From contig NZ_CP075583.1 in NCBI RefSeq assembly GCF_023509035.1, positions 1,178,001 through 1,242,000 on the forward strand: DNA of 64,000 bases, read 5' to 3'. The stretch comes from Janthinobacterium lividum (GTDB lineage Bacteria; Pseudomonadota; Gammaproteobacteria; Burkholderiales; Burkholderiaceae_D). A program made the position numbers and the translations under genes. Below are positions 1 to 64,000 of this stretch, one piece after another. Every line of letters begins with the position of its first letter. The stretch's first letter is position 1. Below the pieces are notes generated by a model. It saw only the letters and a list, made by a program, of their open reading frames with translations. It had not been told where the DNA came from and searched no databases.

Positions 1-3000
1 GATGGTGACGGGGCGCAATTGCCCCATGCGGTGGGCGCGGTCCGAGGCCTGGTCTTCCACGGCCGGATTCCACCACGGATCCATGTGGATCACGTAATCG
101 GCTGCCGTCAAATTGATGCCCATGCCGCCCGCTTTCAGGCTGATCAGGAAGACATCGCCTTCTCCCGCCTGGAAGGCATCGACCCGGCGCTTGCGTTCCT
201 GCATGGGCGTGCTGCCGTCGAGATACTGGTAGCTGACGCCGTGCTGCTCCAGGTGCTTGCGGATCAGGGTCAAGTGGTCGACGAACTGGCTGAAGACGAG
301 CACCTTGTGGCGGTTTTCCAGCAAACCCGACAGCAATTGCGCGAAGGCCGCCAGCTTGCTGCTGGCCAGGCCCAGTTCCGGCGCCACCAGTTGCGGATTG
401 CAGCAGGCGCGGCGCAGCTTCATGATCTCGGCCAGGATCTGGATGGCTTTTTTCGACGCCGGCCCTTCTACCATCGCCAGCTTTTCCAGCGCTTCGCGGC
501 GCAAGGATTCGTACAGCGCCGTTTCCTGTGGCGACAGTTCCACTTCCAGCACGATTTCCGTGCGCGACGGCAATTCCGACAGCACTTGCGTCTTGGTGCG
601 GCGCAGGATGAACGGCGCGATCAGGCGGCGCAGCCGCAGGCGCGCGCCAGCCGCCGCCCGCTTGTCCTGATCCTTTTCGATGGGTCCGGCGAAGCGCAGG
701 TTGAACTGATCGAGGGTGCCCAGCAAACCGGGGTTGATGAAGCGGAACAGATTCCACAATTCGCCCAGATGATTTTCCAGCGGCGTGCCGCTGGCCACCA
801 TGCGGAAATCCCCTTGCAAGGCCATCACGGCTTGCGAGCGCTTGGTGGCGCCATTCTTGATGGCCTGCGCTTCATCGAGCACGATGGTATGCCAGCGCAC
901 GCCGGCAAACATGGTGGCTTCCTGCTGCAGCAAGCCATAGCTGGCCACCACCACGTCGAACGGTTGCAATGTTTCCAGCATGTCGGCGCGGTCGCCGCTG
1001 CCGAACAGTTTGATATTCAAGGTGGGCGCGAAGCGCTGCGCTTCGCTGATCCAGTTCATGCACACGGACGTGGGGGCGACGACGAGGGTGGGGCCGTTCG
1101 GCGCGCGCGCCAGGATCAGGGCCAGCGCCTGTAAGGTCTTGCCGAGTCCCATGTCGTCGGCCAGGCAGGCGCCCACGCCCCAGTGCGCCAAGCGCGCCAG
1201 CCATTGGTAGCCGGCCAGCTGGTAGTCGCGCAAGTCCGCCTGCAGGGTGCTGGGCAACTGCGGTTGAAAGTCGTCGAGGGCGCGCAGGCGCAGCAAGTGT
1301 TCGCGCCACAATTTGTCGGCCTTCACGCCGCCCGCGTCGTTGGCCAGCTCTTCCAGCGCGAAGGCGGCCAGCGGGTGGATGTGCACGCCATCGGCATGCG
1401 CCTCGCCATACGCGGCCAGCTCCGACAACCGGCGGTACAATTCGTCGCTCAGGGCCAGGAACTGGTTGTCGCCCAGGGCCACGAAGCGGCTTTTATTGTT
1501 CTGCATCAAGTCGAGCAGGGCGCGCAAATCCATGACCTTGTCTTCATCGATCTGCACTTCGCCGCTGGCGGCAAACCAGTCTTTTTCGCTCTTGATATTC
1601 AGGCGCATCTGGCCGCTGTCGATACGTTTCGACACGCGCATGGTTTCGCCTTCGGGCCACGCCAGTACGATGCCCTCTGGGTCCAGCGCCTGCAATTCCA
1701 CCAGCAGTTGCAGGCCCAGGGCAGGCTGGCCCAGCAGCCACTCGCCATGCTCTTCTTCCGCCTCTTCCAGCACCAGGCAACGACCGATGAGCTGGCGCTG
1801 CGCCTCGCGCTCCGCGTTCAGGTCGCGCCGCGCCTGCACGGCCCGGCCCGCCACGTCGGCAAACACGCTTTCGGCGCCGCTGCCGGGCGCGTAATAGGCG
1901 CCGTTGTCGAGCAAAGGGCGCACGAGGATCTGCATTTTCAGACCCTGCTGGTAGGGCAGCAAGTGCACGTGCAGGCGGTGGTCGGCCGTGATCGCTTCCG
2001 CGTCGCCGGCGCCGCCGCCGATATCCGATTGCACGGTGACCATGGACGAGATGGCGCCGATCGCCTGCATCACCTGTTTTTCCGCGTGGAGAGGCACGGA
2101 CAGGCCCAGGCCCACGATGGCGCCGATGCGCCGGTGCTCGTCGAGGATGTGCACCACGCGCAAGCGCGTCGGCGTTTCGCGCTGCACCACCACATTGCTG
2201 CCGTTGTCGGGCAGGGGCGGCTGCATGCCCAGCCACAGCTGCCCCTCGTGCGACTTGATGAGGAGTTCGGGCGCGCCGGCGATCAGTTCCACGCGCGTCT
2301 CGGGATGGTCTAGCCAGAAGACGAGCGGGTGGCCCACCAGTAGCACGGCGGCCTTGTCCAGCTCGACTTCATAGCGGGGCGCCGACGAATAGTATTGCTT
2401 GAACGGCGCGATGCTGCCTGCCGCGCGGGCGTCTTGCGGCGTGAGGAAATCGATGTCGCCCGCCTCTTCGGCCAGGCGTTTCAAGCCCATGGCGCGGCCC
2501 TTGCTCCAGCCACCGCGCGCGTCGCGTTTCTGCTCGCGCACTTCCACGGCCGTCAGGCCAAAGCGCGGGTCGAACGCCACCAGCCACACCAGGCGCGAGA
2601 CGCCGCCCAGCGCTTCGGCAGGCGCGTTCTGTTGCAGGTTGATGAGGGCGCTCAGCTGGCGCTGCCACGCTTCCTGGCGCTCGAACCACGGCGCCATGTC
2701 CGTCAAGCCGTGTTGCGCCCGCTTGGCTGTCGCAAAGCGCTCCTGCTGCGGCTCGCCCATCAAGCCCAGCAAGCCGGCCGCCTGCGCGGCGATCAGATCG
2801 TAGCCGGCGGCGTCCGCTTGCTGCACCAGCGATCGCAGCTGGTCCTTGCGTTCGCTCAATTGCGGTAGCGCCAGCCAGTAGTACAGCAAGGCCTGGAACA
2901 GCTGTGCCTGCAGTCCCGTTTCCCAGTTGTGCGTGGGGATGCTTTCCGCCAGCTGCACGCCGCCGCGCACCAGGCGCAAGGTGTTCAGTTGCTGGTAGAC

Positions 3001-4023
3001 GATGCTGTCGTGGTTCGGCTGCGCGTGCAGCGCGATATCGAGATAGGTCTCCGCGCTTTTCAGCAGCTTGGCGTCGTTGCCGCGCAGCAGGGCCAGCACG
3101 TACAGGTGGCCGCCGATGCCCGTAAAGCACAGCTTGCGTTTGCCCGCCTCCTTGCGCAGCCCTTTCAGGGCCGTTTCGAAGCCCGCCACGGCGTGCGCAT
3201 GTTCGCCGCGCAACAGGGCAATGCTGCTGTCGACAAACAGCGCCTGCGGCCCCTGCTGGCCCGCCAGGTAGCGGGAGGCCGCGTCGAGTTCGCCGCACAG
3301 CAGGGCGTCTTCGGCCAGGGCCAGGGGCAGGGCGGCGCCGATATGGTCGCCGGCCGCCGCCTGGCGCGCGTGGTGCGCGCGCGCGTAGCTACGGATGGCG
3401 TGCGCCGTGGCCGGCTCGCGCGGGGCGTTGCCCAGCAGCACGGCGAGGATGTCATCCTGCAGTTGCGGCATGACGAAAGACAGCATCTCCGGTTCGAACG
3501 GCCGGCCGAAAATCTCGATCAGCGGATGCAGCTGCTGCGCTTCATAGCACGCCATGCAGGCGGCCAGGATGGCAGCCACGTGGCGTACCTCGTCGTTGCG
3601 CAGCAGGGCAATGCGCAGGCGCGCCACGCCTTGCCGGTAGCTGCGCAATTCCACATAGCCATCCCAGTTGCGGCGCACGGGGTTGATCAGCTCGATGGCC
3701 TGGCACAGGTCGCGAAACACCAGGTGCTCGATGGCGGCGCGCATGGCGGGCCAGCGCAGCCTGGCTTCGCAGGCAAAGCCCCGTCCCACCACCTCGCTGG
3801 CCAGCGCCAGACGCGTCAGCCGCAGCAGCATGTTGGTCACCACCAGCAGGGAAAACGGCGTGCCGTCCGGCTCGACGATATTGGCGCGCTGTAAGTGTTC
3901 ATACACGGCATGCTTGCCCACCGGTTCGCCCGTGATCGCCAGCAGGGCCAGGATCATCTGTTCGTGCTGCTCCAGTGCGGCGAACTCGTCCAGCAGGTGC
4001 TGCTCTGCATGCTGCTCGCTCAT
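1..4023 (-). CDS. SNF2-family DEAD/DEAH-like helicase with very long N-terminal region (3' end outside window)
   Basis: An open frame of 1341 codons runs from the ATG at 4023 off the left edge, so the extreme C-terminus is missing. The C-terminal part is a SNF2/RapA-type ATPase: Walker A DDMGLGKT at residues 956-963, DEAQ box at 1050-1053, then ASGTPLEN, a second RecA lobe and an RAHRMGQ motif just before the edge. Such proteins translocate on double-stranded DNA to remodel protein-DNA complexes. The first roughly 900 residues are mostly helical, leucine/alanine-rich and hold no motif I can name; in related large bacterial SNF2 proteins this region is a poorly described accessory part. The start codon overlaps the stop of the upstream peptidase (ATGA), implying translational coupling. 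The helicase assignment is secure; the cellular role is not. Confidence 0.9.
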   Translation of the reverse strand, partial: MSEQHAEQHLLDEFAALEQHEQMILALLAITGEPVGKHAVYEHLQRANIVEPDGTPFSLLVVTNMLLRLTRLALASEVVGRGFACEARLRWPAMRAAIEHLVFRDLCQAIELINPVRRNWDGYVELRSYRQGVARLRIALLRNDEVRHVAAILAACMACYEAQQLHPLIEIFGRPFEPEMLSFVMPQLQDDILAVLLGNAPREPATAHAIRSYARAHHARQAAAGDHIGAALPLALAEDALLCGELDAASRYLAGQQGPQALFVDSSIALLRGEHAHAVAGFETALKGLRKEAGKRKLCFTGIGGHLYVLALLRGNDAKLLKSAETYLDIALHAQPNHDSIVYQQLNTLRLVRGGVQLAESIPTHNWETGLQAQLFQALLYYWLALPQLSERKDQLRSLVQQADAAGYDLIAAQAAGLLGLMGEPQQERFATAKRAQHGLTDMAPWFERQEAWQRQLSALINLQQNAPAEALGGVSRLVWLVAFDPRFGLTAVEVREQKRDARGGWSKGRAMGLKRLAEEAGDIDFLTPQDARAAGSIAPFKQYYSSAPRYEVELDKAAVLLVGHPLVFWLDHPETRVELIAGAPELLIKSHEGQLWLGMQPPLPDNGSNVVVQRETPTRLRVVHILDEHRRIGAIVGLGLSVPLHAEKQVMQAIGAISSMVTVQSDIGGGAGDAEAITADHRLHVHLLPYQQGLKMQILVRPLLDNGAYYAPGSGAESVFADVAGRAVQARRDLNAEREAQRQLIGRCLVLEEAEEEHGEWLLGQPALGLQLLVELQALDPEGIVLAWPEGETMRVSKRIDSGQMRLNIKSEKDWFAASGEVQIDEDKVMDLRALLDLMQNNKSRFVALGDNQFLALSDELYRRLSELAAYGEAHADGVHIHPLAAFALEELANDAGGVKADKLWREHLLRLRALDDFQPQLPSTLQADLRDYQLAGYQWLARLAHWGVGACLADDMGLGKTLQALALILARAPNGPTLVVAPTSVCMNWISEAQRFAPTLNIKLFGSGDRADMLETLQPFDVVVASYGLLQQEATMFAGVRWHTIVLDEAQAIKNGATKRSQAVMALQGDFRMVASGTPLENHLGELWNLFRFINPGLLGTLDQFNLRFAGPIEKDQDKRAAAGARLRLRRLIAPFILRRTKTQVLSELPSRTEIVLEVELSPQETALYESLRREALEKLAMVEGPASKKAIQILAEIMKLRRACCNPQLVAPELGLASSKLAAFAQLLSGLLENRHKVLVFSQFVDHLTLIRKHLEQHGVSYQYLDGSTPMQERKRRVDAFQAGEGDVFLISLKAGGMGINLTAADYVIHMDPWWNPAVEDQASDRAHRMGQLRPVTI

Positions 4024-5963
4024 GCGGGCAAATTGGCGATATGCACGGGCGGCTCGCCGGCCGCCACGGGCAGGCCGAACACGCGCTGGTAGAAATACAG
4101 TTCCGCATCCAAGGTGCGCACGATGTTTTCCGCCTTGCGGAAGCCGTGCCCCTCGCCTTCCAGCGGTACATAGGCGACGGGCACGCCGCGCGCCTGCAGG
4201 GCGTCAACCATCAGCTGCGACTGCTGCGGTGGCACGACCTTGTCATCGAGGCCCTGGAAGAAAATCATCGGGCGCGACAATTTATCCGTGTGGTGGATGG
4301 GCGAGCGCTCAAGGTACAGCGCTTCGGCTTGCGGCTGCGAAGCGATCAGGTAATCGGTGTAGCGCGATTCGAACTTGTGCGAATCGTTGTCCAGGCCCTT
4401 CAGGTCGGACACGCCATAGTAACTGGCGCCCGCCTTGAAGACGTCGTGGAAGGTCAGGGCGCACAGGGTCGTCAGGCCGCCGGCGCTGCCGCCGCGGATG
4501 ATCAGGCGTTCCGGGTCGGCCAGGCCGTTGGTCGCCAGGTAGCGCGCGCCGGCGATGCAGTCTTCCACGTCCACGATGCCCCATTGCCCGCGCAGCGCGT
4601 CGCGGTATTCGCGGCCGAAACCGCTGCTACCGCCGTAGTTGACGTCGAGCACGCCGATGCCGCGGCTGGTCCAGTATTGCGTCGCCAGTTTCAAGGTATT
4701 GCTGGCCATGCTGGTGGGGCCGCCATGGCTGATGACGATGACGGGTGGCAAGGTTCCCGCCGGCGCCTGCACGTCGCCATTCGTGGGCGGATAAAAGAAG
4801 GCGTAAGCCGTGCGGCCATTGCTGCTAGGAAAACTCAAACTGCGCGGCACGGACAGGTAGTCGAGCGCGGGCAAGTGTGCAATCGACTGCGCCAGCACTT
4901 CCAGCTCATGGTTCGACAAATCGATGCGCGCCAGTTCCAGCGCGATGGTGGGGCTGCCGCCCAGGAGCGCGACGAAGCCGGGTCCCACGCGCAGTTCGCG
5001 GATTTCCTGGTACGGGTGGGGAATCGGCTCGAGCTTGGCCGCCGCCACGTTCAATTGCGCCAGGTAGCTGATGCCGGCCTGGATATACGTGCAGACGATC
5101 TCGTCGTCGGAAAGAAAACCGTACATGCTGCCGCCGAAGGTCCAGTGCGGCGTGGCAAATTCCGCTTCCATTGGGCACAGTGCCTCGATGTCGGCGCCAT
5201 GCAGGCGGTACAGATTCCACCAGCCGCTGCTGTCGGAAACGAAGTGCAGCAAGCCGTTCGGCGACCATTCCGGCTGGCAAATCGACTCGCGCGCGCCGCC
5301 GGCGATCAGGCGCGGCGAACCCAGGCTGCCGTCCGCCTGCACGTCGGCCAGCCACAGTTCCGTGCCTTGCCACGGCAGGCGCGGGTGGTCCCAGCTGATC
5401 CAGGCCAGCTGTCTGCCGTCCGGCGACAAGCGCGGCGCCGCATAAAAATCGTGGCCGCGCGCCAGCACCGTTTCGCGCCCGTCGAAGCCGACGGCGGCCA
5501 GGCAGTTTTCCGGAAGGGCATGACCTTCTTCCGGATGCTGCTCGCGCACGGCGATCAGGCGGGCACGGGCCGCATCGACGACAAAATCCGCATGGCGCGT
5601 GCTGCCGCCCGTGGTGAACGCTTCGGGCACGCCGTCGCCGCTCACGCGGTACAGGCAGTTGTCGGCGAAATGCGAGAAATACACGGTATCGCCGGCGACG
5701 GCATACGCGCCGCCGCCGTATTCATGCACGCGGGTACGCACATTGAAGGGCGCCGGCGTCAGTTCATCGATGCGCGCGCCGCGCTGGCGCAGCAGAGTGT
5801 TGCGGCCCGCTTCGCTGGCGCGCCCGGCCAGCCAGTACACATCGTTCCCATCCGCACCGCCCAGGGCCAGCTGCGTCAGCGGCGAGGCGCCGGCGGCGAC
5901 GATGGCCGCGCTGATCGGCGATGGCCAGATGCCATAAGGGGTGCTGGATGCGGTCGAGGTCAT
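4020..5963 (-). CDS. S9 family prolyl oligopeptidase-type peptidase (dipeptidyl aminopeptidase/acylaminoacyl-peptidase-like)
   Basis: 647 residues from the ATG at 5963 (sequence MTSTASSTPYGIW); an upstream in-frame ATG at 6035 would add 24 residues of unlikely composition. The N-terminal two thirds look like a beta-propeller with repeated WSPNG/LSPDG motifs. The C-terminal alpha/beta hydrolase has the nucleophile Ser493 in GGSAGG, Asp573/574 in LDDKVV and His606 in GEGHGF, the order expected of clan SC peptidases. No signal peptide is visible, so a cytoplasmic peptidase acting on short peptides is likely. It is divergent from hemE (198 bp apart) and its stop overlaps the SNF2 helicase start by four bases; why these two are coupled is unclear. 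Confidence 0.88.
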   Translation of the reverse strand: MTSTASSTPYGIWPSPISAAIVAAGASPLTQLALGGADGNDVYWLAGRASEAGRNTLLRQRGARIDELTPAPFNVRTRVHEYGGGAYAVAGDTVYFSHFADNCLYRVSGDGVPEAFTTGGSTRHADFVVDAARARLIAVREQHPEEGHALPENCLAAVGFDGRETVLARGHDFYAAPRLSPDGRQLAWISWDHPRLPWQGTELWLADVQADGSLGSPRLIAGGARESICQPEWSPNGLLHFVSDSSGWWNLYRLHGADIEALCPMEAEFATPHWTFGGSMYGFLSDDEIVCTYIQAGISYLAQLNVAAAKLEPIPHPYQEIRELRVGPGFVALLGGSPTIALELARIDLSNHELEVLAQSIAHLPALDYLSVPRSLSFPSSNGRTAYAFFYPPTNGDVQAPAGTLPPVIVISHGGPTSMASNTLKLATQYWTSRGIGVLDVNYGGSSGFGREYRDALRGQWGIVDVEDCIAGARYLATNGLADPERLIIRGGSAGGLTTLCALTFHDVFKAGASYYGVSDLKGLDNDSHKFESRYTDYLIASQPQAEALYLERSPIHHTDKLSRPMIFFQGLDDKVVPPQQSQLMVDALQARGVPVAYVPLEGEGHGFRKAENIVRTLDAELYFYQRVFGLPVAAGEPPVHIANLPA

Positions 5964-6161
5964 GCGGGCTCCGTATAGTGGGGGGATCAAGGGCCGCCAG
6001 GCAGGGTCAGGGCGCGCGGCAGCGTGCATCATCATAATGGAAGGGCTGGCGCAACGAAAGTCATCGCTGTGCGTGGCAAATGCTGCAAAGCGGCACCTGA
6101 ATCAATGAAATGGCGGCGATTGGATGCGATAATACCGCTTCTCCAAGCTCGATTGCCTGCC

Positions 6162-7247
6162 ATGCCACAATTTGCTCCGCTCCAGAATGATACTTTCCTG
6201 CGCGCCCTGCTGCGCCAGCCGACCGAGCACACCCCTGTCTGGCTGATGCGCCAGGCGGGCCGCTATTTGCCCGAATACCGCGCCACGCGCGAGCGGGCCG
6301 GCTCTTTCCTGGGCCTGGCAAAGAATCCCGATTACGCCACGGAAGTGACCTTGCAGCCGCTGGAGCGTTTCCCGCTCGACGCGGCCATCCTGTTTTCCGA
6401 CATCCTGACGGTGCCTGACGCGATGGGCCTGGGCCTGTATTTCGCCGATGGCGAAGGCCCGAAGTTCGAGCGTCCGCTGCGCACGGAACAGGACGTGCAG
6501 GCTTTGCGCGTGCCGGATCTGGAGTCGCTCGACTACGTCTTCAAGGCCGTCACGCAAATCCGCACGGAATTGAACGGCCGCGTGCCGCTGATCGGTTTTT
6601 CCGGCAGCCCGTGGACCCTGGCGTGCTACATGGTGGAAGGCGGCGGCTCGAAAGAGTTCCACACCATCAAGAAGATGCTGTACAACCGCCCGGACCTGAT
6701 GCACCACATCCTGGCCATCAACGCCACCTCCGTGGCGCAGTACCTGAATGCGCAAATCGATGCCGGCGCGCAAGCCGTGATGATTTTCGATTCCTGGGGC
6801 GGTGCGCTGGCCGATGGCGCCTACCAGGAATTCTCGCTGGCCTACATGCAACAAGTGGTGGCGCAGCTGAAGCGCGACAAGGATGGCGTGAAAATCCCCG
6901 CCATCGTATTTACCAAGGGCGGCGGCCAGTGGATCGAACAGATCGCCGACATCGGCGCCGATGCCGTGGGCCTGGACTGGACCGTCAACCTGACGCGCGC
7001 GCGCCAGCTGGTGGGACATAAGGTGGGATTGCAGGGCAATCTCGACCCCGCCATCCTGTTCGCCAGCCCCGAGCAGATCCGCGCCGAAGTGGCGAAAGTG
7101 CTCAACGCCTTTGGCGCGCCGTCGGCAGGCACGGGCCATGTATTCAACCTGGGCCATGGCATTTCCCAGTTTACGCCGCCGGAATCCGTGGAAGCGATGG
7201 TGGAAGCCGTGCACAGCATGAGCCGCGCCATGCGCAGCGGCCAGTAA
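6162..7247 (+). CDS. hemE: uroporphyrinogen decarboxylase
   Basis: 361 residues starting [18 protein letters not shown]. HemE removes the four acetate carboxyls of uroporphyrinogen III to give coproporphyrinogen III in cytoplasmic heme synthesis. The family signatures are present: [16 protein letters not shown] near the N-terminus, [12 protein letters not shown] in the substrate pocket, [13 protein letters not shown] and the C-terminal FNLGHGI. Length matches the family (about 355-365). An extended -10 box TGCGATAAT at 6125-6133 lies upstream, giving a short leader. A strong terminator follows, and then 840 bp of non-coding DNA before priA. Confidence 0.97.
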
Positions 7248-7277
7248 TTCCCCGTTTCCCCCGGCGCAGGGGCAGAG

Positions 7278-7314
7278 AAGGCAGGCTTTCCAGTGGAAGC
7301 CTGCCTTTTTCTTT
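7278..7314 (+). terminator. rho-independent terminator of hemE
   Basis: Perfect 11-bp stem AAGGCAGGCTT/AAGCCTGCCTT (7278-7288 and 7297-7307) with an 8-base loop, followed by a T-rich run. Confidence 0.85.
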
Positions 7315-7329
7315 GCTGCGCACTAGCAA

Positions 7330-8087
7330 GAAAATACCGACTTATGCACAATTTTTTTTGCTGCGGAAATAAGAGGCAGTCGAAGAGCCATGCCCGGGGA
7401 AGCTCTGCAAGTGCTTGATTATTAAGAAATAAAAAATGCCTTGCTCAGCGGACTTTGTTGCAATTGATAAGGTTATTCTTCCGTTTGCCAGCCTTATTCG
7501 TTCATTGTCCACAAAGTTATCAACAGATTCTGTGGATAAAATTGAAAAGTAATTTGTTAACCGATACTTAGCGCAGATGTTCAGGTTTCACCTGAAGTGT
7601 ATGCTGCAGTGCATGATAATTACACAATGTTTCGCCGTCCGGCAGGCAAAAACGAACGCTTGCCCGGCAATTGTCAAATTTGCCGCATGCGGCAGGTGTT
7701 TTTCCGGATCGGACACCTTAAAACGGTGCTGATTTCTGTATAAATAAATTACAAATGGTTCAGTTATGCACAGCGGCGGAAATGCCCCATGGATTTATAG
7801 CCTCCCGGGCATCAATTTTTAAGTCATTGATTTTAAATAGTTAATTTTTCTTGCGTGCCCCTCTTGACGGCGATCGAAATCTTCTATCCACATTTTTCTG
7901 AAAGTTAATTTTGCTTTGTCCACAAAGTTATCCACAGAATTTTCTTCAGGCACGATGACGCGCTGTTGCGTCCGCCGTTAGGCGTTTGAGGGGCGGAACA
8001 AGTATTATGGCCGGCTCGCTTGATGCCTGACATCCCGCCGCGCCATTGACCCCGCGGCGCGCTTTTTTAATGAGATAGGCCACCCCC
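7330..8087. other. AT-rich non-coding region with DnaA-box cluster (candidate oriC or DnaA-titration site)
   Basis: No credible gene is present in the 840 bp between hemE and priA. Perfect matches to TTATNCACA lie at 7342-7350 (+), 7531-7539 (-), 7764-7772 (+) and 7928-7936 (+). One-mismatch boxes lie at 7505-7513, 7517-7525, 7884-7892 and 7916-7924. Two paired-box modules, 7507-7527 and 7918-7938, are identical at 20 of 21 positions. AT-rich stretches (about 7350-7440 and 7815-7860) could serve for unwinding. A 14-bp perfect palindrome TGCCGCATGCGGCA lies at 7681-7694, and an inverted repeat TTCAGGT/ACCTGAA at 7580-7596. The density and pairing resemble a replication origin, but dnaA is not in this window, so a DnaA-binding regulatory or titration locus is the alternative. 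Confidence 0.6.
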
Positions 8088-10139
8088 ATGTCGCAGTGCT
8101 TTTCGACGTCGTGCATCCTGAAAATCGCGCTCGACACGCCCCTGAACGCCCTGTTCGACTACCGCTGGAACGCATTGGCGGATGCGGACGCTGCCGTGCC
8201 GCTGCCGCAAGTGGGGCAGTTGGCGCTGGTGCCGTTCGGCCGGCGCGAAGTGATGGGGCTGATCGTCGGCGTGTCCGACAGCACCGACGTGCCCGCCGCG
8301 AAATTGAAGGACGTGCTGGCCGTGCGCAGCCAGCTGGCGCCGCTGTCGGAACAGTGGCTGGCGCTGGCCGCCTTTGCCGCCGATTACTACCAGCGTCCGC
8401 TGGGTGAAGTGGCCCTGCCGGGCTTGCCGAAGAATTTGCGGGTGCTCACCACCGTGGCGCTGGACCGGGCCATCAAGAAGCTGGCCAAGCTGGCCGACGC
8501 GCATGACGGCACGCCACTGAACATGCCGGCGCTCAATCCTGCTCAGCAGGAAGCGGCCGATGCCATCGGCGGCGCGCAGGGTTTCAAGCCCACCCTGCTG
8601 TATGGGGTGACGGGCAGTGGCAAGACGGAAGTGTATCTGCAAGCCTGCGCCCAGGTGCTGGCGCGCGACGAGGCGGCGCAAATCCTCATCCTGGTGCCGG
8701 AAATCAATTTGACGCCCCAGTTGGAAGGCAATATCCGCGCGCGCTTTCCCGGCGTCATGCTGGCTACCTTGCACAGCAGCCTGTCCGAGGGCGAGCGCAT
8801 GCTGCACTGGCTGGCCGCCCACCAGGGCCAGGCGCGCATCGTCCTCGGCACGCGATTAGCCATCCTGGCGTCCTTGCCTAAATTGAAACTGATCGTCATC
8901 GACGAAGAGCACGACCCTTCCTACAAGCAGCAAGAAGGCTTGCGCTATTCGGCGCGCGACCTGGCCGTGTGGCGCGCCTGGCAATTGCAGATACCCATCG
9001 TGCTCGGTTCGGCCACGCCCTCGCTGGAAAGCTGGCACCACGCCCAGACGGGACGCTACCGCAAGCTGGAATTGCGCGAACGGGCCGTCAAGAATGCGGT
9101 GTTGCCTCGCGTCAAGATTTTGGACATGGAGCGTGACAAGCCGAAAGATGGCCTGACTTCGCATCTGGTAGCCGCCTTGAAACTGCGCATGGAGCGCGGT
9201 GAGCAGTCGCTGCTGTTCTTGAACCGGCGCGGCTATTCGCCCGTGATCTGCTGCGAATCGTGCGGCTGGATCAGCAATTGCACGCGCTGCACCTCGTTCA
9301 TGGTGCTGCACAAGCCCGAACACCGCCTGCGCTGCCACCATTGCAGCCTGGAATTGCGTATTCCCCGCCATTGCCCCACCTGCGGCAACGTCGACTTGCA
9401 GCCGCTGGGACGCGGTACGCAGCGGGTGGAAGAGGGCTTGCAGCAACTGTTTCCGGAGGCGCGGATCTTGCGCATCGATGCCGATTCCACGCGCAAGAAA
9501 GGCAGCGCGCAGGAAGCGTTCGACACCGTGCACCGGGGCGAAGTGGATATTTTGATCGGCACGCAGATGGTGGCCAAGGGCCACGATTTTAAAAAGCTGA
9601 CCCTGGTAGGCATTTTGAATCCGGACACGGCCCTGTTTTCCCAGGATTACCGGGCCAGCGAACGGCTGTTTGCCCAGTTGATGCAGGTGGCGGGCCGGGC
9701 CGGGCGGGCCGCGCAGACGGAAGGCGGCAGCATTTCCGAAGTGCTGATCCAGACGCGCTATGCGCGCCATCCGCTGTACGACGCCGTCGTCAACCACGAT
9801 TACGACCACTTCGCCACGACCTTGCTGGAAGAGCGGGCCCAGGCGGCGCTGCCGCCGTATCTGTTCCAGGCCCTGCTGCGGGCCGAAGCGCCCGAGCTGG
9901 CCACGGCCATCGAGTTCCTGCAGGCGGCCAAGGAATGCATGGAACATCCGCAGGTGACCATCAATGACCCGATTCCCATGAGCATGACGCGCGTGTACAA
10001 CGTGGACCGCGCCCAGCTGCTGCTCGAATCCGCCTCGCGGCCCGCGCTGCAGGCGTTTTTAAAAGAATGGCTGACTGAATTGCGCGCCATGAAGTCGCGC
10101 GTGAAATGGTCGCTGGAAGTGGACCCGCTGGATATCTGA
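8088..10139 (+). CDS. priA: primosomal protein N' (replication restart helicase PriA)
   Basis: 683 residues. PriA recognises stalled forks and D-loops and reloads DnaB through the primosome. The N-terminal 3' DNA-binding domain begins ILKIALDTPLNALFDY, the form typical of the family. Walker A GVTGSGKT is at residues 173-180 and the DEEH box near 270. The zinc-binding module follows as paired cysteines (CCESCGW, CTRC, CHHC, CPTC), then a helicase C-terminal lobe with the GRAGR motif. The start ATG has little Shine-Dalgarno sequence. The gene lies directly downstream of the DnaA-box region. Its stop codon abuts the stop of the convergent argP-type gene with no gap. Confidence 0.97.
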   Translation: MSQCFSTSCILKIALDTPLNALFDYRWNALADADAAVPLPQVGQLALVPFGRREVMGLIVGVSDSTDVPAAKLKDVLAVRSQLAPLSEQWLALAAFAADYYQRPLGEVALPGLPKNLRVLTTVALDRAIKKLAKLADAHDGTPLNMPALNPAQQEAADAIGGAQGFKPTLLYGVTGSGKTEVYLQACAQVLARDEAAQILILVPEINLTPQLEGNIRARFPGVMLATLHSSLSEGERMLHWLAAHQGQARIVLGTRLAILASLPKLKLIVIDEEHDPSYKQQEGLRYSARDLAVWRAWQLQIPIVLGSATPSLESWHHAQTGRYRKLELRERAVKNAVLPRVKILDMERDKPKDGLTSHLVAALKLRMERGEQSLLFLNRRGYSPVICCESCGWISNCTRCTSFMVLHKPEHRLRCHHCSLELRIPRHCPTCGNVDLQPLGRGTQRVEEGLQQLFPEARILRIDADSTRKKGSAQEAFDTVHRGEVDILIGTQMVAKGHDFKKLTLVGILNPDTALFSQDYRASERLFAQLMQVAGRAGRAAQTEGGSISEVLIQTRYARHPLYDAVVNHDYDHFATTLLEERAQAALPPYLFQALLRAEAPELATAIEFLQAAKECMEHPQVTINDPIPMSMTRVYNVDRAQLLLESASRPALQAFLKEWLTELRAMKSRVKWSLEVDPLDI

Positions 10140-11030
10140 TTAGTTCAGGTAGTCGCGCGCCGACTTGACGATCTGCTCGGACAGCAGTTTGGTAAACGGC
10201 GTGTCCAGGGTCCACGCATGCCAGCTCAGCGGCACGTCCAGGGTGCTGCCCGGCATCAGATCCACGAGACGGTCTGTTGCCAGCGCTGGCGCGGCCAGAC
10301 GCTGTGGCATCAAGCCGTAGGCCAGGCCATCCTGGATGCAGGCGCGGCGCGCCGCTTCGACCGGTAAAGTGTGGTGTGGAAACGGTTCACGCATGCTTAA
10401 TTGTTCAGCGAGGAAACGCGCCAGCAAGCCGTGCTGGCCCACGACGGCGGGCGCCAGTTGCACCGCCTCGGCAATAAAACCATCGCCGAACCAGTGGCCC
10501 GCAAACACGGGCGTGGCCACGCAGACATAGCGCAAGGTGCCCAGCGGCGTGACGCTGGTGGCGGCCGCCGCGTCGATCGCTGTGCCGGACTCGGCCGACA
10601 CGCAGCCAAACACGGAACCGTCGCGCACCATTTGCAGGGCGCTGACGCTGTCGGCCAGGCGCACGTCGAGCTGGCAGCGCGGCGGCGCCAGCAGGGCGGA
10701 CAAGGTGTCGGGGAACCAGGTAGCCAGGCTGTCGGCATCGATGGCGATGGCGATTTCCGGCATGCTGACGCTGTTGCCCAGGTCGATGTCGAGCGACGCT
10801 TCCATCAGCTTGACGTTGCGGTGATGCACGATCAGGCGCTGGCCCAGGCCCGTCGGCACGGCTGGCTGGCCACGGATGATCAGCAGGCGCCCGCTGGCGT
10901 CTTCCAGCGCCTTGATGCGCTGCGAGACGGCCGACTGGGTGATGCCCAGCGCCAGGGCGGCCTTGTCGAAACTGCCATGGCTGGCGACGGCGTCCAGCAC
11001 GGCAAGCGCGCGATAATCGAGTGATCCCAT
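10140..11030 (-). CDS. argP: LysR-family regulator, ArgP (IciA) type
   Basis: 296 residues. The N-terminal winged helix-turn-helix (about residues 3-62) reads DYRALAVLDAVASHGSFDKA with ITQSAVSQRIKALE, characteristic of the ArgP/IciA subfamily, followed by a periplasmic-binding-like effector domain. ArgP senses lysine/arginine in the cytoplasm and activates exporters such as ArgO/LysE. In E. coli the same protein was first described as IciA, which binds oriC 13-mers. No lysE/argO neighbour is present; the divergent gene is a disulfide oxidoreductase 116 bp away, so the shared AT-rich intergenic region may hold its operator. It converges on priA with abutting stop codons. Confidence 0.85.
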   Translation of the reverse strand: MGSLDYRALAVLDAVASHGSFDKAALALGITQSAVSQRIKALEDASGRLLIIRGQPAVPTGLGQRLIVHHRNVKLMEASLDIDLGNSVSMPEIAIAIDADSLATWFPDTLSALLAPPRCQLDVRLADSVSALQMVRDGSVFGCVSAESGTAIDAAAATSVTPLGTLRYVCVATPVFAGHWFGDGFIAEAVQLAPAVVGQHGLLARFLAEQLSMREPFPHHTLPVEAARRACIQDGLAYGLMPQRLAAPALATDRLVDLMPGSTLDVPLSWHAWTLDTPFTKLLSEQIVKSARDYLN

Positions 11031-11146
11031 TAGCTCAGCTTATAAATTTTGAAAATGATTAGTTATACTAATGCATATATTGCTGCAAAGTAAAACCTTA
11101 TTTTCACCAAACGGGTAGTATCGAACGCTGTGAGCAACCTAGTGGG

Positions 11147-12607
11147 ATGGACGGCACGATGAAGACGATACAAGTGGATGTGGCCGTGATCGGCAGCGGC
11201 ACGGCCGGCATGACGGCGCATAGGGCGGCGCGCATGCAGGGCAAGCGCGTGCTGATGATCGAAAGCGGGCCGTACGGCACGACGTGCGCGCGCGTGGGCT
11301 GCATGCCCAGCAAACTCTTGATTGCGGCGGCCGAGGCGGCCCATGCCGTGGCTGCCGCGCCGGCGTTTGGCGTGCATCCGGGCCCCGTGCGCATCGATGG
11401 CCGACAAGTGATGGCCAGGGTGCGCAGCGAGCGCGACCGTTTTGTCGGCTTCGTGCTCGACGGCGTCAACGCCATCCCCGAGGAAGAAAAACTGCGCGGC
11501 CATGCGCGCTTCATCGCGCCCGGAAAATTGCAGGTGGATGAGCATACCCTTGTCGAGGCCACCAGCGTGGTGATCGCCACCGGTTCCACGCCCGTCGTGC
11601 CGCCCGAGTGGCAGGCGGGCGGCGACAGGGTCATCACCAGCGACGCCGTGTTCGAGTGGACGGACTTGCCAAGCTCCGTGGCCGTGGTGGGCAGCGGCGT
11701 GATCGGCCTGGAGCTGGGGCAGGCGCTGGCTCGCCTGGGCGTGCGTGTGACCCTGTTTGCGCGCGGCAATAAAGTCGCGCAGCTGACGGACCCGCTGGTG
11801 TTGCGGGAGGCGGACGCCGTACTGGCGCGTGAACTCGATATCCGTTTCATGACCCAGGTCGCGCATGTGGCAAAAACGCCAGACGGCAGCGGTATCGCGC
11901 TGACCAGCCGCGATGGCGATGGCGTGGAAAAAACCGAGCAGTTCGCGTATCTGCTGGCCGCCATCGGCCGCCGTCCGAACGTGGACCAGATCGGCCTGGA
12001 AACGGCGCAAATCGAGCTCGACCGCCACGGCATCCCTCTGCATGACCCGCACACCATGCAGTGCGGCAAGAGCGCCATTTTCATTGCGGGCGACGCCGAC
12101 AATGCCTTGCCGCTGCTGCCCGAGGCGGCCGACGAGGGCCGCATCGCGGGCGACAACGCGGCGTGCTTTCCTGACGTCAAACCGGGCTTGCGCCGCACGC
12201 CGTTGACCATCGCCTTCACGGAGCCGCAGATCGCCACCCTGGGTGCCACCTACCAGCAATTGTGCGTGAGCCACGCGGGCCGCTTCGCCGTCGGCGCCGT
12301 GTCGTTCGGCAACCAGGGCCGCAGCCGCGTGATGCTGCAAAACCAGGGCTTGCTGCGCGTGTATGCGGAATTTGGCAGCAAGCGTTTTCTCGGTGCCGAG
12401 CTGATCGGCCCAAGGGCGGAACACCTGGGTCACTTGCTGGCGTGGGCGTGTCAGGCCCAGCTGACGGTGCCGGCCATGCTCGACATGCCGTTCTATCACC
12501 CCGTCATCGAGGAAGGCGTGCGCACGGCCTTGCGCGAGCTGGCGCTGCACCTGGAAAAAGACCCGGAACACGCGCCCGGCTGCGCCGATTGCACACCTGG
12601 ACCATGA
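11147..12607 (+). CDS. FAD-dependent pyridine nucleotide-disulfide oxidoreductase (dihydrolipoyl dehydrogenase-like)
   Basis: 486 residues; a second ATG at 11159 is an alternative start. An FAD-binding GSGTAG lies at residues 16-21 and the redox-active disulfide is C47/C52 in TTCARVGCMPSK. A second Rossmann motif GSGVIGLELG binds NAD(P)H, and the dimerisation domain ends with YHPVIEEG, carrying the His-Glu pair that serves the opposite active site. This is the class I flavoprotein disulfide reductase layout used by dihydrolipoyl dehydrogenase. No 2-oxoacid dehydrogenase E1/E2 genes are nearby, so it is probably an accessory enzyme rather than the main E3, and the substrate is uncertain. It is transcribed divergently from the argP-type regulator. 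Confidence 0.8.
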   Translation: MDGTMKTIQVDVAVIGSGTAGMTAHRAARMQGKRVLMIESGPYGTTCARVGCMPSKLLIAAAEAAHAVAAAPAFGVHPGPVRIDGRQVMARVRSERDRFVGFVLDGVNAIPEEEKLRGHARFIAPGKLQVDEHTLVEATSVVIATGSTPVVPPEWQAGGDRVITSDAVFEWTDLPSSVAVVGSGVIGLELGQALARLGVRVTLFARGNKVAQLTDPLVLREADAVLARELDIRFMTQVAHVAKTPDGSGIALTSRDGDGVEKTEQFAYLLAAIGRRPNVDQIGLETAQIELDRHGIPLHDPHTMQCGKSAIFIAGDADNALPLLPEAADEGRIAGDNAACFPDVKPGLRRTPLTIAFTEPQIATLGATYQQLCVSHAGRFAVGAVSFGNQGRSRVMLQNQGLLRVYAEFGSKRFLGAELIGPRAEHLGHLLAWACQAQLTVPAMLDMPFYHPVIEEGVRTALRELALHLEKDPEHAPGCADCTPGP

Positions 12608-12771
12608 ATGCAACTTTATGCTTTATATAATTTTGTAGACAAGCTCACATGATTGCGCGATCATCGCTGGCACATTGAAATATTGATTAAAAGAAAAAAA
12701 CATTTCAAATGGTTCATGCCCACGACCACCCGATGGTAAAAAGGGTGGCGGCTAGCGATGACGGAGACGAT

Positions 12772-13893
12772 GTGAAAATTCGGCGCATTTATGCGGGAGA
12801 GCTCGCCCTGGGCGTGGCCCTGCCCTGGGACGTGCACGGCGAGACGGGCGGCTTGCTGGCCAGGCTGGGCCATGTCATCAGCAGCGAGAACCAGATCGAA
12901 TTGCTGCTGGCGCGAGGCGTCATCGCCGACACCAGTGCGGACGTGCCGCGTACGGCCACGGAAGCGCCGTCGGCGCTGCGCATGCTGAACCTCGTCACGG
13001 CAGGGCTGGCCCTCGTCTTGCCGGCTATTGCCGCCAGGCAGGCGGGCAGTCACGCATCCCTGGCGCCGCTGGCGCAACTGGTGGAAGAGGCGGTTGCACT
13101 GGACGCCGACGTGGCGCTGGCCTGCATCCTGCACAACCAGGGCGCGGGCGACTTTGCCGTGCGCCACAGCGTCGACACGGCCGTCATCACGGCCTTGCTG
13201 GCGCGCGCCCTGAAACTCGATGATGGTGTGATCCGCAGCGTGGTGCTGGCCGCGCTGAGCATGAATGTGGGCATGCTGGAACGCCATGCGGATTTCCAGC
13301 ACAAGGCGGGGCCGCTGGACGCGCAGGAGCGCGCCTATTTGCGCGCCCATCCGCAAGCGGGTGTCGACTTGCTGCGCGCGACGGGCGTGACGGACGCCGT
13401 CTGGCTGCAGGCCGTGCTGCAGCACCATGAAAATATCGATGGCAGCGGCTATCCGCTGGGCACGCAAGGCGAGGCGATCGGCATCGGCGCGCGCCTGATC
13501 ATGCTGGCCGACCGCTATTGCGCGCGCGTGTCGAAGCGCAGCTATCGCCAGCCCTTGCTGCCGAACGTGGCCCTGCGCGAAATGTTGATGGCCGACAAGG
13601 CTACCCTGGATGCGCCGCTGGCGTCCCTGCTGGTGCGCGAGCTGGGCATCTACCCGGTCGGTACCTTCGTCAAACTGTTAAATGGTGAAATCGGCGTCGT
13701 CACGCGCAAGGGCTTGAATGCCAGCACGCCCCACGTGCAGTCGCTGATCGGCCCCCGCGGCGCGCGCCTGGACGTGCCGCTGCGCCGTGATACGCGCGTG
13801 GATTTGCACGCCATCCGCGAAGTGCTCAGCGCGGAGCAGGCGGGTTTGCAGTTTCGCCCTGATCAGCTGTGGGGCCGCAGCGCGCGAATTTAG
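12772..13893 (+). CDS. HD-GYP-like protein with degenerate HD metal site
   Basis: 373 residues from the GTG at 12772, preceded by GGAG at good spacing; an ATG at 12709 in the same frame lacks a ribosome site. An N-terminal domain of about 110 residues is followed by an HD-GYP-type domain. The GYP signature is intact as HHENIDGSGYP (residues 218-228). The core HD pair, expected as LLHDIGK, is replaced by LSMNVGM with Ser-Met near residue 163, and the following Lys is Met. HD-GYP enzymes hydrolyse cyclic-di-GMP using that metal site, so this one is predicted to be catalytically dead or altered and may act as a c-di-GMP-binding or protein-interaction module. It sits alone between the oxidoreductase and a convergent gene. 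Confidence 0.8.
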   Translation: MKIRRIYAGELALGVALPWDVHGETGGLLARLGHVISSENQIELLLARGVIADTSADVPRTATEAPSALRMLNLVTAGLALVLPAIAARQAGSHASLAPLAQLVEEAVALDADVALACILHNQGAGDFAVRHSVDTAVITALLARALKLDDGVIRSVVLAALSMNVGMLERHADFQHKAGPLDAQERAYLRAHPQAGVDLLRATGVTDAVWLQAVLQHHENIDGSGYPLGTQGEAIGIGARLIMLADRYCARVSKRSYRQPLLPNVALREMLMADKATLDAPLASLLVRELGIYPVGTFVKLLNGEIGVVTRKGLNASTPHVQSLIGPRGARLDVPLRRDTRVDLHAIREVLSAEQAGLQFRPDQLWGRSARI

Positions 13894-13902
13894 CCCAAGC
13901 GT

Positions 13903-14388
13903 TTAGTTCAGCAAGCCCGCATCCAGCCGCCCTTCGAGCGCCAGCTCGCGCATGATGCGCACGGTGTCGATGTCGGACTCCTTGTAGGCGGAGCGGCGGA
14001 AGTCGTCGTACAGGGCGTTGGCCGCATCGGTGGCCGCGTCGTGGCCGTCGTCGTACTGGAAGCGCACCCACAGGCTGGCCTCGTCGGGCATCTCGATGGT
14101 CATCACCAGCGAGGAGGCGCTGATATCCTTTTGCGCCGGCACTTCGTAGCGCACCTGCAGTTGCGGCACCAGCACCACTCTGTCGTTGATGACCAGCTCG
14201 CCATAACGCAGGCTGCGCGCGAAACCGGCGTCGCTGCGCTCGCTGATCTGGCACTCGTCCAGGTGCGGCACGAACAGCTTGGGCGATTCGGCGCGCAAGA
14301 CCAGGCCGCGCCAAACCTGTTCCAGGCTCAAGGTGTCGATCAGCGGGTTCAGCGGATCGTTGATTTCAATCAGGTGTTCAAATTTCAT
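13903..14388 (-). CDS. AtaL-like (DUF1857) SRPBCC-fold protein
   Basis: 161 residues starting MKFEHLIEINDPLNPLID. The opening EHLIEIND and the segment LEQVWRGLVLRAESP, followed by alternating strands and a long C-terminal helix, match the small AtaL-like/DUF1857 branch of the START/Bet v 1 (SRPBCC) superfamily. These are cytoplasmic ligand-binding proteins of unknown substrate. An upstream ATG in the same frame exists, but the shorter start gives the family's normal N-terminus. It is transcribed divergently from rep, about 210 bp apart, and converges with the HD-GYP-like gene with 9 bp between the stops. The family call rests on resemblance only. Confidence 0.65.
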   Translation of the reverse strand: MKFEHLIEINDPLNPLIDTLSLEQVWRGLVLRAESPKLFVPHLDECQISERSDAGFARSLRYGELVINDRVVLVPQLQVRYEVPAQKDISASSLVMTIEMPDEASLWVRFQYDDGHDAATDAANALYDDFRRSAYKESDIDTVRIMRELALEGRLDAGLLN

Positions 14389-14599
14389 GGGACTGTCATT
14401 CGGTAAGTGGGCGCGCACGGGCGAGATATAGGCGGAATGGTACTCCAGGCTTGGCCTCGCCGCACGCATGGCATGGCCCAAGATGGCGGCATAGGGCGAT
14501 ATATCAATGCCATTGCCTGTTTTGCAGGCACTGCCTGCTGCGCAAATAGCCCACGCGACGCTGTTACAATGGGCTGCTGTTCCCTGCGGAAATACCCTG

Positions 14600-16660
14600 A
14601 TGTCCAAAGCACCACAGTTCGGTCTGAATGCGCCCCAAAGCGAAGCGGTTACCTACCTCGACGGCCCCTGCCTGGTGCTGGCGGGCGCCGGCTCGGGCAA
14701 GACGCGCGTGATTACGCAAAAGATCGCCCATCTGATCGAAGACCGGGGCTATGACCCACGCACCATCGCCGCGCTGACCTTCACCAACAAGGCGGCGCTG
14801 GAAATGCAGGAACGCATCGCCAAGCTGCTCAAGCAGCCACGCCAGGCCAAGCAGTTGACGGTGTCGACCTTTCACTCGCTGGGCGTGAAAATCCTGCGCC
14901 AGGAAGCCAATGGCGTGGGCTTGAAGGACCGCTTTTCCATCATGGATAGCGACGATTGTTTTTCCCTGGTGCAAGACTTGGCCATTACCACCGATAAACA
15001 GGTGATCCGCGGCATCCAGAACGCCATGTCCTTGTGGAAAAACGGCTTGATCGATCCAGACATGGCCCTGGCGCAAGCCAAGGATGAAGACGAGGCGAAC
15101 GCGGCGCGCATCTACCGCAGCTACGTGGCGACGCTCTCTGCCTACCAGGCCGTCGATTTCGACGACTTGATCCGTTTGCCGGTGGAATTGTTCCGCAACA
15201 ACGGTCCCGTGCGCGACAAATGGCAGCGCCGCTTGCGCTACCTGCTCGTCGACGAATACCAGGATACGAACACCTGCCAGTACGAACTGGTGAAACTGAT
15301 GGTGACGGGCATCGGCAAGAAACCGATGTTTACGGCCGTGGGCGACGACGACCAAGCCATTTATGCCTGGCGCGGCGCCACGGTGGAAAACCTGAAAACG
15401 CTGGAAACGGATTTCCCCGATTTGCGGGTGATCAAGCTCGAGCAGAATTACCGCTCCACCATGCGCGTGCTGAATGCGGCCAATGCCGTCATCGGCAACA
15501 ACCCGAAGCTGTTTGAAAAGTCGCTGTGGTCGGAACATGGCCTGGGCGAGCCGATCAAGGTGCTGGGCATGCAGACGGACGAGCAGGAGGCGGAACAGGT
15601 CGCCATCATGATCTCGGCCGACCATTTTGAACGCAAGAACAAATTTTCCGATTACGCCATTTTGTACCGGGGCAACCACCAGGCACGGATCATCGAGCAA
15701 TGTTTGCGCAAGGAACGGATCCCGTACACGATTTCGGGCGGCCAGAGCTTCTTTGACAAGGCCGAGATCAAGGACATCATCAGCTACCTGCGCCTGCTGG
15801 CCAACGAGGACGACGACCCGGCTTTCATCCGCGCCGTGACGACGCCGCGCCGTGGCGTGGGGCAATCGACCCTGGAGGTGCTGGGCGCGTTTTCGGGGCA
15901 GTGGCAGTGCTCGCTATTCCAGGCCGTCTTCAAAGGCGGCATCGAGGCCAAGCTGACTGACCGCCAGCTGGGGCCGCTGCGCGACTTCTGCAACTTCATC
16001 AACGACCTCGAATCGCGCGCCAGTCGCCCGGGCGCGGCCGGCAGCGGCGACAACGCGGCCGAAGTGCTGGATGACATGATGAAGGAAATCCACTACGAAT
16101 CGTATCTGTACGATGCCTTCGAGGAAAGGCAGGCGCAAAGCAAGTGGCAGAACGTGCTGGAATTCGTCAACTGGCTCAAGGAACGGGGCCGCGGCGGCAA
16201 GGACCGCGACGGCGAAGAAAAGAACGTGCTGGAATTGACGCAGATGGTGGCCCTGATGACCATGCTCGAGGGCAAGGACGAGGAGCAGGACGCCGTGCGC
16301 ATGTCGACCCTGCACGCGTCGAAAGGCCTGGAGTTTCCGCACGTGTTTCTGGTGGGTGTGGAAGAGGGGATTTTGCCGCACAAGGGCGATCCCGACGCGC
16401 CGGCCGAAACCATCGCGGCGCGCATCCAGGAAGAGCGACGGCTGATGTATGTGGGCATCACGCGCGCCCAGCGCACCTTGCACATCACCTGGTGCAAGAA
16501 GCGCAAGCGGGCTGGCGAGCAAGTCCATTGCGACCCGTCGCGCTTCATCAAGGAAATGGAACTCGACGTGGGCGACGCCGTGCCGACGGAGGCGGAAGTG
16601 ATTTCGCCCAAGGAGAGATTGGCGCGCATGAAGGCCTTGCTGGCCGCGCCGAAAGTTTAA
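14600..16660 (+). CDS. rep: ATP-dependent DNA helicase Rep (UvrD/Rep superfamily 1)
   Basis: 686 residues from MSKAPQFGLNAPQSEAV. Q-motif and Walker A AGAGSGKT (residues 28-35), VDEYQDTN, VGDDDQAIYAWRG, LEQNYRST and the late motif TLHASKGLEFPHVFLVG are all present, the full set of superfamily 1A 3'-5' helicase motifs. Rep removes nucleoprotein blocks ahead of the replisome. The length and C-terminal tail fit Rep better than UvrD, which is usually longer. A -10 box TACAAT lies at 14565-14570, giving a short leader. The downstream toxin-antitoxin operon converges on it. Confidence 0.93.
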   Translation: MSKAPQFGLNAPQSEAVTYLDGPCLVLAGAGSGKTRVITQKIAHLIEDRGYDPRTIAALTFTNKAALEMQERIAKLLKQPRQAKQLTVSTFHSLGVKILRQEANGVGLKDRFSIMDSDDCFSLVQDLAITTDKQVIRGIQNAMSLWKNGLIDPDMALAQAKDEDEANAARIYRSYVATLSAYQAVDFDDLIRLPVELFRNNGPVRDKWQRRLRYLLVDEYQDTNTCQYELVKLMVTGIGKKPMFTAVGDDDQAIYAWRGATVENLKTLETDFPDLRVIKLEQNYRSTMRVLNAANAVIGNNPKLFEKSLWSEHGLGEPIKVLGMQTDEQEAEQVAIMISADHFERKNKFSDYAILYRGNHQARIIEQCLRKERIPYTISGGQSFFDKAEIKDIISYLRLLANEDDDPAFIRAVTTPRRGVGQSTLEVLGAFSGQWQCSLFQAVFKGGIEAKLTDRQLGPLRDFCNFINDLESRASRPGAAGSGDNAAEVLDDMMKEIHYESYLYDAFEERQAQSKWQNVLEFVNWLKERGRGGKDRDGEEKNVLELTQMVALMTMLEGKDEEQDAVRMSTLHASKGLEFPHVFLVGVEEGILPHKGDPDAPAETIAARIQEERRLMYVGITRAQRTLHITWCKKRKRAGEQVHCDPSRFIKEMELDVGDAVPTEAEVISPKERLARMKALLAAPKV

Positions 16661-16671
16661 TTAAAGAACGG

Positions 16672-17028
16672 TCATGCTTCCACGGCGCCGTCCGGCGTGG
16701 TTTTCGGCACGATGGCCAGCTGCATGCCCAGCGCATCGAGCATTTTTAAAATGGTTTCGAAGCGCGGCTTGCTGCCTTCGCGCAAGGCTTTATACGCGCC
16801 TTCGCGCGTGATGTCGGCCCTGGCCGCCACCTTGCCCATGCCATAGGCGCGCACCACGTCATTCATGGCGGATTGGAACAGTTCCGCGTTGCCGGTGGCG
16901 ACGATTTCGCTCATGTAGGCGGCCACGGCGGCTTTGCTGGTCAGGTGTTGCGTCGGGTCAAACTTGCTCAGGCCTAATGCTTCCAGGTCGTCGAGGTCGA
17001 AGGTGTCATGGTCGGGGTGTTGGTTCAT
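16672..17028 (-). CDS. antitoxin of a HigBA/RelBE-like module (HTH protein, COG3636 type)
   Basis: 118 residues. The N-terminal half holds the stretch LTSKAAVAAYMSEIVATG, and the C-terminal half is a helix-turn-helix with VAARADITREGAYKALREG. This is the layout of putative addiction-module antidotes that neutralise a RelE-fold toxin and repress their own promoter. Its ATG overlaps the toxin stop (ATGA), so the toxin is translated first, the order seen in higBA modules. It converges with rep with an 11-bp gap. Confidence 0.85.
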   Translation of the reverse strand: MNQHPDHDTFDLDDLEALGLSKFDPTQHLTSKAAVAAYMSEIVATGNAELFQSAMNDVVRAYGMGKVAARADITREGAYKALREGSKPRFETILKMLDALGMQLAIVPKTTPDGAVEA

Positions 17029-17405
17029 TTCTTTCGTGCTCCTGTCGATGGGGCTGCTGCCGCTTTCCTGATGGCTGCCTGCCGGGCTTTCAAGTCCCTG
17101 AGGATTGCTTGCGCCTGCTTGATGTCGCGCCGCTGGCTGGACTTGTCGCCGCCCAGCAGCAGCAAGATCAGGGTACCCAGATTCGTTTCGTGAAAATACA
17201 CGCGCCAGCCGGGCCCCGTCTGTAGAAAGCGCAGCTCGCAGACGCCTTCGCCTACCGGCCGCCAATCGCCCTTTTTTCCATGCTGCAAATGCTTGATGCG
17301 CGCATCGATGGCGGCGGCCGCCACGTCGTGCAGGCCATCTTCCCAACGCCGGTACTCAGTCGTCTTGCGCGTGTCGATCAACTCAGGCAAAGTGGATAGG
17401 TCCAT
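17025..17405 (-). CDS. RelE/HigB-fold toxin (addiction module killer protein type)
   Basis: 126 residues. Core features of the short RelE-like toxins encoded beside COG3636-type antitoxins are present: TEYRRWEDGL near the N-terminus, ARIKHLQHGKKGDWRPVGEGVCELR, GPGWRVYFHE and LLLLLGGDKSSQ. Members cleave mRNA, usually at the ribosome. The protein is longer than the usual 95-105 residues because of an alanine/lysine-rich C-terminal tail (KAAAAPSTGARKK). It is first in a two-gene operon with the antitoxin. Activity is inferred from family only. Confidence 0.85.
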   Translation of the reverse strand: MDLSTLPELIDTRKTTEYRRWEDGLHDVAAAAIDARIKHLQHGKKGDWRPVGEGVCELRFLQTGPGWRVYFHETNLGTLILLLLGGDKSSQRRDIKQAQAILRDLKARQAAIRKAAAAPSTGARKK

Positions 17406-17563
17406 TGTAATCGTTTGTTCTCATTCGTCAAGCGGCTTGAGCCCATGTGTGCAGAATAAACAGAAATCGGGGCCCGCCTGACGGGGAATGGAGGGAGTTT
17501 GTCCTGGCTCACGCCGTTGCGGCGGTAGAATGCCGCTTTCAGTCAGGAATCACCGAGAGCACC

Positions 17564-17782
17564 ATGGACAATGCAGAACAGATGGAAGTACGTTTCGTCG
17601 ATGTCGAAATCAAGCTGGCGCAGCAGGAAGACCTGGTCGAATCGCTGAACCAGATGGTGTACCAGCAAGGCAAGCGCATCGACCAGTTGGAAGCGATGCT
17701 GCACAAGCTGGGCGAGCACGTGCGCGACGGGGCGCAGCAGGCGAATGGCGGGCTGGTCAACGAGCGCCCGCCGCATTACTAA
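17564..17782 (+). CDS. slyX: SlyX family protein
   Basis: 72 residues, predicted as a single long coiled-coil (VDVEIKLAQQEDLVESLNQMVYQQ, then a heptad-like stretch) ending in the family's conserved RPPHY tail. SlyX proteins are small cytoplasmic proteins of unknown function. A -10 box TAGAAT lies about 35 bp upstream. It stands alone between the divergent toxin-antitoxin operon and the first dcp gene. Confidence 0.9.
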   Translation: MDNAEQMEVRFVDVEIKLAQQEDLVESLNQMVYQQGKRIDQLEAMLHKLGEHVRDGAQQANGGLVNERPPHY

Positions 17783-17893
17783 ATCGGCATCGTGGTGTGG
17801 AGCGCATGAAAACCGGTCATCACCGGCGGGCGCGCTACCATCGGTAGTTGCTGGTGACGCAAGTGTGTCAGGCTGTTATTATTTCAGGCTGGC

Positions 17894-17910
17894 CCGCGAC
17901 ACAATCGCGG
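17894..17910 (+). promoter_or_regulatory. leader stem-loop upstream of dcp copy 1
   Basis: CCGCGA and TCGCGG arms around the 5-base loop CACAA, ending 26 nt before the start codon. The same stem with a different loop precedes copy 2 at 20293-20309. The role is unknown; it could affect mRNA stability or translation. Confidence 0.4.
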
Positions 17911-17936
17911 CTCTCTTGCGTTTCTTGAAAGAAGAC

Positions 17937-20099
17937 ATGACCCGTCCAACAATGCTCGTCATCGCCGCCAGCCTGATGCTGGCACCAGCCGCCGCTTTTG
18001 CCGCCACCGCCACCGTGGTGTCTGCCACTGCCGCTACCGCGGCGGCAGCCTTGCCCGTTTCGAACCCGTTTGCGCAAGCCAGCAGCCTGCCCTTCAACTA
18101 TCCACCGTTCGACAAGGTGCAGGATGCCGACTACGCTCCGGCCTTTACGGCAGGCATGGCCGCCAACCTGGCGGAAATCAACGCGATTGCCAATAACCCG
18201 AAAGCGGCCACGTTCGACAACACCATCGTCGCCATGGAACGCTCGGGCCAGTTGCTGAGCCGCGTGCGCACCGTGTTTTCCGTGATGTCCGGTTCCAACA
18301 CGAATGACACGATCCAGGGCCTGGAACGCGAGCTGGCGCCGAAAATGGCGGCCCACAGCGACGCGATCATGCTCAACGACAAATTGTTCAAGCGCATCGA
18401 TACCCTGTACGCCAAGCGCGACAAGCTGGGCCTCGATGCCGAATCGAAACGCCTGCTGGAGCGCTATCACACGGATTTCGTGCGCGCGGGTGCCAAGCTG
18501 TCGGCGGCTGACAAGGAAAAGCTGCGCGCCTACAACGGCCAGCTGGCTGCCCTGTCGACCAAGTTCGCGCAGAACGTGCTGAAAGAATTGAACGCCTCGG
18601 CTGTCGTCGTCGATACGCGCGAAGAACTGGACGGCCTGTCGCCAGCCGCTATCGAAGTGGCCGCAGGCCTGGCCAAGAAGCGCGGCCTGGATGGAAAATA
18701 TGTGATCGCCCTCGTCAACACGACGGGCCAGGCGCCGCTGTCGCTGCTGACCAACCGCGCCGTGCGCGAACGCATCATGGCCGCTTCGCAAGCGCGTGGC
18801 AGCCGTGGCGGCGAGTTTGACAACACCCAGGAAGTGCTGGAACTGGCGAAACTGCGCGCCGAACGTGCCGCGCTGATGGGCTACCCGAATTACGCTGCCT
18901 ATTCGCTGGAAGACCAGACGGCGCACGACACCACCGCCGTGAACGCCTTGCTGGGCGAGCTGGCGAAGCCGGCCGTCGTCAATGCGCGCCGTGAAGCGGA
19001 CGATATCCAGAAGGTCATCGATGCAGGAAAAGGCGGCTTCAAGGTGGGCGCTGCCGACTGGGCTTTCTACAGCGACAAGGTACGCGCAGAACGCTACAAC
19101 TTTGACGAGAATCAACTCAAACCGTACTTTGAGATGCACAGCGTGCTGACCAAGGGCGTGTTCTTTGCCGCTGGCAAGTTGTACGGCCTCACCTTCAAGC
19201 AGCGCACCGACTTGCCCGTCTACACGGCTGATATGCTGGTGTACGACGTCTTCAATGAAGACGGCACGCAGCTGGCCATTTTCACGCTCGACCCTTACGC
19301 GCGCAGCAACAAGCGCGGCGGCGCCTGGGCGAATGCCTATGTGGGCCAGTCAAGCTTGCTGAACCGCAAGCCGGTCATTGCGAATAACCTCAACATTCCG
19401 AAGCCGGAAGCGGGCCAGCCGACCCTGATGACGTTTGACGAAGTCAACACCATGTTCCACGAATTCGGCCATGCGCTGCACGGCATGTTTTCGAACGTGA
19501 AATACCCGCGCTTTGCCGGTACCAGCGTGCCGCGCGACTTCGTCGAATACCCGTCGCAAGTCAATGAAATGTGGGCGCTGTGGCCGGAAGTGCTGCAAAA
19601 CTACGCCAAGCACTACCAGACGGGCGCGGCCATCCCTGCCGAACTGCTGGCCAAAGTGACGGCGGCCGACAATTTCAACCAGGGTTACAAAACCACGGAA
19701 TACCTGGCATCGGCTCTGCTGGACCAGCGCTGGCATCAGCTGACCCCGGCGCAGATCCCTAGCGACGTGCTGGCGTTTGAGAAAGCCGCCTTGACGGATG
19801 CGGGCGTCGATTTCGCCCCGGCGCCGCCGCGCTACCGCAGCACCTATTTCTCGCACGCGTTCGCGGGCGGCTATTCGGCCGGCTATTACGCGTATCTGTG
19901 GTCGGAAAAGCTCGATGCCGACACGGTCGAGTGGTTCAAGGAAAACGGCGGCCTGACGCGCAAGAATGGCGACTGGTTCCGTAATAAACTGCTGTCGCGC
20001 GGCGGCAGCGCCGATGCGCTCGACATCTACCGCAACTTCCGTGGCCGCGATGCGAAGATCGAGCCGCTGCTGGAACGCCGTGGCTTGAGCGTTAAATAA
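17937..20099 (+). CDS. dcp: M3 family peptidyl-dipeptidase Dcp, periplasmic (copy 1)
   Basis: 720 residues. An N-terminal signal peptide (MTRPTMLVIAASLMLAPAAA) is followed by a full M3 oligopeptidase. The zinc motif HEFGH is at residues 508-512, with the downstream Glu in the family's FVEYPSQVNEMW stretch. The C-terminal PPRYRSTYFSHAFAGGYSAGYYAYLW is characteristic of Dcp, which removes dipeptides from peptide C-termini. The predicted export makes it a periplasmic scavenging enzyme. It is the first of two tandem paralogs; the second follows 237 bp downstream. A hairpin terminator lies between them, so they are probably separate transcripts. Confidence 0.93.
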   Translation: MTRPTMLVIAASLMLAPAAAFAATATVVSATAATAAAALPVSNPFAQASSLPFNYPPFDKVQDADYAPAFTAGMAANLAEINAIANNPKAATFDNTIVAMERSGQLLSRVRTVFSVMSGSNTNDTIQGLERELAPKMAAHSDAIMLNDKLFKRIDTLYAKRDKLGLDAESKRLLERYHTDFVRAGAKLSAADKEKLRAYNGQLAALSTKFAQNVLKELNASAVVVDTREELDGLSPAAIEVAAGLAKKRGLDGKYVIALVNTTGQAPLSLLTNRAVRERIMAASQARGSRGGEFDNTQEVLELAKLRAERAALMGYPNYAAYSLEDQTAHDTTAVNALLGELAKPAVVNARREADDIQKVIDAGKGGFKVGAADWAFYSDKVRAERYNFDENQLKPYFEMHSVLTKGVFFAAGKLYGLTFKQRTDLPVYTADMLVYDVFNEDGTQLAIFTLDPYARSNKRGGAWANAYVGQSSLLNRKPVIANNLNIPKPEAGQPTLMTFDEVNTMFHEFGHALHGMFSNVKYPRFAGTSVPRDFVEYPSQVNEMWALWPEVLQNYAKHYQTGAAIPAELLAKVTAADNFNQGYKTTEYLASALLDQRWHQLTPAQIPSDVLAFEKAALTDAGVDFAPAPPRYRSTYFSHAFAGGYSAGYYAYLWSEKLDADTVEWFKENGGLTRKNGDWFRNKLLSRGGSADALDIYRNFRGRDAKIEPLLERRGLSVK

Positions 20100-20145
20100 G
20101 CCGGCAAGTAAGTCGTGTGATTCCGGCGTTAAAGCCGGGTGCATG

Positions 20146-20180
20146 AAAATGGCTGCCAAGCGATTGGCGGCCATTTTTAT
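20146..20180 (+). terminator. terminator between the two dcp genes
   Basis: A 14-bp stem beginning AAAATGGCTGCCAA (one G-T wobble) with a 4-base loop, ending in TTTTTAT. Confidence 0.75.
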
Positions 20181-20292
20181 TTGGAGATGTTGATGACAAA
20201 CCGTGGTAAACCGCGCATTTGGCGTGATGCACCACAGGATAGCCCATGTTGGATGACGCCTGTGTGACAGGCTGCTATGATCTGCCACTGGC

Positions 20293-20309
20293 CCGCGACG
20301 CGATCGCGG
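20293..20309 (+). promoter_or_regulatory. leader stem-loop upstream of dcp copy 2
   Basis: CCGCGA/TCGCGG arms with loop CGCGA, at nearly the same distance (27 nt) from the ATG as in copy 1. The arms are unchanged although the loop and flanks have diverged. Confidence 0.4.
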
Positions 20310-20336
20310 TTCTTCCCGCGCTTCCTGAAAGATGTC

Positions 20337-22490
20337 ATGATCCGTCCACAACTGCTCGTCATCGCCGCCAGTGTCATGCTGGCCCACGCCGCTCCGTCCG
20401 CCATGGCTGCCGCCACTGCAAAATCCACGCCTGCCGCCGCCGTCAGCGCCCAGAACCCTCTGCTCAAAGCGAGTCCGCTGCCGTTTCAGATGCCGCAGTT
20501 CGGCCTGATCAAGGATGCTCACTACGCGCCGGCGTTTGCCGAAGGCATGAAACGTCAGCTGGCCGAAGTCAACGCCATTGCCAACAACCGCCAGGCGCCC
20601 ACGTTTGAAAACACCATCGTGGCCCTCGAGCGCACGGGGCAGTTGCTGCACCGCGTGCAGAGCATCTTCAGCAACATGACCTCGACCAACACGAATAGCG
20701 TGCTCGAAGCGGTGGAAGTGGACGTGTCGCCGAAACTGGCCGCGCATGGCGATGCGATCACCCTGAATCCGAAACTGTTTACCCGCATCGACACCCTGTA
20801 CGCCAAGCGCGACAAGCTGGGCCTCGATGCCGAATCCTTGCGCTTGCTGGAACGCTATCACACGGATTTCGTGCGCGCCGGCGCCAAGCTGTCCGATGCG
20901 GACAAGGAAAAACTGAAAGCCTACAACGCCGAGCAGGCTGGCCTGGAAACGGCTTTCGCGCAAAACGTGCTGAAGGAAACGAATGCCAAGAGCATCGTCG
21001 TCGACACGCGCGCTGAACTGGCCGGCATGACGGACAGCGATATCGACACGGCCGCTGCCGCCGCCAAGGAGCGCGGCTTGACGGGCAAGTTCCTCATCGC
21101 TCTCGTCAACACCAGCGGCCAGCCGCCGCTGGCGGTATTGACGGATCGCAAGACACGCCAGCGCCTGATGGATGCGTCGCTGAACCGCGGCAGCCAGGGC
21201 GGCGAGTTCGACAACCGCGCCATCGTGCTGAAGTTGGCAAAGCTGCGCGCCGAACGGGCCACCCTGCTCGGTTACGCCAATTACGCCGCGTATTCGCTGG
21301 AAGACCAGACGGCCAAGACCACCACGGCCGTCAACACCCTGCTGTCGGAACTGGCGAAACCGGCCGTCGCCAATGCGCGCCGCGAAGCGGCCGACCTGCA
21401 GCAAGTGGTCGATGCGGAAAAAGGCGGCTTCCAGGTAGCGGCGGCCGACTGGGCCATCTACACGGACAAGCTGCGCAAGCAACGTTTTAATTTTGATGAA
21501 AACGAGCTGAAACCGTACCTGGAATTGAATAGCGTGCTGAACAACGGCGTCTTCTTTGCCGCCAATAAACTGTATGGCATCAGCTTCAAGGAGCGTAAGG
21601 ACTTGCCGGTGTACAACCCGGACGTGCGCGTCTACGACGTGCTGGATGCCGACGGCAAGCCGCTGGCCCTGTTCATCGCCGACTTCTATGCGCGCGGTAA
21701 CAAGCATGGCGGCGCGTGGATGAATGAATACGTGTCGCAATCGTCGTTGATGGGCACGCACCCGGTGGTGGCTAACCAATTGAATATTCCGAAGCCGCCC
21801 GCCGGCCAGCCGACCTTGCTGACGTTTGATGAAGTGACGACCATGTTCCACGAATTCGGCCATGCGCTGCACGGCATGTTTTCGAACGTGAAATACCCAC
21901 GCTTTGCCGGTACCAGCGTGCCGAGCGACTTCGTCGAGTACCCGTCGCAAGTCAATGAAATGTGGGCCGTATGGCCGGAAGTGCTGCAAAACTATGCCAA
22001 GCACTACCAGAGCGGCGCGGCCATGCCGCAGGAATTGCTCGACAAGGTCACGGCGGCGAAGAAATTCAACCAGGGCTTCATGACGACGGAATACCTGTCG
22101 GCGGCTCTGCTGGACCAGCGCTGGCATCAGCTGGCGCCGAGCCAGATCCCGACGGACGTGCTGGCCTTTGAAGCGGCATCCTTGAAGGATGCGGGCGTTG
22201 ACTACGCGCCCGTGCCGCCACGCTACCGCACCAGCTACTTCTCGCACAGCTTCTCGGGCGGCTACTCGGCAGCGTATTACGCCTACCTGTGGTCGGAAAA
22301 ATTGGATGCGGAATCGGTTAACTGGTTCAAGGAAAACGGCGGCCTGACGCGTAAGAATGGCGACTGGTTCCGCAGCAAATTGCTGTCGCGCGGTGGCAGT
22401 GTCGATGCGCTGCAACTGTTCCGTGACTTCCGCGGCCGCGATGCCACCGTGGAACCTTTGCTGGAACGCCGGGGCTTGAAGGCCAAGTAA
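20337..22490 (+). CDS. dcp: M3 family peptidyl-dipeptidase Dcp, periplasmic (copy 2)
   Basis: 717 residues, closely similar to copy 1 along its whole length, with an N-terminal signal peptide (MIRPQLLVIAASVMLAHAAP). HEFGH is at residues 505-509 and the end of the protein has the same PPRYRTSYFSHSFSGG motif. Both copies keep all visible catalytic residues, so both should be active dipeptidyl carboxypeptidases. Divergence is concentrated in the signal peptide, parts of the N-terminal helical lid and the last 10 residues. A hairpin with arms AAGCTTGCGT/ACGCAAGCTT follows the stop (22505-22537) but lacks a T-run. Confidence 0.93.
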   Translation: MIRPQLLVIAASVMLAHAAPSAMAAATAKSTPAAAVSAQNPLLKASPLPFQMPQFGLIKDAHYAPAFAEGMKRQLAEVNAIANNRQAPTFENTIVALERTGQLLHRVQSIFSNMTSTNTNSVLEAVEVDVSPKLAAHGDAITLNPKLFTRIDTLYAKRDKLGLDAESLRLLERYHTDFVRAGAKLSDADKEKLKAYNAEQAGLETAFAQNVLKETNAKSIVVDTRAELAGMTDSDIDTAAAAAKERGLTGKFLIALVNTSGQPPLAVLTDRKTRQRLMDASLNRGSQGGEFDNRAIVLKLAKLRAERATLLGYANYAAYSLEDQTAKTTTAVNTLLSELAKPAVANARREAADLQQVVDAEKGGFQVAAADWAIYTDKLRKQRFNFDENELKPYLELNSVLNNGVFFAANKLYGISFKERKDLPVYNPDVRVYDVLDADGKPLALFIADFYARGNKHGGAWMNEYVSQSSLMGTHPVVANQLNIPKPPAGQPTLLTFDEVTTMFHEFGHALHGMFSNVKYPRFAGTSVPSDFVEYPSQVNEMWAVWPEVLQNYAKHYQSGAAMPQELLDKVTAAKKFNQGFMTTEYLSAALLDQRWHQLAPSQIPTDVLAFEAASLKDAGVDYAPVPPRYRTSYFSHSFSGGYSAAYYAYLWSEKLDAESVNWFKENGGLTRKNGDWFRSKLLSRGGSVDALQLFRDFRGRDATVEPLLERRGLKAK

Positions 22491-22599
22491 GCCGTCCTCA
22501 TCTGAAGCTTGCGTTGCGTTGACATGGCGCACGCAAGCTTTCCGTGCCGGCGGCGTAGAATTGAGTAAGATGTAAATAAGAGGGCAGTTGAAAGAGTAT

Positions 22600-22812
22600 A
22601 TGAGTCAGCAAGATTTGAATGGCATTACCCTGGAAGGTATCGTGACGCGTCTGCACGCCCACTACGGTTGGGACGGTCTAGCCAAGCACATCGATATCAA
22701 TTGCTTCATCAGCGATCCCAGCATCAAGTCGAGCCTGAAGTTTTTGCGCAAGACCCCGTGGGCCAGAAGCAAGGTGGAACAATTGTTCCTGGACACGCAA
22801 TTTACTGACTGA
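22600..22812 (+). CDS. VF530-like DNA-binding family protein (DUF2132)
   Basis: 70 residues from an ATG preceded by GAAAGAG. The sequence [25 protein letters not shown] and [18 protein letters not shown] is typical of the small VF530 family, whose founding structure is a compact helical protein proposed to bind DNA; function is not established. A -10-like TAGAAT sits about 40 bp upstream. The DUF4404 gene follows 11 bp downstream, so the two are probably co-transcribed. Confidence 0.85.
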
Positions 22813-22823
22813 CAGGAAAAAAC

Positions 22824-23102
22824 ATGGATAGCAAACTCAAGGAATCTCTGCAACAACTGCATTCGACACTAGCAACCAGCGGTCCCGTCGATGAAGAACT
22901 GCATGGTTTGCTGCAAAAACTCGATGTCGACATCAAGCTGCTGATGGAAAAGCGCGCGGCGCAAGAGCAGGAAGAAGAGTCGACGACCTATGGCCTGGCC
23001 GAGCGCAGCCAGGAATTGTCGGCGAAGTTCGCCGTCAAGCATCCGAAACTGGAGCCGGCGTTGCGGGAACTTGGTGAAATTTTAGCCAATATGGGTATTT
23101 AA
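22824..23102 (+). CDS. DUF4404 family protein
   Basis: 92 residues, highly charged and helical (LKESLQQLHSTLATSG, then ELHGLLQKLDVDIKLLMEK), ending in a helix with LREIGE-like spacing. It matches the DUF4404 pattern; the function is unknown. An AGGAAA ribosome site precedes the ATG. It is second in a likely two-gene operon with the VF530-like gene. Confidence 0.8.
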   Translation: MDSKLKESLQQLHSTLATSGPVDEELHGLLQKLDVDIKLLMEKRAAQEQEEESTTYGLAERSQELSAKFAVKHPKLEPALRELGEILANMGI

Positions 23103-23253
23103 GCAAGTTGCGGGAAATGCCGGGCCTTGTCCTGCCGGGACGGGCCTTCTTTCCCCAAGTGATTGAAAAATAAACGTTTTTTGCACTGAAATCCAACAGT
23201 AAAAAGCAGGCCGTCAGGTTGGAAATGGCCAATTCCGGTACAATCCGTACCCT

Positions 23254-25590
23254 ATGAGCTCCCCTACCAATTTATTTGCGACCGTTCCCAAGCGGTCTGC
23301 CCGCGCTGCCGTGGCGCCTTTCCTGCCGATGTCGCGCGCCGAGATGGACGCGCTGGGCTGGGACCAGTGCGACGTCATCCTCGTCACGGGCGACGCCTAC
23401 ATCGACCATCCGAGTTTCGGCATGGCCCTGGTTGGCCGCCTGCTCGAAGCGCAAGGCTACCGTGTCGGCATCATCAGCCAGCCGGACTGGCTGTCGGCCG
23501 AAGCGTTCCGCATCCTCGGCAAGCCGCGCCTGTACTACGGCATTACTGCCGGCAACATGGATTCCATGGTCAATCAGTACACGGCCGACCGCAAGATCCG
23601 CTCCGACGACGCCTACACGGCAAATGCGGAACCGAATAAACGTCCGGACCGCGCCGTCACCGTGTACGCCCAGCGCGCGCGCGAAGCGTATTCCGATGTG
23701 CCTATCGTCATCGGCAGCATCGAGGCGTCATTGCGCCGCATCGCCCATTACGATTACTGGTCGGACAAGGTCCGCCGTTCCGTCTTGCCCGATTCCAAGG
23801 CTGATTTGTTGATTTTCGGTAATGCCGAGCGGGCGCTGGTCGACCTGACGCACCGCCTGGCCGCCGGCGAACACATCAAGGATATCCGCGACTTGCGCGG
23901 CACGGCCTTCATGGTGCCGTCCGGTTGGTTGCCTGGCGACGACTGGGGCGTGCACAATTCCACCCGCGTCGACGTGCCAGGCAAGATCGACCCGCACTAC
24001 AGCCCGTACGAGATGGTGCAGGAAGACAAGACCGCCTGCGCCACGGAAAATGCCTCGAAATCGGCCGCAGTCATCAAGCCGATCCGCATCATGAGCCGCG
24101 AAGAGCGCTTGGCCATGGCCAAGGAAAAGCACGACAAGACGGTCGTGCGCCTGCCCGCGTATGACGTCGTCAAGGATGATCCCGTGATGTACGCGCATGC
24201 GTCGCGCGTGTTCCACCTGGAATCGAATCCCGGCAATGCGCGCGCCATGGTGCAGGCGCACGGCGAACGCGACGTGTGGCTCAACCCGCCGCCGCTGCCG
24301 CTGGCCATGGACGAGATGGATGGCGTGTACGACATGAATTACGCGCGCGCCCCGCACCCGAGCTATGGCAAGGCGCATATCCCCGCCTGGGAAATGATCC
24401 GCTTTTCCGTCAACATCATGCGCGGCTGCTTCGGCGGCTGTACCTTCTGCTCGATCACCGAGCACGAAGGGCGCATCATCCAGAGCCGTTCGGAACCGTC
24501 GATCCTGCGCGAAATCGAGCATATCCGCGATAAGACCAAAGGCTTTACGGGCACCATTTCCGATATGGGTGGCCCGACGGCGAATATGTACCGCCTCGCT
24601 TGCAAGGAAAAAGAGATCGAAGTCTCGTGCCGCCGCCTGTCCTGCGTGTATCCGTCCATCTGCGTCAACCTGGGCACGGATCACAGCAAGCTCATTTCCC
24701 TGTACCGCAAGGCGCGCGCCATCCCGGGCATCAAGAAAGTGCTGATCAGTTCGGGCTTGCGCTATGACCTGGCCGTGCGTTCGCCCGAGTACGTCAAGGA
24801 ACTGGTCACGCATCACGTCGGTGGCCTGCTGAAGATCGCGCCCGAGCACACGGAAGAGGGGACCTTGTCGAAGATGATGAAGCCTGGCATCGGCGCGTAT
24901 GACGAGTTCAAGGAAATGTTTGACCGTTTCTCGCTGGAAGCAGGCAAGAAGCAGTACCTGATCCCCTACTTCATCGCCGCCCATCCGGGCACGACGGACC
25001 TGGATATGCTGAATCTGGCCCTGTGGCTGAAGAAGAACAATTTCAAGCTGGACCAGGTGCAAACCTTCATGCCCACGCCGATGGCCATGGCCACGACGAT
25101 GTACCACACGCGCAAGAATCCTTTGCGCAAGGTCACGGCCGATTCGGAAGTGGTGGAAACGGCCCGTAGCGGCAAGATCCGCCGCACGCATAAAGCCTTC
25201 TTGCGCTACCAAGACCCGGCCAACTGGCCGATCCTGCGCGAAGCGCTGGTCAACATGGGCCGTGGCGACTTGATCGGCAATGGCGACAAGCATTTGATCC
25301 CGGCATGGACGTCGTCGGAATCGGGCGGCCTGGCCGCAGGCGAACGCAGCCGCCAGACGCATGGCGCTGGCACGCCGGACAAGTTCAAGGTTACGCCGGG
25401 CAAGAACCGCATCGCCCTGGGTGGCACGGCAGCGGCGCCCAAAGCGTCCGCCGCCGAATCGAAGGTGCGCCCATCGATCCTGTCGACCATCAAAACGAAG
25501 GCCAAGCCGGCCGTCGTACCGATGGGCCGTGGCAGCAAGCCGCCAGCCAAGGGCGGCCATGCCGCGTCAGCACGGGGCGGACGCAAGTAA
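23254..25590 (+). CDS. YgiQ family radical SAM protein (UPF0313)
   Basis: 778 residues. An N-terminal cobalamin-binding-like domain ([21 protein letters not shown]) is followed by the radical SAM core with the iron-sulfur cluster motif CFGGCTFC and the YgiQ-specific [10 protein letters not shown] and [20 protein letters not shown] segments. The C-terminus is a lysine/alanine-rich, probably disordered tail of about 90 residues. YgiQ proteins are widespread but their reaction is unknown. The -10 box TACAAT is at 23239-23244, only about 10 bp before the ATG, and no Shine-Dalgarno is visible, so the mRNA may be leaderless. A strong terminator follows. Confidence 0.92.
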
Positions 25591-25620
25591 ACGGCCCCCG
25601 GCCCCTCGGGCATAGCCTGA

Positions 25621-25657
25621 AAACCCGGCAACGCGTACTGCGTTGCCGGGTTTTTTG
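25621..25657 (+). terminator. terminator of the ygiQ-type gene
   Basis: A 13-bp perfect stem AACCCGGCAACGC with a 5-base loop and TTTTTT run. Confidence 0.92.
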
Positions 25658-25871
25658 CTATCTGCGCACCAAGATGGGGCGCGGCACGCCATGGTGGCGG
25701 GATTTTTACCAATATTTAAAAATTGGATAGAGCAAAAGGCAATTTTCCCTTGTGGCAACTTGGTGTTTGAAAATATACTCGTTGAATATTTAGCCGTACG
25801 GCAACAATGCTGCCATTCTGGCAATCGCCAGCGTACGCGACTCCCAGCGTTTAGATGAAAAGAGATGCCAA
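25658..25871. other. AT-rich upstream region of the zinc-ribbon cluster
   Basis: About 210 bp with a drop in GC content and no coding signal. It presumably carries the promoter of the downstream gene cluster; I could not pin down convincing -35/-10 boxes. Confidence 0.4.
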
Positions 25872-26900
25872 TTGAAATGCCTTTCCTGCCAGGCCGAGAA
25901 TAAGCCGGGCGCAAAATTCTGTTCTTCCTGCGGCACGACGTTTGCCGTTGCCACGACCGTTGCCGCCCCGATGCCAGGCAAATCCTGTAGCCAGTGCGGC
26001 CATGATTGCAAGGCCGATGCCAAATTCTGCCCCAAGTGTGCGTTCAGCTTTGCCGTGGCGCCAGTGGCGTCGCCGGAGCCGGTTTTTGAGCCGATTCCTG
26101 AGCCAGTGAGTGTGGTGCTTCCAGAACCCGCGCCAGTGGCGGCAAAGGTCGCGCAAGTTGTCCCGGAACCCGCTCCCGTCGCCCTCCCGGAACCGGTCGC
26201 GCCGCCACCGCCCGTGCTGGAAAAGCGCCGTGCCGATCCCGTACCTGCGCCCGTACCTGCGCCCGCACCGGTGCCGGAACCAGAAGCCACTCCCGCACCG
26301 GTGCCAGACCACGTTCCCGACACGCCGGCGGACAACCCACCGGCTGGCAAGCGCATGAAACTGGTCGCCGCAGCCGTCGCAGCGGTGGTACTTCTGGGAG
26401 GTGCGGGCGCTTACTATTTCTTGTCAAGCAAGCCGCCTGCCGCTGTGCCGGCACCCGCTCCAGCCTTGCCCGCGCTGGCGGACCCTGCGCCTGCCGCCGA
26501 GCAGCCGCTGGCCATCAGCGACCCTGCGCTCGATGGCGCCACGACGGCGGACCATGCCGCGACACCTGCCGCGGCCGAACCCGCGCCAGTGCCGGCGGCC
26601 GAACCTGCACCTGCGCCAGCGCCAGCACCAGCACCGGTCCCGGTTGCGGAAAAGCCGGCCAAGCCCGTCAAGGCCGTGCCGCCACCGGCGCCTGTCAAGC
26701 AGACTAGCGGCCTGGAAAGCGTGATCACGGAGAGCCTGTCGGAAGCGAGCCATTGCATGAGCCAGCGCAAATACGACTGTGCCATTGCCAATGCGAATGC
26801 CGTGCTGCGTATGGACACGGGCAACCGCCATGCGCTCGACATCAAGCGCAAGGCGAAAGAGGCGCAAGACAAGGCACTGTCGCAAATTCAGATCGAGTAA
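25872..26900 (+). CDS. membrane-anchored double zinc-ribbon protein with C-terminal helical domain
   Basis: 342 residues from a TTG start with AAGAGA upstream; no in-frame ATG or GTG gives an N-terminus that keeps the first cysteine pair. Two zinc ribbons lie at the N-terminus (CLSCQ...CSSCG and CSQCG...CPKC). A long proline/alanine/valine-rich linker, one transmembrane helix (KLVAAAVAAVVLLGGAGAYY) and a second proline/alanine-rich linker follow. The last 60 residues hold TPR-like helices (SEASHCMSQRKYDCAIANANAVL). The ribbons should be cytoplasmic and the C-terminal domain periplasmic. It is the first gene of a four-gene same-strand cluster. Function is unknown. Confidence 0.75.
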   Translation: MKCLSCQAENKPGAKFCSSCGTTFAVATTVAAPMPGKSCSQCGHDCKADAKFCPKCAFSFAVAPVASPEPVFEPIPEPVSVVLPEPAPVAAKVAQVVPEPAPVALPEPVAPPPPVLEKRRADPVPAPVPAPAPVPEPEATPAPVPDHVPDTPADNPPAGKRMKLVAAAVAAVVLLGGAGAYYFLSSKPPAAVPAPAPALPALADPAPAAEQPLAISDPALDGATTADHAATPAAAEPAPVPAAEPAPAPAPAPAPVPVAEKPAKPVKAVPPPAPVKQTSGLESVITESLSEASHCMSQRKYDCAIANANAVLRMDTGNRHALDIKRKAKEAQDKALSQIQIE

Positions 26901-26949
26901 GCCGCGCTGCTCGCCTTCCATTCCAATTTTGATCCTCCTGGAGAATGAC

Positions 26950-27675
26950 GTGAAAAACTTGAAACAAATTGCCAAGCCCATGGTGGCGCTGCTGGTCGTG
27001 TCCTCGATGCTGGCCGGCTGCGCCGCGCCTGGCGGCCCTGGCGCCACGGGCAATTCCACCACCGCAGGCACGGAAGCGGCCACCGGCGAATGCAATACGG
27101 CCATGCTGGCCGGCATCGGCGCCGTCGTGGGCGGCTTGCTGGGCGGTGGCAACAACACCGTGCGCGGCGCGGCCCTGGGCGCCAGCCTGGGCGCGCTCGC
27201 CTGTGTGGCCCTGAATTATCAAAGCCAGCAAGTCAAGACGGCGCAGCAGGTGCAGACCGATTACAAGGTGGCCAACAAGGGCAAGCTGCCCGAGCAATCG
27301 ACCTTGGTGAAGTACGAGACGGGCTTTACGCCGTCCTCCGTGCGTCCGGGCCAGAAGGCACAGACCAATTCGTATATCGAAGTGGCGGCCGGCACGCGCG
27401 ATCCGAACCCGCTGGTGGAAGAAGAATTGAGCCTGTACAAGCCAAATGGCGACCTGATCAAAACCGTGCGCAAGGTGGTCAGCAGCAATAACGGCAGTGG
27501 CGCCTACAAGGGCGGCTTCTCGATTCCCATGCCAGAAGGCGTACCGCAGGGGATATACCCGGTGCGCACGGCTCTGTACCTGAATAGCAAGCGCGTCGGT
27601 GGCCAGGACGTCAAGCTGCAGATCGTCCAGCGCCAGGCGCCTGCGAGCGAGCTGCAACTGGCGCGTGCCTATTAA
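26950..27675 (+). CDS. glycine-zipper lipoprotein
   Basis: 241 residues from a GTG preceded by GGAG. A signal peptide with lipobox LAGC (Cys24) predicts a lipid-anchored protein. A glycine-rich hydrophobic stretch (AGIGAVVGGLLGGG, then GAALGASLGAL) resembles glycine-zipper membrane segments of outer-membrane lipoproteins. The C-terminal 140 residues look like a beta-sandwich (RPGQKAQTNSYIEVAAGT, VPQGIYPVRTALYLN). It starts 49 bp after the zinc-ribbon gene stop. I do not recognise a named family for the C-terminal domain. Confidence 0.75.
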   Translation: MKNLKQIAKPMVALLVVSSMLAGCAAPGGPGATGNSTTAGTEAATGECNTAMLAGIGAVVGGLLGGGNNTVRGAALGASLGALACVALNYQSQQVKTAQQVQTDYKVANKGKLPEQSTLVKYETGFTPSSVRPGQKAQTNSYIEVAAGTRDPNPLVEEELSLYKPNGDLIKTVRKVVSSNNGSGAYKGGFSIPMPEGVPQGIYPVRTALYLNSKRVGGQDVKLQIVQRQAPASELQLARAY

Positions 27676-27740
27676 ACAATCATTAGCACGGGGCGGCCAG
27701 GCAGGCCGTCCCATTCCGATTTACCCCTTCCAGGCTAGAC

Positions 27741-28852
27741 ATGACCATTTCCACAGAAGCACATAAACCTCTTCCCTTTTCCTCCGCCGTGGGCTCGCTG
27801 ATCGAAGCGACCGACGCCATCAAGAACTTCCGCGCGATTGCCCTGCTGGCCCTGACCTTCATCGGCGCCGTGCTCGTCGGTGGCGTGCTGACGATGCTTG
27901 CCGGCAGCATGAGCAGCGTGTTGCTGGGCTTCCTGGGCGGCCTGATGGCTTTCCTCGTGATGTTTTACGGTTCCAATGCCGTGGGCATCCTGCTGATGCG
28001 CGATGCGCAGGGCCAGCCTGGCCTGAGCCTGGTTGATGCCGTGCTCGTCTCGCTGTACACGAGCCACCGCCTGATCGCGGTCGTTTTCCTGGAATTCCTG
28101 ATCGTGCTGGCGGCCATGATCGCCATCGCCATCATCTTGTTCGTCTGCAAGATCCCCGTGCTCGGCCCCGTGCTGTACACGCTCGTCTTCCCGCTGTCGG
28201 CCATCGTGCTGGGCGTGCTGGTATTTGCGCTGTTCTACGTGATGCTGCCGCTGGCCGGCCCTGCCGCCTGGTCGGGTGCCAGCATGTTCCAGATCATTGC
28301 CCGCCTGAACCAGATCGTGCGCACCAAGCTGGTGTCCGTGATCCTGCTGGAAGTGCTGCTGTTCCTGATCACCTCGTTTGTGGCGCTGCTGATCTTTGGT
28401 GTGCTCGGTACCGGCGTGTCGCTGACCAGCGGCATGTCCGCCGGCATCCTGGGCCTGGGCGGCCAGATGAACATGTATTCCCTGGCTTCGGGTCTGAGCG
28501 GCGGTTCCGGCTATATCATCGCTGCGGGTCTGGGCGGCGGCTTGCTGCTGGCGGCCGCAGCCGTCGTGCCGGGCCTGATCTTTACCAAGGGCGTGTGCAT
28601 CATTTACCTGGACGCCACGCGCAATGTCGATTTCAGCGCTTCGGAAGCGAGCCTGAACGACGGCCTGGCCACGGTCAAGAAAAAGCCGAGGAAGCGCGTG
28701 AACGCGCGCGTGCCCTGGCCGAGCAGGCCGCCGCACCCGCCGCTCCCGCGCCGGCTGCCGCACCCGTTGATAGCTTGCACTGCCCGAGCTGCAAGGCGCT
28801 GGTCGCATCCGACGATGCGTTCTGCGGCGAATGCGCACATAAACTCAAGTAA
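27741..28852 (+). CDS. polytopic membrane protein with C-terminal zinc ribbon (single-base frameshift)
   Basis: The reading frame breaks near 28680 at a run of five A; adding one A joins it to the next frame and yields 370 residues. The product has about six transmembrane helices (for example AIALLALTFIGAVLVGGVL and LLEVLLFLITSFVALLIF), a glycine-rich loop, then a charged helix KAEEARERARALAEQ and a C-terminal zinc ribbon CPSCK...CGEC. Without correction the frame ends at 28922 with an arginine/proline-rich nonsense tail lacking the zinc ribbon, which argues that the correction is right. It is the third gene of the cluster; the next start lies 8 bp downstream. No named family is recognised. 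Confidence 0.75.
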
Positions 28853-28860
28853 GGCACACC

Positions 28861-29954
28861 ATGGCTCACTTCTGCACCAAATGCGGCACCGCCTATGTCC
28901 CCGGCGCGCGCTTTTGCGATGAATGCGGCAAGGCCTTGAACGCCGTGCCGTCGCCCGGACCTGCGCCGGTGCCCGTTGCGCCTGCCAAGCCGGCTGGCGC
29001 CGGCGTACAGCGGCGCCACCTCATCCTGGCCGGCGGCGTGCTGGCGGTGCTCATCGTGGCCGGTGGCGCCCTGGCGTGGCTGCTGGCGCCAGAGGCGGCC
29101 TCGGCCAGCAGTTTCAGCCGCGCCATCGATGCCCATCTGGCGGCCGACGAGGCGGCGCGCGACAAGTTGCTGTGCCTCACCAACTTGCCGTACCAGAAGG
29201 AAGAGATCCGTGTGGCGTCATACGACAGTTCCACTCGGCAATGGCTCGATATCCTCGTGCGTAGCGGGCTGTACAACGCTCCCGTCGAACAAGGCAGCGG
29301 TGGCTGGCTTGCGCAATCGCAATTTGTCTACGTGCTGGCCGCACCGGGCAAGGCAGCCTTGCGCGGCGACAAGCTGTGCGTGGCCAAGGGCGTGAAAGTG
29401 GCCAAGGTCAGCGGTTACGACCAGGTGCGTGATCTGGGCGCACAGCACGTGGCGATGGCCAAGGCCACCCTGGCGTTGACCGATGAGGCGGCGTGGCTCG
29501 CCAAATCGGCGGACCGCGCGCTGATCCTGCAACGCTTGCCGCATAGCGACCTGGAAGTGCAATTGCCGCTGGCGCTGGTCGACAAGCAGTGGCAAGTCAT
29601 CGACGAAGCGCAGATGAGCCAGGCGGCCATGAGCGGTGCGCTGGGCAAAGCGTCGGCCGTGCAGGGCGCGGGCATGCTGGACAAGCTGAAAAGCGTGTTC
29701 AGCTTTGGCGGCCACCCGCTGGTGGGCAAATGGAAGAGCTCGACGGGTGCAGTCCTGGAATTTACGCAGGACAGCATGATCGAGAACGGCAGGACGACCA
29801 AGGCCACCTTTGCGACGGAAGGCAATGTCGTGACGATCGTTTCGGAAGAGGGGGCGGCATGGCCGCGCAAATCAGCCTGAGCAACAGCAACAATACGGCC
29901 ATGCTCACCGTCGGCGGCATGCCGATCGCGGCGATGCAGCGCGTGCGCGATTAA
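28861..29954 (+). CDS. zinc-ribbon membrane-anchored protein (single-base frameshift near the 3' end)
   Basis: The N-terminal zinc ribbon CTKCG...CDECG is followed by a proline-rich linker, one transmembrane helix (HLILAGGVLAVLIVAGGALAW) and a large extracytoplasmic part. That part ends in a small beta-rich domain (PLVGKWKSSTGAVLEFTQDS), which resembles a lipocalin-like strand arrangement. The frame breaks at about 29852 in a run of five G; one extra G gives 364 residues ending at 29954 and continues the strand pattern (NTAMLTVGGMPIAAMQRV). It is the last gene of the cluster and a terminator follows. Function is unknown. Confidence 0.75.
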
Positions 29955-29999
29955 GCATCGGGCCCGGCGGCGCAGCGTGCCGCCTTGCATCATTCCCAG

Positions 30000-30025
30000 A
30001 GCCCGGTCATGCCGGGCTTTTTTTA
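30000..30025 (+). terminator. terminator of the zinc-ribbon cluster
   Basis: Stem AGCCCGG/CCGGGCT with a short loop and a run of seven T. Confidence 0.85.
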
Positions 30026-30056
30026 TGGCGACCGCACTGTGGCATGGCAAGGTATT

Positions 30057-30074
30057 TATCTTGACATCAAGATA
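30057..30074. promoter_or_regulatory. operator-like inverted repeat 1 upstream of the EamA gene
   Basis: TATCTTGACATCAAGATA, a perfect 8-bp inverted repeat around CA, of the type bound by MarR-family dimers. It shares TATCTT and AGATA ends with the second site exactly 40 bp away. Confidence 0.55.
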
Positions 30075-30096
30075 GTTTGCGGCCACACTCGGTTTT

Positions 30097-30114
30097 TATC
30101 TTAGCGTCGAGATA
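30097..30114. promoter_or_regulatory. operator-like inverted repeat 2 upstream of the EamA gene
   Basis: TATCTTAGCGTCGAGATA, an imperfect version of site 1 ending 4 bp before the EamA start codon, where it would block both transcription and ribosome access. Confidence 0.5.
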
Positions 30115-30118
30115 GTGT

Positions 30119-31001
30119 ATGTCTGCCTCTGCTGTCCGCCCCGCCTGGGGGCGATATCGTGCTCACGGCGCTGGCGCCCCTGATCTGGGGTTCCACGTAT
30201 ATCGTCACGTCCGAACTGCTGCCGCCAAACCGGCCCTTCACGGCGGCCCTGATCCGCGTGCTGCCGGCCGGCCTGCTATTGCTGCTCCTCATGCGACGCC
30301 TGCCCGTGCGGCGCGAGTGGATCCGCGTGCTGATCCTGTCGGCGCTGAATATCGGCGTGTTCCAGGCACTGCTGTTCGTGGCCGCCTACCGCTTGCCGGG
30401 CGGCTTGGCGGCCGTGGTGGGCGCCATCCAGCCGCTGCTGGTGATGGGCCTGGCCTGGGGCGTGGAAGGGCGCCGCCCGGCTCGCCTGGCCTTGCTGGCC
30501 AGCGTGCTGGGCGTGGCCGGCATGGGCGTTTTATTGTTGTCGCCACGCACCGTGTGGGAACCGATCGGCATCGCCGCCGCGCTGGGCGGCACCGCCTGCA
30601 TGGCGGCCGGCACTTACCTGACGCGGCGCTGGAAGCCGGACTTGCCCGTGCTGGCGCTGACGGGCTGGCAATTGCTGCTCGGTGGCCTGATGCTGGCGCC
30701 CGTCGCCTGGCTGGCTGACGCGCCCTTGCCGGCGCTATCCTTGCAGCAAGTGCTCGCCTATGCCTACCTGTGTCTGGCCGGCGCCTTGCTCGCGTATGCC
30801 CTATGGTTCCGCGGCATCGCCAGGCTGTCGCCCGTGGCCGTCTCCTCGCTGGGCCTGCTCAGTCCCCTGATGGCCGTCGTGCTGGGCTGGGCCTTGCTGG
30901 GCCAGGCGATGACGGGCTGGTCGATGCTGGGCTTGCTGCTGGTGCTGGCCAGCGTGCTGGTCGTGCAGTGGGCCAGCGCCCGTCCCGCAACAAAGTCCTG
31001 A
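30119..31001 (+). CDS. EamA/DMT-family transporter (probable single-base frameshift near the N-terminus)
   Basis: About ten transmembrane helices in two EamA repeats, with the family opening ALAPLIWGSTYIVTSELLPP. EamA proteins export amino acids or other metabolites across the inner membrane. The ATG at 30119 runs out of frame at GGGGG (about 30149); with four G the frame joins to give 293 residues beginning MSASAVRPAWGDIVLT, a normal N-terminus. Otherwise translation would have to start at GTG 30159, inside the first helix. Two operator-like repeats lie immediately upstream, but no regulator gene is adjacent. Confidence 0.85.
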
Positions 31002-31020
31002 CTTCCGCGCATTTCCCTTC

Positions 31021-31050
31021 GGCAGGCTGAACGTATCAGCCTGCCTGTTT
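31021..31050 (+). terminator. hairpin downstream of the EamA gene
   Basis: Perfect 10-bp stem GGCAGGCTGA/TCAGCCTGCC with a 5-base loop; only a short T-run follows. Confidence 0.6.
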
Positions 31051-31132
31051 CCCTCTGGCCGCTCCCTTTTTGCTGCACCGCACATACAGTTTTGCTTGCA
31101 CTGTAATAGGGCATTGAGGCACTATTCGCTTC

Positions 31133-31148
31133 GCGCAAACGTTTGCGC
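31133..31148. promoter_or_regulatory. RbsR (LacI-family) operator
   Basis: Perfect 16-bp palindrome GCGCAAACGTTTGCGC, the CG-centred form expected for LacI/RbsR proteins, 61 bp before the rbsB start. The regulator gene is in the same operon. Confidence 0.8.
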
Positions 31149-31209
31149 GCAACGAATTTCCTAAAAAGCATGCAGTACACGTGCTTGACCAACAACTTTG
31201 GAGACGCTC

Positions 31210-32169
31210 ATGACATCCCGTATTCGCCTGAAAATGATTGCCGCCGCTGTCCTGGTGTGTGCCTTGCCCGCCGTGCCAGCGATGGCGCAGACACCTGCAA
31301 AGCCGAAGGTGGCGCTGGTGATGAAGTCGCTCGCCAATGAATTTTTCCTGACCATGGAAAATGGCGCCAAGGCGCATCAGAAGGCAAATGCCGCCAAGTA
31401 CGACTTGCTGTCGAACGGCATCAAGGATGAAACGGATACGTCGAGCCAGATCAAGCTGGTCGAGCAAATGATCGTCTCGCGCGTCAACGCGCTGGTGATC
31501 GCCCCGGCCGACTCGAAAGCGCTGGTGCCGGTGCTGAAGAAAGCCATCGACGCGGGCATTATCGTCGTTAATATCGATAACAAGCTCGACGCGGGCGCCC
31601 TGAAAGAGAAGGGTATTTCCGTGCCATTCGTCGGCCCGGATAACCGCAAGGGCGCCAAGGTCGTCGGCGACTACCTGGCCCAGCAAATCAAGAAGGGCGA
31701 CCCCGTCGGCATCATCGAAGGCGTGTCCACCACCTACAACGCGCAGCAGCGCACCCTGGGCTTCCAGGACGCCATGAACGCGGCCGGCGCCAAGGTTGTC
31801 AGCGTGCAATCGGGCCAGTGGGAAATCGCCCCCGCCAACACGGTGGCGGCCGCCATGCTGAACGCCAATCCGAATATCAAGGCTTTGCTGTGCGGTAACG
31901 ACAACATGGCCATCGGCGCCATTTCCGCCATCAAGGCGGCCGGCAAGACGGGCAAAGTGCTCGTCGTCGGCTATGACAACATCAACGCCATCAAGCCGAT
32001 GCTGGCCGATGGCCGCGTGCTGGCTACCGCCGACCAGTTCGGTTCGCAGCAAGCCGTGTTCGGCATCGAGACCGTGCTGAAAGCCCTGGCGCAGAAGAAG
32101 AAACAGGCCGAGCTTGGTGGCGTCATCGAAACCAAGGTCGAACTGGTCGCCAAGGGCGCCAAGTCCTGA
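31210..32169 (+). CDS. rbsB: ribose ABC transporter substrate-binding protein
   Basis: 319 residues starting at the ATG at 31210 with GGAG upstream. The signal peptide (IAAAVLVCALPAVPAMAQ) predicts the periplasm. The periplasmic binding protein type 1 fold is clear from VALVMKSLANEFFLTMENGA, DALVIAPADS-like ALVIAPADSKALVPV and GYDNINAIKPML. It captures ribose (or a related pentose) for RbsAC. First gene of rbsBACRKD; a GC-rich hairpin separates it from rbsA. Confidence 0.93.
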   Translation: MTSRIRLKMIAAAVLVCALPAVPAMAQTPAKPKVALVMKSLANEFFLTMENGAKAHQKANAAKYDLLSNGIKDETDTSSQIKLVEQMIVSRVNALVIAPADSKALVPVLKKAIDAGIIVVNIDNKLDAGALKEKGISVPFVGPDNRKGAKVVGDYLAQQIKKGDPVGIIEGVSTTYNAQQRTLGFQDAMNAAGAKVVSVQSGQWEIAPANTVAAAMLNANPNIKALLCGNDNMAIGAISAIKAAGKTGKVLVVGYDNINAIKPMLADGRVLATADQFGSQQAVFGIETVLKALAQKKKQAELGGVIETKVELVAKGAKS

Positions 32170-32183
32170 TCGTTTGATCCCGC

Positions 32184-32229
32184 CGGGGCCGGCGCCTGCT
32201 TGCTCACCGAGCAGGCGGCGCCGGCCCCG
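32184..32229 (+). promoter_or_regulatory. intercistronic stem-loop between rbsB and rbsA
   Basis: A long GC-rich inverted repeat: GGGGCCGGCGCC-TGCT pairs with AGCA-GGC...GCGCCGGCCCC, with a 3-base bulge. There is no T-run. Structures here typically stabilise the upstream binding-protein mRNA or reduce read-through. Confidence 0.55.
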
Positions 32230-32253
32230 CCGCCACTACCGCGGAGTTTTATC

Positions 32254-33811
32254 ATGCCCACCGACATTCCACCGGCGCCAGCCGCCATTCCCCCTGTTAA
32301 CGCTCGATAACATCGGCAAGTCCTATGTCGGCCCCGTCCTCGGTGGCGTGGGCCTGCGCTTCGCCCCTGGCCAGGTGCTGGCGCTGACCGGAGAGAACGG
32401 CGCGGGCAAGAGTACCTTGTCGAAGATCATCTGCGGCCTGGAGCAAGCCACCACGGGCACGATGCTGCTCGATGGCAAGCCCTATCAGCCCGCCTCGCGC
32501 GGCGCCGCCGAGGCGCTGGGCATCCGCATGGTGATGCAGGAACTCAATCTGATTCCCACCCTGTCGATCGCGGAAAACCTGTACCTGAAAAATCTGCCGC
32601 AGCGCTTCGGCTTCATCGACCGTACGCGCCTCGAACGCGATGCGCGCGAACAGATGGAGAAAGTGGGCTTGGGCGGCCTCGACCCGTGGACCCTCGTGGG
32701 CGAACTGGGCATCGGCCACCAGCAAATGATCGAAATCGCGCGCAACCTGATCGGCGCCTGCCGCCTGCTGGTGCTCGACGAACCGACAGCCATGCTGACG
32801 CACCGCGAAGTGGAATTGCTGTTCCTGCAAATCGAGCGCCTGAAAGCCGAAGGCGTGTGCATCATCTATATTTCGCACCGCCTGGAAGAACTCAAGCGCG
32901 TTGCCGACCGCATCGCCGTGCTGCGCGATGGGCAACTGGTGTGCGACGACGCTATCGCGGGACATTCCGCCGCCGACCTGGTCAGCCTGATGGTGGGCCG
33001 CTCGGCCGACGATGCGGTGGACTTGAGCGGACGCACCATAGGCGCACCGCTGCTGCGCGTGCGCGGCCTGGCGCGCGGCAAGGTGGTCAACCCGACGTCC
33101 TTCGACTTGCGCGCCGGCGAAATCCTCGGCATTGCCGGCCTGATCGGTTCGGGCCGCACGGAATTGCTGCGCCTGATCTTCGGCGCCGACCGCGCCGACG
33201 CCGGTGAAGTTTTCCTCGGTGACAGCACAACGCCCGCCGCCTTGACCTCGCCGCAGGCGGCCGTCCAGGCCGGCATCGCCATGATCACGGAAGACCGCAA
33301 GGGACAAGGCTTGTTGTTGCGCCAGTCCATCGCCGTCAACACGACCCTCGCGTCGCTCGACACGGTCAGTCACGCTGGTCTCGGCTGGCTCAACGACGCA
33401 GCCGAAGCGTCGGTGGCCGACGATTACATTCAACGCCTGGGCATCCGTTCGCGCAACAGCGCGCAAACGGTGGCCGAATTGTCCGGCGGTAATCAGCAAA
33501 AGGTGGTGATCGCCCGCTGGCTGTACCGAGACTGTCCCGTGATGCTGTTCGACGAGCCCACGCGCGGCATCGATATCGGCGCCAAGTTTGATATTTATCA
33601 GGTACTGGCCGAACAGGCGCGCCAGGGCAAGGGCCTCGTCATCGTCTCGAGCGACTTGCGCGAACTGATGCTGATCTGCGATCGCATCGCCGTGATGAGC
33701 GCGGGCAGCATCGTCGACACCTTCGAGCGCGGCGCCTGGAGCCAGGACGCGCTGCTGTCGGCCGCCTTCTCCGGCTATTTGACTCCCACTTCCACTCCAG
33801 CAGCGGCCTGA
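32254..33811 (+). CDS. rbsA: ribose ABC transporter ATP-binding protein (single-base frameshift near the N-terminus)
   Basis: The two-domain sugar ATPase has Walker A GENGAGKST near residue 46, Walker B LLVLDEPTAML, a degenerate second P-loop IGSGRTELL and a second signature LSGGNQQKVVIARWL. It powers ribose import through RbsC. The ATG at 32254 with GGAG upstream goes out of frame at CCCCC (about 32291); with four C the frame joins and gives 518 residues, the normal length. Without correction, translation would have to begin in the core domain. The next gene starts 18 bp after the stop. Confidence 0.9.
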
Positions 33812-33829
33812 TCCGCCGGAAAGATTCCC

Positions 33830-34801
33830 ATGACCACCAATTCCTCTCCTTCGTATCTGCAGCGCAGCCTGGCCGACCTGAAAAACTATGCGGGCCTGAT
33901 CGGCGCCCTGCTGGCCATGTGCGTGCTGTTCTCGTTTGTCAGCGAAAACTTCTTTACCCTGGCGACCTTGAGTACCCTGTCGAACAATATCCCGACCCTC
34001 GTCGTGATGGCTGTCGGCATGACCTTTGTGCTGATCATCGGCGGCATCGATTTGTCCGTCGGTTCCGTGATGGCGCTGGCCGCTTCCGTGCTGTCGCTGG
34101 CCGTCGTGCACTGGGGCTGGCCCGTGTGGAGCGCAGCCCTGCTGGGCATGTTCGTCGCCGCCCTGTGCGGCGCCACCACGGGCCTGATTTCCGTCGGCTG
34201 GCGCATTCCCTCGTTCATCGTCTCGCTGGGCGTGCTGGAAATGGCGCGGGGTCTGGCCTATCAAGTGACAAACTCGCGCACGGAATACATCGGCAGCGCC
34301 GTTGACGGCATCAGCTCGCCGATCGCGTTTGGCTTGTCGCCCGCTTTCATCGCCTCGATCGCCATCGTCGTCATCGGCCATCTGGTGCTCACGCGCACGG
34401 TGCTGGGACGCCACTGGATCGGCATCGGCACGAATGAAGAAGCTGTGCGTTTGTCCGGCATCAATACGAAGCCGTCGAAAGTGCTGGTGTTTGCCCTGAT
34501 GGGTTTCCTCGCCGGCGTGGGCGCCCTGTTCCAGGTCTCGCGCCTGGAAGCGGCCGACCCGAACGGCGGCGTGGGCATGGAATTGCAAGTGATCGCCGCC
34601 GTCGTGATCGGCGGCACGAGCCTGATGGGCGGGCGCGGTTCCGTCATCAGCACCTTCATTGGGGTGTTGATCATTTCCGTGCTGGAAGCGGGCCTGGCGC
34701 AAGTGGGCGTGTCGGAACCCGTGAAACGCATCGTCACGGGCCTGGTGATCGTCGCGGCCGTGGTACTCGACACCTACCGCCGCCGCGGCGAACGCGCATA
34801 A
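33830..34801 (+). CDS. rbsC: ribose ABC transporter permease
   Basis: 323 residues with eight to ten predicted membrane helices. The family motifs are LIIGGIDLSVGSVMAL, GTNEEAVRLSGI (the EAA-like coupling loop) and VVIGGTSLMGGRGSV. It forms the inner-membrane channel for RbsB-delivered ribose. The stop is 21 bp before rbsR, in the same operon. Confidence 0.94.
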   Translation: MTTNSSPSYLQRSLADLKNYAGLIGALLAMCVLFSFVSENFFTLATLSTLSNNIPTLVVMAVGMTFVLIIGGIDLSVGSVMALAASVLSLAVVHWGWPVWSAALLGMFVAALCGATTGLISVGWRIPSFIVSLGVLEMARGLAYQVTNSRTEYIGSAVDGISSPIAFGLSPAFIASIAIVVIGHLVLTRTVLGRHWIGIGTNEEAVRLSGINTKPSKVLVFALMGFLAGVGALFQVSRLEAADPNGGVGMELQVIAAVVIGGTSLMGGRGSVISTFIGVLIISVLEAGLAQVGVSEPVKRIVTGLVIVAAVVLDTYRRRGERA

Positions 34802-34822
34802 TCACAGGAGAAAGCGCGGCCC

Positions 34823-35881
34823 ATGGCAACCATCAAACAAGTGGCGCAGGCGGCGGGGGTGTCGTTTACCACCGTCTCGCACGTCCTCAACAATACCCGC
34901 CCCGTCAGCGACGAGGCGCGCCGCGCCGTGCTGGCGGCGGCGGAGCAATTGCATTACGTGCCCAGCGCGCTGGCGCGTTCCCTGCGCAGCCGCAGCACGG
35001 GCACTATCGGCCTGATCATTCCCAACAATACGAACCCGTATTTCTCGGAAGTGGCGCGCGGCATCGAGGACAGCTGCTACGCGGCCGGCTACAGTGTGAT
35101 TTTGTGCAATTCCGATGACGACCCCGTCAAGCAGCGCGACTACCTGAACGTGCTGCTGACCAAGCGCTGCGACGGCCTGATTCTGTCCGCGCTGGCCGAC
35201 AGCGATGGCGAACTGCTGCGCAAGATGAAAGTGCCGGCCGTGCTGCTCGACCGCGCGCCCAGCGACCTGTCCATCGATGCGGTGGCCGTCGACAACCGCG
35301 CCGGGGGCTCTTTGGCCGCGCGCCATTTGCTGGAGCTGGGACGCCGGCGCCTCGCCTGCATCGCCGGCCCCCGCGAAGTGAGCATTTCCAACGAGCGCAT
35401 CGACGGCGCGCGCGGAGCCATGGCGGACGCGGGCGTGGTCCTGGCCGACGCCCTGTGCCGCCATAGCGATTTCACGAGCGCCGGCGGCTATGCGGCCGCG
35501 CTGGACTTGCTGGCGCTGCCGAAAGGCCAGCGCCCCGACGCGCTGTTCTGCTGCAACGACTTGATGGCCTTTGGTGCTCTGCGCGCCGCCGCCGAGCGCG
35601 GCATTGCCGTGCCGGGCGAACTGGCCGTCGTCGGCTTCGACGATATCGACCTGGCCAGCTTCGTGCACCCGGCCTTGAGCAGCGTGGCGCAAAACACGCG
35701 CGAGCTGGGCCACATCACGGCCGCCTGCCTGCTGGCACGCATCGCCGACCCGGCCTTGCCGCGCCAGCAGCGCAGCATCGCACCCGCACTGCATGTGCGC
35801 GGCTCCAGCGTGGCCGCTACTGTAACTTCTTCCGCACCTACTTCTTCACCTGCAACTGAACTGATGGGAATGACATCATGA
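34823..35881 (+). CDS. rbsR: LacI-family ribose operon repressor
   Basis: 352 residues. The N-terminal HTH ATIKQVAQAAGVSFTTVSHVLNN and hinge helix (SALARSLRSRSTGTIG) are followed by a sugar-binding core (GLIIPNNTNPYFSEVARGIE). It probably binds the palindrome at 31133-31148 and releases it with ribose. Its place inside the operon means it is under its own control. The last four bases overlap the rbsK start (ATGA). The C-terminal serine/threonine-rich tail is slightly longer than usual. Confidence 0.9.
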   Translation: MATIKQVAQAAGVSFTTVSHVLNNTRPVSDEARRAVLAAAEQLHYVPSALARSLRSRSTGTIGLIIPNNTNPYFSEVARGIEDSCYAAGYSVILCNSDDDPVKQRDYLNVLLTKRCDGLILSALADSDGELLRKMKVPAVLLDRAPSDLSIDAVAVDNRAGGSLAARHLLELGRRRLACIAGPREVSISNERIDGARGAMADAGVVLADALCRHSDFTSAGGYAAALDLLALPKGQRPDALFCCNDLMAFGALRAAAERGIAVPGELAVVGFDDIDLASFVHPALSSVAQNTRELGHITAACLLARIADPALPRQQRSIAPALHVRGSSVAATVTSSAPTSSPATELMGMTS

Positions 35882-36786
35882 TCGTGGTTATCGGCAGCAT
35901 CAATATGGACCTGGTCTTGCGCGTGCCGCGCATGCCCCTCCCCGGCGAAACCCTGACGGGCGGCGCGTTTCGAACCATTCCTGGCGGCAAGGGCGCCAAC
36001 CAGGCCGTGGCCTGCGCGCGCCTGAGCGGCAAAGTGGCGGGAGCCCAGCAAGTGGCCATGATCGGCTGCGTGGGCGACGATGCGTTTGGCGCGACCCTGC
36101 GCGCGGCGCTGGTGGGCGATGGCATCATCGACAGCCACATCACGACCTTGCCGGGCGTCGCCTCGGGCATCGCCTCGATCCTGGTGGACGACAATGGCCA
36201 GAACAGCATCGTGATTGCCGGCGGAGCCAACGATTTATTGAGCCCTGCGCACATTGATGCGGCGCAAGGATTGATCGAGCAGGCGGATATCGTCGTGCTG
36301 CAGCTGGAAACGCCGATGGCCACCGTCGTGCACGCCATCAAACTGGCCCGTTCGCTGGGCAAGACCGTGGTGCTGAACCCGGCCCCGGCGGCCAGCTTGC
36401 CGGACGGCGTGCTGGAACTGGTCGACTACCTGATTCCGAATGAAATCGAAGCGGCCATGCTGGCCGGCGTCAGCCCGGAAGGCGCGGATGCCAAGGCGCT
36501 GGCGGCCGCGCTGCAAAAGCTGGGCAGCGACAACGTCATCATCACCTTGGGTTCCAAGGGCGTGCATGCGGCCCTGTATGGCGGCGAGTACACGTTCCCG
36601 GCCGAAGTGGTGAAAGCCGTCGATACGACGGCCGCCGGCGACACGTTTATTGGCGGCTTTGTCGCGGGCCTGGCGTCCGGCATGGACGAGGCCGAAGCAA
36701 TCCAGCAAGGCCAGCGCGCGGCCGCCTGGAGCGTCACCAAGCCTGGCGCGCAAACCTCGATCCCCCACTTGCACGAGCTGTTCTAA
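35878..36786 (+). CDS. rbsK: ribokinase
   Basis: 302 residues of the PfkB fold: VIGSINMDLVLRVPRMPLPGET, the GGKGANQAVA signature 1 and DTTAAGDTFIGGFVAGL signature 2 with the catalytic Asp. It phosphorylates ribose at O5 so it can enter the pentose phosphate pathway. The start overlaps the rbsR stop. Confidence 0.95.
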   Translation: MIVVIGSINMDLVLRVPRMPLPGETLTGGAFRTIPGGKGANQAVACARLSGKVAGAQQVAMIGCVGDDAFGATLRAALVGDGIIDSHITTLPGVASGIASILVDDNGQNSIVIAGGANDLLSPAHIDAAQGLIEQADIVVLQLETPMATVVHAIKLARSLGKTVVLNPAPAASLPDGVLELVDYLIPNEIEAAMLAGVSPEGADAKALAAALQKLGSDNVIITLGSKGVHAALYGGEYTFPAEVVKAVDTTAAGDTFIGGFVAGLASGMDEAEAIQQGQRAAAWSVTKPGAQTSIPHLHELF

Positions 36787-36799
36787 CGACACCACGCCC

Positions 36800-37192
36800 A
36801 TGAAAAAATCACCGCTGCTTAATATTGCACTGTCGCAAATGATTGCGTCGCTCGGTCATGGCGACATGCTCGTCATCGGCGACGCGGGTTTGCCGTCGCA
36901 GCCGGGCGTGCCTCTGATCGACCTGGCCCTGACGCGCGGCATCCCCGGCTTCATCGACACCGTGAACACCGTGCTGAGCGAAATGCAGGTCGAGTATCAC
37001 CTGCTGGCCAGCGAGTTGCCCCAGCACAACCCGGCCATGGCGGCGCGGGTGGCGGCCTTGGCCTTGCCCGATGCGCGCCAGGTGACACACGACGAGTTCA
37101 AGCAACTGTCCAAGGGCGCGCGCGCCATCGTGCGCACGGGCGAGTGCAGTCCGTACGCCAACGTCATTTTGGTGGCAGGCGTCGTGTTTTAG
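36800..37192 (+). CDS. rbsD: D-ribose pyranase
   Basis: 130 residues with the family's catalytic His in SLGHGDMLVIGDAGLP and the C-terminal TGECSPYANVILVAGV. RbsD converts beta-pyranose ribose to the furanose form used by ribokinase. It is the last gene of the rbs operon, 13 bp after rbsK. Confidence 0.95.
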   Translation: MKKSPLLNIALSQMIASLGHGDMLVIGDAGLPSQPGVPLIDLALTRGIPGFIDTVNTVLSEMQVEYHLLASELPQHNPAMAARVAALALPDARQVTHDEFKQLSKGARAIVRTGECSPYANVILVAGVVF

Positions 37193-37326
37193 CACAAACA
37201 AACTTGAGATTGTTTGCTAAAAGCGTCAACGCTATTGTCCGCACTGAAATAATTATCTATCGGCAAAAGGGGCGGCTACAATAGCCTTACCCCTGCCAGC
37301 TCGGCAGCTTCCTGTGGTGTTCCGCC

Positions 37327-40171
37327 ATGCCGATGAAAGCCCCCGACGCTTTCCGCTTTGTCTTGCCGTTCGCCGGCAGGCTGGCGAGCGCCTGGCGCGG
37401 TTTTTTCTTCCTGCTGCTGTGCCTTGCCACGCCCGCCCGGGCGCTGGAACCCGTTTCACTGCAGCTCAATTTCACGCATCAGTTCCAGTTTGCCGGCTAT
37501 TACGCGGCCATCGAGCAAGGCTATTACCGCGAGGCGGGGCTGGAGGTCAAGCTGCTTGAAGGCAACGGCATGCCGCTTGCCGAGGCGGCCGTGCTGACGG
37601 GCCAGGCCGAGTATGGCGTGGGCAACAGCGCCTTGTTGCTCAGCCGGCTTGCCGGCAAGCCCGTGGTGGTGCTGGCCGTGGTGTTCCAGCATTCGCCCAG
37701 CGTGCTGCTGATGCGCCAGCATGGCGGCGCGCCGGATGTGCACAGGCTGGCGGGCGGCCCCGTGATGATAGGCGCGCCCACCGACGTGGCGTCCGCATCC
37801 GATGAAGTGTCGCTGTTCCTGAAGAAAATGGGCGTCGCGCCGGAACAGATGCTGCACCTGCCGCCCAGCTACCGGATCGAGGATTTGATCGATGGCAAGG
37901 TCGATGCCATTGCCGCGTATTCCACCAACGAACCGGATTACCTGGACCGGGCGGGCTTTCCCTACTACCAGTTTACGCCGCGCACGGCCGGCATCGATTT
38001 CTACGGCGACAACCTGTTTTACCAGCGAGCACGAACTGCGCCGCCATCCCGAGCGTGTCAAAGCGTTCCGCGCGGCCAGCCTGCGTGGCTGGCAATACGC
38101 GATGGCGCACCGCGAGGAAATGGCGCGTGTGATCCATGCCAAATACAGCCAGCGCCACGACCACGCGCATTTGCTGTACGAGGCGCAGCAGATGGAATTG
38201 CTGCTGCAGCCCGTGCTGGTGGAGCTCGGCTACATGAATCCCCTGCGCTGGCAGCACATCGCCGACACATATGCGGCCATGGGCGTGCTGCCGCCCAATG
38301 CCACGACCAGCCCTGCCTACAAGGGCTTCCTGTATCGCCCCGTGCCAGGCGCCGACCTGGGCTGGCTGTACCTGTCGCTGGGCGTGGCGGGCAGCCTGCT
38401 TGCCGTGTCGGCGGCCTTTCATTTCAGCAACCTGGCGCGTGAGCGCCGCCGCACGGAGGAAACCATCCGCCAGGGGGAATTGCGCTTTCGCACCATGTTC
38501 GAGGAAGCGCCCATGGGCATCGCCCTGATCGATACCTTGAGCGGACAGTTTCTCGACATCAATCCGCGTTACCTGGCCATCAGTGGGCGCAGCCTGGAAC
38601 ACATGAAGCAAACGAGCTGGATGGAGATCAGCCATCCCGACGACGTGGCTGGCGAGCAAGAGCAGGTGGCGCAGCTGCTGGCGCGGCGCATGCAGGGCTT
38701 CCGCCACGCCAAGCGCATCGTGCGTCCCGATGGCGACGTGGTGTGGGTCGATGCCTCGGTGACGGCCATTGCCACGGCGCGCCATGGCGGCCCGCACCAT
38801 CTGTGCATGCTGGAAGACGTGACGGACAAGCGGCAAACGGAAGCGCTGATCTGGCAGCAAGCCAATTTTGATACCCTGACGCAATTGCCGAACCGGCGCA
38901 TGTTCCATGAGCGTTTGCGCCTGGCGCTGGCCCAGGGCCGGCGTGATACGAGCCGCGTGGCCATCCTGTTCATCGACCTCGACCATTTCAAGGAAGTCAA
39001 CGACACCCTGGGCCACCACCAGGGCGATATTTTGCTGATCGAGGCGGCGCGGCGCATCCGCGTGGGCGTGCGCGAGACGGACACGGTGGCGCGCCTGGGA
39101 GGCGATGAATTCACGGTGATCCTGTCCGACCTCGACGATCTGCAGCAAGTCGACCGCATCGCGCGGCAAATACTCGACGGCTTGCTGGAGCCGTTTTTGC
39201 TGGGGCAGGAGCAGGCCTTCGTCTCGGCCTCGATCGGCATCACCCTGTATCCGGACGACGCGGGCACTATCGAGGACTTGCTCAAGCATGCGGACCAGGC
39301 CATGTATGTCTCGAAAGGCGCGGGGCGCAACCGTTACAGCTACTTTACGCCCGCCATGCAGGTGGCGGCCGTCAACCGCATGCGCATGGGAGCGGACTTG
39401 CGCACGGCTTTGCGCGAACAGCAGATGCAATTGTATTACCAGCCCATCGTCGAGCTGGACAGCAGCAAGCTGGTCAAAGCGGAAGCCTTGCTGCGCTGGC
39501 ACCATCCGCAGCGGGGCCTCGTGTGTCCGCCTGATTTTCTCGCGGTGGCCGAAAGCAGCGGCCTGATCGTGGAGATCGGCGACTGGGTGCTGCACACGGC
39601 AGCCGCGCAACTGCTGCACTGGCGCGCGCAGGGCCAGGCCATCGGCTTGCCGGGACTGCAGCTGTGCCTGAACCAGTCGCCGCTGGAATTGCAGCGCGAA
39701 GTGGAGGCGCCCGGCACCTGGCTGCGCCAGCTGGCGACGCTCGGTGTGCCGGCCTCGGCCTTCGTGCTCGACATGCGCGAAGATGTACTTTTACCTAGCG
39801 GCAATAGCATGGCGCCACGCCTGCAGCACTTGCGCGAGGCGGGCCTGCAGATCGCCCTCGACGACTTCGGCAGCGGCCATGCCTCGCTGACGCAATTGCA
39901 GCAATGCGGCATCGATTACCTGAAGCTCGACGGCGTGCTGGTGCGCAAGCTGGCGCCTGGCGCCAGCGAGCTGGTGCTGTGCGAAGCCATCGTCACCATG
40001 GCTCACAAGCTGGGTTTGCAGGTCATCGCCGAAGGTGTGGAGACCGAAGAGCAGCGCGCGCGGCTGCTGGAGATCGGCTGTGATTTTGCGCAAGGCGATT
40101 TGTTTGCGCCGCCGCTGACCATCGAAGCGTTCGATGCGCTGCTGCACGCCCGGCGGCCCTTGCACCCTTGA
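37327..40171 (+). CDS. membrane sensor: NMT1-type binding domain, PAS, GGDEF and EAL (single-base frameshift)
   Basis: With one T removed from GTTTTACC at 38016-38023 the product has 947 residues. It has an N-terminal signal/anchor, an NMT1/THI5-like periplasmic binding domain (LQLNFTHQFQFAGYYAAIEQGYY), a transmembrane helix, PAS (about 385-500), GGDEF (RLGGDEF about 590-596) with an intact RxxD inhibition site (RETD) five residues before it, and EAL (KAEALLRWHHP about 717-727). The EAL residues Asn, Glu, DDFGSG, KLD and EGVET all appear present. It should both make and degrade c-di-GMP in response to a periplasmic ligand, perhaps a thiamine-pyrimidine-like or aromatic compound. A -10 TACAAT at 37274-37279 precedes it. 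Confidence 0.85.
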
Positions 40172-40340
40172 AACAGGCATGCCCTGCCACCAGATGCGCA
40201 CTGGCCCTGCGGGACAGGGCTCCCGGCCTGAACGGGCTTATACTCGACGGGCTGGCGCCTGCGCCCGGCATTGCTGTCATGGGTCCTGGACCTAGTGCGC
40301 AGGCAAACCTTCTTCCATTCACTCAACTCGAGGTGACCTC

Positions 40341-40733
40341 ATGGGCATTTTCAGCAATATCTACAACAAAATCTTCCACCATTCGTCCGACGCTGCTCCG
40401 GCAGCCACGCCAGCCGCTGCCACGACAGCACCTGCAGCAGCACCGGCGGCACCTGCACCGGCGGCTGCCGTGCCCGTGGTGGATGTGGAAGTGGTGCTGG
40501 TCGACCTGGCCAGCAAGAACGCGGAAACACTCAATTGGCGCACGTCCATCGTCGACCTGATGAAACTGTTGCAACTCGACAGCAGCCTGGCTGCGCGCAA
40601 GGAACTGGCGCAAGAGTTGCACTTCACGGGCGACACCAATGACTCGGCCAGCATGAACATCTGGCTGCACCGCCAGGTGATGATCAAGCTGGCGGAAAAC
40701 GGCGGAAAAGTACCGGAAGAGTTGAAAAACTAA
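40341..40733 (+). CDS. DUF3597 family protein
   Basis: 130 residues. The first 16 (MGIFSNIYNKIFHHSS) and the C-terminal domain from LNWRTSIVDLMKLLQLDSS to LAENGGKVPEELK match the DUF3597 pattern; between them is an alanine/proline-rich linker typical of the family. Function is unknown; homologs are usually small cytoplasmic proteins. It stands alone, 188 bp before ahpC. Confidence 0.88.
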   Translation: MGIFSNIYNKIFHHSSDAAPAATPAAATTAPAAAPAAPAPAAAVPVVDVEVVLVDLASKNAETLNWRTSIVDLMKLLQLDSSLAARKELAQELHFTGDTNDSASMNIWLHRQVMIKLAENGGKVPEELKN

Positions 40734-40781
40734 ACACCTGGCGGCGGCAGGGGTATCCACTGTCACCGCTATCCAATCCTG

Positions 40782-40808
40782 TGGGAACTGCCTATCATGG
40801 AGTTCCCA
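40782..40808. repeat. inverted repeat between the DUF3597 gene and ahpC
   Basis: Arms TGGGAACT and AGTTCCCA around an 11-base loop, without a T-run. Confidence 0.4.
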
Positions 40809-40856
40809 TAGCGTCATGATAGCTAAAATCAATTGAAACTATTGTGACAATCAATT

Positions 40857-40884
40857 TTGCATATGGGTTAAAACCCCTTACACT
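40857..40884 (+). promoter_or_regulatory. probable sigma-70 promoter of ahpC
   Basis: TTGCAT, 16-bp spacer, TACACT. Upstream at 40818-40856 lies an AT-rich stretch with ATAG/CTAT elements about 20 bp apart, compatible with OxyR binding but too degenerate to assert. Confidence 0.6.
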
Positions 40885-40921
40885 AGAGTCTTACTGATTC
40901 ACCACACGAGAGGAAATGACT

Positions 40922-41485
40922 ATGTCGCTCATCAATACCCAAGTTAAACCATTCAAGGCAACCGCATTCCACAATGGCAAATTCGTCGACCTGACGGAAG
41001 CGTCGCTGAAAGGCAAGTGGTCGGTATTCGTGTTCTACCCAGCCGACTTCACCTTCGTTTGCCCAACCGAACTGGAAGATCTGGCCGATCACCACGCTGA
41101 ATTCCAGAAGCTGGGCGTCGATGTCTACGGCATCTCGACCGATTCGCATTTCGCGCATAAAGCATGGCACGACACCTCGGACGCGATCAAGAAAGTGCAA
41201 TACGCACTGATCGGTGACCCAACCGGCACCCTGTCGCGCAATTTCGAAGTCATGATCGAAGAAGAAGGCATGGCACTGCGCGGTACCTTCGTCATCAATC
41301 CAGACGGCTTCATCAAAGTGCTGGAAGTGCATGACAACGGCATCGGCCGTGACGCAGCGGAACTGTTGCGCAAAGTTAAGGCAGCTCAATACGTTGCCGC
41401 TCACCCAGGTGAAGTTTGCCCAGCCAAATGGACGGAAGGCGCAGCAACCCTGACCCCATCGCTGGACCTGGTTGGCAAGATCTAA
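40922..41485 (+). CDS. ahpC: alkyl hydroperoxide reductase subunit C (peroxiredoxin)
   Basis: 187 residues. The peroxidatic Cys47 is in FTFVCPTE and the resolving Cys166 in GEVCPAKW, the typical 2-Cys AhpC pair. It reduces hydrogen peroxide and organic peroxides using electrons from AhpF. The ATG at 40922 is preferred over one at 40916 because AGAGGA lies at correct spacing from it. Codon use is strongly biased toward preferred codons, as expected for a highly expressed gene. ahpF follows after 107 bp. Confidence 0.97.
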
Positions 41486-41592
41486 GTCTTGAACCCTTGC
41501 AACATCTAGCAGCAAACAAGTAGTTACCGCGATGCCGGACCGGGTGTCCGGCCCGGCATTCGCCTAAATATTTGTAGAAAAGGAAAAAAATC

Positions 41593-43188
41593 ATGTTAGA
41601 CGCAACCCTCAAAACCCAACTGAAATCCTACCTGGAAAAAGTAGTGTATCCGCTTGAGTTGGTCGCTTCTCTCGATGACAGCGCAAAAGCCCGCGAGATG
41701 AAGGAATTGCTCCAGGAGATAGTCCTGTTGAGCGACAAGATCACGCTGGTCGAGCGCATAGACGCTGGCGTACGGACCCCGTCGTTCAGCATCAACCGTG
41801 CAGGCTCCGACATCGGCGTGCGTTTCGCCGGTGTGCCGATGGGCCACGAATTCACTTCCCTGGTGCTGGCGCTGCTGCAAGTGGGCGGCCACACCATCAA
41901 GTTCGACGATGCCGTGATCGAGCAGATCCGCAATCTCGACGGCGATTACGAGTTTGAAACGTTTATTTCGCTCTCCTGCCATAACTGCCCGGAAGTGGTG
42001 CAGGCATTGAATGCCATGGCGGTGATCAACCCGCGCATCAAGGTCACCACCATCGATGGCGGCGTGTTCCCGAAAGAAGTGGAAGAACGCCAGATCATGG
42101 CCGTGCCGATGATGTTCCTGAATGGCGAGCATTTCGGCCAGGGACGCACGAACGTCGAGGAAATCCTCGCCAAGCTCGACACCAACGCCGGCGCACGTCA
42201 GGCTGAAGCACTGAACAAGAAAGACGTCTTTGATGTACTGATCGTCGGCGGCGGCCCTGCCGGCGCGGCAGCGGCCATCTACGCGGCCCGCAAAGGCATC
42301 AAGACGGGTGTGCTGGCCGAGCGTTTTGGCGGCCAGGTGCTCGACACCCTGGCCATCGAGAATTTTATTTCCGTCAAAGAAACCGATGGTCCGAAGTTCG
42401 CCATGGCGCTGGAACAGCACGTCAAGGAATACGAAGTCGACATCATGAACACCCAGCGCGCTGCGAAATTGACGCCGGGCAAATTGGTGCAGATTGAAAC
42501 GGCGAATGGCGCCATCTTGAAAGCCAAGACCGTCATCCTGGCTACCGGTGCCCGCTGGCGCGAAATCAACGTGCCGGGCGAGAAGGAATACCGCAACCAC
42601 GGTGTCGCCTACTGCCCGCACTGCGATGGTCCCTTGTTCAAGGGCAAGCGCGTGGCCGTGATCGGCGGCGGCAACTCGGGCGTGGAAGCGGCGATCGACC
42701 TGGCAGGTCTCGTCAAACACGTGACCCTGATCGAGTTCGGAGCTGAACTGCGTGCCGATGCGGTGCTGCAACGCAAGCTGCACAGCCTGCCTAACGTGAC
42801 CGTGATCACGTCGGCCCAAACCACCGAGATCCACGGCGACGGCAAGATCGTCAATGGCCTGAGCTACACGGACCGGGTCAGTGGCGAGTCGAAAAAGGTC
42901 GAGCTGGAAGGCGTCTTCGTGCAAATCGGCCTGGTGCCGAATACGGAGTGGCTGAAAGGCACGGTAGCGTTGTCGCGCCACGGCGAAATCGAAGTCGACG
43001 CCCGCGGCCAGACCTCGATCCCGGGCGTGTTTGCGGCCGGCGACGTCACCACGGTGTCGTACAAGCAGATCATCATCGCCACCGGCGAAGGCGCCAAGGC
43101 AGCCCTGTCCGCCTTTGACCACCTGATCCGCTCGGACGACGAGGAAGTGGTCGATGAAGCCGCAGCGAAAGAAGCGCTGACGGCGTAA
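41593..43188 (+). CDS. ahpF: alkyl hydroperoxide reductase subunit F
   Basis: 531 residues. The N-terminal double thioredoxin-like domain has CHNC (C129/C132), followed by FAD-binding [10 protein letters not shown] and the thioredoxin-reductase-type disulfide CPHC (C341/C344), then an NADH-binding GGGNSG. It passes electrons from NADH to AhpC. Length and order match the family. A terminator follows. Confidence 0.97.
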
Positions 43189-43205
43189 CGCTAGACGCTG
43201 TACAG

Positions 43206-43245
43206 AAAAAACCGGAACGGCCGCGAGGCCCTTCCGGTTTTTTTA
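43206..43245 (+). terminator. terminator of ahpF
   Basis: Arms AACCGGAA/TTCCGGTT with inner GC pairing and a run of seven T. It could also serve the convergent CzcE-like gene because A-rich sequence flanks its other side. Confidence 0.88.
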
Positions 43246-43258
43246 TGGGTGCAGGAAA

Positions 43259-43597
43259 TCAGCTGCCCGCGTACAGCGGATTGCCGGCGACATACACCTG
43301 GATGCCATCGACGCGCATGTCTTTCGGCGCGATGTCGCTCAGGGCGAAGACGGTCTTGTTATTGAAGGTTTGCACATGCCACGTAAAACGCTGGCCGGCG
43401 CGCGCGATGGTGATGGTTTCGCCGCGCGTGACGTTGATGTGGCGCGTATCGGGCTGCAGGTCGATGCTGCGCTGGGCGGCGGCGTGCGGGGCGCTGCTGC
43501 CATAGTCGGCGGCCGTGCCCGTGGGGCCGGCGGCAATGGCGCTGCCGGCAAGGACGGCGCACACGATGGCCAGGGCGCTGCGGTGGGTGTTCAACAT
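43259..43597 (-). CDS. CzcE-like periplasmic protein
   Basis: 112 residues from MLNTHRSALAIVCAVLAGSA, a signal peptide, with GGAG at correct spacing. The mature part (DYGSSAPHAAAQRSIDLQPD, INVTRGETITI, FTWHVQTF and VYVAGNPLY) follows the CzcE family, whose member in Cupriavidus metallidurans is a periplasmic copper-binding protein. No metal efflux genes are adjacent, so metal binding here is an inference. A hairpin lies in its 5' leader at 43620-43640. Confidence 0.75.
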   Translation of the reverse strand: MLNTHRSALAIVCAVLAGSAIAAGPTGTAADYGSSAPHAAAQRSIDLQPDTRHINVTRGETITIARAGQRFTWHVQTFNNKTVFALSDIAPKDMRVDGIQVYVAGNPLYAGS

Positions 43598-43619
43598 GTT
43601 GTTCTCCAAGAATAAGCCT

Positions 43620-43640
43620 GGCGCGGTGAATAACCGCGCC
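43620..43640 (-). promoter_or_regulatory. stem-loop in the leader of the CzcE-like gene
   Basis: Arms GGCGCGGT/ACCGCGCC with loop GAATA, about 13 bp upstream of the ribosome site. Confidence 0.4.
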
Positions 43641-43732
43641 GTGTTGTCGTAGTGGCTGCACCGGGATCACCGGTTTTTGCAACACGGCATCGTAAGCTGT
43701 CCTTGGTCGATCTGCAAAGCTGTATTTCCTGT

Positions 43733-44335
43733 CTATATTTCCACCGTCGCCGCCAGCGGTACATCCGGCGCCAGGTGGCTGGTCAGCACGATGCACTGGC
43801 GCGCCAGGCGGGACGGCTCGGCCAGACGCTGGCGCAAGTACGCCATGGCGGATGTATCGAGGCCATTGAACGGTTCATCGATCAGCAACAGGCGCACGGG
43901 CAAGGCCAGGGCCAGCGCCAGTTGCAGCTTTTTATGCTGGCCCAAGGACAGGGCGGTAATGCTTTGCTGCAAGGTGGACGTCATGGCAAATGCGCTCAAC
44001 TCCTCGTTCAGCAGGGCCTGGTCGCTGCCCGGATACAGGGCCAGGTGCAGGTCGAGAAATTCGTGCACTTGCAGCCAGGGCAGGGCGGGCGCGTCGCCGC
44101 CGCAATAGAAGGCTTGCGCGCGGTAGGCCAGCGGCATGAAACCGCTGTCGACGTCATCGAGGCGGATGGCGCCGCGCGCGGGCAGCAGGGCGCCGCCCGC
44201 CAGCTTCAGCAGGGTTGTCTTGCCGGCCCCGTTCGCGCCACGCAGCCAGGTGATGCCGGGACCGAATTGCTGGCTGTAGCCCTGGAAGACGCTATGCGTG
44301 GGAAAGTGAAAATCGAGGTGCTCGATGTGCAGCAC
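43733..44335 (-). CDS. ABC transporter ATP-binding protein
   Basis: 200 residues. Walker A GANGAGKTTLL, signature LSLGQ (variant of LSGGQ) and Walker B LLLIDEPFNGLD are present. The protein is at the short end for ABC ATPases and resembles the small exporter ATPases of the CcmA type. It lies 13 bp after the permease gene and is almost certainly its partner. The substrate is unknown. Confidence 0.85.
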   Translation of the reverse strand: MLHIEHLDFHFPTHSVFQGYSQQFGPGITWLRGANGAGKTTLLKLAGGALLPARGAIRLDDVDSGFMPLAYRAQAFYCGGDAPALPWLQVHEFLDLHLALYPGSDQALLNEELSAFAMTSTLQQSITALSLGQHKKLQLALALALPVRLLLIDEPFNGLDTSAMAYLRQRLAEPSRLARQCIVLTSHLAPDVPLAATVEI

Positions 44336-44348
44336 GGGAGAGGGGGAT

Positions 44349-45452
44349 TCAATTCCATAATTCGCTTCCGATGGCGCTCAAGGAAAGGATGGACAGGACG
44401 ACGAGGACGACACGCCCGCGCGCCGTGAGGCGGGGCAGGCCGACGATGGCCAGCAGGGCCACGCTGGCCGTGAGGGCGTACACCTTGGTCACGCGTTGCA
44501 GCAAGGCGGCGGGATCGATGGCGTACAGCAAGACAGCGCCCGCCAGCAGCACGGCAAACGGCGGCAGCAGGCTGGCGGCGCAGGCCAGGCGCGTCAAGGC
44601 CGTGCTGGCCAGCGGCCAGGCATCCAGCGTGGGGCGCAGTACGGCGATCTGCTCGCGCACGGCCTTGTCGCCCCGGTCCGTCACAATGACCAGGCTGGCG
44701 CTGGCCAGTAAACCCAGCAGGGGAGCGGGCACGAGGGGTGCGCGCAGCAGCCAGGCCAGCATGCTGGCGCCAGCCGTGGCCAGCAGCACGCTTTGCTGCA
44801 GGCCGATCACATTTTCCTTGCGCCAGAACGGCAGCCAGAACAGCTGGCGCCACAGGAAAAGGGTGCGCCAGCGGGGCCGTTGCGGCACATAGGTGCGCAT
44901 GGTGGGCGCGCGCGTTTTTTGTACGGGCCGCGGTGCGCGCAGGCGCTGCGCCACGATGAGCGTCGTCAGCAGCCAGGCCAGCATCCACACGGTGACGGTG
45001 GCGGCAATGCCGGGCGCGGCAATCGGACGCAGCCAGGGCGGCGACTGCACCAGCCAGATGGTGGCCGAGATGGCATAGGCGAGTCCCAGCGGCAGCATCA
45101 GCAGGCCGGACACGGCCACGTCCGCTTGCCAGCGCAAGCGCGGCGGCAACGGCAGCTGGCGCAGCCAGGCGGCGGTACTGGCCGGCAGCAGACGCTTGCG
45201 CAGCAGCCAGGCGGGCAGGCAGGTCAGCAGGGCTTGCGCGCTCAGGACAGCCAGGGCGGCGGACCAGGGCAGGCTCACGGCGAGAAAGCCGGGCAGGGCG
45301 ATGACGCTGAGCAATCCCAGCAAGACGGGGCCGGCCAGGAACAAAAGAATTTCCATGGAACTCGTCAGGCTGGCGGCAAATTGCAGCAAAGCATGATGGG
45401 CCAGGCGCAGGCGCAGGGCGATATAGGGATGAGTACTACGGGGCAAGCGCAT
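44349..45452 (-). CDS. ABC-2-like membrane permease of the same transporter
   Basis: 367 residues with about eight to nine hydrophobic segments in two groups separated by a basic loop (about 170-200, arginine/proline-rich). It matches no family I can name with confidence, but position and topology make it the membrane partner of the downstream ATPase. A short palindromic element lies upstream of the start at 45495-45558. Confidence 0.65.
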   Translation of the reverse strand: MRLPRSTHPYIALRLRLAHHALLQFAASLTSSMEILLFLAGPVLLGLLSVIALPGFLAVSLPWSAALAVLSAQALLTCLPAWLLRKRLLPASTAAWLRQLPLPPRLRWQADVAVSGLLMLPLGLAYAISATIWLVQSPPWLRPIAAPGIAATVTVWMLAWLLTTLIVAQRLRAPRPVQKTRAPTMRTYVPQRPRWRTLFLWRQLFWLPFWRKENVIGLQQSVLLATAGASMLAWLLRAPLVPAPLLGLLASASLVIVTDRGDKAVREQIAVLRPTLDAWPLASTALTRLACAASLLPPFAVLLAGAVLLYAIDPAALLQRVTKVYALTASVALLAIVGLPRLTARGRVVLVVLSILSLSAIGSELWN

Positions 45453-45494
45453 GCGGGCAGGGGTGGAGTCAGGGTAGCGCTGATTCTAACAGCC

Positions 45495-45558
45495 GGGGTC
45501 AGACCCCTGGATAAGTTAGCTTTGAGGTTGACGTTGGCGGTGTTGAGGGTCTGACCCC
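45495..45558. repeat. REP-like palindromic pair
   Basis: GGGGTCAGACCCC at 45495-45507 and GGGTCTGACCCC at 45547-45558 form an inverted pair 39 bp apart; each is itself nearly palindromic. The layout resembles paired extragenic palindromes (BIME type). Confidence 0.6.
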
Positions 45559-45565
45559 ACAATGG

Positions 45566-45603
45566 GAAAAGCCCTTCGGTTCCAGGAACCAAAGGGCTTT
45601 TCT
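45566..45603 (-). terminator. terminator of tRNA pair 1
   Basis: 11-bp stem GAAAAGCCCTT/AAGGGCTTTTC, functional in both orientations; the copy for pair 2 lies exactly 427 bp away. Confidence 0.8.
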
Positions 45604-45608
45604 TTTAT

Positions 45609-45685
45609 TGGCGGAGCGGACGGGACTCGAACCCGCGACCCCCGACGTGACAGGCCGGTATTCTAACCAACTGAACTACCACTCC
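45609..45685 (-). tRNA. tRNA-Asp (GTC), copy 1
   Basis: 77 nt with encoded CCA. Cloverleaf arms pair and the anticodon GTC sits in loop CTGTCAC; the T-arm GGTTCGAACCC is canonical. It is downstream of tRNA-Val in the same transcript. Confidence 0.97.
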
Positions 45686-45742
45686 AAGCTCGTATGATCT
45701 GTGTTGCTGATCCATGAAGCACTGGATAATTTTCTGTATTGG

Positions 45743-45818
45743 TGGTGGGTGCTGAGAGGCTCGAACTCCCGACCTACGCCTTGTAAGGGCGCCGCTCTAC
45801 CAACTGAGCTAAGCACCC
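45743..45818 (-). tRNA. tRNA-Val (TAC), copy 1
   Basis: 76 nt with encoded CCA, anticodon TAC in loop CTTACAA, canonical D-arm AGCTCAGTTGGTAGAG and T-arm. First tRNA of the pair. Confidence 0.97.
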
Positions 45819-45870
45819 GCATACCCAGAAAACTATCCCGACGTTTGTCACCACGTCTGGAAGAGGCACT

Positions 45871-45900
45871 ATTATAGGGGGCGCTTTCCCGCTTGTGCAA
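45871..45900 (-). promoter_or_regulatory. promoter of tRNA pair 1
   Basis: On the minus strand TTGCAC, 17-bp spacer, TATAAT. The roughly 46-nt leader contains an inverted repeat GACGT/ACGTC. Confidence 0.85.
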
Positions 45901-45992
45901 CTATTCTTGAGGGCTAACAGCAGTTTTTTTGCTGAAAAGCGCAAAAATGTTCAAGGAAGGGAGTCGTGACGTGTTTTCTGCTTCTGAAATGG

Positions 45993-46029
45993 GAAAAGCC
46001 CTTCGGTTCTAGGAACCAAAGGGCTTTTC
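45993..46029 (-). terminator. terminator of tRNA pair 2
   Basis: Same 11-bp stem as at 45566, with one loop substitution. Confidence 0.8.
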
Positions 46030-46035
46030 TTTTAT

Positions 46036-46112
46036 TGGCGGAGCGGACGGGACTCGAACCCGCGACCCCCGACGTGACAGGCCGGTATTCTAACCAACTG
46101 AACTACCACTCC
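46036..46112 (-). tRNA. tRNA-Asp (GTC), copy 2
   Basis: 77 nt, identical to copy 1 as read, 427 bp from it. Confidence 0.97.
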
Positions 46113-46166
46113 AAGCTCGTATGATCTGTATTGCTGATCCATGAAGCACTGGACAGTTTTCTGATT

Positions 46167-46242
46167 TGGTGGGTGCTGAGAGGCTCGAACTCCCGACCTA
46201 CGCCTTGTAAGGGCGCCGCTCTACCAACTGAGCTAAGCACCC
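46167..46242 (-). tRNA. tRNA-Val (TAC), copy 2
   Basis: 76 nt, identical to copy 1 as read. The Val-Asp spacer is 3 nt shorter than in pair 1. Confidence 0.97.
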
Positions 46243-46298
46243 GTTGCTTGTCTCAGAAAACCATCCCGACGTTTGTCACCACGTCTGGAAGAGGCGCT

Positions 46299-46327
46299 AT
46301 TATAGGACGGCTAAAATCCTTCTGCAA
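46299..46327 (-). promoter_or_regulatory. promoter of tRNA pair 2
   Basis: On the minus strand TTGCAG, 17-bp spacer, TATAAT. The spacer has diverged from pair 1 while both hexamers and the leader repeat are kept. Confidence 0.85.
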
Positions 46328-46341
46328 GCGCTTTTTTCACA

Positions 46342-48523
46342 TTATTCCGTGATATTCCACTGTGACAGCATCCACGCCATATTGAATGCGTTCTCGGCGA
46401 TGGCGTTATAGCGGCCCGACGCGCCGCCGTGGCCGGCGCCCATATTCGTTTTCAGCAGCAGGGGGTTGCTGTCCGTTTTATACGCGCGCAGCTTGGCCAC
46501 GTATTTCGCCGGTTCCCAGTACATGACCTGGCTGTCGTTGAGGCCTGTCGTCACCAGCATGGCAGGATAATTCTTGCGCGCAATGTTGTCGTAGGGCGAG
46601 TAGCTGAGCATGTAGTCGTAGGCTGGCTTCTGATTCGGGTCGCCCCATTCCAGGTATTCGCCTGTCGTCAGTGGCAGGCTGGCGTCCATCATGGTGTTCA
46701 TCACGTCGACAAACGGTACGGCCGCGTGCACGGCGTGGAACAGGTCGGGGCGCATGTTGACGACGGCGCCCATCAGGAGGCCGCCCGCGCTGCCGCCCTG
46801 GATGATGAGGCGGTTCGGGCTGGTCCATTTTTCGCGTACCAGGTAGTCGGCGCTGTCGATGAAGTCATTGAAGGTGTTTTTCTTCTTCATCAGCATGCCG
46901 TCCTCATGCCAGGCTTCGCCCATGTCGGTGCCGCCGCGGATATGCGCCTGCGCATAGATGACGCCCCGCTCCAGCAGGCTGATGCGGCTGATGGAAAAAG
47001 TGGCTTCCGTGGAAATTCCATACGAGCCATACGAGTACAGCAGCAGCGGCGCGGAACCGTCGAGCTTGACGCCCTTCTTATAGACGACCCACAGCGGCAC
47101 TTGCACGCCATCGCGCGCCTTCACCCACAAGCGCTGCGTGGTGTAGCGGCTGCCATCAAAGCCGCCGACGATTTCCTGCTGCTTCAGCACCGTGCGCTTG
47201 CCGTCTTGCATGCTGACGTCGATGACGGTGGGCGGCGTGACGGGCGACTGGTACGACATGCGAAATTGTGTGGCGGAAAACTCCGGCGTGCCAACGGACG
47301 TGGCCAGGTAGACGGGGTCGTCGAACTGCACGGTCTTCCAGTTTTTATGCGCGAAATCGTAGATGCGCGCGCGGTTCAGGGCGCGCGCTTTTTCCATCAC
47401 CACCAGGTAGCCCTGGAAGACGTCGATGGACTGGATCACGGCATCCTTGTTGTGCGGCACCACGGGCTTCCAGTTCTTCGGCTGCGGCGCGGACAGCGGC
47501 GCGCTGACGACACGGAAATTCTTCGCCTCCTTGTTGGTGACAATATACAACTGGCCGTCGCGGTGCTCGACGATGTAGCGGTGGCCTTTTTCGCGTTTCA
47601 GCACGCTCTGGAAACTGCCTTCGGGCTTGTTCGTTGGCAGCAGCAGCACTTCGCTCGTGTCCGTGCTGCCCGAGGTGAGCACGAAGAACTGCTTGTCGTG
47701 CGTGCGGCCCACATTGATCGCGAACTGTTCCACTGGCTCATGGTAAAACCTGCTGCAGCGTGCCGCCCAAGGGCAGGCGGAACAATCGGTCCGCGCGCTT
47801 GGTGGTGGCGTCTTCCTGCGTCAGCATCAGGGTGGCGTTGTCAGCCGCCCACGCCAGCGAGGTCACGCGCGGCATGGTATCGCCCAGCAGCTTGCCTGTC
47901 TTCAAATCCTTGACATGCAGCTCGTACTGGCGGAAACCCGTCGTGTCGGTGGTGTAAGCCAGCAATTGTTCATTCGGGCTGATGGCAAATGCGCGCACGG
48001 CAAAGAATTTGTGGCCTTCGGCCAATTGATTCTGGTCCAGCAGGATTTCTTCGACCGCCTGCGCATCGTAGGCACCGCTGGCGCCGACAGGACGGCGGCA
48101 ATGAAGCGGGTATTGCTTGCCCGCTTCCGTGCGCGTGTAATAGTAAAAGTTACCTTGGCGCGCAGGCACGGACAGGTCCACTTCCTGCATACGCCCCTTG
48201 ACTTCCGCAGTCACCTTGTCGGCCAGCGGCTGGATCGGGGCCGTGACGGCAGCCGTGTAGGCGTTTTCCGCATTCAGGTAATCGATCACGGCAGGATCGG
48301 TCTTCTTTTGCAGCCAGCGGTAGTCGTCCGTCACGACCGTGCCGTGGCGCGTTTCCTGCCAGGCTGTCTTGGCGGCAACCGGTGCGGTGGATGTGGCGAG
48401 GGCGGCGGCAACGGTGGTGATGGTGTCGGCCAGCGCGGATGGCGCCAGCGAGAACAGCAGCAAGGCCGGCAGGATGGATGACCAGACGGACCGGCGGCGC
48501 GAAGCGTGATGGGCGATAGACAA
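46342..48523 (-). CDS. S9A prolyl oligopeptidase/oligopeptidase B-like, exported (single-base frameshift)
   Basis: The frame breaks at GGTAAAAC (47742-47749, plus strand); removing one base joins the halves into 726 residues reading QQVYHEPVEQFAINV across the site. The start is TTG at 48523 with AGGAG upstream, followed by a signal peptide (SVWSSILPALLLFSLAPSAL), so it is likely periplasmic. The N-terminal propeller (GTVVTDDYRWLQ, then PNEQLLAYTTDTTG) precedes a hydrolase domain with Ser in GGSAGGLL, Asp in GLNDSQV and His in GAGHGG. It cleaves short peptides, for OpdB after basic residues. A second S9 gene of a different branch lies at 4-6 kb. Confidence 0.87.
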
Positions 48524-48629
48524 GGCAACTCCTTTGAATAGTTGTGTCAGGATTGTAATCTTGCTATTGAGAAAAGCAACCGCCGTGCTCGTGCGTTTCA
48601 ACTTGCATCCACGGGCATTTGCAGCGATA

Positions 48630-48645
48630 CTGTATATAATTACAG
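48630..48645. promoter_or_regulatory. LexA (SOS) box upstream of dinB
   Basis: CTGTATATAATTACAG, a full CTGT-N8-ACAG match, about 30 bp before the dinB start. Confidence 0.88.
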
Positions 48646-48675
48646 TATTCAACAGCATCCCGCCGCGAGGTGTCC

Positions 48676-49851
48676 TTGACCACATCTGCCCCTACATTGC
48701 CTGAAGCCCGCCGCTGGATAGCCCACCTGGACATGGACGCCTTCTTCGCCTCCGTGGAACTGTTGAAATATCCGCAATTGCGTGGCGAAGCCGTCGTCAT
48801 CGGCGGCGGGCGCTTGCAGCAGCCCGTGCTGCAGGAAGATGGCACGCGGCAGTTTGCGCGCATGCGCGACTACGTGGGGCGCGGCGTCGTCACGACGTCG
48901 ACCTATGCGGCGCGCGCGTTTGGCGTGTTTTCCGCCATGGGCATCATGAAAGCGGCCAAGCTGGCGCCCGACAGCATCCTGTTGCCCGCCGACTTCGAGG
49001 CTTACCGCGAGTATTCGGCACGTTTCAAGCAAGCCGTGGCCCAGTTGTGCCCCATCATCCAGAACGTGGGCATCGATGAAATCTATGTCGACCTGACGGA
49101 ATACGGCGAGCAGGCGCCGGCCATGGCGGCGCGCCTGAAGGCGGCCGTGTCCGAGGCGACGGGCCTGTCGTGCTCGATCGGCCTGGCGCCGAACAAATTG
49201 CTGGCGAAAATCTGTTCTGACCTGGAAAAACCCGACGGCCTCACCATTTTGTCGCCCGAGGATATCGCCACGCGCGTGTGGCCCTTGCCGGCAAAAAAGA
49301 TCAACGGCATCGGCCCGAAGGCGACAGCCAAACTGGAAGCCTTGGGCATTGTTACCATCGGCGAGCTGGCGCAGGCCGACATGGCCATGCTGCGCACGCA
49401 GTTTGGCGACCTGTACACGGGCTGGCTGCGCCAGGCGGCGCTGGGCATCGACGAGCGGCCCGTGCAGACGAGCCGGGAAACCAAGTCCGTCAGCCGCGAA
49501 ACGACGTTTGAGCGCGACTTGCAGGTGGTGCGTGACCGCGCCACGCTGTCGGAAAAGCTGGAAAGCCTGTGCACGCGCGTGGCGGGCGACCTGGATAAAC
49601 AGTCGCTGGCGGGGCGCACGGTGGGCATCAAGCTGCGCTTCGAGGATTTCAGCACCGTCACACGCGACATTACCTTGCCCAGCGCCACGGCGGACGCCGC
49701 CGCCATCCTGCGCGCCAGCCGCGATTGCTTGCGGCGCGTGCCATTTGAAAAGAAAATCCGCCTGCTGGGCGTGCGCATCTCGACCTTGTCCGATCCGGCC
49801 ATCGTGACGCGGCAGGCGCCAGCCCAGGCGGAGCTGTTTCCCGCCCTGTAG
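48676..49851 (+). CDS. dinB: DNA polymerase IV (Y-family)
   Basis: 391 residues from TTG 48676, which has GAGG at correct spacing; a GTG at 48670 is possible but overlaps that site. HLDMDAFFASVE and GIDEIYVDL carry the catalytic acidic residues. The thumb KINGIGPKATAKL and little-finger domain follow, ending in the beta-clamp-like QAELFPAL. It performs error-prone translesion synthesis. The SOS box upstream implies LexA control. It sits next to rdgC, but that gene has its own promoter. Confidence 0.92.
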   Translation: MTTSAPTLPEARRWIAHLDMDAFFASVELLKYPQLRGEAVVIGGGRLQQPVLQEDGTRQFARMRDYVGRGVVTTSTYAARAFGVFSAMGIMKAAKLAPDSILLPADFEAYREYSARFKQAVAQLCPIIQNVGIDEIYVDLTEYGEQAPAMAARLKAAVSEATGLSCSIGLAPNKLLAKICSDLEKPDGLTILSPEDIATRVWPLPAKKINGIGPKATAKLEALGIVTIGELAQADMAMLRTQFGDLYTGWLRQAALGIDERPVQTSRETKSVSRETTFERDLQVVRDRATLSEKLESLCTRVAGDLDKQSLAGRTVGIKLRFEDFSTVTRDITLPSATADAAAILRASRDCLRRVPFEKKIRLLGVRISTLSDPAIVTRQAPAQAELFPAL

Positions 49852-49969
49852 CGGCATTCCCTATTGATTACAAGCATCGCGCCAGTCCGCGCTTTTGACG
49901 GCATTCCCGTGTCGAAAGTGTAGAATGGCGTTCCCCTGGCACTACTGAAACAAACGGAAGACAAAAACT

Positions 49970-50866
49970 ATGTGGTTCAAGAATCTTCAGATTTACCGCC
50001 TGCCCGCACCATGGGCCTATACGCCAGAACAACTGGAAGAGGCCTTGTCCTCGAACAAATTTACGCCGGCGACCAGCATGGATCTGATGCGCCAGGGCTG
50101 GGATACGCCACGCCCGAACGGTGGCCTGGTCCACGTGGTCAACAAGCAAATGCTGATCTTGCTGGGCACGGAAAAGAAACTGTTGCCCGCGACTGTCATC
50201 AACCAGGTGGCCAAGGCCCGCGCTGCCGAGATGGAAGAAGCGCAAGGCTTTGCCCCCGGCAAGAAAGCCATGAAAGAATTGAAGGAGCACGTGGCCGACG
50301 AGCTGCTGCCGCGCGCCTTCAGCATCCGCAGCAACGTCTGGACGTGGATTGACCCCGTCAATGGCTGGCTGGTGGTCGATGCCGCCAGCCCGGCAAAAGC
50401 CGATGAAGTCATCAAGCTGTTGTTGAAAGCCGTCGACAAGCTGCCGCTGGAAAGCCTGCGCGTGCAGCGCTCGCCGGTGGCGGTGATGACGGAATGGCTG
50501 CAGGCCGACGACGCGCCTGCCGGCTTCACGGTCGACATGGATACGGAATTGCGCGCCACGGGCGAAAGCAAGGCCACCGTGCGCTACGTGCGCCATACAC
50601 TGGAAGCGGACGACGTGCGCCGCCACATCGCTGCCGGCAAGCAGTGCACGCGCCTGGCCATGACGTGGAATGACAAGATTTCGTTCGTGCTGACGGAGTC
50701 CCTGGCCATCAAGAGCGTCAAGCCGCTGGATGTGATCAAGGAAACGGAATCGAGCACGAAGAACGACGAAGAGCGCTTCGACGGCGACGTGATGCTGATG
50801 ACGGGCGAGCTGAGCAAGCTGATGGCCGACGTGGTCGAGGCATTGGGCGGCGAAGCGACTGCATAA
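49970..50866 (+). CDS. rdgC: recombination-associated protein RdgC
   Basis: 298 residues, normal length. [12 protein letters not shown] at the N-terminus and [24 protein letters not shown] in the middle are family landmarks. RdgC forms a ring around double-stranded DNA and restrains RecA. A -10-like TAGAAT lies about 45 bp upstream. Confidence 0.95.
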
Positions 50867-50887
50867 AAGCAGTTATATCGGTATGGA

Positions 50888-50911
50888 AAAGGAGCTTCGG
50901 CTCCTTTTTTT
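50888..50911 (+). terminator. terminator of rdgC
   Basis: Stem AAAGGAGC/GCTCCTTT with loop TTCG and a T-run. Confidence 0.9.
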
Positions 50912-50943
50912 CGCCTCTTGCCTGGCATGGCGATCTTTGGACG

Positions 50944-50974
50944 AAAAAAAGGGCCTTGCGTTTGCAAGGCCCTT
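50944..50974 (-). terminator. terminator of the TonB-dependent receptor gene
   Basis: 9-bp stem GGGCCTTGC/GCAAGGCCC with a 4-base loop; read on the minus strand it ends in a run of seven T. Confidence 0.88.
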
Positions 50975-51005
50975 GGTCGGCTCAGCCTAGGTTGACGAGG
51001 TCAAC

Positions 51006-53739
51006 TTAGAACTTGTACTGGGCCGTGAAGTAGAACGAACGCATCATTGGATCGGCGTAGCGTGGATCGTAGCCAACTTGGTGACCACGCGAGCTGCGCA
51101 GCGACAGTGGCGGCTCACGGTCGAACAGGTTTTTGATCCCTGCGCGCAAGGTCACTGCTTTGCTGTACGCATAGCGGCCCTGGAAGTCAACCGTCGTGTA
51201 CGAAGGCACGTGCAGACGGATATTTTCCTTCGTGCTGGTGGCCAGGTTTTACCACTTCGGCCGAAGCGTCGGTATAGCCATTACGGTAGCTCACGACGAC
51301 CGTGTTGGTCAGCTTGCCCGATTCCAGACTCATGTTGAGCTTCATCAGGTTACGGAACGTCACAGCATCGGAAATGCCGTAGAAGTTCATGTTGTTGGTC
51401 CACTGATCCTTGGTGCCTGGTACGGTGTAGTCGGCCTTGAGCATATGGGTGCCGCTCAGGTTAGCCGTGAAGTTACCGATATCAAACTTCTTACGTGCCG
51501 TCATGTCCCAGTCGATACCGCGGTTGTGCGTCTGGCCGATGTTCATCGACAGCGACTTGAACGCAAAGTACGGCTTGCCGGTCGTCGGTTCGATATAGGT
51601 GCCGAACAGGTCGCGGTACATACCTGGGTTGTTGAATGCCTGCGCTTCGCTCACGGCCGAAACCGCGTCGGTGATTTTTACGTCCCACAGATCGGCGCCG
51701 AACGAGAATGCCGAGCTAGGTTCGATACGGAAACCGACGGTGAACTGTTTCGATTTTTCCGGCTTCAGGTTTTCGTTACCGCCAGCCATTTTATTGTATT
51801 GGCTGTTAGGCGCACGGCACAGCACATCGCCTGGGAATGGGCAGTTCCAGTTAGCGCCGGTAAAGCCGTTGTTGACCAGAGGTTGGCCAATGCTCAGCAT
51901 GTCCGGAGCCTTGAAGCCCGTGCCGTAGGAGCCGCGCAACAGTACTTGCTGTATTGGCTGCCAGCGTGCCGTGACCTTGTAGGTATTGGCATTGGCATCT
52001 TTACCGATGGTCTTGTTGATGACGCCATTGTCGATCGCCGATACGGAGTCATAGCGGCCAGCCAGGCTGACTTCCACCGTTTTCGTGATCGGTGCCAGCA
52101 ATTCGGCAAAGACGCCGTAGGTTGAACGGCTCAGGTCGTAGCGTGGCGAGGTGTTGAAGCCGTAGATGGTGCTGGTGTTTGCGCCTGCATCTGGCGTCTG
52201 GCCGTAGTTGTACTCGCGGTAGTCGGCGCCGATACCGATGTTGGCTTTGCCGCCTGGCAAGGTGAACAGTTCACGGGAACCGTGCGCATCGATGCCGCGC
52301 ATGGTGGTCGATGCCGTGCGGATCGAGCCGTTGAATTGCGAATTGTTGATCAGCGTTTGCATTTCCGGCGATGGTGTGCCGGCCTGCAGGAACGGATTGA
52401 ACGCCGGATTTTTCAGCAGGGCCTTCATATCGGCCGTTTTCGCATAGCCGCCGATGTAGCGTTCATCGATGGCATTTTGCGACCAGGTCAGGCCCGCATC
52501 GATGTTCCACGCGCCAATTTCGCCTTCGACGCCGACGACGAAGTGCTTGGTCTCGGTGATGGTGTTGGTGGTGCGGTTACCCCAGTCGCTCATGCGATAG
52601 TTGGCCGACACGGAGGTGATGTCCTTGACTTGCTCTGGTGTCAGGTAAGGCAGGACGAACTCGTTGTACTGCGCACCGTTAATCGCAATCGGGATTGCCA
52701 CCGGATTGGCCGAGATGCGCGCGGTCAGGTCATAACGCGAGTAGGCGACTTCGGCAAATGCATTCAGCGAATCGTTGAGTTTGTAGGTGGCGCGGGTAAA
52801 CAGGCTGTCGCGCTTCGATTCAGGCACGATTTCAACCGTCGAACCGCCATCGAAGCCGCAAGCCAGCTGATTGGCTGCCAGTGGGGCATTGGTCACGGCG
52901 CCACAATTCTTATTCTTCGCCAGGTATGGATTGAAGAGGTAATCGTCTTTGCCTTTGACGGACACGGTGGCGTTGGCCGGTGCCGTGCCTGTGGCGGTCT
53001 TGTCGTAGACGTATTGTTTGCCGTTATAGCTCACTGGAATACGCGACGAACGGGCGAATGTGCGGTCGGTAGCGCGCAAGTTCGATTGCTCGTCATGGCG
53101 ATACGACACCAGCACGTTGAAACGGTCTTCGTCGATGTCGCCGAAGCCATAGGTCACGTTGGTGTTCCAGGCGTTGCCGCCCTTGTCTTCCGGACCGCCG
53201 TAGGTGGCTTCCAGGGAGCCGCCTTGCTGGTTCTTCTTCAGAATGAAGTTAATCACGCCGGCGATGGCGTCCGAGCCGTACAAGGCCGAGGCGCCGTCGG
53301 TCAGCACTTCGACGCGTTCAACCGCGCTCATTGGAATGGCGTTCAGGTTGACGGAAGTGCCCGAGCCTTGTGGCGCGATGCGGCGGCCATTCAACAGGAC
53401 CAGGGTGTAGTCTTCGCCGATGTCATGGATCGAGGCGCTGGTGCGGCCACCGGAGTTGGTGCCTGCCGCGGCGGCGCCGACGGTAAAGCCTTGCATGGCG
53501 GGCAGGGCCTGGAGCAGGTCTGCAACCGTGGTGGCGCCCGTCTTGGCGATCGCTTCTTGTGTCAGGCGCTGTACAGGCAAAGCGCCTTCCACAGCGATAC
53601 GCTTGATACTCGAACCGGTAATTTCAACTTTTTGAATTGCTTCGTCCGCCATGGATTGGCCAGAGAACAAGACGCTACCTGCCAGTACGGTCAGGGCCAG
53701 ACGTACGCTGCGCACGCCAATTTTTTCTTTAAATGCCAT
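51006..53739 (-). CDS. TonB-dependent outer-membrane receptor (single-base frameshift near the C-terminus)
   Basis: One base removed from GTTTTACC at 51246-51253 gives 910 residues, reading SAEVVNLATSTKENIRLHV across the site and ending in the aromatic-terminated strand TAQYKF expected of beta-barrels. Signal peptide, TonB box region (IQKVEITGSSIKR), plug domain with LNGRRIAPQGSG and DGASALYGSDAIAGVINFI, then the barrel with LKPEKSKQFTVGF. There is no N-terminal STN signalling domain. The plug and barrel style resembles receptors for peptides or plant-derived sugars rather than siderophores; the ligand is unknown. The leader contains a long dyad at 53780-53832. Confidence 0.88.
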
Positions 53740-53779
53740 TGTAACAATTACTCCGTAGTAGTTTTAATAACGACAAGCA

Positions 53780-53832
53780 GTACACGAGCGCCGCTCTAGC
53801 CATCGGATAGATGACTTGCGGTGCTCGTGTAC
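53780..53832 (-). promoter_or_regulatory. long dyad in the leader of the TonB receptor gene
   Basis: 15-bp arms GTACACGAGCGCCGC and GCGGTGCTCGTGTAC with one mismatch (a G-U wobble if read as plus-strand RNA), separated by a 23-base loop, ending 40 bp before the start codon. No T-run follows in the gene direction. Confidence 0.5.
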
Positions 53833-54162
53833 GGTAGGCGGAACCACGTCGGTGGGAGGTGGAAGACTACTTAGCGCAATATTGTTATAAATGCACTTTT
53901 GACTTGTCGAGGCGAACATTATGTCGTCTCAGCAAGAAAAAATGCACATCAACCGTGTCGGATTTGGCAATAAATTATGGATACAGAAGAATATTTAATT
54001 TAATTGTTAAATGGCAGTTTTATATTTAATAATATCGGTGTTTTTAAAAATGATCAATGGCGTTTTTTTACAACATAAAATTATTGTATTGGCAATTCGA
54101 TGTTTTACCTACAATAATTCGACGAAACCTGTAGGTTTGCAGAATTTATGAAAAGCCAAAAA
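53833..54162. other. AT-rich intergenic region
   Basis: About 330 bp with much lower GC than the flanks, presumably the promoter of the TonB receptor gene. A perfect AAACCT/AGGTTT repeat lies at 54125-54138. I see no gene here. Confidence 0.4.
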
Positions 54163-54191
54163 ACGTAAAAAAGCCCGTTGAAACGGGCTGG
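54163..54191 (-). terminator. terminator of the asparaginase-like gene
   Basis: Stem AGCCCGTT/AACGGGCT-like arms around GAAA, followed on the minus strand by a T-run. Confidence 0.8.
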
Positions 54192-54259
54192 TCGAATTGT
54201 GACAGAGTGTCAGTCAGAGCGTTTGCCGGCCTGCCTGTCGCGCCCTGTCTGACATAGGC

Positions 54260-54745
54260 TTACAAGGGCTGGAATACGCCGGCGGCGCGGTTCTTTTGCA
54301 CATTGTCCCAGGCGAAGATCTGGCCATTCATGGCCACGTACACGCCCGCTGGCAAGGTTTGCGCCACGCCGCAGGCAAAGCCCAGGTTGAACAGGGCATC
54401 GGAGTTGTCGATTTCGTAGGGAATCATGGCGCCCGTCAAAATCACCGTTTGCTGCAGGTTCGCCGCGCCCAGCACCTGCGCCGTTTCGCGCATGGTGTCG
54501 GTGCCGTGAATGATGACGATGGCTTTTTCTTGTGCCGCGCGGCACGAGGCCAGCACGCGCTGGCGGTCCGCATCCTGCATGTCGAGCGAGTCGAGCAGGG
54601 GTAGTTGCTCCAGCGCTACGGGCGCCGTCATGCGCGCGCGGGCTATCGCTGCCGGCAAATGACTGTCGGAAAAGCCCAGGGTACCGTTCAATTCGTTGTA
54701 GTGTTTGTCGAAAGTGCCGCCAGTGGCGAGTATGCGCAAAGTCAT
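54260..54745 (-). CDS. short asparaginase-domain protein
   Basis: 161 residues, about half of a normal asparaginase. It holds only the N-terminal catalytic domain: Thr in ILATGGTFDK (first catalytic Thr) and HGTDTMRET (second Thr with Asp), plus TGAMIPYE. Compact asparaginase-like proteins of this size are common in betaproteobacteria and are not simply truncations. The stop is followed by a terminator 70 bp on, which supports a real gene end. Whether it hydrolyses asparagine is unproven, as the missing domain contributes to the dimer active site. Confidence 0.82.
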   Translation of the reverse strand: MTLRILATGGTFDKHYNELNGTLGFSDSHLPAAIARARMTAPVALEQLPLLDSLDMQDADRQRVLASCRAAQEKAIVIIHGTDTMRETAQVLGAANLQQTVILTGAMIPYEIDNSDALFNLGFACGVAQTLPAGVYVAMNGQIFAWDNVQKNRAAGVFQPL

Positions 54746-54923
54746 GATGTGGTCACGATGTCAGTGGAGAATGACGCGCATGATAGCGTGGATTGGCAGC
54801 GTTGCGTGAATGCTGCCGCAGATGGGGAAGCGTGCTTGCCGCCCTGCTACTGCACCGCATCTGGAAAATTTGGTCATCTGTGAGTACACTGGTTTCTTTG
54901 TTTGCCTGCCACCCCGACTCCGT

Positions 54924-55697
54924 ATGAAAGCGCTCGCTCCCGGCACCGTCATTTTTCACCGCCACCGCGGTTACGGGGTGATCACGTCCGTCAATTTGCT
55001 GACGGGCTGGATCGCCGCCCGTTTCGGCAGCGAAGCGCGGACCCTGGACCTGAACCTGTCGACTGACGACGTGCAGTTTGCCGACGGTGAAGCGATCCTG
55101 TTTCGGCGCGCGCCACCGGACCGCATGCCGCACGCGCGCCTGATGGCCATGGTGCGCGAGCTGCACCAGGCCGGTTATCAAAAACTGTATCTGTATTCCT
55201 GGCCCAAGCCGTCCGGCCTGCACTGGCGCTGGCATTTGTTTACGGGGCCGCGCGACTGGATGCAACGACCCTGGCGCGAAGGCTGGTACGGCTCGGGCGC
55301 CGATTACAACGTCAACCCCGTGATGGGCTGGGGTGATACGCCCGGCGCCACCACTAGTGAGCTGATCGATGCCCTGGCCCGTTTCGACCCGCAGGGGCTG
55401 GCGCAGGCGCTGGGGCGCGACGACGACCATAGCGAGTGGTTTGGCCGCGTCTGCGACGCTTTATTACCCAATTACATGTACAGCCTGGACATGCAGCGCA
55501 CCGCAGGCGAGCCCTTGCCCGAGATGCCACCCGTGCCGGTGGTCGCCGTGCGCGCCGGCGTGGCGCCGTACACTGGACCTGACATTGCCTGGCCGCCCGG
55601 CTGGGCCGGCCTATGGCGCGGCCGGCACGTGCTATCCGCGCCCGCCATCCGCATTACGGGCGAGCCGGACCTCATCAAGGGTTTTCAGCGTTCCTGA
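54924..55697 (+). CDS. conserved hypothetical protein
   Basis: 257 residues. The N-terminal 60 residues (GTVIFHRHRGYGVITSVNLL, then GWIAARFGSEARTLDL) look like a small beta-barrel of CarD/KOW or SH3 type. The middle is rich in Trp and Tyr (GLHWRWHLFTGPRDWMQRP) and has YNVNPVMGWGDTPGATT. I do not recognise the family. No signal peptide. Its end overlaps the convergent 2-hydroxyacid dehydrogenase gene by 13 bp. Confidence 0.6.
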   Translation: MKALAPGTVIFHRHRGYGVITSVNLLTGWIAARFGSEARTLDLNLSTDDVQFADGEAILFRRAPPDRMPHARLMAMVRELHQAGYQKLYLYSWPKPSGLHWRWHLFTGPRDWMQRPWREGWYGSGADYNVNPVMGWGDTPGATTSELIDALARFDPQGLAQALGRDDDHSEWFGRVCDALLPNYMYSLDMQRTAGEPLPEMPPVPVVAVRAGVAPYTGPDIAWPPGWAGLWRGRHVLSAPAIRITGEPDLIKGFQRS

Positions 55698-56698
55698 GGG
55701 GATTGCCGCGCGTGTTGCAAGGTTTCGGGATTGAGCAGGCGCGTGCATTGACCCTGCGTAAAATCGACGATGTTTTGCAAGGCGTAGCGGAAATACAGTT
55801 CATAGCTGTCACGCTCGACGTAGCCCAGGTGCGGCGTGGCCAGCACGTTCGGCAGCAGCAATAGTGGCGAGCCTGGCGGCAGTGGCTCGTCCGTAAACAC
55901 ATCCAGCGCGGCGGCGCCCGGGCGCCCCTGCGGCAGCGCCGCTTCCAATGCTCCATCGGCGACCAGTTCGGCGCGGCTGGTGTTGACGAACAGGGAGGTC
56001 GGCTTCATGCGCGCCAGGTCCTCGTTTGTGACCAGGCCCCGCGTCTTGTCGGACAGGCGCAGGTGCAAGGTCAATATGTCCGCTTGCTCAAAGAAGGCCT
56101 CGCGCGATGCCGCCGCCGTATCGCCGGCCGCCACCGCCGCCGCGCGGCTCGCTTCGCTACCCCACACGAGGATGGTCATGCCGAAGGCGCGGCCGTAGCC
56201 GGCGATCAATTGACCGATCTTGCCGTAGCCCCAGATGGCCAGGGTGCGCCCTTTCAATACCGTGCCGAGGGTGTTGCGCTTTGGCTCCAGCGACGACGTC
56301 TGCCACAGCCCCTCCTGTAAATGTTGCGCGTATGGCACGATCTTGCGCTGCGCCGCCATGATCAGCGCCCACGTCAGTTCGGCCGGCGCCGTGGGCGAGC
56401 CGATGCCTTCCGCGATGGCGATGCCCAGTTCGGTGGCGGCCGCCACATCGATGTGTCCGCTGACCTTGCCCGTCTGCGAAATCAGTTTCAGATTCGGCAG
56501 TTTCGACAGCAAGGCGCGGTTGAAACTGCTGCGTTCGCGGATCAGCACCAGGGCGTCGAACGGCGCCAGGCGGATCGCCAGCTGGCCCAGGCCCCGCGCC
56601 GTATTGCTGAACACTTTGACTTCGTGGCCATCGAGCAATTGGAAACAATCGAGGCCGCGCACGGCATCCTGGTAATCATCAAGTATGGCAATTTTCAT
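55685..56698 (-). CDS. D-2-hydroxyacid dehydrogenase family protein
   Basis: 337 residues. NAD-binding GYGKIGQLIAGYGRAFGM; catalytic Arg in NTSRAELV, Glu in DVFTDEPL and His in TPHLGYV, the full triad of the family. It reduces or oxidises a 2-keto/2-hydroxy acid in the cytoplasm; the substrate cannot be told from sequence. It is transcribed on the opposite strand to pckG, 328 bp upstream of it. Confidence 0.9.
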   Translation of the reverse strand: MKIAILDDYQDAVRGLDCFQLLDGHEVKVFSNTARGLGQLAIRLAPFDALVLIRERSSFNRALLSKLPNLKLISQTGKVSGHIDVAAATELGIAIAEGIGSPTAPAELTWALIMAAQRKIVPYAQHLQEGLWQTSSLEPKRNTLGTVLKGRTLAIWGYGKIGQLIAGYGRAFGMTILVWGSEASRAAAVAAGDTAAASREAFFEQADILTLHLRLSDKTRGLVTNEDLARMKPTSLFVNTSRAELVADGALEAALPQGRPGAAALDVFTDEPLPPGSPLLLLPNVLATPHLGYVERDSYELYFRYALQNIVDFTQGQCTRLLNPETLQHARQSPQER

Positions 56699-57026
56699 GG
56701 TGGATGGCCGATTTTAGTGAAGATTTGGTAGGGAAATAACAGGATATGGGAAATGCTGAATAGCCTACTACATTAGTCGGGCTATTCTCCTACATTTTTG
56801 CGAAAATAGCTGTTACGCGGGTGTACAATCGCCGGCACTTTTGAAGCTTCCTGATTATAGTTATAGCGCAAACTGTTCCTGCAGCCTGGGTGCATGATCC
56901 AGGTAAACGACACCAGAGCCCTGCCCGCGTGAACACACCGCCTGCAGTGAGCCGCAGCCACCTCTCAACGATGCTGCCTGTCTTGCCGGAACGACCAGAA
57001 TTTCTTTTATTGGTATTGGAGGTAAT
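56699..57026. other. intergenic region upstream of pckG
   Basis: 328 bp without a gene. A TACAAT -10-like box lies at 56824-56829 and GGAGG precedes the pckG ATG. The leader would be about 190 nt, long enough for regulation, but I see no recognisable riboswitch. Confidence 0.45.
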
Positions 57027-58898
57027 ATGAATCAGCCCGTCATGGGTGGCGTCGCCGCACTCAACGTCCCAGCTTATATTAAACAACAGAAACTGATCAA
57101 CTGGGTGGCCGACATTGCCGCGCTGACCAAGCCAGAGCGTATTTACTGGTGCGATGGTTCGCAAGAAGAGTACGAGCGCCTGTGCGCCGAAATGGTTGCC
57201 AGCGGCACCATGAAAAAACTGAACGCGCAAAAGCGCCCGAATTCCTACCTGGCCTGCTCCGATCCGAGCGACGTGGCCCGCGTCGAAGACCGTACGTATA
57301 TCTGCTCGGCAACGAAAGAAGCGGCCGGCCCGACGAACAACTGGACCGAGCCTGGCGAAATGCGCCACACCTTGAACGGCCTGTTCGATGGCTGCATGCG
57401 CGGCCGCACCATGTACGTCGTGCCCTTCTCGATGGGCCCGCTGGGCTCGCCGATCGCACACATCGGTGTGGAACTGTCCGATTCGCCGTACGTCGCCGTC
57501 AACATGAAGATCATGACCCGCATGGGCCGTGCCGTGTATGACGTGCTGGGCACTGATGGCCAGTTCGTGCCGTGCGTGCACAGCGTGGGCGCACCGCTGG
57601 CAGCCGGCCAGGCCGACGTAAAATGGCCGTGCAACAGCACCAAGTACATCGTGCATTTCCCGGAAACGCGCGAAATCTGGTCTTTCGGTTCCGGCTACGG
57701 CGGCAACGCCTTGCTGGGCAAGAAATGTTTCGCCCTGCGCATAGCCTCGAACATGGGTTACCAGGAAGCGCAAGCATCGGACAACAATCCGGGCTGGCTG
57801 GCCGAACATATGCTGATCCTCGGCGTGGAATCGCCGGAAGGCAAGAAGCATTACGTGGCCGCAGCATTCCCATCGGCTTGCGGCAAGACCAACTTCGCCA
57901 TGCTGATCCCGCCGGCAAGTTTTAACGGCTGGAAAGTGACCACCATCGGCGACGATATCGCCTGGATCAAGCCGGGTGCGGATGGCCGTCTGTACGCCAT
58001 CAACCCGGAAGCGGGCTACTTCGGCGTGGCACCGGGCACCAACGAAAAAACCAATTACAACTGCATGGCCTCCATGCGCGACAACACGATCTTCACCAAC
58101 GTGGCGCTGACGGACGATGGCGACGTGTGGTGGGAAGGTTTGACGAAAGAGGCGCCAAGCCACCTGATCGACTGGCAAGGCAAGGACTGGACGCCCGCGT
58201 CCGGCACCAAGGCGGCGCACCCGAACGCGCGCTTCACGGTTGCTGCTACGCAAAACCCCGTCATCGACGCAGCCTGGGACGATCCGGCCGGCGTGCCGAT
58301 CTCGGCCTTCATCTTCGGCGGCCGCCGCTCCACCACCGTGCCGCTGGTCACCGAAGCGCGCAACTGGGTCGAAGGCGTCTACATGGCAGCGACCATGGGC
58401 TCGGAAACGACGGCCGCGGCCGTGGGCCAGATGGGCGTCGTGCGCCGCGATCCATTTGCCATGTTGCCGTTTATCGGCTATAACATGAGCGACTACTTCC
58501 AGCACTGGCTGGACATGGGCGTCAAAGTGGGTAAAGTCAACCCGGCCGCCCTGCCGAAGATCTATTGCGTCAACTGGTTCCGTACGGACGAAGCAGGCAA
58601 ATTCGTCTGGCCTGGCTTTGGCGACAACATGCGCGTTCTCAAATGGATGCTGGAGCGTATCGAGGGCAAGGCGGGCGGCGTGGAAAACCTGTTTGGCATG
58701 ACGCCGCAGTATGGCGACTTGAACTGGGATGGCTTGCCATTCACGCAAGAACAGTTCGACACCATCACCTCGATCGACAAGGCCGCGTGGGTGGAAGAAT
58801 TGAAATTGCATACGGAGTTGTTTGAAAAACTCGCGTATCATCTGCCGCAAGAATTGGCAGATAACAAGGCTGCGCTGGAAAAGCGGCTGAGTGCATAA
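57027..58898 (+). CDS. pckG: phosphoenolpyruvate carboxykinase (GTP)
   Basis: 623 residues. The kinase P-loop variant [13 protein letters not shown] and [10 protein letters not shown] supply GTP and metal contacts; [21 protein letters not shown] and [12 protein letters not shown] are family landmarks. It converts oxaloacetate to PEP in gluconeogenesis. GGAGG lies at ideal spacing from the ATG. It stands alone as a single-gene transcript. Confidence 0.97.
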
Positions 58899-58921
58899 GT
58901 AAGTTAATTAACGTAAAGCGG

Positions 58922-58963
58922 CACCTGACAAGCAAAGCGCGCCGCGCAGTAGCTTGTCAGGTG
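58922..58963 (+). repeat. inverted repeat downstream of pckG
   Basis: Perfect 12-bp arms CACCTGACAAGC/GCTTGTCAGGTG around an 18-base GC-rich loop, without a T-run; could be a weak terminator. Confidence 0.5.
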
Positions 58964-58986
58964 TTGAGAGTTGTAGTGGGGGAGAA

Positions 58987-59046
58987 ACACGCCGGCAAAG
59001 ACTGGCGTGCTATAAATGACACGCCGGCAATGACTGGGGTGCTATC
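58987..59046. repeat. two 28-bp direct repeats
   Basis: Copies at 58987-59014 and 59019-59046, period 32 bp, with three differences; each contains ACGCC and a GGCGT or GGGGT counterpart. Confidence 0.6.
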
Positions 59047-59055
59047 AAAAAGAGG

Positions 59056-59094
59056 AACGGCGCGGATTGCATGAGCAATCCGCGCCGTTTTTTA
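59056..59094. terminator. bidirectional terminator between pckG and uvrA
   Basis: 15-bp perfect stem AACGGCGCGGATTGC/GCAATCCGCGCCGTT, 4-base loop; T-run on the plus strand, shorter T-rich run on the minus strand. Confidence 0.9.
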
Positions 59095-59108
59095 TTGCGC
59101 TGCCGTTG

Positions 59109-61959
59109 TTATTGCTTCAGCAGCGGCCCCAGGTACTTGCCTGTCACGCTGGCCGGGTTCAGCGCCACGTCTTCCGGCGTGCCCGTGGCGATGATCTGTC
59201 CGCCGCCCGCACCGCCTTCGGGGCCCAGGTCGACGATCCAGTCGGCCGTCTTGATGACGTCGAGGTTGTGCTCGATAATGACGAGGGTGTTGCCCTGGTC
59301 GCGCAGGCGGTGGATGACTTTCAGCAGCAAGTCGATATCGTGGAAGTGCAAGCCCGTCGTCGGTTCATCGAGGATGTACAGGGTGCGCCCCGTGTCGCGC
59401 TTGGACAGTTCCAGCGAGAGTTTGACGCGCTGTGCCTCGCCGCCGGACAAGGTGGTGGCGCTCTGGCCCAGCTTGATGTAGCCGAGGCCCACGTCGAGCA
59501 GGGTTTGCAGCTTGCGCGCGATCAAGGGAACGGGCTTGAAGAACTCATGCGCCTCTTCCACCGTCATGCCCAGCACTTCCGTGATGTTCTTGCCCTTGTA
59601 GTGCACTTCCAGAGTTTCACGGTTGTAGCGCTTGCCGTGGCACACGTCGCATGGCACGTAAACGTCGGGCAAGAAGTGCATCTCGACCTTGATCACGCCA
59701 TCGCCCTGGCACGCTTCGCAGCGTCCGCCCTTCACGTTGAACGAGAAGCGCCCTGCGCTGTAACCGCGTTCCTTGGCCGTTGGCACGGTGGAGAACAAAT
59801 CGCGGATCGGCGTAAACAAGCCCGTGTACGTGGCGGGGTTCGAGCGCGGCGTGCGGCCGATCGGCGCTTGGTCGACGGAAATGACCTTGTCGAAATGTTC
59901 CAGCCCGCTGATCGATTCGTGCGGCGCAGGTTCCGTCTGCGAACCGTACAGATGGCGTGACAGGGCCGGATACAGGGTATCGTTGACCAGCGACGATTTG
60001 CCCGAGCCGGATACGCCCGTCACGCACGTCATCAAGCCCACCGGCAAGCTCAGCGACACCTTCTTCAGGTTGTTGCCCGTCGCGCCAGTAATGAGCAGCT
60101 GCTTTTCCGGATTGCTGGCGTGGCGCTTGGCGGGCACGGCGATCTTCAGCTTGCCGTTCAGGTATTGCGCCGTCAGCGATTTCTTGTTCTTGAGAATATC
60201 TTGCAGGGTGCCTTCGGCGATGATCTCGCCGCCGTGCACGCCCGCGCCGATGCCCATGTCGACGATGTAGTCGGCCGTGCGGATGGCGTCTTCATCATGC
60301 TCGACCACCAGCACGCTGTTGCCGATGTCGCGCAAGTGTTTTAGCGTTTCGATCAGACGGTCATTATCGCGCTGGTGTAAGCCGATCGACGGTTCATCGA
60401 GCACATACATGACACCCGTCAAACCGGAGCCGATTTGCGACGCCAGGCGGATGCGTTGTGCTTCCCCGCCCGAGAGCGTGTCGGCGCTACGGTCCAGCGA
60501 CAGGTAGTCGAGGCCCACGTTGTTGAGGAATTTCAGGCGCGAAATGATTTCCTTGACCACGCGGTCGGCGATCTCTTTCTTGGCGCCCGTCAATTTCAGT
60601 TTTTCGAAGAATTCCAGCGTCTCGCGCAGCGGTTTTCCCGCCACTTCATAGATGGCGCGCTGCTGCTTGCCCGTGCCGACCTTGACGAAACGCGCTTCCA
60701 CGCGCAGGCGCGCGCCATCGCATGACGGGCAGCATTTTTCATTGATGAACTTGGCCAATTCTTCCTTGACGGCCATCGAATCCGTTTCGCGGTAGCGACG
60801 CTGCAGATTGTTGACCACGCCTTCGAACGTGTGTTCCTTGATGACGGTGCGGCCCCGTTCGTTGACATAGGTAAACGGAATCACTTGCTTGCCGGAACCG
60901 TACAGCACGGCCTGCTGTGAATTCAAGTCCAGTTGCTCGAACGGCATGTCCAGGTCGAACTCGTAATACGCGGCCAGGTTCGACAGCATCTGGAAGTAAA
61001 ACTGGTTGCGGCGGTCCCAGCCCTTGACGGCGCCCGAAGCCAGCGACAGGTTCGGGAACGCGACGATGCGTTTCGGGTCAAAGAATTCAATATGTCCCAG
61101 GCCGTCGCATTCGGGGCAGGCGCCCATGGGGTTGTTGAACGAGAACAAGCGCGGTTCCAGTTCCTGCAGGGAATAGCCACACACATTGCAGGCGAACTTG
61201 TTGGAGTACACGTGCTCCTGGGCGGTATCCATTTCATAGGCAATAGCGCGGCCATCGGCCAGGCGCAGGGCTGTCTCGAAACTTTCCGCCAGGCGTTGCT
61301 TGATCTCCTGGTTTTACCTTGACCCTGTCGATGACGACGTCGATCGTGTGTTTTTCCGTTTTCTTTAATTTCGGGAGGTCATCGACTTCATAGATTTTGG
61401 CCGCATGCGTGCCGCTCTGCACGCGGAAACGCACGAAGCCTTGCGCCTGCATCTGCTCGAACAGGTCCACGTGTTCGCCCTTGCGGTTGGCGACGACGGG
61501 CGCGAGTATCATCAGCTTGGTGTCTTCCGGCATGGCCAGCACGGCATCGACCATTTGCGACACGGACTGGGCGGCCAGCGCGTTTTCGGGGTGGTCAGGG
61601 CAGTAAGGCGTGCCCACGCGCGCATACAGCAGGCGCAAATAATCGTGGATTTCCGTCACGGTGCCCACCGTCGAGCGCGGGTTGTGCGACGTTGCCTTTT
61701 GTTCGATGGAAATGGCAGGGGATAGGCCTTCGATCAGGTCGACGTCGGGCTTTTCCATCAATTGCAGGAATTGGCGCGCATAGGCCGACAGCGACTCGAC
61801 ATAGCGGCGCTGGCCTTCCGCGTACAAGGTGTCGAAAGCCAGCGAAGACTTGCCGGAGCCGGACAAGCCGGTAATCACGATCAGCTTATTGCGCGGCAAA
61901 TCGAGATTGATATTCTTGAGGTTATGCGTGCGAGCGCCGCGAATGCGGATCTGTTCCAT
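59109..61959 (-). CDS. uvrA: excinuclease ABC subunit A (single-base frameshift)
   Basis: Removing one base from GTTTTACC at 61311-61318 gives 949 residues, normal length. The first Walker [20 protein letters not shown], zinc-binding CNVCGYSL...[27 protein letters not shown], the second Walker [18 protein letters not shown] and the second zinc module CEACQGDG...CDVCHGKR are all present. UvrA is the damage sensor of nucleotide excision repair. It is divergent from ssb with an SOS box between, as in E. coli. The frameshift falls in the N-terminal ATPase half, so a genuine mutation would inactivate it. Confidence 0.93.
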
Positions 61960-62152
61960 GTGATTGCCTTGCTTTCAGTGAGTGGTGCGGCCGGCGCATT
62001 GTGCCTGGGTGCGGATGAGGAGCCACAACGGGTCAACCTGTTACTATAGCCGGGTTTTGCTCTGCATGCCTGAGGCAGCCACGGGCGGATTGCGCCGCCA
62101 GGCGAACGTGCCCCGACAAAGTTTGATACAGATGCGTACTGACGTTTAAACA

Positions 62153-62168
62153 CTGTATATAATACCAG
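62153..62168. promoter_or_regulatory. LexA (SOS) box between uvrA and ssb
   Basis: CTGTATATAATACCAG matches CTG-N10-CAG with a TATATA-like core. It lies 194 bp from the uvrA start and 172 bp from ssb. Confidence 0.78.
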
Positions 62169-62267
62169 TATTCAAGTTTCTTGTTTTCCCCTGCCGTGAA
62201 AAAAACGTGCTGCCGCACGGGAGATGGCGTCCGCCAGAAAGCGGGTGCTTTGCGCCGCGTGGTCGCT

Positions 62268-62293
62268 TATAATCCTTGTTTAGTACACTAAAC
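62268..62293 (+). promoter_or_regulatory. ssb -10 box and adjacent palindrome
   Basis: TATAAT at 62268-62273, then GTTTAGTACACTAAAC at 62278-62293, a 7-bp inverted repeat around AC located where transcription should begin. The palindrome could be a repressor site. Confidence 0.5.
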
Positions 62294-62340
62294 TAACGCG
62301 CGGGACACCGGCTCCCGCTGCAGTTCATCAGGAGTTATTC

Positions 62341-62855
62341 ATGGCATCAGTCAACAAAGTCATCATCGTCGGCAATCTGGGCCGTGACCCGGAAATCCGC
62401 TACATGCCTAGCGGCGACGCGATCGCCAACATCGCCGTGGCCACTTCGTACAAATCGAAGGACCGCAACACGGGCGAACAAAAAGAATTGACAGAGTGGC
62501 ACCGTATCTCGTTCTTCGGCCGCCTGGCGGAAATCGTCGGCCAATATCTGAAAAAGGCTCGTCCGTCTACGTCGAAGGCCGTCTGCAAACCCGTAAATAC
62601 ACGGACAAGGACGGTGTCGAGAAGTATGCAACCGACATCATCGCGGAACAGATGCAAATGCTGGGCGGTCGCTCCGGCATGGGCGGCGACGCCGGCGGTG
62701 GCGATGACAGCTACGGTGGCGGCGGTGGTGGCGGCTACGACGCCCCGGCCCCGCGCCAGGCACCGGCTCCGCGCCCAGCTCCGGCACCGGCCCCACGCCC
62801 GGCACCGAAGCCAGCACCGAACTTCTCGGATATGGATGACGATATTCCGTTCTGA
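62341..62855 (+). CDS. ssb: single-stranded DNA-binding protein (single-base frameshift)
   Basis: One base inserted in AAAAAGG near 62553 gives 171 residues: OB fold ([20 protein letters not shown], then [18 protein letters not shown] and [18 protein letters not shown]), a glycine/proline/alanine-rich linker and the conserved acidic tip DMDDDIPF that binds partners such as PriA and Rep. As an essential gene it is almost certainly intact in the organism. AGGAG precedes the ATG. Confidence 0.95.
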
Positions 62856-62881
62856 TAGCCAGCCATTCGACGTTTGTCAGC

Positions 62882-62922
62882 AAAACCCCGCAAGTCAGTT
62901 ACTTGCGGGGTTTTTTTTGCTC
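62882..62922 (+). terminator. terminator of ssb
   Basis: 14-bp stem AAAACCCCGCAAGT/ACTTGCGGGGTTTT with a 5-base loop and a run of eight T. Confidence 0.93.
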
Positions 62923-62993
62923 AAAAATACATTTTCTTGAATTTGAGAAATATGTATAATTTTGCAATCTCAATCCTCTCGTGACAAACATAC

Positions 62994-64000
62994 ATGGCTC
63001 AACGCGCATTGGCAGCAACCCTCATCCTTGCGATGTCCTTTCTGGCCGGCTGCGGCGGCGGAGGGAACTCGACTCAGTCTGCCACGCCGCCGCCGGTCGT
63101 GACGCCACCAACTGTCATCACGCCGCCACAGCCTGCTTTTGCTGTTTTGTCGGGCACGCCTGCCGATGCCGCAACGGATGTGCCGCGCGGCAGCGAGCTG
63201 GCCGCGACACTCAGCGCAGCGGCGGACACCGCTTCGATCAATGCCAGCAGCGTGAGCTTGCTCGGGCCGCAAGGCAACCGTATGCCCGGCACGCTGTTGG
63301 TGAGTGGCAATGAGATCAAGCTGCAGCCCACTGTGGCGCTACCAGGTGCTACTCAATACACGCTCAATTACGCCGCCAGCATCAAGGACGTGACGGGGCG
63401 CCCGTTGAGTGCTGCCGCCACCCGCTCGTTTACGACCGCTGCGCAAACCTGGGGGGCGACGGGACGTCAGATTGCAGAGATACCATATTTCACTAGCGGT
63501 GTCGTTCCCACGGTGGCGATCGACAAAGCTGGCGATGTGACTATTGCCTGGCAGGCCAGCGTGAACGGTATCGCGACTCTTTTTGTCAGCCGGATGGAGC
63601 AGCGTACAGGCAACTGGAGCGTACCGTTGGCCATACACGCGGCCACGAATATGTTTCGTGGCATGAGCGCACTGAGTGTGGTGGCCGACGCTGGCGGCAA
63701 TGTGTATGTGTTGTGGAACGATACGGCAAACCCGCCGCAAACGGCATGGATGGTACGTTATGTGGCAGCAACATCGGCGTGGCTTGCTCCTGTCTCCATC
63801 AATGGCTTGCCTGGAGGGATGTCTCCCAACGTAACCATTCCTGTCGTCGATGCGAAAGGTGTCTTGACCGTAGTGCTGCGTTCAAATGTACACGATGGAC
63901 TGTATAGCACGCGCTACGACCCCGCCGCTGGCACATGGAGCGTGCCGCGCGAGATTCTGGCACCAGCCGCGGATAACTATATCTTCAATCTCGATCTGGC
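62994..64000 (+). CDS. lipoprotein with Ig-like domain and beta-propeller-like repeats (partial, 3' end outside window)
   Basis: Open from ATG 62994 to the right edge, 335 codons. A signal peptide with lipobox LAGC (Cys20) precedes a glycine run and a proline/threonine linker. A bacterial Ig-like (SbsA/Big_5 type) domain follows: SGTPADAATDVPRGSELAA and ALPGATQYTLNYAASIKDVT. The rest holds repeats with GDVTIAWQ and GNVYVLWND spacing that look like propeller blades. It is probably a surface protein of unknown ligand. Confidence 0.75.
   Translation, partial: MAQRALAATLILAMSFLAGCGGGGNSTQSATPPPVVTPPTVITPPQPAFAVLSGTPADAATDVPRGSELAATLSAAADTASINASSVSLLGPQGNRMPGTLLVSGNEIKLQPTVALPGATQYTLNYAASIKDVTGRPLSAAATRSFTTAAQTWGATGRQIAEIPYFTSGVVPTVAIDKAGDVTIAWQASVNGIATLFVSRMEQRTGNWSVPLAIHAATNMFRGMSALSVVADAGGNVYVLWNDTANPPQTAWMVRYVAATSAWLAPVSINGLPGGMSPNVTIPVVDAKGVLTVVLRSNVHDGLYSTRYDPAAGTWSVPREILAPAADNYIFNLDL

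Follow-up and report, generated by a model that had tools for sequence, protein, structure and literature searches.

The window analysed here, that is, the whole 64-kb stretch of DNA, comprises bases 1178001-1242000 of the single 6,262,330-bp contig of Janthinobacterium lividum. In this window, the genes hemE and priA follow each other on the same strand and are separated by 840 bp (7248-8087) with 46% GC, in agreement with the AT-rich spacer of an earlier, preliminary description of this DNA. The nearest relatives of hemE come from Janthinobacterium, with 99% identity, and just 3' of this gene (7279-7312) a hairpin followed by a run of T residues could be recognized by eye as an apparent intrinsic terminator. 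Only four perfect DnaA boxes, TTATNCACA, occur in the 64-kb window, namely, those at 7342, 7531 (reverse strand), 7764 and 7928 in the hemE-priA gap, exactly as noted before. Their clustering is real and beyond chance, which had also been claimed: 5000 dinucleotide-preserving shuffles of the gap gave no box in 4878 cases, one box in 121, two boxes in 1, and never more, and none of 100 shuffles of the whole window attained four perfect boxes. Boxes with one mismatch are indeed present too, although there are five of them in the gap (7505, 7517, 7735, 7884 and 7916) rather than four. Those at 7735 and 7884 are poorly conserved, with means of 0.72 and 0.71 among 19 Janthinobacterium sequences, and were therefore dropped as probable chance matches.

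Two perfect matches to the IHF consensus, at 7408 and 7820, account for the layout of the remaining boxes, which falls into two predicted modules (Table 1). The consensus used is the degenerate one of E. coli; an IhfA homologue, above the curated cut-off, is encoded in the genome. The two paired-box modules previously described do exist, but they start 2 bp earlier than reported, at 7505-7525 and 7916-7936. With all distances given from start to start, where d1 goes from the distal box to the IHF site and d2 from the IHF site to box III, module 1 reads TTATGCACA -66- IHF -97- TTGTCCACA -12- TTATCAACA -14- inverted TTATCCACA, and module 2 reads TTATGCACA -56- IHF -96- TTGTCCACA -12- TTATCCACA. 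An inverted box is absent from module 2 in this genome, its expected position having seven mismatches. For comparison, the DDAH site datA in a stretch of the E. coli K-12 genome, which is found by the same module pattern (L204, position 4745), reads TTATCCACA -65- IHF -97- TTATTCACA, and the cores of the DnaA-reactivating sequences DARS1 and DARS2 of K-12 consist of box III, box II 12 bp later, and an inverted box I a further 14 bp away. The spacings of module 1 match both, and so this module appears to combine the loop geometry of datA with a DARS core, and module 2 the geometry of datA without the inverted box.

Table 1. Genes, DnaA boxes and predicted IHF sites in and around the hemE-priA gap (window positions).
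Feature	Positions	Strand	Remarks
hemE	6024-7247	+	Upstream neighbour of the gap; TIGR01464 above cut-off
Module 1 distal DnaA box, TTATGCACA	7342-7350	+	Perfect; counterpart of datA box 2
Module 1 IHF site, CAAGTGCTTGATT	7408-7420	+	Perfect match to consensus YAANNNNTTGATW
Module 1 box III, TTGTCCACA	7505-7513	+	One mismatch; 97 bp from start of IHF site
Module 1 box II, TTATCAACA	7517-7525	+	One mismatch; 12 bp from box III
Module 1 box I, TTATCCACA	7531-7539	-	Perfect, inverted; 14 bp from box II; completes DARS-type core
Module 2 distal DnaA box, TTATGCACA	7764-7772	+	Perfect; 56 bp 5' of IHF site
Module 2 IHF site, TAAGTCATTGATT	7820-7832	+	Perfect consensus match
Module 2 box III, TTGTCCACA	7916-7924	+	One mismatch; 96 bp from start of IHF site
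Module 2 box II, TTATCCACA	7928-7936	+	Perfect
priA	8088-10139	+	Pfam and NCBIfam; element upstream of priA in many families
ArgP/LysG-family gene	10140-11030	-	NF002964 above its cut-off, TIGR03298 just below

The predicted module sites are conserved far better than the DNA around them. Among the 19 Janthinobacterium sequences, the nine sites have a mean identity of 97%, versus 73% elsewhere in the gap, where the weak boxes at 7735 and 7884 are counted with the rest. The distal box of module 1, which lies 66 bp 5' of the IHF site, is invariant; the fixed positions of this IHF site are all conserved at 0.95 or more, and two of its four N positions at about 0.5, versus a single fixed position that goes down to 0.79 in the IHF site of module 2. 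We also collected 80 hemE loci from named genomes, of which the 76 with a priA match were compared. Both modules are found in 75 of these loci, and one module in the remaining locus, with d2 between 95 and 98 throughout, and d1 either 55-58 or 66-68, two groups that differ by about one helical turn. The number of perfect boxes per gap ranges from 1 to 5, and a threshold scan found no three-box core in 19 of these gaps, 18 from Massilia.

The preliminary description had put forward the gap as a candidate replication origin. An AT-rich gap with DnaA boxes and IHF sites would suit an origin, or a second origin, and the hemE-linked origin of Caulobacter provides a precedent. To locate the origin we used the GC3 skew averaged over plus- and minus-strand genes, which cancels most of the effect of gene direction, in 43 segments (40 stretches, and the window in three). 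Between 939 kb and 4.07 Mb, the skew is positive in every one of the 26 segments, one of which has genes on a single strand only; in the other 17, which run from 4.23 Mb round the chromosome to 920 kb, it is zero or negative. Therefore, the sign changes near 939 kb and, about half a chromosome away, near 4.07-4.23 Mb. The uncorrected skew is weaker and of mixed sign within each half, being, for instance, -0.012 at 1198 kb. In finer tracts, the corrected skew switches from -0.059 (900-938 kb) to +0.043 (939.5-979 kb), whereas it is positive to either side of the hemE-priA gap, +0.021 on the left and +0.054 on the right.

At the skew switch, between the genes for a choline-dehydrogenase-like GMC oxidoreductase (an assignment below the curated cut-offs) and an MTA/SAH nucleosidase, lies another gap (938.2-939.5 kb). 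Within it, at 938200-939500, are three repeats of about 465 bp that together carry six perfect DnaA boxes. In each of them, one box precedes a run such as TACTATTACTACTATT, which we take to be an unwinding element of the DnaA-trio type. A regular expression for this run matched three times here and not once, on either strand, in the hemE-priA gap. The box-plus-trio pattern was found in 33 of 48 named Oxalobacteraceae genomes, this set being 48 of the 80 hemE loci, and a stricter version of the pattern matched 12 of 116 genomes of the family. Thus, 938200-939500 is likely to be the true oriC, about 362 kb from dnaA and 246 kb from the hemE-priA gap. The dnaA gene, at 1300.4-1301.8 kb, was also considered and rejected as the site of the origin: the stretches sampled around 1301 kb show no change of sign, the tract left of dnaA having no plus-strand gene for the correction, and there is no trio upstream of the gene. 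As a separate observation, dnaA (1300437-1301809), although an essential gene, is split over two overlapping frames, probably because of an error in sequencing or assembly. In excerpts from the report of one published Janthinobacterium genome, the likely origin was placed by G+C skew together with the position of dnaA-dnaN-gyrB (PMC3566124); our analysis separates the likely origin of Janthinobacterium from dnaA. Elsewhere, the skew was too weak to locate the origin in Massilia sp. 9I, and the raw skew was too noisy in one order-level genome (20 stretches of 15 kb).

With neither a sign change nor a DnaA-trio at 1185 kb, the hemE-priA cluster is probably not the start of chromosome copying, and we regard the reading of this gap as an origin, or a second one, as extremely improbable. 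It had been anticipated that a skew minimum at dnaA, together with loss of the boxes in close relatives, would speak against an origin; the skew minimum is not at dnaA, and the boxes are not lost. The nearby ArgP-type gene, which had been mentioned in the same context, is present, and it supports an origin neither way. Could the gap instead be the relic of an ancestral origin, its boxes kept by inertia? Neither dnaA nor the likely origin is more than about 250 kb from the gap, but the sites in the gap are conserved far beyond their surroundings, with spacings that are kept across families, and this makes a relic very improbable.

The modules are not confined to the hemE-priA gap. In the genome of J. 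lividum, the module pattern has four matches, namely, two in the gap and two at 3193.5-3194.8 kb, with none in the reversed control. The latter two (3193537-3194786) appear as complete modules of the datA/DARS type that flank a response-regulator gene. When only DARS-type triples are sought (up to three mismatches), ten are found: one in the hemE-priA gap, two at 3193 kb and seven upstream of xseA, again with none in the reversed control. The last seven form a tandem array of three-box cores (5798621-5799577), and a perfect IHF consensus occurs 25-26 bp after three of these cores. The module pattern does not match anywhere in this array, which we therefore did not include among the module copies.

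In other genomes, the module pattern was detected in 217 of 392 genomes of the family, in 19 of 300 genomes of the order, five of which belong to the window's own family, and, in its strict form, in 3 of 369 genomes of the class, that of J. lividum included; the reversed control gave zero throughout. The low class-wide count is partly explained by some other gammaproteobacteria in which d1 is near 78 or 89 (L325, L344 and L348), and by the absence of any perfect forward box near priA in 15 of 27 representatives from outside the Burkholderiales. Fourteen matches of the order scan lie outside the family, ten of them directly upstream of priA, and six of these ten have hemE on the other side. The other four, all from the f25 Burkholderiales, are at the end of a tatD-type gene. 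These four (L248-L251, 1501-1673), three of them genomes of about 1.3 Mb, are among eight f25 genomes in the scan, and in the one of the four whose priA was examined (L307) there is no perfect box upstream of this gene.

We then looked upstream of priA in one genome per family. First, a strict scan of 30 Burkholderiales families, allowing up to four mismatches, found the module in 13 families, in each of which none of 200 shuffles scored as well. It found none in the other 17, three of which (L302, L304 and L316) do carry the module, with a d1 of 78-79. Second, among 30 other families of the class, one genome, already a match in the class scan, has the strict geometry, and a perfect box on either strand occurs near priA in 15; in part of these priA upstreams the arrangement recurs with its distal arm lengthened. 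Third, the layout was described in 56 of these 60 representatives, leaving out four in which the PriA N-terminus was not found, three of them among the 15 with a perfect box. A perfect forward box is present upstream of priA in 33 of the 56 (21/29 Burkholderiales, 12/27 others), and no such box was found within 450 bp of priA in 8/29 Burkholderiales and 15/27 others.

Using as anchor the perfect forward box nearest to priA, box III (up to two mismatches) was found 12 bp before it in 30 of the 33 representatives, and in 18 of those 30 an inverted box follows the anchor at 14 bp. In the same 33 upstreams, 23 of 40 forward IHF-like sites (up to one mismatch) lie 96-99 bp before box III, whereas the 19 sites on the opposite strand coincide at most three times at any one offset. 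The anchor was chosen after the data had been inspected, and related genomes are not independent, so that these counts are descriptive and not probabilities. Two perfect forward boxes 130-230 bp apart occur in 26 priA upstreams, with a distance from the distal box to box III of 161-170 in 12, 174-180 in another 12, and 141 and 150 in two, classes that look like helical phasing. The link with priA is not universal, and the 750-bp stretch upstream of priA in E. coli K-12 counts against universality, as it has no perfect box, one box with a single mismatch, and no such layout.

These observations bear on the two alternatives to an origin raised in the preliminary description, a DnaA-binding control site, there in the form of a titration site, and DnaA control of priA, both of which survive. 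The latter, in which the module would be a cis-acting DnaA-IHF switch of priA transcription that couples provision of the restart helicase to the activity of DnaA, is the chief rival to a reading of the modules as datA/DARS-type elements. It would explain why ten of the 14 matches outside the family are directly upstream of priA, why no module in the opposite orientation was found in 38 and 30 priA upstreams, and why box II can come within about 12-26 bp of the start codon, as placed by alignment. Nevertheless, copies exist away from priA, at 3193 kb in the same genome and at tatD in f25; the distance from the proximal box to the start codon varies from about 12 to 199 bp; module 1 of the window ends 549 bp short of priA; and in geometry the module corresponds to datA and DARS, sites that work on DnaA in trans. 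We thus consider a priA switch as the main function unlikely. A passive titration site near the origin, leaving the nucleotide state of DnaA unchanged, is more improbable still. Titration is supported in E. coli, according to excerpts from a study whose main text, as far as covered, does not mention priA (PMC12371093), and the four perfect boxes, at 246 kb from the likely origin, could serve it, yet titration needs neither a fixed 97-bp spacing from IHF nor an inverted third box, both kept across families.

Judging from the arrangement of the sites, the hemE-priA gap is rather likely to contain, instead of an origin, a tandem pair of DnaA-IHF control elements of the datA/DARS type. In these elements, a bend introduced by IHF into the DNA of about 160 bp would bring the DnaA bound at the distal box into contact with that at the proximal boxes. 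The complex thus formed would alter the nucleotide state of DnaA and, in this way, the time at which initiation occurs at the likely origin, 246 kb from the gap. In analogy to E. coli, module 1, with its head-to-head core, might favour ADP release, that is, DARS-like reactivation, and module 2, with all boxes in one direction, ATP hydrolysis or storage, that is, datA-like inactivation; the sign is in both cases a guess. Module copies away from priA imply that the element is more than a piece of the priA promoter, and the f25 module, together with the occurrence of this geometry at datA rather than at priA in K-12, argues for action in trans. Conversely, the tie to priA in many families, which the datA/DARS-type reading alone leaves unexplained, argues for some effect on priA, and both may be true. 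More tentatively, and with more doubt than confidence, we propose an ancestral DnaA-regulating element upstream of priA, common to Beta- and Gammaproteobacteria, that united the IHF loop of datA and the core of DARS in one module of about 200 bp. Under this proposal, datA and DARS of E. coli would be displaced, specialised descendants or parallel versions, and the Oxalobacteraceae would have doubled and spread the element.

Detailed knowledge of datA and DARS comes from E. coli. The DARS2 core was described as conserved specifically among E. coli-related gammaproteobacteria (PMC4245941, in excerpt), and a later review, also in excerpt, extends the conservation of its spacings to E. coli-proximal beta- or gammaproteobacteria (PMC5742627). 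In a literature search of partial coverage on DnaA boxes, priA, hemE, DDAH and datA, we found no description of a priA-linked DnaA-IHF element; a paper on topoisomerase III came up, as did one on Laribacter, the excerpts of which deal with other subjects. If our reading is correct, IHF-dependent control of DnaA would be old and widespread, with one module of both geometries linked to the restart helicase in many families; the module would provide a sequence signature for finding such control elements, and a testable link between restart, by PriA, and initiation, by DnaA.

Finally, the modules can be compared with known systems. Chromosomal origins with a DnaA-trio are of the BUS type, and the hemE-priA gap shares with them the presence of DnaA boxes in AT-rich intergenic DNA, but it lacks the trio and the skew switch, both of which are found at 938-939 kb. 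In Bacillus subtilis and Streptomyces coelicolor, datA-like chromosomal box clusters repress untimely initiation, according to excerpts of the review cited above (PMC5742627). The same source gives DARS1 and DARS2 a common core spacing with box I inverted. Such a core is present in module 1 at 7505-7539 (starts 12 and 14 bp apart, the last box inverted, one mismatch to the scan pattern), but not in module 2, which has no third box. As in DARS2, whose own site has one mismatch, an IHF-like site of the same polarity lies upstream, although the interval from IHF to the core is 97 bp instead of the 87 bp of DARS2, and, unlike in DARS, a distal box in the same orientation is present.

As for datA, its essential parts are boxes 2, 3 and 7 and one IHF site, with optimised orientations and intervals of boxes 2 and 3 and the IHF site (PMC5742627, in excerpt). 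It differs in its location, at tRNA-Gly/queG rather than as two tandem copies at priA, and in that the modules have a tandem partner after box 3, to which module 1 adds the inverted box 14 bp later. This partner has the same direction and lies 12 bp after box 3. No box-7-like site is seen 12 bp upstream of the distal boxes, where there are 5 and 7 mismatches; K-12 datA has a site with 2 mismatches at that position, presumably its low-affinity box 7. Yet datA and the priA-linked modules are both intergenic, and both have a high-affinity box, an IHF site and a second box in one orientation. Two boxes of the same direction thus flank a single IHF site at the E. coli intervals, 65/97 in datA, 66/97 in module 1 and 56/96 in module 2, with one mismatch in the box 3 found here and a d1 in module 2 that is 9 bp below that of datA, close to one helical turn.
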